From positions 22,789 to 86,788 of the forward strand of contig JAMKCH010078973.1 of NCBI GenBank assembly GCA_023653785.1: 64,000 nt of DNA. The letters are read 5' to 3'. The position numbers were made by a program, and so were the translations under genes. The notes under the pieces are model-generated. The model was not told where the DNA came from and did not search any database. It was given only the letters and a program-made list of their open reading frames with translations. The stretch comes from Ophioderma brevispina. Lineage: Eukaryota; Echinodermata; Ophiuroidea; Amphilepidida; Ophiodermatidae. This document shows, piece by piece, positions 1 through 64,000 of this stretch. Each line of letters starts with the position of its first letter. Within the stretch, counting starts at the first letter, position 1.

Positions 1-1738
1 AGTGTTTTTACTGATTCTATTTAGGAATGTTCAGCTTGTCAGTTTCCATGAGATTTTTAGTTTGTGTAATTTGGGGGTCTTGTTCAGGATTTATGGCTAA
101 TTATCTGAGACAGTTGAAAAACCCGATTGGGCCAGTTTGCCCCCGTCTATCCTGATATCAACGAAGTTGGCATTGAACATCACCTTCAAGACATTCTTTA
201 TTGAAAATTTACAATAAACTAAATAAAAAAGTAATAAGGTATAAAGTTGCTGCTTCTTGTGATATAACATATTTATAACTTTTATAATGTTAACAATTGC
301 TAATACAATACGTAGGCATTGGGAAATTCAATTCCAACAGTCCTTGTTGGTCTCAGCTTTACGCCAGGCTTTCAGCGAAGGTAGAACCATAAAATAAACC
401 GCTTGTTGAAAGTAACTGAGATTTTTGAACACAACCATCATTTCCTTTATTGCTCTTTGTGAACAGGCTTTCTCGTCATATTCCTCTCGTGGCATCTTGG
501 AGGCAGTGGAATGGGTAAGGGTAAATTATTGTCCCTCCACATTAGAGCTTTGTCCACAACATTTTGTCCCTCAACAGACTTGTAGCCTGTTACATTAGTG
601 TCAGCAGTCAAATTCCCCGAATTTCCATGGATTTCAAGATTATTGTCCCCCTGAGAGTGAGTCCCTCATTTCACCCACAACACGATAATTTCTGGTGCTT
701 TCACTGAAAAATAATATATTGATTAGTTCAATGCATGATAATACATTCACTGTGATCTGTACAATATTCTTTTGTTTGAAAAGGGTTTAATCCCACAATG
801 ATGCTACACTCCTTATACCTTTAGTTTCTTGAACATTGAAGTGAAACTGGCCCAAGTGGTATTTTATCCTTTTGTGTTCAACTGACAATATCTCCGCTTA
901 GGGTCCATCAAATTGGATGGAATAAAATCAAGGATTTAGCTTAGGATCTTGTCTAACAAATAAAGTCAAAATATCTGGCAAAAATGCACAGTATATATTT
1001 TTTATAATTTTTAGTTTGATTGTATAGTTTTTATTGGGACAGTCTGTAGAAGGGCATGTCCCATCTATTATACACACACTGCTTGATAAAATGAGACATT
1101 GCCAACAAACAGGAAGGCAATTTTCTTAGCAACAGTCGGCAAAATTGAGGAAAGGTCGGCATGTGAGAGTAGTACACTATTGTATAGTTGACATATTCAA
1201 CTTTAAGAAAATAATATGAAAGTTTTACAAAATAATTCACATTTTTAATAATATTGGATCAAAATAGGTACTCCGTGAAGTTAAATTTCATTAACACAAT
1301 GCATGCAGCAGGGGTGTGTCTCTTTTCAGAGGTGCTGATTTGCTGAAAATCTATACACACAGACTGCTTTATTTTACCAGCCAGCAAACTCCCGCTGTGC
1401 ATGGATTACACCAACATCAGGTCACGCACTGCTGCCATTTCAAAACACGGACATTTACTTCGCATTTCCCAAGAAAAATCGATGACCGTGTAGAATTTTT
1501 TTTTGTCTAAAATGGTCCCATTTATACCACCCGAAACCGTTCAACAGAAAAACTTCTAACCGGTCACATATTTTTGTTTTAAACCTTAAAATTAAACCCG
1601 AATATCAAATTTCCACAGACGCTTACTAAAGTCTGTTGAAGAGACTCTTATTTGAACAATGACACTCATAACAATAGCTCAGCGGGATGTTGTCGGCTGC
1701 TGTGGCTTCATTTATTGACAAGTTACACTGTGCAGTCA
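1..1738. other. no gene recognised
   Basis: AT-rich sequence. Short ORFs at 1031-1240 and 1316-1510 have no family resemblance. The upstream GGT exons were looked for and not seen. Confidence 0.3.
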
Positions 1739-2640
1739 TTAATATCGAGTACGGCCACCCCTGGCATGAATCACTGCGTCAAGACGTCGCGGCATACTGT
1801 CCACAAGGTTGTTTATGATGTCAATGGGCAGGGCGTCCCACTCATCGGTCAGAGCCTGAGCTAACTCCTGCAGAGTTTGAGGAAGATTGTCCCTGTCATT
1901 GATGGCTCGGCCTAAGGCATCCCAGGCATGCTCTATAGGGGTCAAAGCAGGGGAGCAAGCAGGGGAGCGAGCAATGGTATCTGCTCCCCCCCCCCTGCTG
2001 CCTCACAGGAAATTGGCATCACTACAACAAGCGGCCCTGTGCGGCGTGGCGTTGTCGTCTTGCAGCGAAAATTGTTTGCATAAACCTTTCTTGCACGTGG
2101 CCGACAGTGGTTCTCCAGAATGTCAGAGTACACGACGGCATTCCCATCTGCCACCATTAGTGACGTTTTTTTCCTCCATAAAGATACCGGCCCATACCAT
2201 CACTGAGACCTCCCACCATCATATGCGTCGATTTTCATGAATACAGCCATCTCGGAGGTTTTCACCACCACGTATCGACAAACCCGTTGTCTTCCATCTT
2301 CCATCTTGATTTAGTACATCAAGATGTGCGGCTCTCGTCCATAACGCAACATTTCGCCAGTGTCCGGGCTGTAATCTGTGCTCGCCTCAGCCCACTTTAT
2401 GATGCAACAGTGTACCAGCAGCAAAAAAAAACAAAGATTTTTCAGCTCTAGTAATCACATCGGTGTATCCAGGCGAGATACCGTGACGTATTCCTCTTAA
2501 TTATTGTGCAGATTATGTCAGCGACATGTTCTGAACGACATCAATCTAAATACGGGTCTTCTGGAAGAGAAGGAAAAAGTAGACTTACTCAGAGATCCGC
2601 ATTGACGACCTGGACTTTGCAGACAATTGCGCTTTAAACA
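1739..2640 (-). pseudogene. Tc1/mariner-type transposase relic
   Basis: Read on the minus strand, fragments of a Tc1-like DD34E transposase follow in the right order but in different frames. IDAYDGG and MVWAG-like sequence is near 2.2 kb, DDNATPHRA (second catalytic Asp region) near 2.05 kb, then TPIEHAWDALGRAI (the PIEH glutamate) and a C terminus reading MPRRLDAVIHARGGRTRY with stop at 1739-1741. This is the normal C-terminal end of the family. Several frameshifts and internal stops rule out a working enzyme. The first catalytic Asp region is not clear. The element abuts a piggyBac-like MITE at 2641. No TIR pair could be assigned. Confidence 0.75.
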
Positions 2641-3190
2641 CCCTCGTCTTACCAGGGGGGGGGGGGGGGGGGGGTGGTTACGGCTCCGGTGCGCTAAAAA
2701 GCAAAAACTTTTTGTAAAAAGCTTCTAGTTAATCATTCTCTCATCCTATCCGGTCATTTTAAGCGAAAAAAACTGTAAGGTAGCACCTTCACCCGGGGTC
2801 GGGTATGCCGTCAAAGTCGAAGGGTGGGGGGGGGGGCGAATTTGGGGGGGGGGTGGTTGCCACCCAAGGATATTTTATGGTGCATTTTTGAATATTATGC
2901 ACCGTAAATGGCTCTAAAACTCTATGTTTTTATGTAAAACTAGCCAAATGCCATCATTTAGAGGCTGAAAACCGCATGAAATCCGATATTCTCCTGCGAT
3001 TTTAGCGCAAAATTGGGATTTTCGCGCCTATTTTCGGTTGGAAAATGCCAATGTTTGCCGACTCGCGGACTTGATGACGTCATTGTGACGCCATACTAGT
3101 ATTTTTGTACTTTATTTTGTTCATGGAAAGAGGAGACGCATATCTAGCCATTGGTAATCAAAATCATAAGCACAATCGGGTGCTTATAAC
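2641..3190. mobile_element. piggyBac-like MITE copy, right end missing
   Basis: Starts CCCTCGTCTTACCA followed by 20 G (2655-2674). The interior shares long stretches with 55643-56299 (for example GATGACGTCATTGTGACGCC near 3073). The full copy at 55.6 kb shows this end to be a terminal inverted repeat next to TTAA. Here the flank reads TTTAAACA and the right end is not recognisable. Confidence 0.6.
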
Positions 3191-3689
3191 CTCATTCGTA
3201 TGGGGAGGGCGGCGCAAGAAATCACATTTCAGACGTCGCCATTGGGTTTAACACGTAAAGCGAATCTACTCAAAAACCGTTGAGCTGAAGAATCAACCCA
3301 TTGGAGGGTTATTTTTCCGAATTGTTTGTATTAATATCGAACTAAGGACGAGGTCGTCTGTGGGTCAGGGAACACCTATGAACCGAACCACATCAAAGCA
3401 CCAAATTGGTTTGTGGTTTGTACTCCTATTGTTGTAATTCGTTTTTGACATTTTTGGTGAGTTGCTCAATTGAATGAGACTGTGCCGCCACCTAAGCCGT
3501 CCTTTCATTCGGGTAAAAACTAGACAATTTCTTGTGAATATTTCCTAATATATCTAACATCCATACCTGACGACAACCGAACTTAAAAACATCCGGAATG
3601 TCAAATACTTTGGTCGTTCTATAATATACAGGCTCCCTGGTTTTCATATCGGTCGGTGTGCGGGAAACAACCAGTGCATTTGATCTTGA

Positions 3690-3995
3690 ACAGCAAAGCC
3701 TCACAGTAGTAACAACGTTAACATGAACATAAAAAACCGCATATGTAACATTTTCGGGAGACCCAAAATCTACCATTTGGCTGTAATGCCTTGCATTTTT
3801 AGATAATTATTTACCCCAGAATTCTGAAATCCACTGCCAATGATATACTTCATATTTGGCTGAAATTCAAACTAGAACCCAATGTGACCAAAATGTACAT
3901 AGAGGTTTTAGCACTGGGGCCCATTTTTTACGTAGTTTTGCATTTTGGAACCTCGAATTATATATGAGGTTTTTCCCCCCAGCGACGATATCATG
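3690..3995. repeat. interspersed repeat shared with 57.1-57.45 kb
   Basis: About 300 bases resemble 57110-57445 (CATATGTAACATTTTCGGGAG, then GATAATTATTTACCCCAGA, then CAGCGACGAT). The 57-kb copy has inverted ends and is described there. The minus-strand ORFs over 3492-4097 cross this repeat and are not believed to be genes. Confidence 0.55.
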
Positions 3996-4900
3996 ACAAG
4001 CCCACGCCTGGGCTGCATGTATCAAACTCCTTGATAGGATGTGGAAGTCTTTCAGGATACCTCCTGGATGAAAACCTAGTCTGGCAGGAGGAAACATGGT
4101 TATCCTGATGTTATTGCTAAAAGATATCGGACGGCCGGCAAGTGAAATTCACCGCAACTCATGAAGGATTGGGCAACCTGGTACCAATTCGTCTCAGCCG
4201 CTTCCGGCATTCCCACGACAGATGAGAGGATTATTAATGATAATCTGAACGATCCGGCACAACTTATGCTCCAGAAGCATTAATTGGCTGTCAAAATCTA
4301 AATCATGCTCAGTTGTCCGAGAGCACAATTTCGTTAGATGGACAACGATGTTTTCTATATTTCGGTTTCCTCTATTTCAACACACCCTGAAGGATTCCAA
4401 ATTGTGGTCCTAAAGTAGACATTTGCGACAGACGGAATTCATGTTGATAGTTCAGAATAACCTTGTCGTCTTGAATTGTGCTGGACAACGTTATCTTCAG
4501 CGTCGCTGAAAAGGGCTTTTTTAACGTTCAGAGTTGCTGAAAAAAGGGAAATAATATTTACTGAAGAAGATTTCCATGGATTTATATTGTGGAATTATAT
4601 TGTGACATTAAATGCTGTCTTCTTGTAGTCTTTGCTGTGAGGACATGTCGTGTTGATCTGCAACACTTCTTTGAATTCTGGACAATCGATACATCAGAGT
4701 GGACATAAGCATATACATAAGGATATTTTGAGTGTATTGATTATTATTGCAATTGTAATTATTTTGAACGTTCCAAATTCTTTAACCGATCGTTTCAATT
4801 ATTTAAACGTTTTATTCTTACATAAAATAAAATTCTATCACTTTTACACAAGGCTCATTTGTTTGTGTTTAAAGGATATTTCTGACCTTGTCATCTTGTT

Positions 4901-5250
4901 CGATGGTACTATAAATTACTGTGTTTGACTTGCAACATCTTGTATTTGTAACGATAGTACTATAAATTACTGTGTTTGACTTTTAACATCTTGTATTTGT
5001 AACGATAGTACTATAAATTACTGTTTGACTTGTAACATCTTGTATTTGTAACGATAGTACTATAATACTGTGTTTGACTTTTAACATCTTGTATTTGTAA
5101 CGATAGTACTATAAATTACTGTGTTTGACTTTTAACATCTTGTATTTGTAACGATAGTACTATAAATTACTGTGTTTGACTTTTAACATCTTGTATTTGT
5201 AACGATAATACTATACATTACTGTGCTTGACTTTTAATATCTTGTATTTT
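4901..5250. repeat. 51-bp minisatellite, about 7 units
   Basis: The unit begins CGATAGTACTATAAATTACT and ends CTTGTATTTGTAA. Seven units run head to tail with only a few substitutions and 2-5 base deletions. The last unit is the most diverged and stops 33 bases before GGT exon A, so the array forms the end of that intron. Confidence 0.9.
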
Positions 5251-5282
5251 CCATTTCACCACGCCCTGCCTTCATCCTGAAG

Positions 5283-5443
5283 CGAAGTTTTCGTCGACAA
5301 CGGAATCCTTAAGAAGGAGAATGACCCCCTGGAGCTGCCTAGATTAGCCAATACCTTAGAAACCATAGCCGAGAGTGGAAATCCAGACCCTTTTTACACG
5401 GGAGACTTAGCGAAACTAATAGTTGAAGAAATCACAGAAAGAG
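5283..5443 (+). CDS. GGT: gamma-glutamyltransferase, exon A (large subunit)
   Basis: GGT is a membrane-anchored extracellular enzyme that cleaves the gamma-glutamyl bond of glutathione and transfers the group to acceptors or water; it matures by self-cleavage into large and small subunits. The 53 complete codons read EVFVDNGILKKENDPLELPR and onward to FYTGDLAKLIVEEITER, which aligns with the large-subunit stretch of animal GGT1 that begins EVF and contains the LP.LA..ETLA and FY.G.L...IV blocks. The acceptor follows a pyrimidine-rich tract ending AG at 5281-5282. The donor is G|GTAGTA at 5444. The exon starts by completing a codon and ends in phase 1, which fits exon B exactly. Upstream exons (signal anchor and first ~190 residues) were not found in the window. 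No frame damage is seen here. Confidence 0.88.
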
Positions 5444-5957
5444 GTAGTAATCGATTCTTCTTTGTAAATATTATTTGCTTATTTAGTTATTTATTTTGTA
5501 CATGTTTCGCGGTATAAAATGTTTCATGAGACGGAAACAACCTAGGTAGGAAGTATTCCGGAAAGGGCATTCTTCCTGGTTGATTCAAGTAATCGGAGAA
5601 ATTAGAAAAGAGGTGGCAGCGTAGTTGAACAGTTGTTCTTTTGAAGTGCCAGCCGAGTAGTCTCCTCTTTTCTCATCTCTTTGAAGTACTGTGTCCAATT
5701 TGAGGTATAATTTACACAAATAAAAAGACGTACGTACGATCATATCTAACTAGACGGATGCATTTATGAAGATGAGTGCCACAACTTCAAAAAAAAAAAA
5801 AATCAAACATTCAGGTTTAAACAGGAGTATGGTAGTATTTACATTTGGAATAACATACTAAAAATCTAAGAAAAGTAACAATCGAAAAAGCGGTGGAATG
5901 GGGAAAAGTTTACACAGGGTCAACATGTGAAATGGTCAGAATGTGTTAAAAAGTACC

Positions 5958-6369
5958 GGGGGTTGGACACGATCTGCTCGATTTGGGCATTGGGGATTTC
6001 CAAACGGTAATTTGGGGAACCTCTACGAGCATTTACTATGGCAGTCTCGGTCCCAGTGACATTAAAAAATCATCTCTTAAACCTTTGTTTAAAAGATCTT
6101 AGTAATATCATGATAAATTAAGAAAAAATTATTGACTTCAAAATCCGTCGGGGTAGTGGATTAACCCCGCTGCAAAATAGTGTAATTTCCAATAACGGTC
6201 ATTTAGATTTAAATATTCGTGACCAGGCCTAGTCTTTAGTCAAGTCTGTGTGTAACCGTTCGATATGCGTAAGAGCGCCCTCCTACCGTTAAGTCTTTGA
6301 AACAGACTAACACCCGGAAGTTGATGCCGTTTGAATTTGCTGTTGCTGTTAGGTTGGCATGTCCTACCC
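5958..6369. mobile_element. G-tract MITE family 1, copy 1
   Basis: Ends are inverted: GGGGGTTGGACACG on the left, CATGTCCTACCC on the right. The interior is nearly the same as copies 2 (7129-7560) and 3 (8326-8761). No coding potential. Confidence 0.75.
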
Positions 6370-7128
6370 GGAAAAGTCAACCACATATTCATCGCAATCT
6401 ATAAAAACAAAAATATAGTTTGTCCTATCTGCGCGTTGTAGTTATAAGGCAAAATATCTTACAAGGTCACAATGGGATAAAATTTCAAACCAATTGGATT
6501 GTTTTTAAATTGCAAATTGTTTATCTAGTTAGATACTTCTAGTGCATCAGTGTATTGTTGATTATCCATTGTTGTTCAGTGCATTATATCCTAAGAATCA
6601 GTCTCCAGTAAGGTATCTGAGGCAGAGAGCAAAAATTATATAACCTGCACGCCAAACAAAAGATTCTAGATAAACTTGCACGCGAAACAAACGAATCTTG
6701 ATATTTGTGCACTCTGTGTCTTTTCTATTGAATTCAGACAAACCTCTAGAAACACGGAGATGATTCGTAAAATACAATGCTCTGAACAACAATGAATAAT
6801 CAATACACGAATCCGACGGCGACTATTATCGCCCCTACGCCGTGGGCGGCGCACTCACCATCCGCCATGACTGGGGGGGGGGGCATCTTTTGCATTTCTC
6901 TTTATACACCGCGTTTACGTTGTACGTGTTACCACAAAGAAGCGATAATTTTGATCAGTTCTGACGGCAAAAAACCAACACTATTTCACTGTTATCCATT
7001 TGTATATCATCATGGGCGGCTCAGGAAAAAAATGTAAATTTTGCTGCACAAATAGCGATAAAAAGTTACAAAAATGGAAACGAACTGCGTGCGAATTCAC
7101 TCGCTAATGACACAAATGAAACAATCCA
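6370..7128. repeat. spacer unit 1 between MITE copies (duplicated at 7561-8325)
   Basis: This ~760-base spacer is nearly identical to 7561-8325, so the array is MITE-spacer-MITE-spacer-MITE with a period of about 1.19 kb. It contains a THAP-like ORF (see 7012). Other ORFs here are unsupported. Confidence 0.85.
7012..7107 (+). pseudogene. THAP-like zinc-finger fragment, copy 1
   Basis: A short ORF reads MGGSGKKCKF then CCTNSDKKLQKWKRTAC before a stop at 7105-7107. The copy in the second spacer keeps the fuller CKFLGCTNSD. A Cys, a spacing of four, a second Cys and a following KW..xxC resemble the start of divergent THAP-type zinc fingers found in transposase-derived and host proteins. The fragment lacks the rest of a domain (the later Cys/His pair and P motif). 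It runs towards the poly-G end of the next MITE at 7129, which may have cut it. Family assignment is tentative. Confidence 0.3.
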
Positions 7129-7560
7129 GGGGGGGGGGGGGGGGGGTAGGACACGATCTACTCGATTTGGGCATTGGGGATTTCCAAACGGTAATTTGTG
7201 AACTGCTACGTGCATTTAATTTGGCCAGTCTCGGTCCCAGTGACATTAAAAAATCATCTCTTAAACCTTTGTTCAAAAGATCTTAGTAATATCATGATAA
7301 ATTAAGAAAAAATTATTGACTTCAAAATCCGTCGGGGTTAGTGGATTAACCCCGCTGCAAAATAGTGTAATTTCCAATAACGGTCATTTAGATTTAAATA
7401 TTCGTGACCAGGCAGGCCTAGTCTTTAGTCAAGTCTGTGTGTAACCGTTCGATATGCGTAAGAGCGCCCTCCTACCGTTAAGTCTTTGAAACAGACTAAC
7501 ACCCGGAAGTTGATGCCGTTTGAATTTGCTGTTGCTGTTAGGTTGGCATGTCCTACCCCC
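7129..7560. mobile_element. G-tract MITE family 1, copy 2
   Basis: Left end is 18 G (7129-7146) then TAGGACACG. Right end is GGCATGTCCTACCCCC. The body matches copy 1 apart from small indels. Confidence 0.8.
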
Positions 7561-8325
7561 TGAAAAAAGTTTTACACCAACATATTCATCGCAATCTATA
7601 AAAACAAAAATATAGTTTGTCCTATCTGCGCGTTGTAGTTATAAGGCAAAATCTCTTCAGGTCACAATGGGATAAAATTTCAAACCAATTGGATTGTTTT
7701 TTAAATTGCAAATTGTTTATCTAGTTATATACTTCTAGTGCATCAGTGTATTGTTGATTATCCATTGTTGTTCAGTGCATTATATCTACGATCAGTCTCC
7801 AGTAAGGTATCTGAGGCAGAGAGCAAAAATTATATAACCTGCACGCCAAACAAAAGATTCTAGATAAACTTGCACGCGAAACAAACGAATCTTGATATTT
7901 GTGCACTCTGTGTCTTCTAGTGACTTCAGACAACCTCTAGAAACACGGCGAATGATTCGTAAAATACAATGCTCTGAACAACAATGAATAATCAATACAC
8001 GAATCCGACGGCGACTATTATCGCCCCTACGCCGTGGGCGGCGCACTCACCATCCGCCATGACTGGGGGGGGGGGCATCTTTTGCATTTCTCTTTATACA
8101 CCGCGTTTACGTTGTACGTGTTACCACAAAGAAGCGATAATTTTGATCAGTTCTGACGGCAAAAAACCAACACTATTTCACTGTTATCCATTTGTATATC
8201 ATCATGGGCGGCTCAGGAAAAAAATGTAAATTTCTTGGCTGCACAAATAGCGATAAAAAGTTACAAAAATGGAAACGAACTGCGTGCGAATTCACTCGCT
8301 ATAATGACACAAATGAAACAATCCA
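7561..8325. repeat. spacer unit 2 between MITE copies
   Basis: Near-identical to 6370-7128. Small indels separate the two, for example a three-base difference inside the THAP-like ORF. Confidence 0.85.
8204..8325 (+). pseudogene. THAP-like zinc-finger fragment, copy 2
   Basis: The better preserved copy reads MGGSGKKCKFLGCTNSDK then KLQKWKRTACEFTRYNDTNE before it runs into the poly-G end of MITE copy 3 (8326). The CxxxxC spacing and the following KWKR...C are as described for copy 1. If it was once a first exon or an N-terminal domain, the MITE has disrupted it. No splice donor that would rescue it is evident. Confidence 0.35.
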
Positions 8326-8761
8326 GGGGGGGGGGGGGGTAGGACACGATCTACTCGATTTGGGCATTGGGGATTTCCAAACGGTATTTGGGGAACCTCT
8401 ACGAGCATTTACTATGGCAGTCTCGGTCCCCAGTGACATTAAAAAATCATCTCTTAAACCTTTGTTCAAAAGATCTTAGTAATATCATGATAAATTAAGA
8501 AAAAAAGATTGAATTCAATCCGTCGGGGTTAGTGGATTAACCCCCTGCAAAAATCGGGTATTTTCCAATAACGTTCATTTAGATTTAAATATTGTGACCA
8601 AGCCTAGTCTTAGGCAAGCCGTGTGTACGTTCGAATATGCGTAGACGCCCTCCTCGACCGTTAAGAAGTCTTTGAAACAGACTAGCACCTGGAAGTTGAT
8701 GCTGTTTTGAATTTGCTGTTGCTGTTAGGTCGGCATGACCTAGACCCCCCCCCCCCCCCCC
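8326..8761. mobile_element. G-tract MITE family 1, copy 3
   Basis: Begins with 14 G then TAGGACACG and ends GGCATGACCTAGA plus 17 C (8745-8761). This is the most diverged of the three copies. A 38-base match to the same terminus is at 58528-58565. Confidence 0.75.
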
Positions 8762-9345
8762 GAAACAATCATCGTATCCATTTTCAGTCTAAATACCACA
8801 TTGTAACTCGCCGTCATTCCCACGTGTGCTGATAGTCTAGGCGTAGCACATTCCATGCACAAACGAGACTAATTTTGTTCAGATCTCCGAAATCGATCAC
8901 ATGGGCACGGAAGTGTCCTTTCTAAAACCCCAACAACCCGCATCGGAAGATGTCACGTTTTTCAGCAAATACGATCGCTCTTTGGAACTATTCAAGTTTT
9001 CACGTACACGAATATATCAACATTCTAATTGTTACTTTATTTTTGTCTGGATGTTTGAATTTTACGAAAAATTATTTTCTCACGCGGCTGTTATTACCAA
9101 TTTTTAACACGTATTCTAACCATAATCGTTCATTTCTCAGTCACGCAAAGTGGGCGAGATAACCAACCTTCAATTTTTACAACAACAGTAAGACACGTGC
9201 CCTGGAATTCCAGTTTAGGCCATTCCCTGACATCATCCTTCCATAATCCATGCATAACGTGAAATTTGTACAATTGCAAAAAAGGTAGGTTGTAAATTCT
9301 TATTAATCATGATTATGGGCTTATTAATTTCGTTCGTTACGCAAT

Positions 9346-9486
9346 ATGCGGCGTGGTGTGTACGTGTGTTTGGTGGCCGGATGCCCCCATAATGGCGGTG
9401 ACGTAGAGGGTGTCCTTTCGAGGCTTCCCCGTCGGATTCGTGTATATACAACAGATTTACCAATCATGTCCATCAAACACCATTAA
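9346..9486 (+). pseudogene. short ORF with THAP-like N terminus
   Basis: A 46-codon ORF reads MRRGVYVCLVAGCPHNGG then DVEGVLSRLPRR, with stop at 9484-9486. CLVAGC...N followed by a hydrophobic-x-R-L-P resembles the start of a THAP zinc finger (C.V.GC...N....FhrFP). The downstream W, C..H and AVPTIF-like parts are absent. It lies 0.6 kb after the MITE array that carries another THAP-like fragment, which hints at a former THAP transposase or host gene here. A chance ORF is also possible. Confidence 0.3.
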
Positions 9487-10760
9487 AGGGTGGTTGACAA
9501 AGTTATCCTAATGTGTGAGATGGCGTGCTTGAGTGGCTTTTCATTCTCGTTGCACTGGAACTCTCTCTATATAATATATTTTTAAATTCAAATGAAAAAT
9601 TTATGTCGGTTGATAAAGTGAGTTTCTGATCAAATTGAAAACGAACTTTTACAATTGGGAATTGAAATTGTAGCCCTATCACTTGAAAAACATATTTCTT
9701 TTTAAAAAAATAACCAAAAAATCTAGTTTATCAAACCTGAAAAAATATGGTATTCTATATGAAAACATAGATTTTCAAATACTTTGTTTATTAGTAGATT
9801 TTTTTCGAAAAAGTTTATCATTTGATAAAAAACTGAGTTTAACGATGAGCTTAAAATGATTGACTGTTGAAAACCATGTTCTCAAAAAATATTTCAATAA
9901 ACTCAATTTTAAAGTAGAAACCCCAGTTTAAACAAGTTTAACTAAAAATAAATATCATTTAAGCTTGAGCAAAATAAAATTTCAAAAATTCTCGCCACTA
10001 ACTCAAAAAGCCAATTTAGTACCTTGTCATTCTCAGTTCAAAATGATCACTGACAAACTAAGATTATAAAATTGAAGAACAGTAGGGTTTTATGAATGAA
10101 AAAACTTTTCGAGTCCATATTTCATGAGATTTTCTTGATAAAACTAAGTTTTTCAATAAAAAAGTTGTTACCTAAAAACTAAATTTTCAGTGAAAACAAA
10201 GCTTTCAGTTAAATACTACGAATTTTAAAAATTAATTAGAAAAAAAATAGTGTAACGAATATGAGGATTTAGACTGCCATACATGACATAACTATATATA
10301 TTAATGTTGCCACGTAGCGACCCGCACCCATCGAAAGTGGCGTAGCCAGGCGGTGGGGGGGGAAGGGGGCAGGGGGCATATTGTCCCCGTGATGAAAATT
10401 AGTGACTCTGCACATCTGTCAATTTACATATAAAACAACATAGGCCTATTACTATTATACATTACTAACAAATGGTAATGTATGCTAATTGGCGGGTTTA
10501 GGGGCGCATAAGGTACCGGAAGCATTGTAGATGTATAAAAATATAGAAATTACATTGTACGCACGCACGGGGGGACGGTACATTAAGTTCTCAAACCCCC
10601 CCTCCCCACCAGTGAACCTATATTCTCTTTGAAATATCAAGGCAGTGCAATGTTTTTAATATTGTGTGGGAAACCCAAGCTAAGACAAGTGACCCAGTAT
10701 TACCGACGCATATGCATTTGGAAACCACCACTGTGGTTACTTCGGGAACTGCGACTATGA
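9487..10760. other. AT-rich sequence, no gene seen
   Basis: About 9560-10260 is strongly AT-rich, with recurring ACTxAGTTTTTCA-like words in both orientations, perhaps a decayed satellite. 10334-10380 has a GGCGTAGCCAGG-plus-G-run start typical of decayed hAT-type MITEs. Nothing coding was recognised. Confidence 0.4.
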
Positions 10761-10910
10761 TGGGTTTATACTTCATCGGCGGACGTCTGCAGCCGCTAGT
10801 CCGCTAGTCTTTCGACGCAACGCGTATGTTCAGTGTTCATGCATCCTGCGCCCAAAAGCATGTTCGAAAGACTAGCTTCGGCCGACGTCTGCCGATAAAG
10901 TAAGAACCCA
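10761..10910. mobile_element. 150-bp MITE with ~30-bp TIRs
   Basis: Left TGGGTTTATACTTCATCGGC; right end is the reverse complement of TGGGTTCTTACTTTATCGGC. The interior is itself partly palindromic (AGTCTTTCGA / TCGAAAGACT). Confidence 0.85.
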
Positions 10911-11999
10911 GGGACGCGATAAAAGGCTGGCCGCATGGTTGCCTCGGAAGAAAGTCGGGAAAACTCCCATGCCTAAACCAGCTGTTGACACAAAGCCTTG
11001 GAGTGCCCAGGACAATGTGCTTAGGCGTATAGTCTAGATACGTAATACCAGAGGGGGTGGAAAAGGGTGTGGACTCCTCGCTCTAGAGGAGACCGATACG
11101 TGTGATCATGGAAGAAAGAGATAAGAAAAGGAAGCACATCGACTTCCACTATCCGATTTTAATCTGTTTATCCATTCACCAGTACAAAAGGAAGGGATTC
11201 AACAGCGACCCTTTGATCGTAATCCCTCTGCCGTAATCGAAGTATTTTGCATATTACAACATTTTCCGGCTATCTCCGGTGTGTTCCTGTTTTCGTTAAG
11301 GGTGTAAAGGGTATATTATCTACTGTCAAGTTTGATTATTAATCAAAATTACAATTGAAATTAACGTTTGAATGAAAACCCACGTATTTCCAACAAATAT
11401 TTAAACAGCTATTTTCTAACCGTCGTCTGAACTTTCTTAAGAAGTTTTAAATGTTACGAGCATTTTCAAAATATCGACGTCGACGCTTCCATATTGCGAT
11501 TTTCATTTTGCTCCAATAGGAAATTAGAATTTTTCAAAATTTTTGTACCAAAGAACAGTTCTAGGCTTAATCTTTTAGTTGGGGATTTTTTTGTTAGAAA
11601 GCTTTACACCACTGCAAAAATCAATTTTTTTTCACATTTCTAGGGACACCTGTTATTTCAAATCTCTCGTTGCACCTTTAAACAAAATGTATATAAGGAT
11701 TTGTTTTCAGTAGTTAAATAGCCAATCATCAGTTTGAAGTACATTACAAAAGCATGTTTTTCCCAAATCTTGCAAGTTCATAATGAATGCAAGTCAGACC
11801 AATTTGCTTTTGTACATTCGTTTTTTATAGGAACATAAAAACAAAAAAGAGTATGTGTCACTTAAAATGTTACTACATTCATTTGGAATGCCTATAGGTA
11901 GATATTGGACCAAGTCAAATCTGCACTCTCGTTTTAAAGAAGTGTTCTGCTTATCGGATTGGAATGAAATAAGCAATCAAGAAAAGAATGGTTTTCAAT

Positions 12000-12766
12000 A
12001 TATGAAGAGCTGATATGCAAAGGGCTTACGTCCATTTTTACCGAAATTGAGTTATTAGTATTACGTTATAATGCCAATAAAAATACACATTTTGGTGCTT
12101 GTTTGACTTTCATACCTCCTTCCCTTCCTGAGATATCATAGTTTTTCCCTTTCGGAAATCTTCGGAAATTTCCGGAAATTTTGACAAAAGGCTATAAAAT
12201 TTCAGAAAAATGTTTTTGTTTTCTTTTTTGATGTTTTATGGTAGCCTTTAATGTTATTTAACTTTTAAAACAAGAATAAGCTGTTTTTATGTCACTATGT
12301 GTGAAAAAATAATTTTATTTACCAAAAGTTACTGTTTCAGAAAAACTTAAAAAATGACAGAAAATGGCATTTTGACCAATTTAATTAAATGTTCATAATT
12401 TAAAAAATAAATGAGATATTCAATTAGTTCTTTTTGATTTTAAAAACATTAGTCATGGTGAATAATGTAGTAACAAAAGATTGAATCAATTTTAATCACA
12501 AAGGTGTTTTTTAGAAAAGGGTAAAATAGTTGTTTTGCAAAAGGGCTTACATCCACTTTTTCAATTAAAATTAATTAATAATTAAGAAAAAATAAAGATG
12601 ACATTTGAACCTTCTTACCTTTTTTATATTTTCTTACACTGGTTCTAAAAAAATAAACGTAATATTCAATCATTTTAACTTCTTACTGACACCGTATCAG
12701 TTTTTCCTTTTTTTCTCGAAAGTGCAAAAATGGTTGTAAGCTCTTTTGCATATCAGCTCTTCATAT
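12000..12766. mobile_element. 767-bp MITE with ~42-bp TIRs
   Basis: Left ATATGAAGAGCTGATATGCA; right end is its reverse complement (TGCATATCAGCTCTTCATAT). TA flanks fit a Tc1/mariner-type target. A third copy of the subterminal GGGCTTAC.TCCA motif is internal near 12540. No transposase. Confidence 0.85.
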
Positions 12767-13271
12767 AGGATGTTTAGTTAAGTGGTAAAATTCGGTGTAA
12801 AGCTACCTCTTGTCAAATATGCATTGTTTTTGTATGGGAATTAGGAACGAGTCGTTTCTTTCCCAAAAAAATTGACACCAATTTTGTTAAGATTGAAGCA
12901 TTTTGACCCCTGTACAATGACCAATCAAAAGTTCAATGACCTTTATCACATTTCCACCCATATCTCGGTAACTAAGAATCACAATTGCCAAATTACATAT
13001 TTCCAATTCCTTATGATGAGACGAACCATTTGAGATGTCTTTCAACTAAATCGAGCCACTTTGATAACTGGTCTCTTTGGATTCAAAATGGCCGCCAAAC
13101 GGACCCCATGGGACAATATTTTATTTTGGTAACATCAAAATTCTTTAAGAAGATGTCGTACAGATCATAAAAATCATGTTAGGATTTTGTTTTAAGGGGG
13201 ATGCATGGGAACCCATGAAATCTGCTAGACTATAACGACATAATGTTCTTTAAACATATTGTTCTTTTTAG

Positions 13272-13421
13272 ATGGAATTATAACACTTGAAGATCTGGCC
13301 CAGTACACAGCCGAAGTAGAGGAATCTACACTGACAATAAAACTTGACGGAATGACGATGCATTCACCCAGACCCCCAGCCAGTGGAGCAGTTGCCTCAT
13401 ACATTCTTAATATTCTGGATG
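13272..13421 (+). CDS. GGT: gamma-glutamyltransferase, exon B (large subunit)
   Basis: Joined to exon A through a phase-1 intron of 7.8 kb, this exon encodes DGIITLEDLAQYTAEVEEST and continues to PRPPASGAVASYILNILDG. The first part is the G.(I/V)T..DL..Y.AE block of the GGT large subunit. The second is the P.PP.SG....LN(I/L)L.G block found in all GGTs shortly before the cleavage site. The acceptor is TTTTTAG at 13270-13271 and the donor is G|GTAAGA at 13422. It ends in phase 1. Direct splicing to exon D would give a stop (TGA) 12 codons in, so an intervening exon of length 2 modulo 3 is required. Confidence 0.92.
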
Positions 13422-13616
13422 GTAAGAATATAACATTTTAATCAAATTATTAACAATTGGGACATTTTCTTACTTTAGCCTACTCTCTTATTTCTTTAAC
13501 TTCAAAACTGTTTATTTAAGGATTATGTATCTGCCACCTAATACTTCTAAATGTATATTTTGTATTGAAAATAAGACCACATTGCCATAGGTCAATGATA
13601 CAATTATTTTGATATT

Positions 13617-13925
13617 AAAGGTGCGTGTTCCGATCGTCTTTGGGCCCCCTGATTTACCCGGAAGTAGTATATTTTGATATCAGATGGAAGGCCGAATTTT
13701 TCTCATTGTCGTCCTGAAATTTGAGCCCTCTAATCCATTTCATTCTCAAGATATAAACACAAAAACCGCCGTTTTAGTGGTTAACCACTTTATTAGCACG
13801 GTATTGAATAGGGCTTTGCAACATGCATTATTGCGTCTACCATCAAAACCGCAAGTTTTGTTTCCCACGGTACTTGATGGGGTGTATGTGCAGGTGCCAG
13901 GCTCTCATATCAAGTAGAGAACACA
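13617..13925. repeat. interspersed repeat shared with 45.78-46.08 kb
   Basis: About 300 bases match 45778-46075 in the same orientation (GATTTACCCGG, CCATTTCATTC..AAGATATAAAC, CGGTACTTGATG). The 77-codon ORF inside is not conserved in the second copy. Confidence 0.8.
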
Positions 13926-14496
13926 ATACACATAAATCGGAACAACCACCTTTAATAAGTGCGTGGTTTCGATTTGGCTAAACTCTTAACTTCAGCGAGT
14001 AAAATGTACTATTAAAAAAGTAATTCAGTACACAACCTGGAGTAACACATTAATTTTAGTGGTACTCGTAATCCGAGTAATTTGTAGTCTTTGATAATAA
14101 CTCAAAATAGACTAGGAACCTGGTTTGTGTATTTTTTAGTAAATTACGGCTGGATATTACGCGATACAGGGTAATTATTAACTCAACTTTGATATCTGAC
14201 CTCGGATGGGAGTGAAGGTTTTAACCATCGAAGGTGAAACATCTGGTACATGATTGTGCAGAAAGAAGATGGATTTTCTAACAGATGATGTGGAAGAAAG
14301 TCTAAGCTCACGGGACTTGCAAACCCATATTTCTGGCTAAGAATTCCTCACAATAGAATATAGCTATGGGAAACTAGGGTTACATGTACACACACTATGA
14401 TACTGCAACCGGCATTTTGTATGGAATAAACAAGTTGCAGAATTCGAGGGAGGGCCACATATATGGGATTCTAGCCGAGCTGCGCCTTTTTGGTAG

Positions 14497-14880
14497 ACGC
14501 TTCATATAGAAGTCCCAAGTATGCAAATGAGGTATTGCCATTTATTCCATTTATTCCGTCAAGCGGTACTGCACAACATCATACAGCGCATGGCGGAATG
14601 GATTGTAATACTAGCATAGGCGTGAGGGAAATTCAGCTCCAATTAATTCCTCGGTCGACAATTTTGGTAGTGCTGGATGCATTTTTTAATTATCTATCAC
14701 ATATACAAAATCGGCCAAAATCGGCTTTGGGGAATTTCTTTTACAAGCAACTAAAGATTGTACTTTTTTTTTTATAACTCAGCGGAAATTGAATTCTAAA
14801 AACAAGCTGAGTTAAACGGTGACGCGTATAGCGCAACGGTAAATGCGACGGCGTATAACGCTAACGCGGGCGTCAAACGT
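14497..14880. repeat. interspersed repeat, inverted relative to 39.05-39.38 kb
   Basis: Shares AAATCGGCCAAAATCGGCTT, AATTAATTCCTC.GTCGACAA and ACTTCTAT-type ends with 39050-39375 on the opposite strand. The 95-codon ORF across it is a shadow. Confidence 0.75.
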
Positions 14881-15133
14881 GTCACGTTTACTGCGTTTTA
14901 TGGTCATTGGCGCAGGTTAATTACTTCTGATATTCATACGCTGTGGCTTTCGTAATCACGGTGAAAGATGGGCATAAATACATTATTCGAGAACAATTAA
15001 TAAAACATCCAAATTGTTTGTGTGATCTGATATCTGATTTTTACTAAACCTGTAAGCGTATAACAAAACATCGAAAAGTAATATACACGTAGGCTACTTA
15101 GTACGTTTTCTTAGGGGGAGGGGGTAAAATGTT

Positions 15134-15556
15134 CACTGTAAAAAAGAACCGTAACAGTGCCAAAACATGTTGTTAAAAAGGTTAAACAGTTGTTTGACCG
15201 GTGAACTGAACAACCCTGTTAAACAACTGTTTAAACTTTTAAACAACGTTTTCTCTGTGTAATTTTACGGACTCTGTGATGGGTAATTATCCGGAACTGT
15301 GAGAAGAAAACTATGAAAAACTGATTTTATGGGCAAAGCCTCGTGAATTCTCAGATTTATGGACATGCAATTGACGGGCATTTAACCGGAAAATTTGCTG
15401 CCGGGAAATGCCCCGTAATTTGCGAAAAAATGACATTCCCGGCAGCAATTTACTTGGCTTTGCCCATATAATCACAGTTTTCCGTATAGTCGGCTTCTCG
15501 CAATTACGGATAATTTACCTATTACGGGGTCTGATAAAATTACGATTTTTACAGTG
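15134..15556. mobile_element. 423-bp foldback MITE with CACTG ends
   Basis: Left CACTGTAAAAAAGAACCGTAA; right ATTACGATTTTTACAGTG. The interior folds on itself, since GGCAAAGCC and GGCTTTGCC arms flank a central palindrome around 15350-15470. CACTG ends are seen in Chapaev/CMC-type elements, but the family is uncertain. Confidence 0.8.
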
Positions 15557-16267
15557 TTGATTACATTAGTAAAAAGCGAAGAAATCATCGGTCGGTCAAG
15601 GAGATGAAAATTACTAATAGAAGAGTTTAGTGGAGAGCATCTGATCTTATGCAGGATTATCAGAAATACGATCCCTTAGTTCGAAATGTAAAATGGTTGT
15701 TGCTTATCATCAAACTGGACGGGAAAAGTCAAACACTTGTTTATACTATTTGTTCCTTTGTTTAAAAAATGGCATAAAAAATTTTAATTATTTTACGAAA
15801 TGACACTAAAATAATGGCTGTTTTCACCTAAAATTGATATTACCCAACATACGCGTGCACTAACTTTCAGCCGCCATTAAGAAAAAATGGTGAGGCTGTT
15901 TTTAATTTAAATTTAGACCACAATCACTGCCAAGTGACTGTGTTTGATTAGACACGTACATACTTAGGCCTATCATCCATTAAAATTTCAGGAGTGAAAA
16001 CATGAATTATTCAATAAAATTGAAAATACAAATAAGTTTGATCTCATCGCCAAAATGAGAGAGGCACGAATTTAATATTTTTTTTATGCGGCCTTATAGG
16101 TTAGAGGGGTGGGGCCAGCCTTCTAACGATCTTTGTTAAGTTTTTAGGTTGGTTCGATACTTTGGTGTGTTCTCTAATCCCTATAGTGTTGTATACAGTG
16201 GGGAAATGTAAACTCACCTTGCTCCTAGGAAGGAAAAAAAAACTGGCCCAACTCCTGAACAATTTTT

Positions 16268-16500
16268 TGGAATTAACACTTCAGTGACCACGGGGGGGGG
16301 GGGGGGGGGTCCTAGGGACCCCGCAATTTGTTTTCGCGCTGCGCTTTACGCGTGGGTTTTTTTTCGCGCCGAAATTTTTGTAATTGTCGACTTTTAAATG
16401 CTCTTCTTTTCATACCAAAAAAATAATCGGCCAAGCCGTTAATGAGTTAATTCGTTGAGGGTCCCATGGAACCCCCCCCCCCTTGGGCACTAACGTAAGT
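16268..16500. mobile_element. G/C-tract MITE family 2, complete copy
   Basis: Left arm: CAGTGACCAC, 18 G (16292-16309), TCCTAGGGACCCC. Right arm: GGGTCCCATGGAACC, a C run, then TTGGGCACTAACG. The arms are inverted copies with the homopolymer at the same place in each. The right half recurs at 21230-21331, and arms or single ends recur at 28054-28290, 28.8 kb and 53.79 kb. Confidence 0.7.
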
Positions 16501-17667
16501 CATTGTGAGAATATGTTTAAATATAAGAATAAGAAACAGGGCGAGAACCAATCAATTTTTTTTTTTGCCTGATATAAGTTCACACAATACAATTAGATAA
16601 ACAATTATTAGTAACATTAAATAATTAACCCTTTGTGCTGAAAACAACGTTTCATCATGTACGTTGCCAACCGTTTGCTGTCATAGGCGGATTTAGGGGG
16701 GCCCCCTATTTTTTGCAACCAAAGGGCGCGCCGGGCGCCTTGTATATGTAGAAAAATGCCTTTTGCCGCACAGCGCGCCCGGGCGCCCTAAAATGACCTT
16801 TTGTGGCGCCTCTTGCCGACACAATTTTGTAAAAATTTTCCGGCTTGGGGCGCGGCGCTCGCCGTGAGACACAATTTTTTTTCATTCTGTTTGAAATTCT
16901 GAAGAAAGCAGGGGGTACTTTTCGTTGGTTTTGTGTCTTTTGTGCTCTGGTGCTTTAAAAAAATTAAAATCTAGGCGTTGCCCACTTCCCACCCCCCCCC
17001 CCCCCCCCCCCCCGCTCTTACAGAATTTAGAACCGAGTGAAAAAAAATTGGGTCTACCCGGCGAGCGAAGCGAGCCGGAAATTTGTTAAAAGCGAATAGT
17101 GACGGGCGCCCCACCCCCCCCCCTATTGAGGTAATCCTGGATCGCCCGACGGTACAAAACTCTATGGGAAAATGACATGGATTTGCAACACCCGTAAAAA
17201 ACAGGATTCCTAAAAATAAGTTAATTTGGGTCTTCTAGAATAGATATCACTAAAATAGTTTTCAAAAAGTTGGGATGTAAGCGCAAGGATCATTGAATTT
17301 TCCGTCTTCTTTTGGCCCATTTTTCGGGTTTGGAAAACAATTGTGCCTCCAATTTTGCAGCCCAAAAACAAATTTCATTTTTTATTGCGGATTTGGGTTG
17401 TCTTATGACTCTTTACATGTGGTATAAAGTTCGTTCAAAAATTCCCTCGGGAAATGGTTTCTTGGGGGGGGGCGGCCCATGCCCCCCCCCACCCTTGGGC
17501 ACCAACGGGAGTGAACAGATTTATGATGAAAACCTTAAAAAAAAAACAGAGCGTCGAAAATGGTCCAATATAATACTTGATAATACTCCTGAAAATACTC
17601 CTCTATCAATACCCTTCCCAATCTTCCCCATCCCCATAGTACATATCCAATGTGCGTAACTTGAAAA

Positions 17668-19848
17668 TTCTTCGTTTATCGTGTCAAACACTGTGGTTCA
17701 AATATGATCCAGCGGATGGGTCAACGTCTGGCTGCTCAACTGAATTCCGCAAGGTCCTCTTTGTGCATTGTTGCTCCGCAGTGGGCAGACCAAGAGGCTT
17801 GTCATTGTCTGTGCTGCTTCCACAACCACAGGTAGTATCCTGATCTGCTTCCAGATAGCCCCACTCTGCAAGGAAACCTTCGATCGGCCAGTTATGGTTC
17901 CAATCGATTGAGGGCATCGCCATTCAAGCCCAGGAGGAGTCAGCTCCAGGTGGGAGATGATCACAAAGGTTTTTTTTTTGTTTCAATACAGATAGATGTT
18001 AATTGGTTGATGGCCCCAAAGGGGTCTTTCTTTCCACAAGGCGACCTCTCTTAACCTCCTTAGAGATGTTTCAAGAGGTGTGGGATAACTTTGCTTTAAG
18101 AAAGCTCTCGGGATTACGACGGTTGGCAGCATTGGTATCTAACCAGACATAGGGTGCTTCACATTGGATTACTTGGCAGCATACGCTCTTGCATGCTCGA
18201 TACCCTACGACGGATGTCTGTGGAGCCCATGGAGCAATTTCCTGCTAGGATGACAAGTTTTCCGTTAGGTGTTGGACGGAGCATCCTGTGATAAGGCCGG
18301 CCAGGAGGCATAACGCTTGGATCAAGCTTCTTGGATGGGTTGATCTTTCCCCATACAGGGGCAGGCATACTCTGCAATGAGTAGCACAGGGCAAGTGTGC
18401 CGTCGATCTTAGGGTTGTGGGCGAGCACCCCATCTTGTGCCAGTAAGTTTGCTCAAAGATGTTATTGGGAACTACTGTCCTCTTCGTCTTCTCGATGTGG
18501 GTCTTTTAAGAGAGAGGGCGTCGTCTCAGGAACTCTAGGTAGACTAGGGTTATCACAGTGCTCCAGTGGGAGTTCCAGACCAGTAACTTTAAGTGATGTT
18601 TGGCTTCCCGGTTTGCGTAGATGGAAAGCACACACTGTGTCTTAGATGGCTTTGCACCGTAGATGGTTTCCTTATAATAAGGAGTGAGTTTCACCTAAAG
18701 CTTTGGAGAGTCTCTTCAACAAATGTGAAGTCGGCATTGTGCGCGAATTCCCAGAGCGTCTGAATAAATAACGACAAGTTCCGCACTCCTAAGGTGGTCG
18801 GTGGTATATATGTTGAACAGGAGGGTGCTAAGCACACTCCCTTGGGTAGACCATTCTGGAAGCCTAAGCCATCGGCTATTCTTCGCCTCCTAGGCGAAAC
18901 AAAGTGAACATCCTGTTGCCAAGCATTCATCGGATAAGCTCAGTCAAGCGGATTTGGTCCTTGGTAATTTCCAGGAACTTATGGAGTAGGCATTCGTGAT
19001 TAACAGTGTCGTATCCTGCTGAAGGGTCGCGAACAACAGACCGGTTACCATTTACCCTTTCTCGAACCATCCTCATGCTGTGAGTTGGTTGAGTTACTTG
19101 GCTGTTGTTGATTTGCCTGGCCGGAACCTGCTTGTTATGGTATATGAGGTGTGGTCTTATCAACAGGTGCGCTACGATTGAGCAGGAGGTCGTTCAAAGA
19201 GCCTTGTAGGTATGGCTAAGGAGTGATATAGGATTCGTGTAGCTCTGGGTTGGATGGATCGTCCATGCTTTAGGGAGTGCCATAAACATGATGCTTTCCT
19301 CCAGATCTTTGCGAACCTGTAGGAAATAAGTGTGGTGGCAGCAAGTGTAGAGCTCAAGAAGCCATTCCTTTGCTACTGGGCCAAGATTTTTTAGTGTCAG
19401 TAGAGATGTGTCAAGGCCTACTGCTTAAAATTCCTGTTTGAAGTTTAGCAATACCTGACTCCAATTCGTCCATGTTGAAGAGGGGGCGGGCGAAACCAGG
19501 GTCACCACTATACGTCTTGTGGTCTCGTTTGATCTTCTTGGGTTCTTGCTCTGCACATGGACATTTAAAAAGCGTTGGTGGGAACTGGTTGGGTGTGACA
19601 TTTGGCTGCTGGGGAGGTTATGTGGGCGTCACCTCGGAGCTTTCGGATAATAGACCATGCTTTCTTGCTGTTATGGGTCATATCGGTGGATTTCAATTGA
19701 AAGTGTGCCATGGTTTTGATCTTTTCCTGTCGTCCGTCCGAAAATTCCTCACCTTTAGCAGTTGTTCAGCTGAAAAAGGGATCCGCTTCAAACATGGTGA
19801 TATACTCTGATAGTCTCTGCACATTCCTTGGCAAGGCCTGGTATATAT
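17668..19848 (-). pseudogene. non-LTR retrotransposon RT fragment, copy 1
   Basis: On the minus strand, pieces of one reverse transcriptase ORF appear in order across many frames: a fingers region near 19.3 kb (SYRFAKIWRKA), VNHECLLHKFLEITKD near 19.0 kb, GLPKG..LAP near 18.8 kb, then CVLSIYANREAK and the C-terminal region (EADQDTTCGCG) near 17.8 kb. The same protein is read more cleanly in copy 3 (33.2-34.7 kb), where the YADD catalytic motif is visible. The clade resembles Jockey/CR1-type LINEs. Frames change every 50-200 bases, in agreement with noisy sequence. The 3' end carries a GAA-type tail, and the 5' side is cut by the TIR element at 19849. Confidence 0.8.
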
Positions 19849-21188
19849 ACGTGGAGTCAATACAAAAACCCTACATTTCAGGAAAACAGTTTTTCTTCAA
19901 AGGTTAAACGGTTGAAGGTTGATTTGGTTGTTTACATGGATATATAAAAAAGGCATTCAGAAGATTTTATTGGTGTCTTTCGGACTTGGGTTCAGGAAAC
20001 TATGTCAATTTTGCGGAGAGACCTACAAATTCAGTTTGGCCGATTTTACGCATTATCATGTTTTGGGGAGTCAAGTGTGGTTGTGAAAATAATCGGATCC
20101 AAAACCATGAAATGATAAAAGTGGATGATTACGCCCAATATTAATTGGTCTCGCTATTGGTTTTAAAATATTGGGCTCGAATGCGTCTCGCCCAATATTT
20201 GCAACTCATAGCTCTACCAATTAATTTAGAAGGCCCTAAATCGATCCATATTTTATATCATACAATGAGGGAGAGAGGACTGACAACCGAACGTAACATA
20301 ACACTTTATGCAAAGACAATTCAACACATGGCAATTCAGATGGTAGCGATTTCTTCTAGTTATCTGACCCCAAAACATATCAGTTTGAATAAAACTGGTT
20401 ATTTGTAACATAAATGGTATAAGTAAAATATCTTCCAAAAATTAAATTACCATTGTTCAATCATAAAAGAGTCCGTTGGTTGAAATACTCCTTTCAATTG
20501 TCTCAGTCATTGGAACATAATGAAACTCTCAAAGAGTTGTTTTACATCTCTAAGGTAATTATTGTGCACAAAATACAGTATATCAGCGGCCATAAATTGC
20601 AGAAGAAACTAAAGTGAAGTTTACTGTAAATAAATCGGCAATTAAAACTAAATCAATATCGCACTGTGTTTTTTCAAGCGGGATACAAAACCTTCTATGG
20701 TTTCACTTTTGATCCCAGGTTTCGTTATAATATTAGGTTAAAAACCATGAAATCTTGCGGAACCAAGTAAACTGTAGTCTTGCACCAGCTATCTTATTTA
20801 GGAATTTCTTATTTGGGAAATTTAACATTGTTGTACTTAGCATTTTTTATGGGATATTATTGTATAATCTTTCAATTACTCTCGCCCTTCTTATTGTTTA
20901 ACAATAAGTATGGTGTTAAAATATTTGTACCTCAAATTACCTGCTGAAGACCATCATGTGTTACTCTATGTAAGCGATTCATCGTTGTTGGCGATTGAAA
21001 TCGGTCCCCAAAAGGATTTGCAAGTCTCTCAGCAAAATAGGGTTCAATTTCTTCCTACAAAGTCCAAATGACACCAATAAACGTTTTCTGAAAAGCTCTG
21101 TATCCTCCTTTATACATATAGAACAACATTTGAGCAAAAACAACTTTTAAAACTATTTTAATTTTATTTTTTATTCTTGAATGTAGGG
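19849..21188. mobile_element. nested TIR element, unit 1 copy (right end replaced)
   Basis: Matches 24703-26039. The left end (GTGGAGTCAA..AAAACCCTACATT) is present. The right end stops at TGTAGGGTTTTTTTT, where unit 2 begins, so the terminal ACTCACACTG is missing here. Confidence 0.65.
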
Positions 21189-24100
21189 TTTTTTTTCGCG
21201 CCGAAATTTTTGTAATTGTCGACTTTTAAATGCTCTTCTTTTCATACCAAAAAAATAATCGGCCAAGCCGTTAATGAGTTAATTCGTTGAGGGTCCCATG
21301 GAACCCCCCCCCCCTTGGGCACTAACGTAAGTCATTGTGAGAATATGTTTAAATATAAGAATAAGAAACAGGGCGAGAACCAATCAATTTTTTTTTTTGC
21401 CTGATATAAGTTCACACAATACAATTAGATAAACAATTATTAGTAACATTAAATAATTAACCCTTTGTGCTGAAAACAACGTTTCATCATGTACGTTGCC
21501 AACCGTTTGCTGTCATAGGCGGATTTAGGGGGGCCCCTATTTTTTGCAACCAAAGGGCGCGCCGGGCGCCTTGTATATGTAGAAAAATGCCTTTTGCCGC
21601 ACAGCGCGCCCGGGCGCCCTAAAATGACCTTTTGTGGCGCCTCTTGCCGACACAATTTTGTAAAAATTTTCCGGCTTGGGGCGCGGCGCTCGCCGTGAGA
21701 CACAATTTTTTTTCATTCTGTTTGAAATTCTGAAGAAAGCAGGGGGTACTTTTCGTTGGTTTTGTGTCTTTTGTGCTCTGGTGCTTTAAAAAAATTAAAA
21801 TCTAGGCGTTGCCCACTTCCCACCCCCCCCCCCCCCCCCCCCCCGCTCTTACAGAATTTAGAACCGAGTGAAAAAAAATTGGGTCTACCCGGCGAGCGAA
21901 GCGAGCACTGAAAATTGTAAAAGCGAATGTGACGTCGCGCCCCCCCCCCCCCCATATTGAATTCCTGGATCCGCCCCTGACTGTACAAACTCTTATGGGA
22001 AAATGACATGTATTTCAACAACCCGGTAAAAAATACAGGATTCCCTAAAACATATAAGTAATTGGGTCCTTCTAGAATAGATATCAACATAAACTAAGTT
22101 TTCAAAAGTTTGATGTAAGCGCAAGCTCTTGGAATTTTCCGTCTTTTTGCCCATTTTTCGCGTGTTTTGAAAACAATGGGTTGCTTCCTAATTTGTCAGC
22201 CCAATAACAAATTTTTCATTTTTATTGCCTGATTTGGTGTTGTCTTATGACCCTCTACAAGGTGGTAATAAATTTCGTTCAAAATTCCCTCGGGACAGTT
22301 GGTTTTCCTTGGGGGGGGTGGGGCCCTGCCCCCCCCCCCCCCCTTGGGCACCAACGGGAGTGAAACAGATTTTTAGTGATTGAAACCTAAAAAAAAAAGA
22401 GCTTTCAAAAATGGTCAATTAATACTCTTGATAATACTCCTGAAAATACTCCTCCTTCATCAACCCTTTCCCAACAACCATCTTCCCCCTCCCATAAGTA
22501 AATATCCAATGTTGGTAACTTGAAATTCTTCTTTCTTATCCTGTCCAACACTGTTGGTTTCTCAATATGATCCAGCCGGAGATGGTACAACGTCTGGCTG
22601 CTCAACTGAATTCCGCAAGGTCCCTTCTTTGTGCACTTGTTTGCTAAAGCAGTGGGCAGACAAGAGGTGTTCCATTGTTTGTGGTGCTGTTCCACAACAC
22701 AGGTAGTATCCTGATCTGCTTCCATATAGCCCCCACTTCTGCAGAAACCTTAGATCGGCCAGTATTTCTGGTTCTCAATCAGTGGGCCATCGCCATTCAG
22801 CCCCATGAGGAGTCATCTCCGTTGGAGATGCTCCCCAGTTTCAATACCGATAGATGTTACTTAGTTAGCAAGTCTTTCTTTCCACAAGGCGACTTCTCTA
22901 ACCTCTTAGAGACTGTTTCAAGAGGTTGAACTTGCTTAAGAAACTCTCTCTGGATTTAAGACGGTGGCAAGCAGGTATCTGCCAGACATAGGGTTCTTCA
23001 CATTGGAATACTTGGCATCTACGCCTCTTGCATGCTCGCTACGCTACTACGGAATGTCCTGGTGGATCAATTCCTGCTAGGATGTAACAAGTTTTTGGCC
23101 GTTGTGTTGGACGGAGGCTCCTGTGATAAGCCGGCAGGAGGCCACATTTACGCTGGATCAAGCTTTCTTGGCATGGGTTGATATTTTCCCCTACAAGGCA
23201 GGCATACGCTGCCATGAGTAGCACAGGGCAAGTTGCCCGTCGATCTTGAGGGTATTGGGCGAAGCACCCATCTTGTTTCCATTAATTTTTTCAAGATTTA
23301 TTGCGTGAACATACTTACTCTTCGTCTTCTCGATTGGGTCGTTATAAGAGAGAGTCGCTGCGGTCCAAAGGTAACTCCTATGGAGACAGGGTTTTTTATC
23401 ACAGTGCTCCACTTGGGATTTCCAGACCAGTTAACCTTTAAGCTGATGTTTGGCTTCACGGTGTCTGCGTATATGGAAAGCACACACCTGTGACTTAGAT
23501 GGATTTGCCACGGTAGGTGGTTTTCCTTAGTAATAAGGAATTTCGGGGGTTCATCCAAACCTTTGGAGACTCGCTCTTCAACAACTGTGCATTGCATCTG
23601 CTGCGCGACAGTGTGTGCGCAATACCTGGTGCTATGCATAAATAAAAGCGCACAAGTTCCTGCACTCCAGGTTGGTCTAGTAGGTATAGATATGTTGAAC
23701 AGGAGAGGTTCAAGCACACTCCCTGTGGTAGACCTATCTTGAGCCTAAGCCCTCGCTCTCATTCGCTCCTAGCGAACAAAGAACATCCTGTTTGCCAGCA
23801 TCCCGGATAACTCGTCAAGCGGATGTCCTTGGGTAATTTCCAGGATCTTATGGAGTAGGCTCCTGTGTGATTAACAGTGTCGTATTCTGCTGATAGGTCG
23901 ACGACACAGCTCCTGTTACCATACCCTTCTCGAACCATCCTCAATGTGTTGAGTTGGGTTGTGTACTTGGCTTTTTGTTGATTTGCCTGGCCGGAAACCT
24001 GCGTGGTCTGGTATGAGGTGTTCTCTATCACAGGTGCGATACGAGTGAGCAGGAGGCGTTCAAAGAGCTTTGTAGGTAGGCTAAGGAGTGATCTAGGTCT

Positions 24101-26020
24101 GTAGCTCTTTGGGTTGTGATGGATCTCTCCCATGCTTTAGGAGTGCCATAACATGTGCTTTCTCCAGATCTTTGCGAACCTGTAGGAAATAAGGCAGCAA
24201 TTGTATAGCTCAAGAACCTTCCTTGCTACTGGGCCAAGATTTTTTAGTTGCTCCGTAGAGAGATGTGTCAAGGCCTACTGCTTTCCTGTTGAAGTTTAGC
24301 AATACTAGATTCCAATTCGTCCATGTTGAAGGGGCGAGTGAAACCAGTCACCACTAATACTCTTGTGGTCTAGTTTTGATCTTCTTGGGTTTCTTGCTGC
24401 ACTTGCCATTTAAAGCAGTTTTGGTGGGCTACTTGGTTGGGTGTGACATTTGGCTGCTTGTGGAGTCTGTTGGGTCCACCCCTCGGAGCTTTCGGATATA
24501 GACCATGCTTTTCTTGCTGTTATGGGTCATATCGGGTGGATTCAATTAAAGTGTGCCAGGTTTTGATCTTTTTTCCTGTTAGATCCTTTCCGAAACTTCC
24601 CTCACCTTTAGCAGTTGTTTCGCTGAAAATGTCAGCTTCCAAACTGGGGTGGTATACTCTTGATTATTCTCTAGCACATTCCTTGGGAAAGGCCTGGTAT
24701 ACCAGTGTGAGTCAATAAAACCCTACAATTCAGGAAAACATTTTTTTCTTCAAAGGTTAAACGTTTGAATGTTGCTTTGGTTGTTTACTGATAAACAGGT
24801 ATCAGAAATATTTTTATTTGTGTCTTTCGGACTTTGGGTTCAGAAACTATGTCAATTTTGCGGGAGAGACCTACAAATTCAGTTTTTGGCCGATTTTTAG
24901 CCATTATCATGTTTTTGGGGATTCCAAGTTTGTGAAAATATCGGATCCAAAACATGATAATGGATAAAATTGGATGGATTTTACCCAATATTATTGGTCT
25001 CGCTTATGAGTTTAAATATTGGGCTCGACTGCGTACTCGCCCAATATTTTTGCAACTCCATAAGCTTTACCAATTAATTTGGGCTTATCGATCCAATTTT
25101 TATATCATACAATGCGGGGTGACTGACACCGACGTATACATAACACATTATATCAAAGACAATCACACATGCAATTTCAGATGGTATCGAATTCTTCTCT
25201 ATCGACCAAACATATCAGTTTTGAATAAACTGGTCTATTTTGTAACATAATTATAAGTAAAATATTCTTCAAAAAATTAAATTACCATTGTTCCATCATA
25301 AAGAGTCCGTTGTTGAAAATCACTCCATTTCCATGTCTCAGTTCATGACATAAGAAACTGCTCAAAGATTGTTGTTTTACATCTCTAAGTAATTATTTTT
25401 GCAACCAAACATATACTCAGCGTCCCTAAATTGCAAGAAGAACTAAGCTGAAGTTTACTGTAATAAATCGGAATTAAAACTTAAAATTCAATATCTCACT
25501 GCTGTTTTTTTCAAGCGGAATACAAAACCGTCTATGGTTTCACTTTTTGCTGACCAAGGGTTTCGTTATACTAGTAGGTTAAAACCATGAAATCTTGCAA
25601 ATCAAGTACAACTTAGTCTTGCCCCAGTCTATCTTTTGGAGATTCGTATTTGGAAATTTAACTTTTTTGACTTAGCATTTCTTCTGGGAATATTATTTTT
25701 ATTAATCTTCATTACTCTCGCACCTTCTATTGTTTTAACAATCCATCTGGTGTTAAAGATTTGTACTTCAAATTACTGCTGAAAACCATCATGTTGTAGC
25801 TCTATGTAGCGATGCCATCTTTGTTTGCCGGAACAATCGCCAAACAGGATTGCAAGCTCCTCCAGCCAAAATAGGCCGTAACTTCTTCCTAAAAAGTCCA
25901 AATGACCCCAAATAAACGTTTTTCTGAAAGCCTGTTTATCCCCTTTAATAACTATAGCAAACATTTGACAAAAACAATTCTTAACTAATTGTTAATTATT
26001 TTTGATTCTGAATGAGGGTT
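21186..26020. repeat. 4.83-kb direct repeat, unit 2 (noisy)
   Basis: Second unit, same order of parts as 16354-21188, including a C run of the same length (21823-21844, 22 C). Beyond about 21880 the two differ by dense small indels. Unlike unit 1 it continues into the missing right end of the nested element and the 5' part of the LINE, so it is the structurally complete one. Confidence 0.85.
22527..24702 (-). pseudogene. non-LTR retrotransposon RT fragment, copy 2
   Basis: Same element as copy 1, minus strand. Recognisable in order are SYRPRSLLSLPTKLFERLLL (fingers, ~24.1 kb), DTVNH (palm), a GGTCTACCACAGGGAGT coding word for PQGS (~23.73 kb), CVLSIYA and GNPKWSTVI (~23.45 kb), and the EADQDTTC and PCGIQLSSQT C-terminal region (22.6 kb). 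At least a dozen frame changes interrupt it. Its PQGS motif gives the unmutated state for comparison with copy 3. The LINE continues on the other side of a nested TIR element at 26040-26900. Confidence 0.8.
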
Positions 26021-26039
26021 TGTTTTTTTACTCACACTG
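24703..26039. mobile_element. 1.34-kb TIR element nested in the LINE
   Basis: Left CAGTGTGAGTCAATAAAACC; right end is the reverse complement of CAGTGTGAGTAAAAAAACAA, and ACCCTACATT-type sequence follows in both arms. Removing it makes the LINE coding sequence contiguous (EYIPG around the site), with about four bases (TATA) duplicated. No transposase ORF is visible, so it is non-autonomous. The superfamily is not clear. Confidence 0.75.
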
Positions 26040-26900
26040 TATATTCCGTCCTACAACCTCTGGGTATGATTCTCCGTGCAGTCTTGTTCACTAGTTGGTC
26101 CAAATTTGTCATAGTTTTGGGGTTTTGGAGCAATCTTCTTCACGTCTGATCCAGGTTCATCAGTGAATCCTGGCCAGTCTGCTTTCCTGTAGTTAAGCGA
26201 CGCTTAAAGGCACTTTGTTCAGTCTTACTGCAGCGTTTGACTTGGATACCGATTGATCGATGTTGGAGTTTGTGGAACAGGATCCAAAACAATCTTGGCG
26301 TTACAAAGGTTAGAGAATGTTTTTGCTACAATAGCTAGATCGGGTTGTAAACCTCTCTTCCAACGGGCACTGATGGGAATTATGGCGGCAGCTTGATGTC
26401 CCGAAGGAGACGTAGATGTTGACTTCCTATCCATTCTTCGACAGCTTGTCCGTCTTTGTTAGTTTTCAATTGAGCCCCATTGGGACTATGGCTGTTGAAA
26501 GTCTCCAATGCCGCAGGGAGGTTTGGTGAATTCCCAGTGGTTGAGTTGAGAGTGGTCGAAGTCTACTGATGGAGGTTTTGTAGACGGATGTGAACTAACA
26601 GATCTAAGCTCAATGGTGAGGACTTCGATTTTTATTATCATCAGACATTGAGGTTGCTTCTACTTCTGTGCCTGTTCTCACATATATGGCACTTCCGTAT
26701 TGTCGATGTGGTCTCTCGGTTTCAAGGATCATTCCCGGTATGGTTGGGCGGTGGTTTAGTGATTCCTCTGTGGGTTCCTGCAGTACATAGGACTCGCAAT
26801 GGAATTGTTACCATCACAATGATGGTAAAACTTTTTGCACTGGAAAACCCTCCACATTCATGATGCATATATTCCCAAGAAGGCAGCCCTTAGAAAAGGC
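26040..26900 (-). pseudogene. LINE endonuclease-region fragment (same element as 22.5-24.7 kb)
   Basis: On the minus strand from right to left: HRQYGSAIYVRTGTEVEATS, IEVLTIELRSVS with VTSVYKPP-type continuation, GDFNSHSP-type sequence, AVEEWIGSQHLRLLRDIK, ARWKRG.QPDLA, NYRKADWPGFTDE and ARRIIPRGCRTEY. These are the usual blocks of the apurinic-endonuclease-like domain and linker of Jockey/CR1-type LINEs, ahead of the RT. Frames shift repeatedly. The 5' end fades near 26.9 kb. Confidence 0.7.
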
Positions 26901-28053
26901 CTGCGCGGAGGTCTAGTCATGGGATATGGGTATACTTAAGAATAATGTATGGAAAACAGTGGTTTGGAGTTTGTAGAGATTTGGTTCGTTGCTTCGCTTC
27001 GCAGTTTAACTTTGCTTCGCTACGCAGTTTTAACCATGTGAGACCACAAGAAGGTCTCTACTTCTCCCCTTGAAATAAGTCTCCCTGACTGTTATCATAA
27101 GTGCTTCAGCCAGAGCCCGATAAACTCTCTATTTTTCGAGTAACCGTTTACCGTAATTTGACCAAAGTGCATCATATATCAAAATGAGCTTGCAATCTCA
27201 GGATCCGAAACTGCATGATGCAAAAAATATAAACGTGTACAAGTTTAGTTATGAGGGGGGAAAGGACACCTCCTATGAAATCAACCAATAATGACATTGA
27301 CGCTGGTATGCATCTACTATTAGTACAACTTCCAATCTTTTGCATTAAAGGTGCTTGGCTATGAACCTATTCATGATTATGTAGTTAGCACCCTTTATTA
27401 GGTTTCTATAAATAATTCTAACATAATGTAGATCGCGGGGGGGGGTAGAAATCCACCACAATGAGATAAATCAGCCATATATCCATGTAACTACAGCCTC
27501 TGACTTATTTCGCCCAGTAATTAATATGCTTAAAGGTGGAGGGCCCGATTTAAGTATGAAGTTTTCACTTGATAATCTGGCCTTCACCCCAAAACCCCAT
27601 CTTTAAAGTTTCGCGCCTATATTTCAATCCGTTTTGATTGAGAGCTAAAACGTGAATTTTGTACGCCCCCATAGAAGTACTGTGTAAGATGAATATTTGG
27701 TCGACCAAAATGGGGCACCTTTTCGCTCATATTTCCAACCCAACCATCCTTTGCCACTAAGATTTCACGATGATAAATGAGACACACACAATAGTGCTTT
27801 GTCTTCTGAATACCAAAATGTTGACACTTCCGGTAAATATAGGGTCTTCTGGGGACGAGGCTTATAGCGATCGGGACCATGGACCTTTTTAACTATATTG
27901 TAAAGTTATCTCAGATATTCCATTCCTCATTTTCATAACATGCCAAATTTAAGCTAAAACAAATGATCCAAATATTTGGGGGTAGAGAGTGCATCAAAGT
28001 TGGGGGGGGGGGATTGTATTGCAACTTTCTATACTTCAGTGGTGTAAAGTTTT
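26901..28053. other. no gene recognised
   Basis: Contains a TTCGCTTCGC-type short repeat at 26990-27040 and an 11-base G run near 27437. The minus ORFs at 27617-27880 and 27911-28096 match no family I know. Confidence 0.3.
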
Positions 28054-28290
28054 GATAGTATAACATTAGTGCCCAAGGGGGGGGGGTCCCTAGCAACCCA
28101 ACATTTTTAATTTTTTTGCTATTTCTGGGTTATGCAATCAAATTTTTCAAGGGAGTTTTTTTTGCTAATTGTCCTGATTTATGAATACGCCTTTTCCTGA
28201 TACTAAACAAAATTAATCCACCCACTCTTCTAGAATAATTTAGGTTGGTCCCTAGGAACCCCCCCCGCCCCCGGGCCCTAACGAATGCAA
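28054..28290. mobile_element. G/C-tract MITE family 2, second complete copy
   Basis: Left CATTAGTGCCCAAGG with a G run, then TCCCTAGCAACCC. Right GGTCCCTAGGAACC, C-rich run, GGGCCCTAACGAATG. The arms are inverted and homologous to 16268-16500. Confidence 0.7.
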
Positions 28291-28796
28291 AATCAACAGA
28301 TATAGTTACTAATTAAAAAATTAAGTAATTAAATCTTGGGATTTATTTGCGTTAGGATATATACCCTTAGGAAGGCAAATTTAATTAAATTAATAATAAT
28401 TAAATCAAATAACATTTTATATGCTGATAGCATCAATTTTAATTTGTCCATGACGTGCTCCTTAACTGTGTAAGTCTATGGGAAAATTAAGGTATTTGAA
28501 GTTTCTGAGAAAAATCAAGATGTATAAATTGGCTATATTTTTGCAATGATTATTTTAATTGGATATTCTAGCGTAGATATCTACTTATTTTGGTTCAAAA
28601 CCTTATTATTGGGAGTTGCTATGGATGGAAATGTGCGAACACTCTTGTTTCGAGAGTTGACAATTTTCAGTTTGCCATAGTCATAGGTCAAAGTTTGTGA
28701 TTTTTTCGATTTTTATTGTGGGTATGTGATTATTACGTGACCTCCATTTACTTGTGTTCGTGTCATGATCAAACTCCCATGGGAAAGTGGTTATCT

Positions 28797-28806
28797 GGTT
28801 GGGTCC

Positions 28807-28838
<32 letters not shown>

Positions 28839-28875
28839 TTTTTTTTTTTTTTTTTTTTGCTTGGGCACTTAAGTG
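28797..28875. repeat. C30-T20 homopolymer pair with MITE family 2 end
   Basis: GGGTCCAA then 30 C (28809-28838), about 20 T and GCTTGGGCACTTAAG. The word after the tract is the family 2 right end. The ORF with a Pro/Phe run over it is an artefact of the homopolymers. Confidence 0.7.
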
Positions 28876-29236
28876 TTAAAGTAACTCATCATATAAATCA
28901 TATAAATGTTAGATTAGTTATAAAATATTTTCTTCTCATATAATTGAACTTACGTGCAGTAGCCTAACAGACCGGGGGTGTTGCCACCCCAGAGATCTTT
29001 GACCGGGAAAGAGCTTGACTCAAAAGAAAACATGGTCGTGAGACATCTTGTTCCATTTTGAGCTATTTTGACGCATTTCGAAAGCAATGGTTTGCCCCTA
29101 TTTTCAAGGTAATACATTTTCAAGATCATTTTCAGCCCGGGGGGGGGGGTCTTAGTGGAAAAGTGGGTACGGGGATGTGCGGTATTTTCAGCCGTTTTGT
29201 TATAATAAACATGACAAATAATATGTCTAAATCCTC

Positions 29237-29634
29237 TGGCGCGTTAAAATGCGAAAAAGCTTTTGTAAAAAGCTTCTCGGTACTCTTTTCCGGTCATTTA
29301 AGCAAAACAAATGTGAGGTACTATCCGGAGTTAGTGTATGCCATCAAAGTCGAAGTGTAAGGGGGGTGCCATACAAGAATATTAATTACCATTGTTTTAG
29401 CTGAAAACCGCATGAAAATCCGATATTCCTACTTTATTAGCGCAAAATTGGATTTTCGCCTATTTTCTGTGGAAAATGCCAATTTTGCCGATCCGTGGAC
29501 TTTATGAGGTCATTGTTACGCCATACTAGGTATGTTGGTACTTGTCTTGTTTATACCTATGCACCTATAACGAACTCCATTGGGGGTGGTACCCCGCCCC
29601 CACACAATGTAAAAAGCCTTGGTAAGACGAGGGT
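29237..29634. mobile_element. piggyBac-like MITE copy, left end missing
   Basis: Shares GTAAAAAGCTTCT, GCCATCAAAGTCGAAG, ACCGCATGAAAATCCGATAT and the right end GGTAAGACGAGGGTT with the complete copy at 55643-56299. Confidence 0.6.
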
Positions 29635-29689
29635 TCAAGTTTACCTCCAACGCAAACCATAGAAACAAGATAATTGCGCTGTAGGTGTA

Positions 29690-30770
29690 TAAATTAACTA
29701 ATAATTTCTCAGCTATAAAAGAGTTACGCCGCAGGCCTATTTTACCCCCGGGATTTTACCATATTTAGCTAAGAAAATGTCCCTCAGGCCTATAAATTTA
29801 CTGAACTAACCATCAAGATGATTGTGCCACGGGTCCATAGATTGTACTCAACTAATAATGTTTAAAAAAAATCTGCTGCAGGCCTGAATTAATTATTTCT
29901 AGGTAAGAGATGGCACTCTCCAGGCATGTATTTACTCTGACTCATTTCTTAGCCAAGAGGGGTTTCGCCTCAGGCTAATAATTTACTGAAATCATTGGCT
30001 TAGCTAAAAGGAATTGTGCCTCAGTGTCCTCTAAAGCCTTTTATTGACTTATTTTCTTAGGTAAGGATGGACTGAGCTGCAGGCCTAGATATTTACTTAA
30101 TTAATCATTTCCTTTTAAGAAGATTCTCCGCAGGCCGATAAATTCAGAATAATATTTTCTCAAATAAAGCTTACGCCTAGGCCGTATAGGTTTATGGATG
30201 TCCTTAAATAAATTTAATACGGCGTAGTGCCATAAATTTATTGAACCAATCATTTCTTAGATAAGAGGGTTGCCTGCATGCCGATAAATTTAATGAATTA
30301 AATCATATCTTATCCAGAGGGTTGTGCCGTAGGTCAATCAATTTTTCTTAACTATAGTCATTTCATAGCTGGTTGCCCAGCACATCAGCAGTCCTATACA
30401 TTTAGTGAACTAGTACAAAATCAAGACTGGCCCTGAAAGAATGCAGTGGCTTGAAGCAATTAGGGACCTTGTGGGTAAAATGTTTCTTTAGATAAGAAGA
30501 TTGCACGGGAAGCCTATAAATTTACCTAACGAATCATTTATTAAATAAGAAGATCTCACCAGTATGCGTAATAATTCAATTGATGGCCTATAAATTTACT
30601 GAACTAATCATTTCCTGGCATAAGAGGATTGCACATGGCACAGGCCCCATATATTTATTGAACTATAAGGGTAAGGACTTGGAAGAATAAAGGAAATTGT
30701 GGAGTAAATCATTTCTTATATAGAAGATTTTGCCACCATGCCTATAAAAGGACATCGCCGATAAGGAGAG
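29690..30770. repeat. decayed minisatellite, unit ~50-60 bp
   Basis: A recurring unit approximates CCTATAAATTTACTGAACTA, then ATCATTTCTTAGATAAGA, then GGATTGCGCC.CAGG. Roughly 18-20 degenerate units, with frequent indels and a few interruptions (30420-30480, 30660-30700). Confidence 0.8.
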
Positions 30771-30913
30771 AAGGAGGCCCTCTATAATCTCATATTATAT
30801 GTTCAGCCTAAATGTTGATTGGGTGTTTTACAACTCTTATATCATGTACGCATGTGTTTTTTTATTCCCAAAAATACACATGTATCAAGAAAAATGAGAA
30901 AAGTATGAAAACG

Positions 30914-31032
30914 TTCAGGGGCTGCTGTCTGGAAAAAGGCAAAGCTGATGAGCATGCCTCCATTTCACTGAACATGTATTACTTTAATGAAGAAACAGGA
31001 AGATGTTTCATAGCTGCCTTTGTTATGGAGCT
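30914..31032 (+). CDS. exon-like ORF with Kunitz-type resemblance
   Basis: The ORF reads FRGCCLEKGKADEHASIS then LNMYYFNEETGRCFIAAF. The C.L..G....xASI....YY(F/Y)N.ETGRC pattern resembles the first half of a Kunitz (BPTI) domain, but the second cysteine is replaced (DEH where the family has GPC) and one residue is added before the third. A consensus donor GTAAGT follows GAGCTT at 31033. A neighbouring frame reads CYGAC and further cysteines. It may be a decayed Kunitz exon in the GGT intron, or a coincidence. No partner exons were found. Confidence 0.22.
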
Positions 31033-31934
31033 TGTAAGTGCGCCAAGATAGACTTTTGTCCTTCAAAAGGAAAAAGATGCTACACATAGGCAGCCCCCCC
31101 CCTTTATAACCTACCAAAATCACCTATAGCTTAATGCTGCTAAAATTTGATTATATTACCGTCTTCACACACACCAAGCATACTCTGGAATCCAACACAA
31201 TGGCCCATTACCGCCGCGCGATTTATATCATGAGCAAGTCGCTATGAGTCAAATAAAATCACAATTCCCGTACGCAGTTTCATAGCTTTCATCACCACTT
31301 TTGAGCACATACCCCCCAGTATTTTAGTATGATTTATGATACCCAGAACCAGAATGGTCAGCGGTTGTTAACATGAACCCATCCACGGCTACTGACGGAG
31401 CCCTTGTAGATTGGATGCCTTCTACCAACCTAATAGTGAGGTGGTAAGGGTATGTAATGTAATAGGTTGTTGTTGTTGTTTTTTTGGGCAATTCATTTAG
31501 GTTCCGTCCGCCCCAGAAAACAAAAATGCCAAAATGAGGTCTTTTCCCCCCCAATAACCAGAACGTCGCTCCTATATATGTTGCTAAATATATCGCGCAC
31601 ATCCTTGCAAAGTGGCATTGTGGTTTTGAGGGGGAAAGGTTCACTATTTAGAAATTTCAATTACCCATTGAAGAATGTATTATAATTTACATAAACCGAC
31701 TTTTTGGGAATTTATGTCATATGGGATTCTTTGAAAACCAGCAAAGGTTAAACTTTTGAGGCAAGTCGCTTTAGAATGCGGAATTTTTCAAGTTCATCCG
31801 TTCTCATAAAACTATAGAGGGCCCCTTCATTTCTTAATCCCGGCGATGTCCTTTGGGCAACAGTGCTATACCATAAAGTCACCTCGTCGCCTCCCGTATT
31901 TAGGTTCGGAGAAATCCAGTTATCTAACCTTACC

Positions 31935-32120
31935 CAGTGGCGCAACAGGCATTTGCAAAGGGGGGGGTGGCCAAGCTGTGCCGAGGCAATATTGTGAGGG
32001 GGCTAATTTGTGTCCTTATCCATAGACACGGTCACTTTTGGGATGGGCGGGGGCTGACAGGTGGTGGCAAGTGGCGGGGGCTGAGCGAGGGTGCCCTCCC
32101 CCCCAGCTGGTTCAACACTG
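31935..32120. mobile_element. hAT-like MITE, 186 bp
   Basis: Ends CAGTGGCGCAAC and GTTCAACACTG are inverted. The 8-bp flanks ACCTTACC and CCCTTACC match at 7 of 8, as expected for a hAT-type target-site duplication. Confidence 0.75.
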
Positions 32121-33176
32121 CCCTTACCCTAAGATTATTAAAAATTAGAGTCATCGCTTGACACGATGTTATGTATAGTAAAATATCAGGATATTTCCCC
32201 TCCTAGAACCCCCCCCCCCACACAAACACATCACACACACATCACAATGCCTCCGGTTAAAATTATGATCACTAGTTGCAACCACTGTTTCGGACAGCCC
32301 AATCTCAACAACAGCATTGGGGGAGAGGGCTAAGATTATTTTTGTTTTGGGGGGGGGGAGGGGGGAAAAGCAAGGCTTATTTTCAATTCATGAAGGCTTC
32401 GGTGTCAAGATGTGGGTCAAAATATATTAGTGGAACTACTCTCAGATTGTGATAAAATGTATCAACATGGGCATGGTATTCCAAAATTTTCATAATGAAA
32501 AATAGGGGTAAACTTTGACCCCCCTAAAACTTTTTTTAATTTGTGCATTGTGCATCCTGACTCCTGGGACCTATAGCTACAATGTGATAATGAAAACCTT
32601 GTTCAAATTAGGTCACCACCATCGAAAAAAAAATGGCCGCTGGCTGCAGCAATAATAGGCCAGAATTTTTAACTTTTGGAATGATATGGATCATAACGAT
32701 TCGACCCGTACGCTGAGAGTGACGGTTCACACTTCACAAAGGGGCAAAGGTCCAGTTTTTGCTGTTTTTTATATAAAGGCCCAGAAATTTGAAGAGAAAA
32801 TCAACAAGAAAGTCCACTTGGTGATGTGATCTTCACTAAGTACCAAAAGGATCATTGTAGAGGGTTAGGTCATTGCACTTGACAAACTCTGAGGTCAAAT
32901 TTCAGATGCCCCCACCCCACTACAGTAGTCCTGCGTACGCGCCTGTAACGATTCGCAGAGATGGATTCTGAACCCAAGAAGTTCCTTTATTATAGCTCAT
33001 TGCAAATAGCATGGTTGGAAATGGGTAAATGCTTGCATAATGCACGAGTCGCCCAAGTCATCAGTTTACATTATACATGTACTTGATATGTATAGGCCTT
33101 AACTCCAGAACCCCATAATATTATAATTGAAAAAAATGTTTGTTCCCACTAACTGCCTAATAGTATACTTGTATTT
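32121..33176. other. no gene recognised
   Basis: Contains a short CA-rich stretch (32217-32245) and a G run near 32350. Nothing coding seen. Confidence 0.3.
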
Positions 33177-33228
33177 CTTATTTGGTGCAAGTTCTTCTTC
33201 TTCTTATCGTGTCTAAACACTGTGGTTC

Positions 33229-34595
33229 TCAAATATGATCCAGCCAGAGATGGGTACAACGTCTGGCTGCTTCACTGAATTCCGCAAGGTCCTTGTTTGT
33301 GCATTGTTGCTCCAGCAGTGGGCAGACCAAGAGGTGTTCCATTGTCTGTGGTGCTGTTCCACAACCACAGGTAGTATCCTGATCTGCTTCCAGATTGCCC
33401 CACTTCTGCAAGGAAACCTTAGATCGGCCAGTTCTGGTTCTCAATCTATTGAGGCATCGCCATTCAGCCCATGAGGAGTCAGCTCCAGGTTGGAGATGCT
33501 CACTAGGTTCAATACCGATAGATGTTACTTGGTTGATGGCAAGTATTTCTTTCCACAAGGCGACTCTCTTTACCTCCTTAGAGACTGTTTCAAGAGGTTG
33601 GACTTTGCTTAACACCTCTTATGTACACAAAGGCAGCATTTTATAATACCTGCCACATGTTTTGATCGAGATCTCGATCACTTGAGCACAGTAAGTGTTA
33701 AGAAACTCTCTCTAGACCTAAGACGGCCGGCAGCAGGCACCCGCCCAGACATAGGGTGCTTCACACCTGATACCCGGCAGCTACGCTCCCGCATGCTCGC
33801 TACGCCACGAAGGATGTCTGGTGGAGCAATTCCTGCTAGGATGTACAAGTCCTCCGCCGGTGCCGGACGGAGGCATCACGTGACAAGCCGGCAGGAGGCA
33901 TCCAACGCCGGATCAAGCCTCCCGGCATGGGCCGACCCCTCCCACACAGGGCAGGCACACTCCGCACACGAGCAGCACAGGGCAAGTGCCGTCGATCTTA
34001 GGGCAAGTGGGCGAGCACCCCACCCGGTGCCAGTGAGTTTGTTCAAGATGTTATTGCGTGAACATACCTCACTCCCCGCCCTCCCAATGTGGGTCCCACA
34101 AGAGAGAGCGCGGTCCAAGGTGACTCCCAGGTAGACAGGGTTATCACAGTGCTCCAGGGGAGTTCCAGACCAGGTAACTTTAAGCTGACGTTTGGCTCCA
34201 CGGCTGCGCAGACGGAAAGCACACACCCGTGTCCCAGACGGACCCGCACGCAGGCGGCCTTCCTCATAATAAGGAGTGAGCCCATCCAAAGCCTTGGAGA
34301 GTCTCTCTTCAACAACTGTGAAGTCGGCATCCTGTGCGCTAATTCCAAGATCGTCTGCATAAATAAAACGACAGGCCCCCGCACTCCCAGGTTGGCCGTT
34401 GGTATATATGTTGAACAGGAGAGGTGCAAGCACACTCCACCGTGGTAGACCGCTCTTGAGCCCACGCCATCGGCTCCTCCTCGCTCCTAGCTGAACAAAG
34501 AACAGCCTGTTAGCCAGCAATTCACGGATAAGCTCAGTCAAGCGGATTGTCCTTGTTAATTTCCAGGATCTCATGGAGCAGGCGTCCGCGATCAA
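33229..34595 (-). pseudogene. non-LTR reverse transcriptase, copy 3, A-to-G hypermutated
   Basis: Two large ORFs cover the RT. 33876-34595 includes WKLTRTIRLTELIRELLANR, LLFNIYTNGQP and CRFIYADDLGIS, with the catalytic YADD box intact. 33229-33615 holds the C-terminal domain (WRCLNRLRTRTGRSKVSLQK and a TTCGCG zinc-like motif). They are split by an 85-base TTAA-flanked insertion. Right of that insertion the coding strand carries dense A-to-G changes relative to copies 1 and 2: the palm motif PQGS is now PRWS, and replacements such as Tyr to Cys, Lys to Glu/Gly, Asn to Asp/Gly, His to Arg and Thr to Ala dominate. Left of the insertion there is no such bias. The copy cannot be active: it is 5' truncated and motif-damaged. 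Confidence 0.88.
33613..33697. mobile_element. 85-bp TTAA-flanked insertion inside LINE copy 3
   Basis: TTAA at 33609-33612 and 33698-33701 flank 85 bases absent from copies 1 and 2. Ends read CACCTCTTATG and ACAGTAAGTG. The centre has the palindrome GATCGAGATCTCGATC. TTAA duplication suggests a piggyBac-type mini-element. Confidence 0.65.
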
Positions 34596-34668
34596 CAGCG
34601 TCGCATGCCGCTGAGAGGTCGACGAACACAGCTCCGGCCACCATACCCCCTCGAAACCATCCTCAACG

Positions 34669-34744
34669 TGACGTCATGAGAATGCCGAATTGTGAGGAGT
34701 GGACTTTTGGTGATGGATATTTGTGGAGTGTAATAATCTTCGAT
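34669..34744 (+). repeat. 76-bp patch, direct repeat of 35098-35173
   Basis: Begins TGACGTCATGAGAATGCC and ends AATCTTCGAT, with one mismatch to 35098-35173. It lies between the LINE 5' end and the right target-site duplication, so it was gained during insertion. Confidence 0.9.
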
Positions 34745-35097
34745 CCTTATTTGGTGCAATTTAATTTTATACTGTATTTTGGTTTTGAAAAATAAAAATG
34801 TGATATTATTTTATGCCAAAAATTGTGAACACATACAATATTTTCCTCTTATTGGCCTATTTTATCACAAACGATTTAAGAGTCAGTAAATTTAATGGAA
34901 ACCAAACTGTAGTCTTATTATTAACTTCTTATTTTCTGTTCTATAATATTCTACAATCCCAGACTTTGCGTTCTTTGTTTTTAGCCTAGTCAAAATGAAA
35001 ATCCGTAATTGTCATTAGTATCGTTTAAGTATATGGTCGGAATGACTATAAGCTTGCTCTGGAAATTGTCCATAGCCTCATCTTCCAGCCAAATGGG

Positions 35098-35173
35098 TGA
35101 CGTCATAAGAATGCCGAATTGTGAGGAGTGGACTTTTGGTGATGGATATTTGTGGAGTGTAATAATCTTCGAT
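35098..35173 (+). repeat. 76-bp source copy of the LINE 5' patch
   Basis: Begins TGACGTCATAAGAATGCC. It is single-copy flanking DNA about 340 bases right of the insertion. The CRE-like TGACGTCA inside both copies is probably incidental. Confidence 0.75.
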
Positions 35174-35249
35174 AACTTACACATTGTATGTACGTTTTTT
35201 CTGTGTAGGCCCTAACTTTTTGTTTGTCTTACAACTTTTAAATATCTTT

Positions 35250-37549
35250 TACCCACTAAAATACCATACCCGCTATACCCCTAAGAAAGACGCTTGCTTC
35301 TATGGCTAGACACACAAGAAAAAGAAAAAGCGATACTTCTAACACACCATACTGTAAGAAGATAATATACACACTTGTACCTGCAATGTTATACGAAAGC
35401 CACAGCGTTCCCATTTGTGATAAACATGCTCCTGTAAAAAAGACAAGAGTTACAGATAAGCAACCCACGTGGATCAATGATGAGTATCTCAGCTGGCGCC
35501 GTGTGTCAAAGATCTCGCTCAAAAGCTGAGAAAAGTGCTCAACAGATGATTGGGCTAAGCCAAGCGCCTTCGAATAGGCTCAATTATTTGGCTGATAAGC
35601 TTAAGGCGCAGGATATGAATAGCAGAATTAGAGACTCTAAAATGATCCACGTGAGTTGTGGAAGAATCTTAAGACACTCTTACCTGGTAAAACTCAAAAT
35701 ACTATTTCTTCCCTGGAAACAGAGTCAGGTATTGTAACAAATGATACTGAAATAGCCAATGCTATTAACAACTTTTTTGCAACTGTTGGCCATAATTTGG
35801 CTAGTAAATTCCAAGGGTCTGATAATGAACATGCAAATGATATAACCACTGATGATATAAATCATAACAACAGTACTAGATTTCAATTTTCTACTGTTAC
35901 AGAGTGTCAGGTATTAAAACAGTTGAAGAAATTAGATGTCAATAAAGCAACAGGGCTTGGTAATATTAGTTCTCGTTTATTAAAGGCTGGGGCTGTGCCT
36001 CTTTCAACTCCTCTGACTCACATATTTAATCTTAGTTTAACAACTGGTATAGTTCCTTCAATTTTGGAAAATAAGCAGTTTACAACCATTGTACAAAGAT
36101 GTCCTCGTACATCAGTTGGTAATTATCGTTATCGTCCGATCATCTGTTATACAGTGGTGATGAAACTACTTGAACTGATTGTTCCCAATCAATTTCATGG
36201 AGTATCTTCCTGTAATATATGTTTTCAAGTGACAGTCAGCTTCAGACCAAAACAACTCAACTCCGACACCTTCTTGAGGTATCGACTACATCTTGAAAAA
36301 TAATGGATGGCGTCATCTTGTCGGGGCCGTTTTCTCTGGACCTCAAGAAGGATTTTCAACTGTTGCCATCCATTCTTATTAATAAGTTGAAGAGTTTTGG
36401 AGTAATGGGTATGGAGCTTGACTGGTTCAACTCTTATCTATCTAAACAGGAAGCAAATTACGAGAGTAGGTACCTCCACTTCAGATATGGCAAGTGTAAA
36501 AATTTTGGTGTACCACAGTGTTCCTTCTGGGGCCCCCGTCTTATTCACATTGTACATAAATAGTCTAACCCCAACTAGTGTCTCACTGCAAAGTTAATTT
36601 GTAATGCAGATGACACCGTCCGTGTTTTGCGCCGGTAATCAGTTACTGAATTGGGTGAAAAACTCACGCGACATGTGTCAATTGCAATGTGGATGGAAGA
36701 CAGCATGCCTCACCCTGAATACTACAAAAAAAACAAAGAGCCATGCTCTTTGGTTCATAATTATAAACTCAATAAGCTGCCCCTCTGAAATGTTTTTATC
36801 TATCCAGGGATACAAACCTGTTGAAACAGTTGCCTTCTTTTAAATACCTTGGTTTTATATTGCGATCAAACTCTAGCATGGAACATTCATGTTGACCACA
36901 TTACTAAATCTGTTTGGCAAAATATATTGTTGTGTTTTTACAGAATAAGCGAAACTTTTGTCCCAGGAAGGGGCCTAAATTCTCCATAATTCCCTCCTCT
37001 TCAAGAATTGACTTACTGTGATATTGTTTGGGGAAACTGAAGTAAAAACTTTTGTGACAGAATTGAGCGCCTGCAAATAATATCAGCCAGGCCATACTCA
37101 GACTACCTATTCGAACCATGTCTGAGTGTCTTCGTACAAAAATGGGTTGGATTACTTTGGAAAACGTAGAATTTACCACATCTGATTTAGCTGTTTTTAA
37201 TGTATGTCAGGTCAGGCCCCTGCTGCTATGTGCAATCATTTTACTCGGGTTGGGGACTCACACAAGATTAATACTTATCGTTCTAAGTTCATTTGGGAAA
37301 ATCAGACCAATTAGGACATCGCTTGAATACGGGAGACGCACCTTTCAATACAGAGGGGCCATTGCGTGGAATCGACTCCCTGTTTGCAATTCTATCACCT
37401 TGCCATTCAACATTGCCAGCATTAAAAAGAAAATCATTCGTATATGTAATTGTCATAAAACATCCATTATACTCTATTGGCCAGTTGGTTTGAAAATAAA
37501 ATTTGGAATTTTGTGCTTGTTGCAGCTCAACATGTTTTTCTATTCTTAG
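35250..37549 (+). pseudogene. CR1/L2-like non-LTR retrotransposon ORF2, + strand
   Basis: In order: an endonuclease tail (HAPVKKTRV and QPTWINDEYLSWRR near 35.4 kb), a linker (WKNLKTLLPGKTQNTISSLE), the RT fingers (NKATGLGNISSRLLKAGA; FNLSLTTGIVP), a palm (PFSLDLKKDF; SFGVMGMELDWFNSYLS; VPQCSFWGP where the family has VPQGS.LGP) and a C-terminal motif (YGRRTFQYRGAIAWNRLP). The family's usual ORF2 runs continuously; here at least five frame breaks and stops are present. The YADD box is not intact (near 36.6 kb NADDTV-like). The 3' UTR follows, ending AATAAACAAACAAACAAG at about 38970-38986. Confidence 0.85.
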
Positions 37550-38120
37550 TGTAATCTATAAAATGTATATAATTTATGTAATATTTTTTTTTTTTTTTTT
37601 TTTTTTTTAATTTTTTAGGTTTTTTCTTTTTTTAATTTTCAATTGTTATGTGCATTTATCATTGAATATTACATACCTTCCTCGTCCCTTTACACTTTTG
37701 GACGGGGATTTGGCATTTTGCCATAGTGGTTCATGGAGGATTGGTCCTCCTCCTGCTTTTGTGTCTTCTTTTGGGGACATAAATGTCCCAGGCCTTAATA
37801 TCAGCCCTTTACCCATCCTTGAGGCTGGACCACAAGGAGGATGGTGGGCTGGATCTTTGGTGGTTTGTTGCCGGCAGGGTCGAATCGCTGTCTGGAGATG
37901 TGGGGAAATGTGAAATTGTATGACATTATTTTTAATCTCCAAGTAATCATCGGTCCTCAATTTTGATTTTTGATTATGAATCTGTGTTCGTGTTGGTGCA
38001 ATGATTGGATTTTAAATTTAAAATTTCAAGGTTTTAAATTATATAATATGTTATCTGAATATGTTAATTTTAAGGTCCTGTTAAGTGAGGCATTATGCTT
38101 TTAAATTTTGGCTATGATAA

Positions 38121-38742
38121 TCGCGCCCACATCACATACTGTCGTATTTTACAAAACACGTGTTTCGAGAAAATCGCAATTCAAAATCTACCGCGACATT
38201 TCATGTCTATACGGTAAACCGAAGCATAAAAGAAACATCTAGACTTTACTGTTTTGAAGAAAACATTTTAAAGTCCAATATTAACCATAAATACAACTTA
38301 AAACTGCAATTATATTATCTTAATTAGGCTACAAAGTTATGTCTGTATGTGAAATCACAAATAATGTATATTGCAAAATACGACGCATATTACACCGTTG
38401 TTTTTCAATGTGCGTAAAATAGATCACTATGTGAAAAGCTTTTTTACGAAATAACGATGGAAATACGTCAAAATAGGTCTGTATGTGAAATCCTTTATTT
38501 TTAGGATCGGCAAAATAGAACGCTCTATCAAACACGTGTAAATGAATGGCGATTTTAAAATACGACAGTATGTGAAATTCGGATATGATGACAAAAATCT
38601 GTAATAATAAACTAATTAATTAGGCATCCTCACATTTTGAAACTTTGTGGATGGCAAGAACTCGATGAACTAAGTAAAGTAGGCGGAATTTTTCGCAAAA
38701 ACCTCAAAATGTGAAATACGACAGTATGTGATGCGGGCGACG
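38121..38742. mobile_element. 622-bp MITE in the CR1-like 3' region
   Basis: Left TCGCGCCCACATCACATACT; right reverse complement TCGCCCGCATCACATACTGT. The word TACGACAGTATGTGAAAT and variants recur inside (38335-38350, 38475-38490, 38556-38580), making a repeated subterminal motif. Confidence 0.8.
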
Positions 38743-38984
38743 ATATGTTCCAGTTTGTTAATATACTAGTAGCTGTAATATTATTTGTATGCAATGTTAA
38801 ATTTATTTTAAGTCTAATGAATTGATTGTAATATTATATACTGTATATTTAAATGTTGTTTTTACTTAAATTAAGTGTACTATATTTTTGTAACTTTGTG
38901 ACTGGGCCATATGGAAGAACAGAGGGATACTTAAATTTCCCTCTGAATATGGACACAGTATAAAGAAGAAATAAACAAACAAAC

Positions 38985-39375
38985 AAGCGTATGAATATCA
39001 GTCAGATAAAATAAACACGCGTCAGTGTCCATAAACGCAGCAAGCGCATGTGATTGACGCCCGCGCATTAGCGTTTCAAGCGGACGCTATTGGTCACACT
39101 TACCGTTGCGATGTACGCGTCACCGTTTAACTTGACTTGTTTTTTAGAATTATGTTGCCGCTATTTTACAAAAAGTGCAATCTTTAGTTGCTCGTAAAAC
39201 ATTTTCCCCAAAGCCGATTTTGGCCGATTTTAGATATGAGATAGACAATTAAAAGCTGCATCCGACATTACCAAAATTGTCGACAGAGGAATTAATTCCA
39301 ACTGATGGTCTTTTCATCGCTCTCACGACTGTACTATACCTCATTTGCATCGTTGGGACTTCTGTATGAAACGTT
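38985..39375. repeat. interspersed repeat, inverted copy of 14497-14880
   Basis: Homologous to the 14.5-kb copy on the other strand; begins right after the LINE tail. Confidence 0.7.
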
Positions 39376-40865
39376 TATCAGTCAAGTCTCAAGGACAATC
39401 TACTGTTGACACATGCATCTTCTTTTGCGTCTTTTTGTACAAACTTGCCAGATGTTTTACAATTGGTGGGTTAGTCAGGTTAGAGATTAAATTGAGTTCA
39501 TATTTTAAATAAAACAAAATTCTACTCAGAAAACAGATACTCAAGTAAAAATTGCTCAACAAACAAATTGACTCAAAACATGTGCTACTTAGTTGAGCCA
39601 AAATTTGGCTCAAATCATAAACAATATTTTAGTCAACATGAGTACATTTCTACCTAACTGCTGAGTAAAAATGGAACCGCTTAACATTGGGGTAAATATT
39701 GAGTAAAGGTTGACTCATTGGACACCGGTAGAGATGTAATCTTTTATTGAGTAATGTTTTACTCAATACATGGGTGGAGTGTTACGCAACATAACTTGAG
39801 AGGTATTTACGACAGTTACTGTCATTAACTATTTTAATGCTGAGGTACATAACCATCTTTTATGTGATATGGTTTGTCATCTTAGTTTGTTTCCGTTATA
39901 ACATTTTCCAATTGAACAAGGATATTCAACATGGGGAAAAGATCCTACACAAGTGCACATAACAGACACGTGTGCGGTTTTTTCAAGAGGCTGTGTGTGT
40001 GTGTAACCCCATTTACGTGTCGTCTTGGCACACAGCGCCGGCCATTGTTGAATCACGGTCAGAAAGTAATTTGAGCCACCGCGACCTTGGCAAATCTTCA
40101 CGGCGCTAGGGAGTTAACCACATCATAATCGGCTGAGCGTGGGAAACTCCACGTACACACAGTGTCAGATAGCGTTGATTCGGATTTTTTGTACATTGCG
40201 GTAGACTGGATATTGACGCACCAAATATTCCTAAATTGTCTAGTTAGGTGACTAGTTTATAATATAGATTTATTTTTGAAAAAAAGACGAAAAAAACGTG
40301 TAAAATACGATCCATACAAACATTTTTCTTATCAGCTGGCTCAGTTATCGATTGCTGCTGTCAAGTCATGCCACACTCCAGGCACTCAAAAACTAGTGAG
40401 CTAAGGGAGTTTTTTTTTGTGAGGACCCGTTTCTAACATCAGATCGACCACCTGATTCGTCGATTTCGCGATATCCAGGGTACAGCGAAACCGTTTTTTC
40501 ATTCCTTGTTCAAGCCTTTAACACAGCGTTGGCTGCTGGGGAGTCCCATGACGTAGCGCATGTCTAAGAATAGCCGGCCAATTAGCGATGCGGATACGGA
40601 ATCGGCGGCGCTGTGACCGAGCAGTACAGATGCTATGGGAGCGTAAATGATGTGGTGTGTGTGAGTTTGTGTGTGTGTGTGTCGGAGACGGCTATGTATT
40701 ATAATGGATTTGGTGCCTGATCGAATTCTACAGACCGTGATCGATCACAAAAGTCAATCGATCTCCTGCTCAGTTCGAAAATCCTTATTATTTATCATCA
40801 TCGATTTTTTAAACTTAAGCTGTCAATTGATATTCTTGAAAAGGGTACAACTTCTCTCCCGCTAG
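39376..40865. other. no gene recognised
   Basis: 39500-39790 has repeated TTGAGTAAAA/TTTTACTCAA words in both orientations, perhaps a decayed MITE. A (TG)n run is at 40655-40682. 40671-40865 forms an ORF I do not trust. Confidence 0.3.
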
Positions 40866-40982
40866 CGGCTGTCAAGTGGCAAATTAGTTTGAATTACATC
40901 GAATCGCAGGCGCCTTTAAAGTTTGCAATGCCAGGAGAGGGAACTGGGTTTGCATGATGACGACTTATGAAGACGTGGAGCC
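40866..40982 (+). pseudogene. GGT: candidate GGT exon C, reading frame broken
   Basis: This is the only place between exons B and D where I see the expected GGT block. One frame reads HRIAGAFKVCNARR, which matches the family's HRIVEAF(K/R)FAYA(K/R)R at 9 of 14 positions. A pyrimidine-rich acceptor (CTCTCCCGCTAG, ending 40865) and a consensus donor GTAAGT (40983) flank 117 bases. Neighbouring frames give LNY just before HR and ELG soon after ARR, both expected, so the correct protein is spread over frames by several one-base indels. There is also an in-frame stop upstream of HR. The length, 117 (0 modulo 3), does not restore phase between B and D. It may be a decayed exon or a badly sequenced one. 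A chance match is unlikely but possible. Confidence 0.5.
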
Positions 40983-41009
40983 GTAAGTGGCATCATTAGT
41001 AGGACTATA

Positions 41010-41168
41010 GGCTTAGTATTATCGACGAAACGGAACGGGCTCAGTGCACCCATTGGATTACACGCTTTATTCCGTGATCGTATATTTTACACTCTGACGG
41101 AATAAAGCGTGTAATCCAATGGGTGCACTGAGCCTGTTTCGTTTCGTTTTCGTCGAATATAATAAGCC
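41010..41168. repeat. hairpin element with a perfect 38-bp stem
   Basis: 41038-41075 and 41097-41134 are perfect reverse complements (stem starts GGCTCAGTGCACCCATTGGA) with a 21-base loop. The imperfect pairing extends to GGCTTAGTATTATCG and ATAATAAGCC outside. Confidence 0.92.
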
Positions 41169-41873
41169 CGGAATATATTTATTTTCAATGATGACTGTAA
41201 ACACAGCTGTTTGAAGGTCTCATTTATTATGACCAAACCAGAATAAAACAAAAATTATTGCCGGCGACACACTTTTGACAACTGATTTGGAATATTAAGT
41301 CCACTAACTACATTCTGTGAAAATTAGGAAATTTCATAGCGGGCAAATGTGATTTTTCTTAAAAATAACTAGTTTTCATACATCTTTTCTATAGAATGGG
41401 CATATAGAGGGCGCTATAACTACAAATCAATGACCTTTGTAGGCTATATGCAAGATTCCCGCAATGATTTTGTCCTGATTTTTGCAGAGATGATAGCTCT
41501 TGAGCAGTCCCTCCTATAACAGTTGTCAAAACTTGTGTCGCCATTGCTAAAATTGTTGCTAAAAATAAAAGAGAAAGTTGTATGGGGTCAAACATCTGTT
41601 AAAGAGGGGAGAAGAAGTAAAGAAATGAATGTGGTGACAACATTAGGATCCTGGCGATTGATGATGATTAAAATAAGAAATAAGAGGTATTACTAGAAAG
41701 AAAGATAAAGTTGAAGTTAAAAACGACCGAGAATAATGATATGATGATATGATGAATGATGATGATGAAATGAAGAGGATGAGAGATGATAGAGATGATG
41801 CTTCCTCCTATGATGCTGATATGGTCGTTGTGTTGTTGTTGTTTTTGTACTACCCGCAAGTTGATTTTCCTAG

Positions 41874-42061
41874 ATAGTGCAATATCTGATATCAGAGGAC
41901 TCCGCTGACGAGACCCGGAAGAGAATAACTGAGCAAACACACCCGCCTGAGTACTATGGTGGTGGCGAGCTCGCATTTAAGGAGGATGGAGGTACCACAC
42001 ACGTATCAGTTATTGATGCTGAGGGGAATGCATTGGCGTTGTCTAGCACAATAAATTTATA
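41874..42061 (+). CDS. GGT: gamma-glutamyltransferase, exon D (cleavage site and nucleophile)
   Basis: The exon begins IVQYLISEDSADETRKRI, aligning without gaps to the end of the GGT large subunit, then THPPEYYGG and GGTTHVSVIDAEGNALALSS followed by TINLY. In known GGTs the threonine after GG is where the proenzyme cleaves itself; it becomes the N-terminal nucleophile of the small subunit (human T381). Here it is the ACC codon at 41994-41996. The STIN motif supplies the next conserved residues, with N at 42054-42056 corresponding to human N401. The acceptor is TTTTCCTAG at 41872-41873 (an in-frame TAG just before it fixes the start). The donor is TA|GTAAGTG at 42062, phase 2. All catalytic residues are intact. 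Confidence 0.93.
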
Positions 42062-42719
42062 GTAAGTGAAAAATGAGTATATTGGAAAGACAATAATACA
42101 TGCTAATACCACTTAACCCGGACTTTGGGCTACATCTAACCCAGATTCGCTTCAGCGGTTCCATCGTTTTAGCGCAGTGAAGTTGAACCATTGCTGAAAA
42201 CTACCGAAACATGGCAATTCTGACCGGGGCCTGCTGTAGATTGTAGCCATAATGTTTCGCCTCGAGGCCGTTTTTCAATGAAAACCGCAACCCGATATTA
42301 GTTTTAATTTATTTAATCGTTATTTTTCAGGAAATTCCTTTAATAACAAACGTATTGGTCTCCCAGGAAGCCCTGATAACAATAATTACAGTAATACAAG
42401 TAAAACAGAAAAATAATAAGTTAGGCCCCATAAAATATTTTGATTCACGTCCGGAGACTTTTCGAATTTGAAGAGGGAGGGACCTTTTTTTTTTTTTTAC
42501 CGTTGATTGAACTATAACATTCGTGAAACGTATCGGGGTTTATTAAAGTGCGGGAAATCCTTGCAGTGTATATAGCTGCCATGGACCCCTGCTATTTTAT
42601 TTGACCTACTTGCTCTGGGGAAACAAGGCAACTCGTAGTTTTACGCGATGCGTAAATATGTCTCCCGCCCGACTGTAGCGATCACTAACATGCGGATAAA
42701 AAGCAACTACAAACGCTAC

Positions 42720-43120
42720 TCACCCTCCCCAACACCCCGCAATCATCACCCAACCCACCCCCCTCCGCAACACACCAGCCACAATTCCCCAACACATCTT
42801 ACAACACCCCCCCTTGTCAATAACCAACCCCCCCCCCGGCAACTCCCACCCACCCAAAATCCTTTAACACGCCTCCCCCTTCCCCAACACCCGCGCACAC
42901 ACACTACCACCCTCCCTAATACCCCGAAAACCACACCACCTCACCCCCCACCATGCAACTCCCCACCACCCTGCAACACAACACCGGCCTCCCCAACACC
43001 ACACTCCCCTCCCCACACTCCCACCCCCTCCCACCATCCCGCAACACCCCCCCACCTTCCAAACCTCCGCAATCACCCAAACACCCTCACCCCGCACCTA
43101 AACCCGCTCCCAAAACCCCA
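42720..43120. repeat. C/A-rich, G-depleted low-complexity tract
   Basis: About 400 bases consist almost only of C and A, with recurring CCCCAACACCCCGCAA-like words. Proline-rich and glycine-rich ORFs on the two strands are consequences of composition. Confidence 0.85.
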
Positions 43121-43899
43121 CCTTTAAGTGACCTTAACTATCATTTTTCCACTGTTTGCATAATGATAATTTGAGAAAACTTTGGTTACAGAGTGATTGA
43201 GTTGCTTAGGAAATGTTTCTTGGTTCAAAATGATGAGGAATAAAAATTCACTCTTGAGGAAATGATCAAAAAAAAAAAAAAAATTGATGCGGCACCTAAA
43301 TTCCACCCGGGCGGGGACGTGAAATCAAAATAATTTTTTTAGTGGGGCCTATGGTAACGAATCTACATAACACATATCCATGTATATGTGCATGTAAGAT
43401 TATGTACAAAAATACAAATAACAAAACTGATAGCACTTGAAGATGTACAGGTACCCACACAACACGCATCCACCACACATACAACACGAACCTATAACAC
43501 ATGCACAATGCATGCTTTTCATGTACACCTACACACCCCCAAATATGACATTCTTACCAATCCAGACAAATTTCTTATAATACATACACATATAAATATG
43601 CACAGATCATTGGTTATTGGCCTTTAAAAGTACCATGATCTAATTTGTGTTATTGACCTACCACCAGAGACCTATGGCTCTATTTACTTCGTGGGCTTTT
43701 GGGAGATTAGTTCCAAGTACAGCTGCTCTGTACTGGCATGTTCTTTTACAGCTTGTTATTCTCCATGACGAATATCAACATGTTCTGACCTGATACGAGT
43801 GCCTTTAGACATGTTAGAATGTGTTTGGCACTGGTAAAATATAACAGAGGATACATATCAGGAGCAAAAATGTTTAGGCATGTAAAAAAAGTTAAAATT
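43121..43899. other. no gene recognised
   Basis: Contains a short A run (43268-43283) and ACAC-rich sequence at 43440-43510. Confidence 0.3.
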
Positions 43900-45390
43900 A
43901 AGATCTGATAATTCATCTCCTCCTACATATAGTCCAACCAAGGCTGTCATCATTTGTCCACCGAGGTTCGAATGTCTCCGACAAAAGGACACGGGCTAGT
44001 CTGTTTTGCAAAATTGGAGATCATTATGGTGCCCAGTATTGACATTGGACAAAAACAGAACTGCAGTAGTCAAAATGAGAAAGACCAAGGCTTTGGCCAA
44101 GCATATTGACTGTAGTATGATGAAGATAATGCTGAATTCTCCTGATTAAATACACCAATGTCTCTTGGAAAACTGAACAAACATAATCGGCATGATTGCT
44201 CCACAATAAATCGGACAAAAAATAACACCCCCAAATCTGTATAATTGACTCTTCAATATAAACATTTTTAATTTTGTAAATTTGTAAGTTTAAGACAGAA
44301 TGTTAATCTGTTGATTTCCAAAACATGACTTTAGTTTTTTTTATGTTAATGTAAGTTTGAGGCATTTTATCAATTAGTGTTCAGCTCATTTGTAGGGATT
44401 GGTTCAGAGAACTGACTAAAGGGTAGTTTCATCTGCGTACACAACATATTTGCATGAAACTGATTCAGGTACAGAATTCACAAAAATTATAAATAAAAGA
44501 GCACCAAGAATTGATCCTTGAGGTATCCCAATATCAATATTCTTAAAGTCTGAAAGTACAGAATTAATATTAACAGCTTGTGATCTACCTTTTAGATAAG
44601 AATTAAACCAATTTAATGCATTACCAGTGATACCATACTTCTTTAATTACTAAGAAGTAGATTATGATTTACAGTATCAAAAGCCTTCTTTAGATCTAAG
44701 AAGATAGATCCTGTTACTTTCCTATCATTTATATTATTAAGGATATGATCAGTTACATTTAAAAGAGTAGTATTAGTACTGTGTTTACTTCTAAAACCTG
44801 ACTGACACTGATTTAAAATGTTATTATGAGTAAGATAATGGTAAAGCTGATCGTGCACAGCACGCTCAAGAAATGTTGATAAAATAGGAAGAACAGAAAT
44901 GGGCCTATAGTTGTCACTTTTGTCACCCTCCTTGAAGATAGGTGTAACCGTAGCTTTTTTCCAATCAGATGGGAAAACTGAAGTGATCAAAGAAAGGTTA
45001 CAAATATATGCAAGTGGATAACAAATGATTGGTGCTGACAACTTGAGGAGTTTAATACAAACATTATCAATACCTGTAGCTTTATTATTAGAAAAGTTAC
45101 AGATCTGATCAAATACAAACACAGGAGTTATAATATCAAAATTGAAATTAGTTGTAATCTCATGGTTAGAAGTAAAATTATCACAACTATTATTATTATT
45201 ATTAGTTAGTTAGTTTATTGCCCAAAGTTTTTACCTACAAATACCCATTAAATTGATCTGCAATCTCCTTATCATCACAAGTAAAAACCTGAATTTGTTT
45301 TAATATTAGTTACAGGTGATGTATTCTTTGGAATTAATTTCTTAATTGTACTCCAAAGCTGATCTGCCCACACAAGTTTTAAATTTGGCA
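43900..45390 (-). pseudogene. CR1/L2-like non-LTR RT fragment, minus strand
   Basis: The longest clean segment, 44643-45122, reads ICNFSNNKATGIDNVCIKLL, FPSDWKKATVTPIFKEGDKS, NYRPISVLPILSTFLERAVH and SIFLDLKKAFDTVNHNLLLS. These are the RT fingers and first palm Asp. Beyond a stop and frame change follow NWFNSYLKGRSQ, IGIPQGSILGALLF and YVVYADETTL (second palm motif, normally YADDT), then HFDYCSSVF near 44.05 kb. The order matches a CR1/L2-type RT. To the right, ALWSTIKKLIPKNTSPV-type linker sequence is seen up to about 45.39 kb. It is broken by stops and shifts. Confidence 0.85.
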
Positions 45391-45777
45391 TTCACATAAT
45401 GACAAAATGCATTGTACTAGGGAAAGAAAGTGCTAACATTTCCTCTATTTGCAGTAAATTCACTCTAAAAAGGATCAAATTTGCCCTATATTTTGAAGAA
45501 AAAAACGGCTTCCTTTCAAACCGACTGGCGTATAATTATCATGGTTCTAAGACTCGTAGAACCATGATATTTGTGTCCATATCCATGTTTTCAGGGTCAG
45601 GAGGAAATCTAATAAAATATTTAAGAACAATAATGGATCACTTGCATGCTGCATTTTGCACATATAGCAGCCATCTTCAACTTAATACGGCTGCAGAGCG
45701 AAGTTGTTTTAGCCCGATTTTCGGTCTCTGAAACATGTAGCGGCACAATGTGCTAATGAGGCTTACCATTCTTTGAA

Positions 45778-46075
45778 TGTGCGTGTTTCGATCGCCTTTG
45801 GGACAACCTGATTTACCCGGGGATTTACCCAGATGTAGTATCGATTTTGATATCATATGAAAGGCCGTATTTCTCTCATTGTTGTTCGGAAATTTGAACC
45901 CTCAAATCCATTTCATTCCTAAGATATAAACAAAAAACTGCCGTTTTAATGGTTAACCAACAATATTAGCACATTATTGAATTTGTTTTATTGCTTCTAC
46001 CATCAAAACAACTGCAGGTTTCTTTCCCGCGGTACTTGATGACCGTATGTGCAAGTGACAGGCTCTCATTTAATA
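45778..46075. repeat. interspersed repeat, second copy of 13617-13925
   Basis: Same orientation as the 13.6-kb copy; differs by substitutions and a duplicated GATTTACCC. Confidence 0.8.
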
Positions 46076-46933
46076 ATATTAAATTGAAAAATACTCTATG
46101 AGCTTCTGACACCAAGATAGGCAAAAAAGTAATCTCTAGTATTATCCATTTTGAAAAATGAACGAAATGCACAGTCAATCTCCATTTTCTTCTTGTTGCC
46201 GACATAACAATATCAATCAGACATTCCTTTTGAACAATGTGATACCACTTGTAGTAGATGAGGGTGTATGAAAGAGGGAAGTCATAGGGTTGGCGTAGCC
46301 TGTGAATGTATCAAGCATTCTTAATGATTTACCAACTTGGGCAAACCTGACCCTTTTAGGCCCAAAATTACCAGAGACCTCGGAAAGTTATCATTTGACA
46401 TTGCTACAGGAAAGAAACTGCATCAATCTTTTTCTTAGGTTCCTTTTGTATATCTTCAGATTATTTTGGGGCCAAGTGTGACCCAAGCCAAACTAATCAC
46501 AACGCGGGACACTTATTTGGGGCAGTAGCATTTTTTTGGCTAGATATGACATCACTAACTATTTTGGTTGAATTATAAGATAGTAAAACGGGGTTCTTTT
46601 CCATTAGAAAGTAATCTTGAACATTAACCGAATTGTAAAAAAACACACAAACAAACCAAAAAAAATACATTCGGGGGTAAAATGACTTACAATGGAATGA
46701 TTGTGATAGCCAACCGGCGCCAATAGGCCGAACTTTTTTTGTTAGACAAAAAAAATTGAGACAGTTGAGGATGTATCTTGCATGAAATCTCAAGGTCAAT
46801 TCTGACCAATATGGGCTATAACTTATCAAAAATTAAATCATTGGTTTGTCCACCCTCAGGTTATCAATCCATATAGTTGAATACAAACCACGCAGTTACA
46901 CTGGTCTTCCCTGAGCACCAGTGGTTTTCACTA

Positions 46934-47255
46934 AGGCCTAAAAAAATTGATTGGCGTAACCCGACCGACCCTATTTTTACCGCCGACCCTAAATATTTTT
47001 TTGTGTGCAAAAATTTTTTTTAAAAACCACGTAAAACAAATGACTTCATACTTCGGTACTCTAAAGGATTGCAGGACATTCAAAATGACAAATAAAAAGA
47101 TGTGTTACAGAAAAAGTGAAGATGTGCCATTTGTTTTTGTATGTGTGTCATATTTTGTGTTCTGGTATGTGAAACATTAAAAAAAAAACAAATCCGACCT
47201 ACCTACCCTATTATTTTTTCTTCGTTACGCCAATCAAACATTTTTTTTTAGGCCT
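46934..47255. mobile_element. 322-bp MITE with AGGCCTAAAAAAA ends
   Basis: Left AGGCCTAAAAAAATTGATTG; right end pairs with it (CAATCAAACA, T run, AGGCCT). Pairing extends through GGCGTAAC and into CCGACC. Confidence 0.85.
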
Positions 47256-48334
47256 AAACTGAAATATTGCGTCTACTCACGACACTAAAGGGTCCCCATC
47301 TTAAGCTGCCGGCAGGCCATTTTCCTTAAATCTGCCACTGCTGAGCACTTTCAGGTATTATAGTTGGGGCTATTTGAAGCATGGCAGTTTAGAGTGGAGC
47401 TTCATTTCCCAGTGGATTATTATTAGTCTTCTATGAAGGTTAATGAACACATTTAGCGGGGGAGGGGGAGTACCCCTTGTGAAAGTGTGGACGGAATCCA
47501 GGAGGGGTGTAAATCCATGGGTAAAAAATGAAGAATGCTTGGATTCCTGTAAAAAGGTAACCTAAGTATTCGTTTGTTACAAAGATTAAAAAAGGATAGT
47601 TCGTGCTACCTTATCAGGGTATGGTTACTGACTGGTGCAAGGCAAAAATCGCCAAACATCAAAGTTACCACCAAATGTTAATACTGCACCGATTTCTTTG
47701 AAAATAGTCTTTGAACTTTTGGCATAACATCGTGATATAATGAGTCAGAAAACATGTCTCCGGTTAGAGAAAATATTATTATATTAATTAGTATAACTCG
47801 CAATAACACTCATCGCTCGTTAACATTACTATTTGGACAATACATCACTGCATGCATGTGTTAACTGTCTTACGACATCGCCTTTAAGTTTGTCGGTTCT
47901 TAGCAGACAGCCTTGATCAAGGCTATCCTTTTGATAAATTACTATTCCGTATCGAAATTAATTTTTGAAAGTAATTTGACTTATGTTATTGATTTTTTTT
48001 CTTGTTTTTGTTCTGTTTTGTATAGTTTTATAAAAACAATACTAAAATTAAAATTATATTGAAATATATTAATGCCCTATGCTTATTACTCGGAATAACG
48101 AGGTGCGTAATTATGTCCCTGCAGATCCCACGTCGGTACTTAGATGACCTTTAACCCCATATGTGATGAGCTAGTTCCATTAATTCCGAGCTCCACTTCC
48201 TCCGAGTCACTTTGGAATTTATCAACGTATAAACACATTCTTAACCTGTCCTAACTTTGATCGTTTGATAGTTTGATAAACGTAGCGACGAACCAAAGAG
48301 AATAGATAGTTTATTATTGTCATTGGTTTAATAC
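47256..48334. other. no gene recognised
   Basis: AT-rich intron sequence of GGT with no element ends that I can define. Confidence 0.3.
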
Positions 48335-48338
48335 TTAA

Positions 48339-48886
48339 AGGGATTAGCAGCGATTTGCTAATCCGAAACATCATAAAATCATCAAAATTCATATTTTTAT
48401 ATTTTTGTTACTGGCATGGATATCCGAACATAACCTGAAAGTGGTTGGCCTGAAATCCGTGTATTAAAGACAAGGCAGTACTTTTTACCTGATTCTGTAA
48501 TTTCTATACGTGTGTATCAAAATTTCGCCTTGAGATCAAGAAACGCCTTTCCCGGTGAATATCACAGATTTTCAGCGTGATATTGTGCTCCATGACCTGT
48601 ACAGTTTGACCTCAAACACAAACATCATTGATCTTTGTTTATTCTGTACTGGTGTAAACCACAATCAGCTGTTTAGTGCACGATTTTAAGACGCCGTCGC
48701 TGTATGTTTATTTGCGAGAGGCGGTTGAAAAATTTCCTGAAATACTTCATTTTTTCACTATTTGGTGGTTTGTTTCTACATTAAAGCTGTTATATGGAAT
48801 TGTACACACTTATTCCCGATTTATAAGTTTTAAAAAATGCATTTCCACATTTTTTCGATTCTCTCGCATTATCGCTGCTAATCCCT
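48339..48886. mobile_element. 548-bp TTAA-flanked MITE abutting GGT exon E
   Basis: TTAA (48335-48338) AGGGATTAGCAGCGAT ... ATCGCTGCTAATCCCT TTAA (48887-48890): perfect 16-bp TIRs and a TTAA duplication, as in piggyBac-type elements. A related end (TTAAAGACACTATCAGTGAT) is at 53406. Confidence 0.9.
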
Positions 48887-48890
48887 TTAA

Positions 48891-49151
<261 letters not shown>

Positions 49152-49256
49152 TAGGCTGGTTTATGAAGGGCGTCTAACTGTAGACCAGGTGTCATATAAT
49201 GCAGTGTCCGTACGTGTGATTGAGTGTCCTCCCACCCATCTGTCTATTGTGTTCTC

Positions 49257-49949
49257 TATTAAGTGTTATATGCATCATTTGTTTCAGCACTGTACCCAAA
49301 TGGCCTCGTCTACAAGGTCACGGTTTATTCCGTACATGTTGCTATGGTAGTTAGGACACTCTCTCTCTCACGGGGAGACTCAGTTCTTTACACCGGCGTA
49401 ACGAAACTGAGTGAGCTACCATATTAATACATACAGAATAAACCGTGACCCTGTAGATGAGTATGGTAAGCCGTAAGGGTCACAACGTATTGTCGCAATA
49501 TTACAATGCGTTGCCGTGTCGGCCAATTAGAACGATGAATTTCGGTAACGTATTAAAAAATACACCCACAAAGCGTGACATAACGCTTTGAGAGCCTCGC
49601 AACGTGTTGCGAGCCTTCACACAACGCTTTGTGAGCCATAAGGGTTATAACGTATTGCCGCAACGCGTTGTGAGGAAGCCACAACGAGTTACTGAAATTC
49701 CACAGGACGTTGATTTTATAACGCGCTACGGTTTTGGCCAATCAGAATGAGAAATTTGTGTGACATTTAAATAAAAAAAAATAGACCCACAAAGCGTTGC
49801 GGGCCTTTCCAACGTGTTGCGGAAATACGTTATGACCCATAACGTATTGTTACCTTCACAACGCTTAATCGCCAACTCATAAAACAACAGCTCCTTATTA
49901 CCCAAGGATAAATCAAATTGTTGTTTATTTCACCCTAGCAACACTCTTT
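49257..49949. repeat. direct repeat unit 1 in the GGT E-F intron
   Basis: Almost identical to 50011-50607. Within it 49310-49458 is a foldback (CTACAAGGTCACGGTTTATT and its inverse), and the remainder is full of AACGCGTTGTGAG/CAACGTGTTGCG palindromic words. Confidence 0.9.
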
Positions 49950-50010
49950 TTTTTTTTTTTTTTTTTTCTTTCCGTTAATGATACAGAGTGTTCCAAAAAG
50001 TACACCTCTA

Positions 50011-50607
50011 TTAAGTGTTATATGCATCATTTGTTTCAGCACTGTACCCAAATGGCCTCGTCTACAAGGTCACGGTTTATTCCGTACATGTTGCTATGGT
50101 AGTTAGGACACTCTCTCACGGGGAGACTCAGTTCTTTACACCGGCGTAACGAAACTGAGTGAGCTACCATATTAATACATACAGAATAAACCGTGACCCT
50201 GTAGATGAGTATGGTAAGCCGTAAGGGTCACAACGTATTGTCGCAATATTACAATGCGTTGCCGTGTCGGCCAATTAGAACGATGAATTTCGGTAACGTA
50301 TTAAAAAATACACCCACAAAGCGTGACATAACGCTTTGAGAGCCTCGCAACGTGTTGCGAGCCTTCACACAACGCTTTGTGAGCCTACGATTTTGGCCAA
50401 TCAGAATGAGAAATTTGTGTGACATTTAAATAAAAAAAAATAGACCCACAAAGCGTTGCGGGCCTTTCCAACGTGTTGCGGAAATACGTTATGACCCATA
50501 ACGTATTGTTACCTTCACAACGCTTAATCGCCAACTCATAAAACAACAGCTCCTTATTACCCAAGGATAAATCAAATTGTTGTTTATTTCACCCTAGCAA
50601 CACTCTT
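50011..50607. repeat. direct repeat unit 2 in the GGT E-F intron
   Basis: Matches unit 1 with an ~87-base internal deletion around 50387 and a CT-repeat contraction. The two units are separated by a poly-T run and TTCCGTTAATGATACAGAGT (49972), which recurs at 53292. Confidence 0.9.
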
Positions 50608-50875
50608 TAGAGCAAGTTGAAGCATTGATGCTATGAGTCACTTACAATTGAACGTGTAACTTAACCTACTAACACACACGTAATAAACAAAAGTGGGTGT
50701 TATTTGTAAACATTAATATTTTAAGTAAATGCTATAAACAATACTTAGGTTAACGGTTCAATGATTTAAAAAAGATCGACTGTTTTAGATATTAGTTGGC
50801 GGGACAAGGTATGGGTTCACTAAACGCTCCTTATTATAGATCGATATTATTTTCCGAATTGTTTTTATTTCTTAG

Positions 50876-50989
50876 CTCGTCATGCACTCGCTATGGTTTG
50901 GTGATAACGTACGGGAAGCATTGGAGAGAAGACGCATACATCATCAACTATATCCGAACTATGTGGAATGTGAAGAAAACATTGACGAT
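50876..50989 (+). CDS. GGT: gamma-glutamyltransferase, exon F (small subunit)
   Basis: Thirty-eight codons read LVMHSLWFGDNVREALERRR, then IHHQLYPNYVECEENIDD. This is the (I/V)..(L/N)(L/W)WFG.(D/N)(V/L).EA(V/L)E..R(L/I)H(H/N)QL.PN.. block near the C terminus of animal GGTs. The acceptor is TTTCTTAG at 50874-50875 and the donor is GAT|GTAAGC at 50990. The exon joins E in phase 0 with exact residue spacing. It ends in phase 0, but the next exon needs a preceding phase of 1. A single missing G before the donor (G|GTAAGC) would explain this; whether the loss is biological or a sequencing error cannot be decided here. Confidence 0.9.
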
Positions 50990-51650
50990 GTAAGCACCTA
51001 TCCATTCTCGTTATTTTCTCCACATTTTCTTGTATCTGATTTATATTGATCTCCATAGTCTTATGAAAAAAATAGATTGACCATTTCAAAAATCGACATC
51101 TGAAAAAAATGGTAACTTCTATTACACCTGAAATAACGTAACGTTATAGTTGTTCCGGACGAACCACAGTTAGATCCTCACGTGTGTATGACATCCGAAA
51201 GTATCCCTAAGGGTTCCATAAACGGTACTTTTCTGAATGGGGAAGAATCACAAACAAGTCAAGTTTCAAAGTGCTTCAACTTTGAATGTATCGTGTGCCA
51301 AATTCGGTTCACGATGATGAAAGCCTGATCACGAAGCTACACTCATGTCTATGACTGTTTGTTCTAATTATTTCTGCCGTAAAATCTAGCATCTGTAAAT
51401 ATAATGTTACTATGCAGCCACAGACAACACTTGTGGACCTTCATGCAAAACATATTAGTGGCCTATTCATTTCATATCCGCCACCTCCAACCACCCCAAT
51501 TCAATCAGCTTTTCAGAGACGTTAGAGAAAAACGGGTCTACCGTCGAGCAATAAACAGGTGTAAATTGAATCATGTTAACCCTGGATATAAGATCCGTAA
51601 TCCATAGACCACAACGGATAAAAGAAAGCTTAAAAGGTGTTGTTTGAAGA

Positions 51651-51763
51651 CTTCAAATTTTGATCAATTAATTTCCCCGAATATGACGGTAAGCCTAGAA
51701 AGAAACACCGATTTAGGCTTACCATCATATTTCGGGGAAATTCAATCAAAATTTGAAATTGAA
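51651..51763. repeat. 113-bp hairpin in the GGT F-G intron
   Basis: Arms of about 50 bases (TTTCCCCGAATATGACGGTA and its near-complement TACCATCATATTTCGGGGAA) lie about 110 bases upstream of the exon G acceptor. Confidence 0.88.
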
Positions 51764-51871
51764 TCCACAAATAATGACATGACGAAACCTATATTATTAT
51801 ATTAGTGTGACATAGAGAGTACAAGCAATGCTAATGCCGTGCGTATGTTCTCATTCATATCACCATTTTAG

Positions 51872-52017
51872 GAATAAGGAAAGGTCTAGCCGATAAAGAT
51901 CATGATGTTGAAGGAACGTCTTCTTTAGCGGTTATACAACTTGTAACGCAAGAGGGCAACAAAATCTACGCTCGCTCGGATCCACGTAAATCTGGCCATG
52001 GAGCAGCCGGATATTGA
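51872..52017 (+). CDS. GGT: gamma-glutamyltransferase, terminal exon G
   Basis: After two bases completing a codon, the exon reads IRKGLADKDHDVEGTSSLAV, then IQLVTQEGNKIYARSDPRKS, GHGAAGY and stop TGA (52015-52017). The end matches the canonical GGT terminus (A.SDPRK.G..AGY). The acceptor is CCATTTTAG at 51870-51871. No acceptor for phase 0 is available nearby, so the frame conflicts by one base with exon F. A candidate polyadenylation signal AATAAA lies at 52157-52162, about 140 bases after the stop. Most of the following sequence forms one arm of a long inverted repeat. Confidence 0.9.
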
Positions 52018-52073
52018 CTAATATTATGGATTCACGTTGTTGATCATAGATAAAAGAGGAATTTGATATCTAC

Positions 52074-52280
52074 GTGAATCAAAACAAAATTGTGCAAGTA
52101 TTGCAGATGATCTTGACCTTGATAAAATTGCTGAATCATAGATTTCTTGTTGTTTTAATAAAACAAATCTAATATGCTTCCAAGTACTGAAAAAATGAAA
52201 GAAATCGACTGAAAAATAAGCCAGATATGACAAATTTTGTAAGCACACCTCTTTGTCCTCCATTCCAATGGGATTTATAC
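52074..52280. repeat. left arm of a 0.87-kb inverted repeat after GGT
   Basis: Imperfectly complementary to 52737-52941 over about 205 bases (GTGAATCAAAA.AAA.TGTGCAAG to GG.TTTTATAC). It starts 57 bases beyond the GGT stop. Confidence 0.85.
52157..52162 (+). promoter_or_regulatory. candidate polyadenylation signal of GGT
   Basis: AATAAA about 140 bases beyond the GGT stop codon. It lies inside the left arm of the 52.07-52.94 kb inverted repeat, so a transcript ending here would carry only one arm. Confidence 0.35.
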
Positions 52281-52736
52281 AGTTAAGCAAGATATTGCGT
52301 TAATGTACAATATACCGGGTATAGCATTATTAAAGTAATGATGACCCTTGCTATATTATTTAATTGATTTATGAATAGCCATGCATAATCCCCCTTTATT
52401 GATCCTCAAAAGGAATTAAATGTTTATCAAAAATATCATCCAATTAATCCTGATGTGTTTCAACACTACTACTGTAATCCAGGTATAGATCATGTAGATA
52501 CAAGCTATGCCAATAAGGGTCTAAACTCTTAGCAATATCCCAAACAATAGGAAGATCGTGTTTTCTTGCTGTGCAACAGGTGAATTGCTGCTTGGATTTG
52601 TCCTATCACTTGATACATTGGTATAAATAGATTAATTAATTAATCCGTAGTTGAAATATTCAAGAAAATGTAACATTTATTAAGTTGACAAGGCATCATG
52701 ATATTGTACATTCTCACAAACACAAGCTTAATGTGT

Positions 52737-52941
52737 GTATAAAATCCCATAGGAATGGAGAAAAAGGGGTGTGTCTACAAAACCCGCCATATCAAGCGTA
52801 TTTTTCAGTCGATTTCTTTCATTTTTTCAACAAATGAAAGTATATTAAATGTGTTTTATAAAAACAACAACAAATCTATGATATAGTGATTGCTTTAAGG
52901 TCAAGATCATCTTTAATGCTTGCACATTTTTTTTGATTCAC
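52737..52941. repeat. right arm of the inverted repeat after GGT
   Basis: Reads GTATAAAATCCCATAGGAAT to TTTTTTTTGATTCAC; partner of 52074-52280. The ~456-base spacer has no recognised content. Confidence 0.85.
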
Positions 52942-54850
52942 GTAATATATATTGAACATGCTGCAATACGAATTTCAAGTTTTAATAAAATAAACTAATT
53001 ATGTACAACATAAACAACTTTTATACTAGTGTAGATAGTAGATTTTATACTCTATAAATGTTATGGTTGGGGAGTTGGTTTTTTTTCTATTATACTAAGA
53101 AATTGGTATTTTTGAAGACAATGCTAGTTATGTGATCAAATTGATTTCTTGTTTGACGTGCTATAAGATTGGAGTAATGAAACTTTTGAAATGTACCCTC
53201 TTTAAAAGGTGTCAGAACACGTTCTCTTTACCGTTCCCCTGCTTATTTCAGTTAACTTTTTTACCACGTGCATGAGATCGAAGAACAAGCTTTCCGTTAA
53301 TGATACAGAGTGTTCCAAAAGTACACCATTCAGAAATTAATTTTTGAAAGGTTAAAGCACTTTCACGAAGACGTGATATAGTTCAATTTGGACAATTTTA
53401 CCACTTAAAGACACTATCAGTGATTTGCTAAATCAGAAAATCAAAAAAATCATCAAAAATCAGATTTTTGCATGTATGTAACTTTCTGTCAATTCTTCAG
53501 TTGGAAAGGTGAAAGCATTATGAGAATTCGTGATATAGTACCATGTTTAGATCAGTTTCTTAGCTATATAAAACTTTTTCCCGATCATTTGATAATTTTA
53601 AACCACTTAAGTGGACGAGTGGATCCTAAGGACCCGCAAACTACATTTTGCGAGTTTTACGACAAACGATTATACTTTTCCGACTCATATTTTTTTTGTA
53701 TTTGTGTAACTTTTGGATACGCATCTTTTCATGAGCAAAATATTAAAATTCATCGCCCCGTTATAAAATTGGATAATTAGGCTGGGTCCCTAGGAACCCC
53801 CACCCTACCCTTCTTCACCAACGGGAGTGTCAGTAAAAGTATTAATTAAATCAAGTAATTAAGAATATTTTTCCTGTTTAATTAATATTATTTACATGTC
53901 ATTAAACAAATAATAATATAAAATTCAGTTAACCCTTTACATGCTGATAGCAATCATTTTCATTTTGCCACATCTCCATCACGCCACTGTACAAACCAAT
54001 GGGAAAGTTACACGGCATACAATGCCATGCAATTACCAAAAATATGACATATTAAAAATGACATAATTTGCCAAAATTACGTCGGGAAAATGGCTTCCAT
54101 AGGGGGATCCCCTTGTTCACCAACGGAAGTAGGAAGACCTTGTCCACCTAGGTGTTAAATTACGAAAGCATGTCAAATTCATGTTGGCCACTCCCACTCT
54201 CTGTGTTGTGAAGTTGTTTTGGGTAATGAGGACGGTGAAAGCTGTTGAAACCTATATTGGGATGATTGACAAACTATTTGCAGTAGGCCACCTTTCTTGA
54301 AAGATCCTTTGGAAGGAGTGAATTTCCCTGTTGTACCGCATCCATCAGAGGAATGCACATCCAACAGTGGAGTGCATTCTTCTATTGGATTGGTACAGAT
54401 GTCAGTCCAAACCAATCCTTGTGATTCTGTTAAAAGGTGATGGAGTCAAGTGTACTGTATACAGTCTTTGCTTGGATTTCCTTGGAGTGCCGTTCTTATG
54501 TATTGTTGGTGTTTGCCCTAGTTCTTACTGTTCTGTGCCTTTCAATGTTGCCTCTTTTTCTATTTAAGCTCACTCCATGTATGTGGTATTTGTCAACGTT
54601 TCACTTATTGTATTTTTGTTGGGTGGCTATTTGGAAAAAAATGCTGAAAACACAAACGAATGGTTGCTACTTGGCATCTGGTCTGAATGAAAGTTGTTAA
54701 CTTAATCACACGCTTTACAAACGTGTCTGCAGAATGGGTGAATGTTTATAAAGATAAAGGATGTTCCTATTTACCAACCGGTCCATATTAATATAATATG
54801 TGGTAATCAAGGTTTACCACACATTAATTAAAGTGATCCAATGTAATTAA
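52942..54850. other. no gene recognised
   Basis: 53290-53330 repeats the 49.97-kb TTCCGTTAATGATACAG word. 53786-53828 and 54108-54132 carry MITE family 2-like ends (GGTCCCTAGGAACCCCC, CACCAACGG). The ORFs 53472-53780 and 54179-54700 are unsupported. Confidence 0.3.
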
Positions 54851-55140
54851 AATTCAAAAGACGCGAAGATAATGCTCTTACGACATTGAAATGTGTCGAT
54901 GGCCTAACCTTGATTGGACAAGAACACTTGATAAATTTCCAGTCATGCAAGACCATCTTGACAAATTCAGTCATTTGGCCAAGAACAATTATATGAAATT
55001 GAACCCTTCCAAAAGTACTCATATGAAAGTTTCTGTTCTGAGGAAACACGGTGAGGATCAAGTTCTTACAATTGACCAAGCTCCACTTCAAGAGGTCTCT
55101 ATAGCGAGAATAACAATGTCAGAAAAATAATGTCAGTTCA
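54850..55140 (+). pseudogene. non-LTR RT thumb fragment, left part
   Basis: Reads DHLDKFSHLAKNNYMKLNPS, then KSTHMKVSVLRKHG and LTIDQAPLQEVSIARI. This is the region after the YADD box in CR1-like RTs (L...W...N.MKLN..K...M.V). The reading continues into SDIKWSEHI at 55.14-55.17 kb and then decays. The matching right part is at 56590-57030, beyond a piggyBac-like MITE. Confidence 0.75.
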
Positions 55141-55642
55141 GACATAAAATGGAGTGAGCACATTGTTACAAGGGTCCCTTTTAACCAGTGCCAGATGATT
55201 GCATTTATATGATTGTGCAAGGAAATAAGATATTATGATAGAATCAAAGGTGCAAGGAAATTTTAACACTATGCTGTTAACACCATAATGCTGTTGGAAC
55301 TTCAAGCCAGATCCCCCACCCTCTGGAATTGAACTTAGAGAGTGCACTTCATAATTGATTGATTGTTTGAGGAAGCCCGTCACCCAGGAGATCCGCCATC
55401 TTGATCATGTGCCGAATGGAACTGTGCTAGATATTCCGGACAATGCCCGTTTTGCTATTGCCTGTAAAACCTGATCTGTTGCTGTGATAATCAAACTCAT
55501 GAACCAAAATGGATGTTGTACTTGTAAGTGATCCACAGAAACTCCTAAGTCAATCATGAACAATGTTTTCAACCTCGCATGTGTAACCCTTGAGAACTTG
55601 AGGTCAAGCCCACTGTAGCTGTACAGTGCATTGGTGATTTAA

Positions 55643-56299
55643 CCCTCGTCGTACCAAGGGGGGGGGGGGGTGGTTACCACTTACCACCCCCCTACCGAAC
55701 TTCGCACCGGTGCGCTACAGGCTTAAAAAAATTGTAAAAAAGATTCTACGGTAACGTTCTCTCATCCTGCGGTCATTTTAGCGCAAAAATGTGAAGGTGC
55801 ACCTTCACCGGGGGTGGTTCGAGGGTATTATATCTGCCGTCAAAGTCGAAGGGTAAGGGGGGGGGCCCGGGGTTGCCCCACCCAAGGACTATTTATGGGG
55901 TGGATTTTGAAAATTTGTGCACAGTATGGCTCTAAAACTCTTTGTTTATGTAAACTAGCCAATTTGTCATCATTTAGAGCTGAAAAACCGCATGAAAAAT
56001 CTAGATATTCCTACGTTTTTTAGGCGCAAAATTGGATTTTTGCCTATTTTCTATGGAAAACTGCCCATTTTGCAGACCGCGGATCTTGATGACGTCATTG
56101 TGACGCCATCTGGTATGTTGCGCTACTTATTTTGGTATTACAATGGAAAAGAGGAGGACCATAAGCTATCCACTGGTAGCAAAATCATATAAGCACCGGG
56201 GTGCTTTATTAAAAAAATTCGGGGGGGGGGGTAGTAACCACCCCCCCCCCCCCCCTTGGTACACCGTGTTCGCAAAAAAAGGCGTGGTAAGGACGAGGG
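55643..56299. mobile_element. 657-bp piggyBac-like MITE, complete copy
   Basis: TTAA (55639-55642) CCCTCGTCGTACCA with a G run ... C run, CTTGGTAC..., GGTAAGGACGAGGG TTAA (56300-56303). TIRs and a TTAA duplication are both present. Partial copies are at 2641-3190 and 29237-29634. It splits a LINE. Confidence 0.85.
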
Positions 56300-56589
56300 T
56301 TAACGTCACGAAGATGATTTGACACTACCTTGGGCATGCGCACAGAAGTGATCACTATTCTTCCTTGCACCATCAAATTGACTTTAGGCGATTCATTAAT
56401 CAAATAACCAGTTTAATCAGCTGTAGTAGTTAAGCACTCAAAACCTGTAATTTCATGCAAACGTTGAAAAAACGTTTGCCCATCAGACCAAATTTAACAT
56501 CATAAAATAAATCTTGTGATTGTAGATCAGTCGTGATTGAGTTTAATTTGGTGTTGTTTGTAATTTGTTGCAATCTTGAGCCGAGATCG

Positions 56590-57030
56590 TAACAACATTC
56601 TGTTAGGTGCTTAGTAAAACTAATTCTAGACTGTATTTATTGAAGCTCCGTAAACAATTTAACTTGCCAACTGATGATCTTGTAACCATCTGGATTCGAT
56701 CGACCCTGTATGGCACCCTGGGCTTACTGTTCATGAAGATCTCGTTCTCCAAAAAACGGTACCCAGATCATCGTTGGCAAGGGCTACACTACTTATCACG
56801 AAGTTCTTGATCTGCAAACCTTCAGGCTTTGCATGATAGACGTAAGCAGGTTCTTAAAACTGAGCGTTTCAACAGTTGGGTGCTACCTAGGAGAGGCAAG
56901 AGACATACAAGGTAGTGTTTTACGAAACTCAGAAAACTTGCCCTGCTGAAATTCAGAATAGTTCGTTGCCTACAAAGTCCACTGCTGTGCATTACTAAAT
57001 TGTATAATCACTGTTAAATCAATGTATTTT
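56590..57030 (+). pseudogene. non-LTR RT C-terminal fragment, right part
   Basis: Reads MLSKTNSRLYLLKLRKQFNL, then PTDDLVTIWIRS, then after shifts YTTYHEVLDL, ALHDRRKQV, and ERFNSWVP. It matches the conserved end of CR1-type ORF2 (LY.L..LK.F.....D.....Y...IR....A.P.W and DRR). With 54850-55140 it would form one element of the + strand. No intact ORF. Confidence 0.75.
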
Positions 57031-57067
57031 CTATGAAATGTTTGCTTTTCTGTCTTTTTAATGCTGT

Positions 57068-57450
57068 TTATCGTCGCTGGGCGGGAAAAACCTTATATGT
57101 GCATTTGACCTTTAAAAGCAAAACCTCACATGTAGTAAAACGGTTACATGACAAAACCTCATATGTAACATTTTCGAGAGACACCAAAAACTGAATAATT
57201 TGCTGTAATGCTATGCACTAGAAAGGTTTTCCTTTCTAAATATATATAGGTAATTATTTACTCCAGATTCTGAAATAAAGTGCATGCCATATGATTTACT
57301 ATCAGATATTTGCATGAAATTCAAGTTAGAAACCGATGTGACCAAAAATGCACATATGAGTTTAGGCACTGGGGGTCCACTTTGACATATGAGGTTTTGC
57401 ATTTGACCTCTCGCTGGAGTTACATATGAGGTTTTACCGCCAGCGATGTT
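57068..57450. mobile_element. ~380-bp MITE, relative of 3690-3995
   Basis: Left ATCGTCGCTGGGCGGGAAAA, CCTTATATGTG; right CATATGAGGTTTTACCGCCA, GCGATGTTA. The ends are imperfect inverted repeats. CATATGAGGTTTT words recur internally. Confidence 0.65.
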
Positions 57451-59174
57451 ATGTTAAATTATGTTTTGTTGATTGTGTTGTGATCGCGCGCGTTTAAAGG
57501 TTACTATTGTGATACGGCATCGGATCGAGCAAACCATAAAAATCAAGATGTTTGCATGTCTGTTACCAAGTATAATTAATCCTAACAGGCAAAATCAGAT
57601 ATTTTAATATTGTATGACGTCTCGTAGACTCTAAGGTCAGACTACTTCAACACACATAAGTGAGCCTTGTACAAACTGATCTCGATATATATAAGAAACA
57701 GTTTTAAAATGCATTTTACTTGATTTTTGGTTCAAGAATTTGGTAGTCCAAAACAAAATACATATAATTCAACATTTATTATACTATAAGTTTCTCGTAT
57801 CCTATGTTTGAAGGCGTTGCAGTTCAACGATGATATGTCCTCACAGCGAAGACTCCAAAATGACAGTAATGGCAAAGTGCACATAAAAAAAATTAACTCT
57901 TCAGGTAGTACATTTCCCTGGGAAATCTTCTCATTCCTGAAGGTAACTTTTGTTCCAGCATTTCAAGACGACAATGTTTAAATTAAGTCCTCGAGACATT
58001 CCCACAAGTATATCATCCAAGATAATCACCACGATTGTTCTATCTGTCGCAATTTGGGATCCTATTTTGATTCCCAGCACTTTCGGCTTCAAAGACGACA
58101 GTAGAATAATTACGCACCTGCTCACATGGAATTATATATCCTGGCACTCGGTACTTTACATGTCTGTCCTTAATGCAGAGTAAAACTAGCTATCTTCTAG
58201 CTCCTTGTTAGTAGTTGGAAGCTGGCAGAGAGTCCTTCCAGTGATTAGTATTTAAACCTACTCCTATATAATTCCCCTTTTCTAACATTATTCATTACAT
58301 CATTCTCATGCATAAACATAACCTGAATCACATCACTTTCCAATTAACTCTGTGGGGGAATTCACTGATCTACAATGTTTTGATCTCAAAACATAACAAG
58401 TTTCTAAGTTTAGCATCCTTGGGGAATTCCCCCACTTCCCTTATTGTGCATTCTAAAAAACAGGCGCACTTATCAAAACAATAATAGTCTTTAAAAAAAG
58501 ACAAGCATCGCTGAGCTAGTGTTGACAGGGGGTAGGACATGCCAACCTAACAGCAACAGCGAATTTGAAGTCTAAGGAATAATTGTATAGCAAAATCTTG
58601 TATATTTGAATTGACGTCCGTAAGATAACAATAGTCATATCTCTGATTTTGACTAATTTAAACGTCTTCTCAATTGTATGCAAGTCTTTCAAAACACCGT
58701 GAAACAGTCGCATCCATTAATTATTTGTTATTGCAGTCATTGGCATTTGGGCCTTGGATACGAGTTTAAACATTGGTTACAGACATTTTATATATGCATT
58801 ATTTTTGTGAATTATATTCAAGCAATTGGCGTTCTGTTCTTCAAACAAGAAATCGTGACAAATTTGACATATGTTTGTAATAGTAATCTACGTATAAATG
58901 TTCCTAACTTTGATGATCTTTAGAAAGAGATGAAATAGTCACAGCTAATACAAGTATAGAGCTGGAATTTTCATCTGCACTGGCAACATAAAGATATTTT
59001 TGCACACATAGGCCTAGAATTGCTTTTGCATAATGTATGATTATTACATGTACTTTTTGTAATTAAAATCAACAACTCTTCGGAATATCCTTCAGATATT
59101 TTAGAGGAATTTTCATGTGTTGTCTGGTTTAACACGTGAATATCACATTGGGGTCCAATTTTGTAATTCATAAT
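57451..59174. other. no gene recognised
   Basis: The only link found is a 38-base match (58528-58565, GGGGGTAGGACATGCCAACC) to the end of G-tract MITE family 1. Confidence 0.35.
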
Positions 59175-59360
59175 TAGTATAACAAACAAAAACCCCAAAA
59201 CCCCCACCAAAAAACCAAAAAAACAAAAAAAATAAAATAACACCAAACCAACCAAATAAACCAAAACAAAAAACCACCCTAACAAAAACGAAATAAATAA
59301 ACCCCAAAACACAACACAAAACAACAAGAATCACACCGACACCGAACAAAACACACCAAC
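59175..59360. repeat. A/C-only low-complexity tract
   Basis: About 185 bases with only a handful of G or T (AACCAACCAAATAAACCAAA type). The Phe/Leu/Val-rich minus-strand ORFs over it are composition artefacts. Confidence 0.85.
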
Positions 59361-60329
59361 TAATAAATTGAATGACTACACACTTGTGTTTGGAAAAAAA
59401 ACGAGACTCCTTGTCGCATTTAACTAATTTTGCATTCTTATGTATTGAATATTTAATAAAATGCATAAGTGTCAACCGTTATTACAACAAGATCTATAGG
59501 AATTTATTGTTTATTACAATAGAATGAGATATTTTACATTGCAATGATACATCTACTGCCATGCTTGTGATGTATTGACTGAATGCAATCATTTATTGTA
59601 AAACATCTCCAAATTTATCAGTGGTAATAGTTAGTTCACAGACGTCATGACGCTTTAAAGAGACATCAGATTTCAGAAAGAAGCGCCCTAATTTTTTTCG
59701 AACCCGTGTTTTTTGCATATTTGGGAATGCTTTCCATGTATTAGATCAACACCTGAAGTGAATGAGCAAATAGACGCCTCTTTATATAATATATATTTAG
59801 TACTTTTTCTGTCGTGCACGACAGAAAGTCCAAAGCACGGTTTTCTATGGGCACAATTACGATAATCAGCAAGTTCAAAACAAGGTTTGCTGTTTTCTTT
59901 TGTACTTGTTTGTGCAATAAACCTTTGGAACGTTCTTGGTAGGTGGTCTACAATCGATCCTGTGCAATTTGAGAGAAATTCGTATCCTAAAAAAATCTCC
60001 TCCTGTCACTTTAACCTTAGTATGTGATCTTTAAAATTATTAACATAATGGAAGTTCTAGAGCTGCATACATGATCGTTGATCGCATTTAACTTCACTAC
60101 ACAAACGATTAACCAACCAAACTATTTACAATCTTAGAACCTCCATATGCGACCTTTGACCTCATTAAAATATGAGTTTCCATGTTGTACCTATGACCAA
60201 AGTTTGGTGACAATTGGACTTCCACTTTCCATTCAGGTGATAGTTCGTGGAAGATCTGCATGTAAAAGATATCTACATCTATACCATTATATGGAGTGTA
60301 TTAGACATATTGTTTGAATATAAGTACCT

Positions 60330-60752
60330 TCAAACATAGGATGTAAATGTAATACATTTTCGACATTCCAGTTTTTTACTTGAAGAACTACAGATTGAAT
60401 TAAAATATGAGCGCAATTGCTGTACACTGTCTACCAGCAACAGACCCAAAAATCGACACATTCCTTGTTGGTAAGGTACACGTACAAGTGTCTCATATTC
60501 AGTTATTTCCTGGCTTTCTTTCACTGTGGTCAATGTACACTTTGCATTGGCAAAGTTAACGCATAAATATAACATTAACTCATCAACAGTTGCCAAAAAT
60601 ACGGAATGATAATGTCCACTCTCACTAAGAACATTAATTTCAGAATAGTCCACAACGATCAAAACATAAGTTCCATTAGCATTAACGATGAGAGGTAATG
60701 TTACGCATTCTATATTTAACAACATTTGTCGAGGCATGATTGTACTTCTCAC
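60330..60752 (-). CDS. unrecognised 140-codon ORF
   Basis: The longest open frame in the right third that is not a transposon fragment. It starts MRSTIMPRQMLLNIECVTLP and ends SSSKKLECRKCITFTSYV. Composition is balanced, with hydrophobic patches (TYVLIVVDYS; LYLCVNFANA) and a Cys-rich tail. I recognise no family, no signal peptide by clear criteria and no splice context. It could be an exon of an unknown gene or a chance ORF in AT-rich DNA. Confidence 0.2.
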   Translation of the reverse strand: MRSTIMPRQMLLNIECVTLPLIVNANGTYVLIVVDYSEINVLSESGHYHSVFLATVDELMLYLCVNFANAKCTLTTVKESQEITEYETLVRVPYQQGMCRFLGLLLVDSVQQLRSYFNSICSSSSKKLECRKCITFTSYV

Positions 60753-60954
60753 AAGTCACAATAGCTTCTCTAACACGAGTTTGCAAAGGTCGTTGACTTC
60801 TATTTGCATGTTAACACTCCATTTTATAATCAAACCGATTGAAGACACCAAACTCAAACGTGAACCAGCAGCATTAAAGTCTGCTTGCTCTTACTGTGAG
60901 GGTTGCAAAATGGTGAAAGTACTCAGTGTTTCATTTTCGAAGTGTTTCGGTAGC

Positions 60955-61055
60955 CGTATACGGCTAGCCGTATACGGCTACCTAAACCCCAGGGTTCGGT
61001 AGCCGTATACGGTAAAATAGCCCGGGAGTGTTTCGGTAGCCGTACGCACCATCCT
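60955..61055. repeat. palindrome cluster TAGCCGTATACGGCTA, left
   Basis: GGTAGCCGTATACGGCTAGC, repeated, then CCCAGGGTTCGGTAGCC and GGGAGTGTTTCGGTAGCCGT. At least four copies of the GCCGTATACGGC core or half-core. Confidence 0.85.
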
Positions 61056-63034
61056 TTAGGACATCGTACTAATACAACAATATTTCAAGAGGGCGCAGGC
61101 CGGGGAACGAGGTTGTCAAGGTTGTTTTTGCTTTGGTCTTGAGCAATTTGATTTCAAAATATGCAAGTTTTTCCTCTTTACGAAAAACAATGCATTGTTA
61201 TTAAGGCAACGACACAGATTCAAATGAAATTGTTTGAAAGAATTTTACCTACTCTTTCGTTTCAAAGAATTTGCACTGTATTTGTAGAATAACAAGTATA
61301 TTGCTTTGAAGTACATGATATCGCTGAAACCACGACTGTGCGGTTGTTACTGTTATGCTTTCTAATTTGCATATCAATCAGAGTGTCAATGGAGTGAATC
61401 GATGGGCAGCTTGATGCGTGCATGGTAACCGATCATTAGAAGTTATTTTATCTGAAAAATACTGTTAATGAATATTAGCCCTTATTTTTGAAGCAGTTTG
61501 AATTTGGGAAACATCTCGGTAAATGGCGGATTATTCCTGCGTGTAAAAACCACAAATTGGGCGGGCTTCGAAGAAGAAATATAAGTCTTAGAGCTGAACG
61601 AAAAACACTACAGAATATAGTTAGAGTGGATTTAGCACAAGTGGATGTGTGGCGTTTCTACGGCAGGTCAAACTCTGCAATAATTAAAGTTTTATCAAAA
61701 TTTCCCAGTAGTCCCGTTTTCATTAAGTCCATTTTAGCCAAAATACTATTTTTGTACGTCAACATTTAGTTTTTGTTATGGTCTGTCTGTCATCGGGGTC
61801 TGCCGCAAGAACCGTTATTTTGAGAAATGTTCTTTTGAAGATTTTTTTAAAACTTCATTTTTTTTTGGTTTAAAAATTGGCATGTAAACTGTTTGGAAAA
61901 CCTGGTTTTGGAGTAATTTCAAATTGTGAAAATCCTGAAAAACAATTCTGGACTTGTGAAAATTAAGGTCGGTACTTTTTCCCGTTCTGCAAAAAAAACA
62001 GGTTCGTGTCGGAGACAAGCATTTTTTTATGCTTTACTTTTTATTTTCTTTATTTATATATTTGTTAATTCATTAATTTTTTTAATTTGTCCTTCTTATT
62101 TTTATATTTATTCTCATTAATAAATTTATTTAATTTCTTTCTCTATTTGTTTAATTTTTTATGTTTATTTATCTGAATATATATATTTAGTTATATTCGT
62201 CACTCGTGTTTTTATTATATTTTTGTTCTTATAACAATTTATACATTACATAATTGGGAAGAGAGCGTGAAAGAAATGTTCTGGTACCTGGCCATTGTCC
62301 TTGTTTTTAATGCGCTTTGGTCACCTTCATAACGTGCTTATAAAAGCACCGTATTGTTATATATTGCATTTCTTTAATTAAAGGATATAATCGTTGCTCA
62401 AAAGATCTCCTGAATAACATATGGTTCTTCAATTTGGAGATTGTTTTAACCGAATACCACAAATAAGTCAACTCATATTTCTAAGTTCTCTAAGTTTGCT
62501 ATGTCAACATACATTTCTTTAAAAATGTAGGCCTACATTGTTTTTAAATTTAGCTCGCCAACACAGCAGTCATTTTTATAATACCTTCATGAAGTTGCAA
62601 TTGCCACAGATTCTCCTGCTAAAGCACTATTGGTTTTTGGTACCACTGGATAAACTAGGGCATCCGCTATGGATCGGAAGTCCGCAAACTCCGGTGATCC
62701 TCATTCCTAATAAGCCAATTCATAATTTTCAAAATTTATATGAATCACACCTTATATTAATTCCTGCGTTAGAATATCACGGATTTTGCTTTCTTGGCGG
62801 GGCGATGCCTTGGCTCTTTCCATAACTTCTCAACGGTCGTACATGAAGTTTATGCCCGCATTGATCGTTCGTCACGCATGACTGTGTCCGGCTATATAAC
62901 CGATCCACTGTGTACATACAGCTGCTCCGTAGCCGTATACGGCTACCTAACCACAATGCCTTTTTTGGTTATATAGCCGTCTACGGCTACGGAACCCCGG
63001 GTTCGGTAGCCATATACGGCACGGAAACGCTCCC
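61023..63034. mobile_element. possible 2-kb element bordered by palindrome clusters
   Basis: GGGAGTGTTTCGGTAGCCGT at 61023 faces the inverse of GGGAGCGTTTCCGTGCCGTA at 63034. The ends are inverted and imperfect. The ORFs inside (61488-61769, 62538-62825) match nothing I know. Confidence 0.45.
62930..63030. repeat. palindrome cluster TAGCCGTATACGGCTA, right
   Basis: CCGTAGCCGTATACGGCTAC, TAGCCGTCTACGGCTACGG, CCCCGGGTTCGGTAGCC. Inverted relative to the left cluster. Confidence 0.85.
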
Positions 63035-64000
63035 TTTCATTTTGGGCAAAGTGAATCTGTCAACGTCCTGATTGTTTAACCACCACAGAAGCTAGTCCTT
63101 GTATAGGTTGGTCTAGAAGGTCTGGGGGTTATCACTGTTCAGCTACTGAACAGTGTGTGTAGTTTTTTCAATAAAATAGATCCTAAATATTTTCAAACTT
63201 GAACTTAAGAAAAAAACAAGTTTTTACAATGGCGCCTACTTTCCATAGCGTCGCGTAACACCAATTTACTCATGCGTGTTATTTTTTGTTAATGCGCTTA
63301 CCAAATAATTCCAACACGCATTTCATACTTTCAAATTTATAACTGGTTGTAATACCTTGATTTTTTGTGCAATGAATTTGTACCTTTTAAACATTATTTC
63401 CGATACACTAATATCACATTAACGTTTTCTTGGCGAAATATTTGTTATTAATATCCTAAGCCATTCTTCCGCTTAGGTAATACGGTTTAATACACAAAAT
63501 AGGCCGGCATCTTGCGAACCACTCATCACCAATTCTTCATACTCAGTAAGTAATTAATTCTTACCAAATAATTTGTAGCATTATTTCCTAACGTAATAAT
63601 CACCTTTTTCAGTACTAATATAATAATAATACTTAACAAGCGTAACTTCCCAGAGCACTAGTAATGGGCACTTATTCTAGGTTTCAATACAAAAATCTTG
63701 CCTTGAATATCGGTCCGCTAGGCAATCGGTCATCAGACTGCATAAATGCAAATATCAATTACTAACCACAGTTTCGCCCCCAACATCATCATTATCCCGT
63801 CACCATTTCCTCAGGGTTCTTATTCAAAACCAACGACAAATGTGTTTTTCAAAAATATTTTAAATCGTGGGCATACAATCCGCTTTCACACTATAAACTA
63901 AAACTACTTCAATATAAATATACCCCTACATTGCACACGTGATATTTTAATCAGCACTTCATCCAATTTCATACCCAAATTCCATTCGATATACGATACG
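63035..64000. other. no gene recognised
   Basis: AT-rich sequence to the window end. Confidence 0.3.

Follow-up and report, generated by a model that had tools for sequence, protein, structure and literature searches.

Genomic copies of an Ophioderma brevispina LINE with dense one-strand A-to-G substitution, very probably inserted from ADAR-edited RNA

The window is the whole stretch of 64,000 nucleotides that was analysed. It holds three copies of one LINE, whose sense strand is the minus strand in all three. Substitution classes are given for the LINE sense strand, and edited refers to its A>G positions. TSD, target-site duplication; RT, reverse transcriptase. The features are sorted by position.

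17668..19075, minus strand: LINE copy 1, unedited, within a tandem duplication (repeat comparison)
22523..23948, minus strand: LINE copy 2, unedited, within the same tandem duplication (repeat comparison)
33177..33190, no strand: TSD copy at the LINE 3′ end, sequence CTTATTTGGTGCAA
33191..33612, minus strand: LINE 3′ part of copy 3, unedited; A>G 5/99 relative to copies 1 and 2 where these are equal, 0/130 relative to the multi-copy majority
33613..33697, no strand: 85-bp insert between two TTAA, missing from copies 1 and 2, present in locus L053 at the equal LINE position
33717..34667, minus strand: hyper-edited part of the LINE, in RT coding sequence; the A>G changes are on the minus strand, which is sense
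33876..34673, minus strand: stop-free frame of 265 aa spanning the edited RT region; RVT_1 below the Pfam cut-off; 407 homologues
34668..34744, no strand: 77-bp filler at the 5′ junction, a copy of 35097-35173 (76/77)
34746..34759, no strand: TSD copy at the 5′ end (from the sequence)

The insertion of copy 3 consists of 33191-34667 and the 77-base filler, and is flanked by 14-bp TSDs (33177-33190 and 34746-34759). An earlier note on this DNA had described a clean 14-bp TSD around copy 3, which is present at these positions. It had also confined the LINE copy to the edited stretch; that stretch is borne out, but the true insertion is longer and its 3′ part is unedited. The source of the filler (35097-35173) lies about 350 bp past the target site of copy 3. 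The 85-bp insert of copy 3 (33613-33697) and of L053 (2761-2850) is flanked by TTAA repeats and has an 18-base palindrome inside; its LINE position is common to these two edited copies, and it is absent from a second partial copy in L053. The 265-aa frame scores 18.5 bits against RVT_1 (Pfam cut-off, 29.6), and its homologues do carry RVT_1. A reverse transcriptase fragment of a different LINE family is found at 44643-45209 on the minus strand (RVT_1, 49 bits). Rfam gave nothing at gathering score anywhere in the window.

Copies 1 and 2 sit in a 4.8-kb tandem duplication (16354-21196 and 21186-26026), the halves of which are 83% identical. In the parts that were checked, the duplication has very many indels, and transversions are about twice as numerous as transitions. 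Differences other than A>G number 124 in copy 1 and 98 in copy 2, and 10-43 in 33 unedited copies elsewhere. The duplication is possibly poorly polished sequence. Four copies (L048, L054, L057, L064) all begin at the same GGGG(G)AGAAGTAGAGA, so that the full-length element looks to be only about 3.1 kb long.

The three copies were aligned over 33697-34670, and substitutions of copy 3 were counted at sites where copies 1 and 2 agree. G is found in copy 3 at 82 of the 215 adenines agreed by the other two, and the other 11 substitution classes amount to 20 together. A>G makes up 82 of 102 substitutions and is confined to one strand; the other transitions are T>C 1/181, G>A 2/167 and C>T 4/186 (A>G versus T>C, Fisher p 1.3e-24). 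The edits span 33717 to 34667, and a strict count, which requires A in both copies 1 and 2, gives 16 A>G in 34200-34299. The value for the 3′ part of copy 3 (5/99) is at background level. Relative to the majority of unedited genomic copies (see below), A>G is 97/265 inside the block and 0/130 outside. Ten further repeat pairs in the window, including two that belong to the tandem duplication, were without comparable A>G bias. The edited share per codon position is.28,.41 and.48 (p.08); the changes are thus not limited to third positions. The dense and strand-specific A-to-G change first noted from the letters alone is confirmed by these counts. Among the amino-acid changes that had been ascribed to it, PQGS to PRWS holds as A>G for Q to R but not for G to W.

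Copies 1 and 2, as members of a tandem duplication, count as one witness and are alone unable to give the direction of change. Copy 3 might be the ancestral form, with APOBEC-type G-to-A hypermutation of first-strand cDNA in the line that led to copies 1 and 2: the two copies are a tandem pair, hence their common changes, and DNA editing of retroelements is known to be of the G-to-A class. With the stop-free frame of copy 3 as query, 407 homologues were obtained, and the comparison drew on the 120 that were listed. The residue at 130 positions is the same in at least 70% of these 120; copy 3 departs at 27 of the 130. A>G accounts for 22 of the departures (one also by C>G), and the remaining five are accounted for by other classes or by none. 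With stricter conservation, A>G accounts for 13/14 departures (90%) and 6/6 (95%). None of the 120 listed homologues has more than three of the 22 changed residues of copy 3. Edited relatives were also sought among these 120; A>G-type changes outnumber G>A-type changes by at most 4, against 25 in copy 3. In the genome, 33 of 39 other fetched copies are without A>G excess and form a majority that copies 1 and 2 follow. The RT homologues, which have the A-coded residues, and the genomic majority together make copy 3 derived by A>G and exclude G-to-A editing of the others; an ancestral copy 3 is refuted and is regarded as practically impossible. The AID/APOBEC signature, a sense-strand G-to-A excess, is not seen in copy 3 (G>A 2/167). 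The view that copy 3 is the derived state therefore stands, with the 120 RT homologues, the other genomic copies and an unedited relative (see below) in agreement. Homologues and genomic copies, not the comparison with copies 1 and 2 made in the earlier note, settled the direction, the tandem pair not being independent.

The assembly (2.51 Gb, 65844 contigs) was searched twice. The query of search 1 was the edited part of copy 3; 6007 candidates gave 40 scored matches, and the 39 besides copy 3 were fetched. Their A>G counts are bimodal: six copies (L009, L014, L017, L018, L028, L032) have 74-128 of about 265 A, and the other 33 have 0-6. Copies 1 and 2 of the window, scored alongside, have 15 and 9. 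Each of the 33 ordinary copies has 10-44 differences from the majority. Because search 1 selected for similarity to copy 3, its sample is biased toward edited copies. Search 2, a fairer sample, used the unedited 3′ part as query (4564 candidates, 40 scored matches, 39 copies besides copy 3). Of these 39, 35 were retrieved as stretches of 280 bases; three others were already known (including the edited L014), and one at a contig end was left out. Informative copies are those whose LINE match has at least 28 A sites (22/35); the 13 dropped ones are without LINE upstream (7) or have a short or poor match (6). Two of the dropped poor matches, L069 and L102, have A>G 5/12 and 5/23 amid many other differences. 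One of the 22 informative copies, L101, is newly found to be edited, with A>G at 31/71 and 2 other differences. The edited share in search 2 is 2/25 informative copies, a small number drawn from a sample that favours copy-3-like 3′ ends. The edited copies total eight, on eight contigs, L101 being known from its 280-base stretch alone. Further copies with the same bias, suggested earlier as a check on copy 3, do exist (6/39 by likeness to copy 3, 1 new of 22 by 3′ end). Viral contigs were searched for relatives as well; 85 stretches fit a pattern and none was confirmed.

Seven edited copies were mapped on a reference copy (L054:2844 = 1). c3, copy 3 of the window. Edited adenines are given over all adenines of the block.

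c3: 1707-2656, 97/265 A
L009: 326-2844, 246/751 A
L014: 1533-2679, 109/327 A
L017: 1225-2771, 223/457 A
L018: 969-3004, 146/595 A
L028: 1395-2838, 121/407 A
L032: 1301-2838, 157/435 A

Summed over the seven copies, A>G is 1099/3237 inside the blocks and 12/1259 outside. Edit rates per block are 25-49% over 0.95-2.5 kb, and within each block 69-88% of the differences are A>G, the rest including subfamily markers. The last stretch is unedited in the seven mapped copies (nearly so in one): in 2901-3100 of the element, G is found at 7/398 A sites, all in L018. For L032 these bins were taken from its second partial copy; its first copy is without edits past 2850. The long copies L009, L018 and L032 are nearly unedited toward their 5′ ends as well. 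The unedited 3′ ends may mean either that the duplex stopped short or that RNAs edited at the 3′ end were not copied. The blocks of L048, L052 and L053 end at a near-identical element position (2838-2844), as if the end of a duplex were fixed. Own TSDs are present in four of the seven copies: c3, L009 (L048), L014 (L049) and L028 (L052); none was found for the remaining three (L050, L051, L053). At 3260-3871, L053 has a second partial LINE copy, of whose 20 overlap edits 19 match the first copy; this points to duplication after insertion or to a haplotype joined by assembly.

When the seven copies are pooled, the share of edited adenines varies with the 5′ neighbour: U.517, A.452, C.288 and G.181. 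With a 5′ G, 10/61 adenines are edited in copy 3, against 80/188 otherwise, and 81/436 in the six other copies, against 468/1162 (p 6e-17). Among triplets of the seven copies, UAG is highest (37/62) and GAU lowest (14/112). The bias by 3′ neighbour is weak (G.391, A.362, C.340, U.272). The short L101 stretch has its highest rate after U (12/16), but the rate after G (5/15) is not the lowest (C, 6/22). Strong depletion of G 5′ of the site is described as an ADAR mark in PMC5625713 and PMC2873906; the 3′-neighbour preference of ADAR is given in PMC5625713 as G in mammals and reptiles and as A in invertebrates and amphibians. The neighbour context put forward in the earlier note as a check is thus found, 5′ G being disfavoured in copy 3 and in six others, and the rates fall in the ADAR order (U>A>C>G).

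Two explanations that do not involve editing bear on these blocks. Error-prone DNA synthesis that places G opposite T (Pol iota, Pol eta), while the second strand was made or the insertion repaired, would likewise leave strand-specific, clustered changes, and the filler at the 5′ junction of c3 is a sign of irregular end processing. Such synthesis is nevertheless very unlikely in view of the rates and lengths (25-49%, 0.95-2.5 kb), the A>G share of block differences (69-88%), the ADAR neighbour order with GA depleted, and the unedited last stretches; enzymes of the Pol iota or Pol eta type are not known for such rates, neighbour order or unedited ends. A sequencing or assembly artefact could be suspected from the noise of the tandem pair (many indels and transversions) and from the number of contigs (65844). 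It is extremely improbable given that eight copies, each on its own contig, show the bias, that seven of them pooled have the ADAR neighbour order, that the blocks are sharp, and that the ordinary copies (33) have only 10-44 differences from the majority.

The sets of edited sites differ between the copies. Edited sites in common number 32 for c3/L018 (expected, 28.6), 62 for c3/L017 (45.7) and 48 for L009/L032 (32.5); the last two copies are kin and are the pair with the largest excess. All pairs of the seven copies together have 832 sites in common (naive expectation, 659). A null that keeps neighbour context and local rate gives 772 (sd 14.5), and 0/2000 shuffles reach 832, so that finer preferences or some common cause remain; the excess may be due to finer enzyme preference. 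c3, L009, L018 and L032 have 11/11 other core markers in common, which makes them close kin; the 33 unedited copies have at most 4. This kinship, with the common sites above the neighbour-aware null (most in L009/L032), would be expected if all the biased copies, copy 3 included, descended from one amplified source copy that was edited or merely GC-rich. Such descent is contradicted by three sets of observations and is highly improbable. Kin on the whole hold no more edits in common than non-kin (c3/L018, kin; c3/L017, non-kin). The block edges differ between edited copies. Three unedited copies that bear the markers keep A: L078/L103 (7/7 covered markers) has A at 68/69 of the c3 edited sites, A>G accounting for 71/76 of the differences between the two; L099/L105 (7/7) has A at 63/67, and L086/L104 (4/4) at 44/45. 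Sites with G by descent were thus not found across the copies, and a small excess of common sites is left. No subfamily already bearing the G residues, the case that the earlier note had named as counter to its reading, was found among the copies compared. Editing of the whole c3 subfamily, hinted at by the sharing of markers, is ruled out by the same unedited members.

PF02137 (adenosine-deaminase domain) has 11 partial matches in the genome and 0 in the 14 control genomes of the search. It is found in two stretches of one contig, C51276. The best PDB match of the first stretch is human ADAR2 (E 1.2e-76); the HAE, PCGD and SCSDK segments, which are the catalytic segments, are aligned. An ADAR2-like deaminase domain is encoded in the genome. 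A PF02137 match on another contig (G000:C51282:8285-9148) crosses 8 TGA and 2 TAG and is perhaps a broken ADAR-type copy. No inverted LINE copy was found near the insertions in 18 loci of 8.5-10 kb. Self-structure was considered as the duplex and rejected: the sense strand of copy 1 (980 nt) has z 0.19, and 12/20 shuffles fold as well or better. With no nearby inverted LINE and an ordinary self-fold, an antisense RNA from elsewhere would be a likelier partner than a hairpin.

The edited copies very probably go back to LINE RNA that ADAR hyper-edited in a duplex and that was then reverse-transcribed into new insertions. In the germ line, the transcript of this young, high-copy LINE would lie, over part of its length, in a long duplex, putatively with another RNA. 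The host ADAR would deaminate about 37% of the adenosines in the duplexed part to inosine. The LINE reverse transcriptase would copy the edited RNA by target-primed reverse transcription, inosine being read as G, and copy 3 would have been inserted 5′-truncated with a 14-bp TSD. Separate events of this kind would have produced at least six other mapped copies of the same LINE in the same genome. Sense A>G, not T>C, fits RNA editing, as editing of the cDNA strand would yield sense T>C. ADAR is able to act on DNA within RNA:DNA hybrids and might have edited the DNA strand of the hybrid formed during target-primed reverse transcription; the first cDNA strand is antisense, however, and the sense T>C then expected is contradicted by the counts (A>G 82, T>C 1), which leaves this route exceedingly unlikely. 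ADAR editing of the LINE transcript before reverse transcription, as proposed in the earlier note, is supported by substitution class, strand, neighbour context and the further edited copies.

A-to-I editing normally leaves no trace in DNA. Here it seems to have entered the germ line repeatedly, which would leave a nucleotide-resolution record of the RNA that was duplexed, its extent and the strength of editing. Past ADAR activity and preferences could then be read from genomes alone, and edited LINE RNA would by implication be competent for retrotransposition. For a wider interpretation, that the genome archives dsRNA footprints, the chances appear evenly balanced. Sense-antisense duplexes of the LINE would form recurrently in the germ line, and ADAR would have inactivated several percent of the young insertions before their arrival (2/25 informative copies in search 2); the edge at about 2840 (3/7 copies), like the unedited 3′ ends, would mark either the fixed end of an antisense RNA or a stretch that the reverse transcriptase needs unedited. 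If so, ADAR would mutate a LINE at the level of its RNA, as a mirror image of what APOBEC does to cDNA, and only RNAs with an intact tail would be copied, should the reverse transcriptase need an unedited 3′ end.

Hyper-editing of repeat RNA and APOBEC DNA editing of retroelements are already well known. No precedent for genomic LINE copies hyper-edited A-to-G was found in the open-access literature searched, most subscription papers being outside its scope. A-to-G hypermutated retroviruses and RNA viruses are known; they are like the present copies in substitution class and presumed enzyme, but are viral genomes and not germ-line LINE insertions. Later surveys of AID/APOBEC DNA editing of retroelements exist. 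ADAR hyper-editing of repeat transcripts across Metazoa (Genome Biol 2017, PMC5625713), for which CR1 in chicken and Penelope in lizard are the LINE cases named, likewise consists of dense one-strand A-to-G clusters in repeats with 5′ G depleted; it is described there from RNA-seq reads over unedited DNA, whereas the changes here are fixed in genomic copies. AID/APOBEC editing of retroelements, as presented in PMC2873906, is a clustered, strand-specific deaminase scar in genomic DNA, as here, but gives sense G-to-A via cDNA, whereas the A-to-G found here would require editing of the sense RNA. The same source gives A-to-G/T-to-C clusters as over-represented in high-quality traces of cDNA, not of DNA, in human and Xenopus. 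The effect of ADAR1 on L1 is ascribed, in PMC5974252, to binding to the L1 particle and not to editing. LINE target-primed reverse transcription, finally, is matched in the near-constant 3′ end, the 5′ truncation of many copies and the TSDs; it differs in the template, which on the present reading would be an edited RNA.
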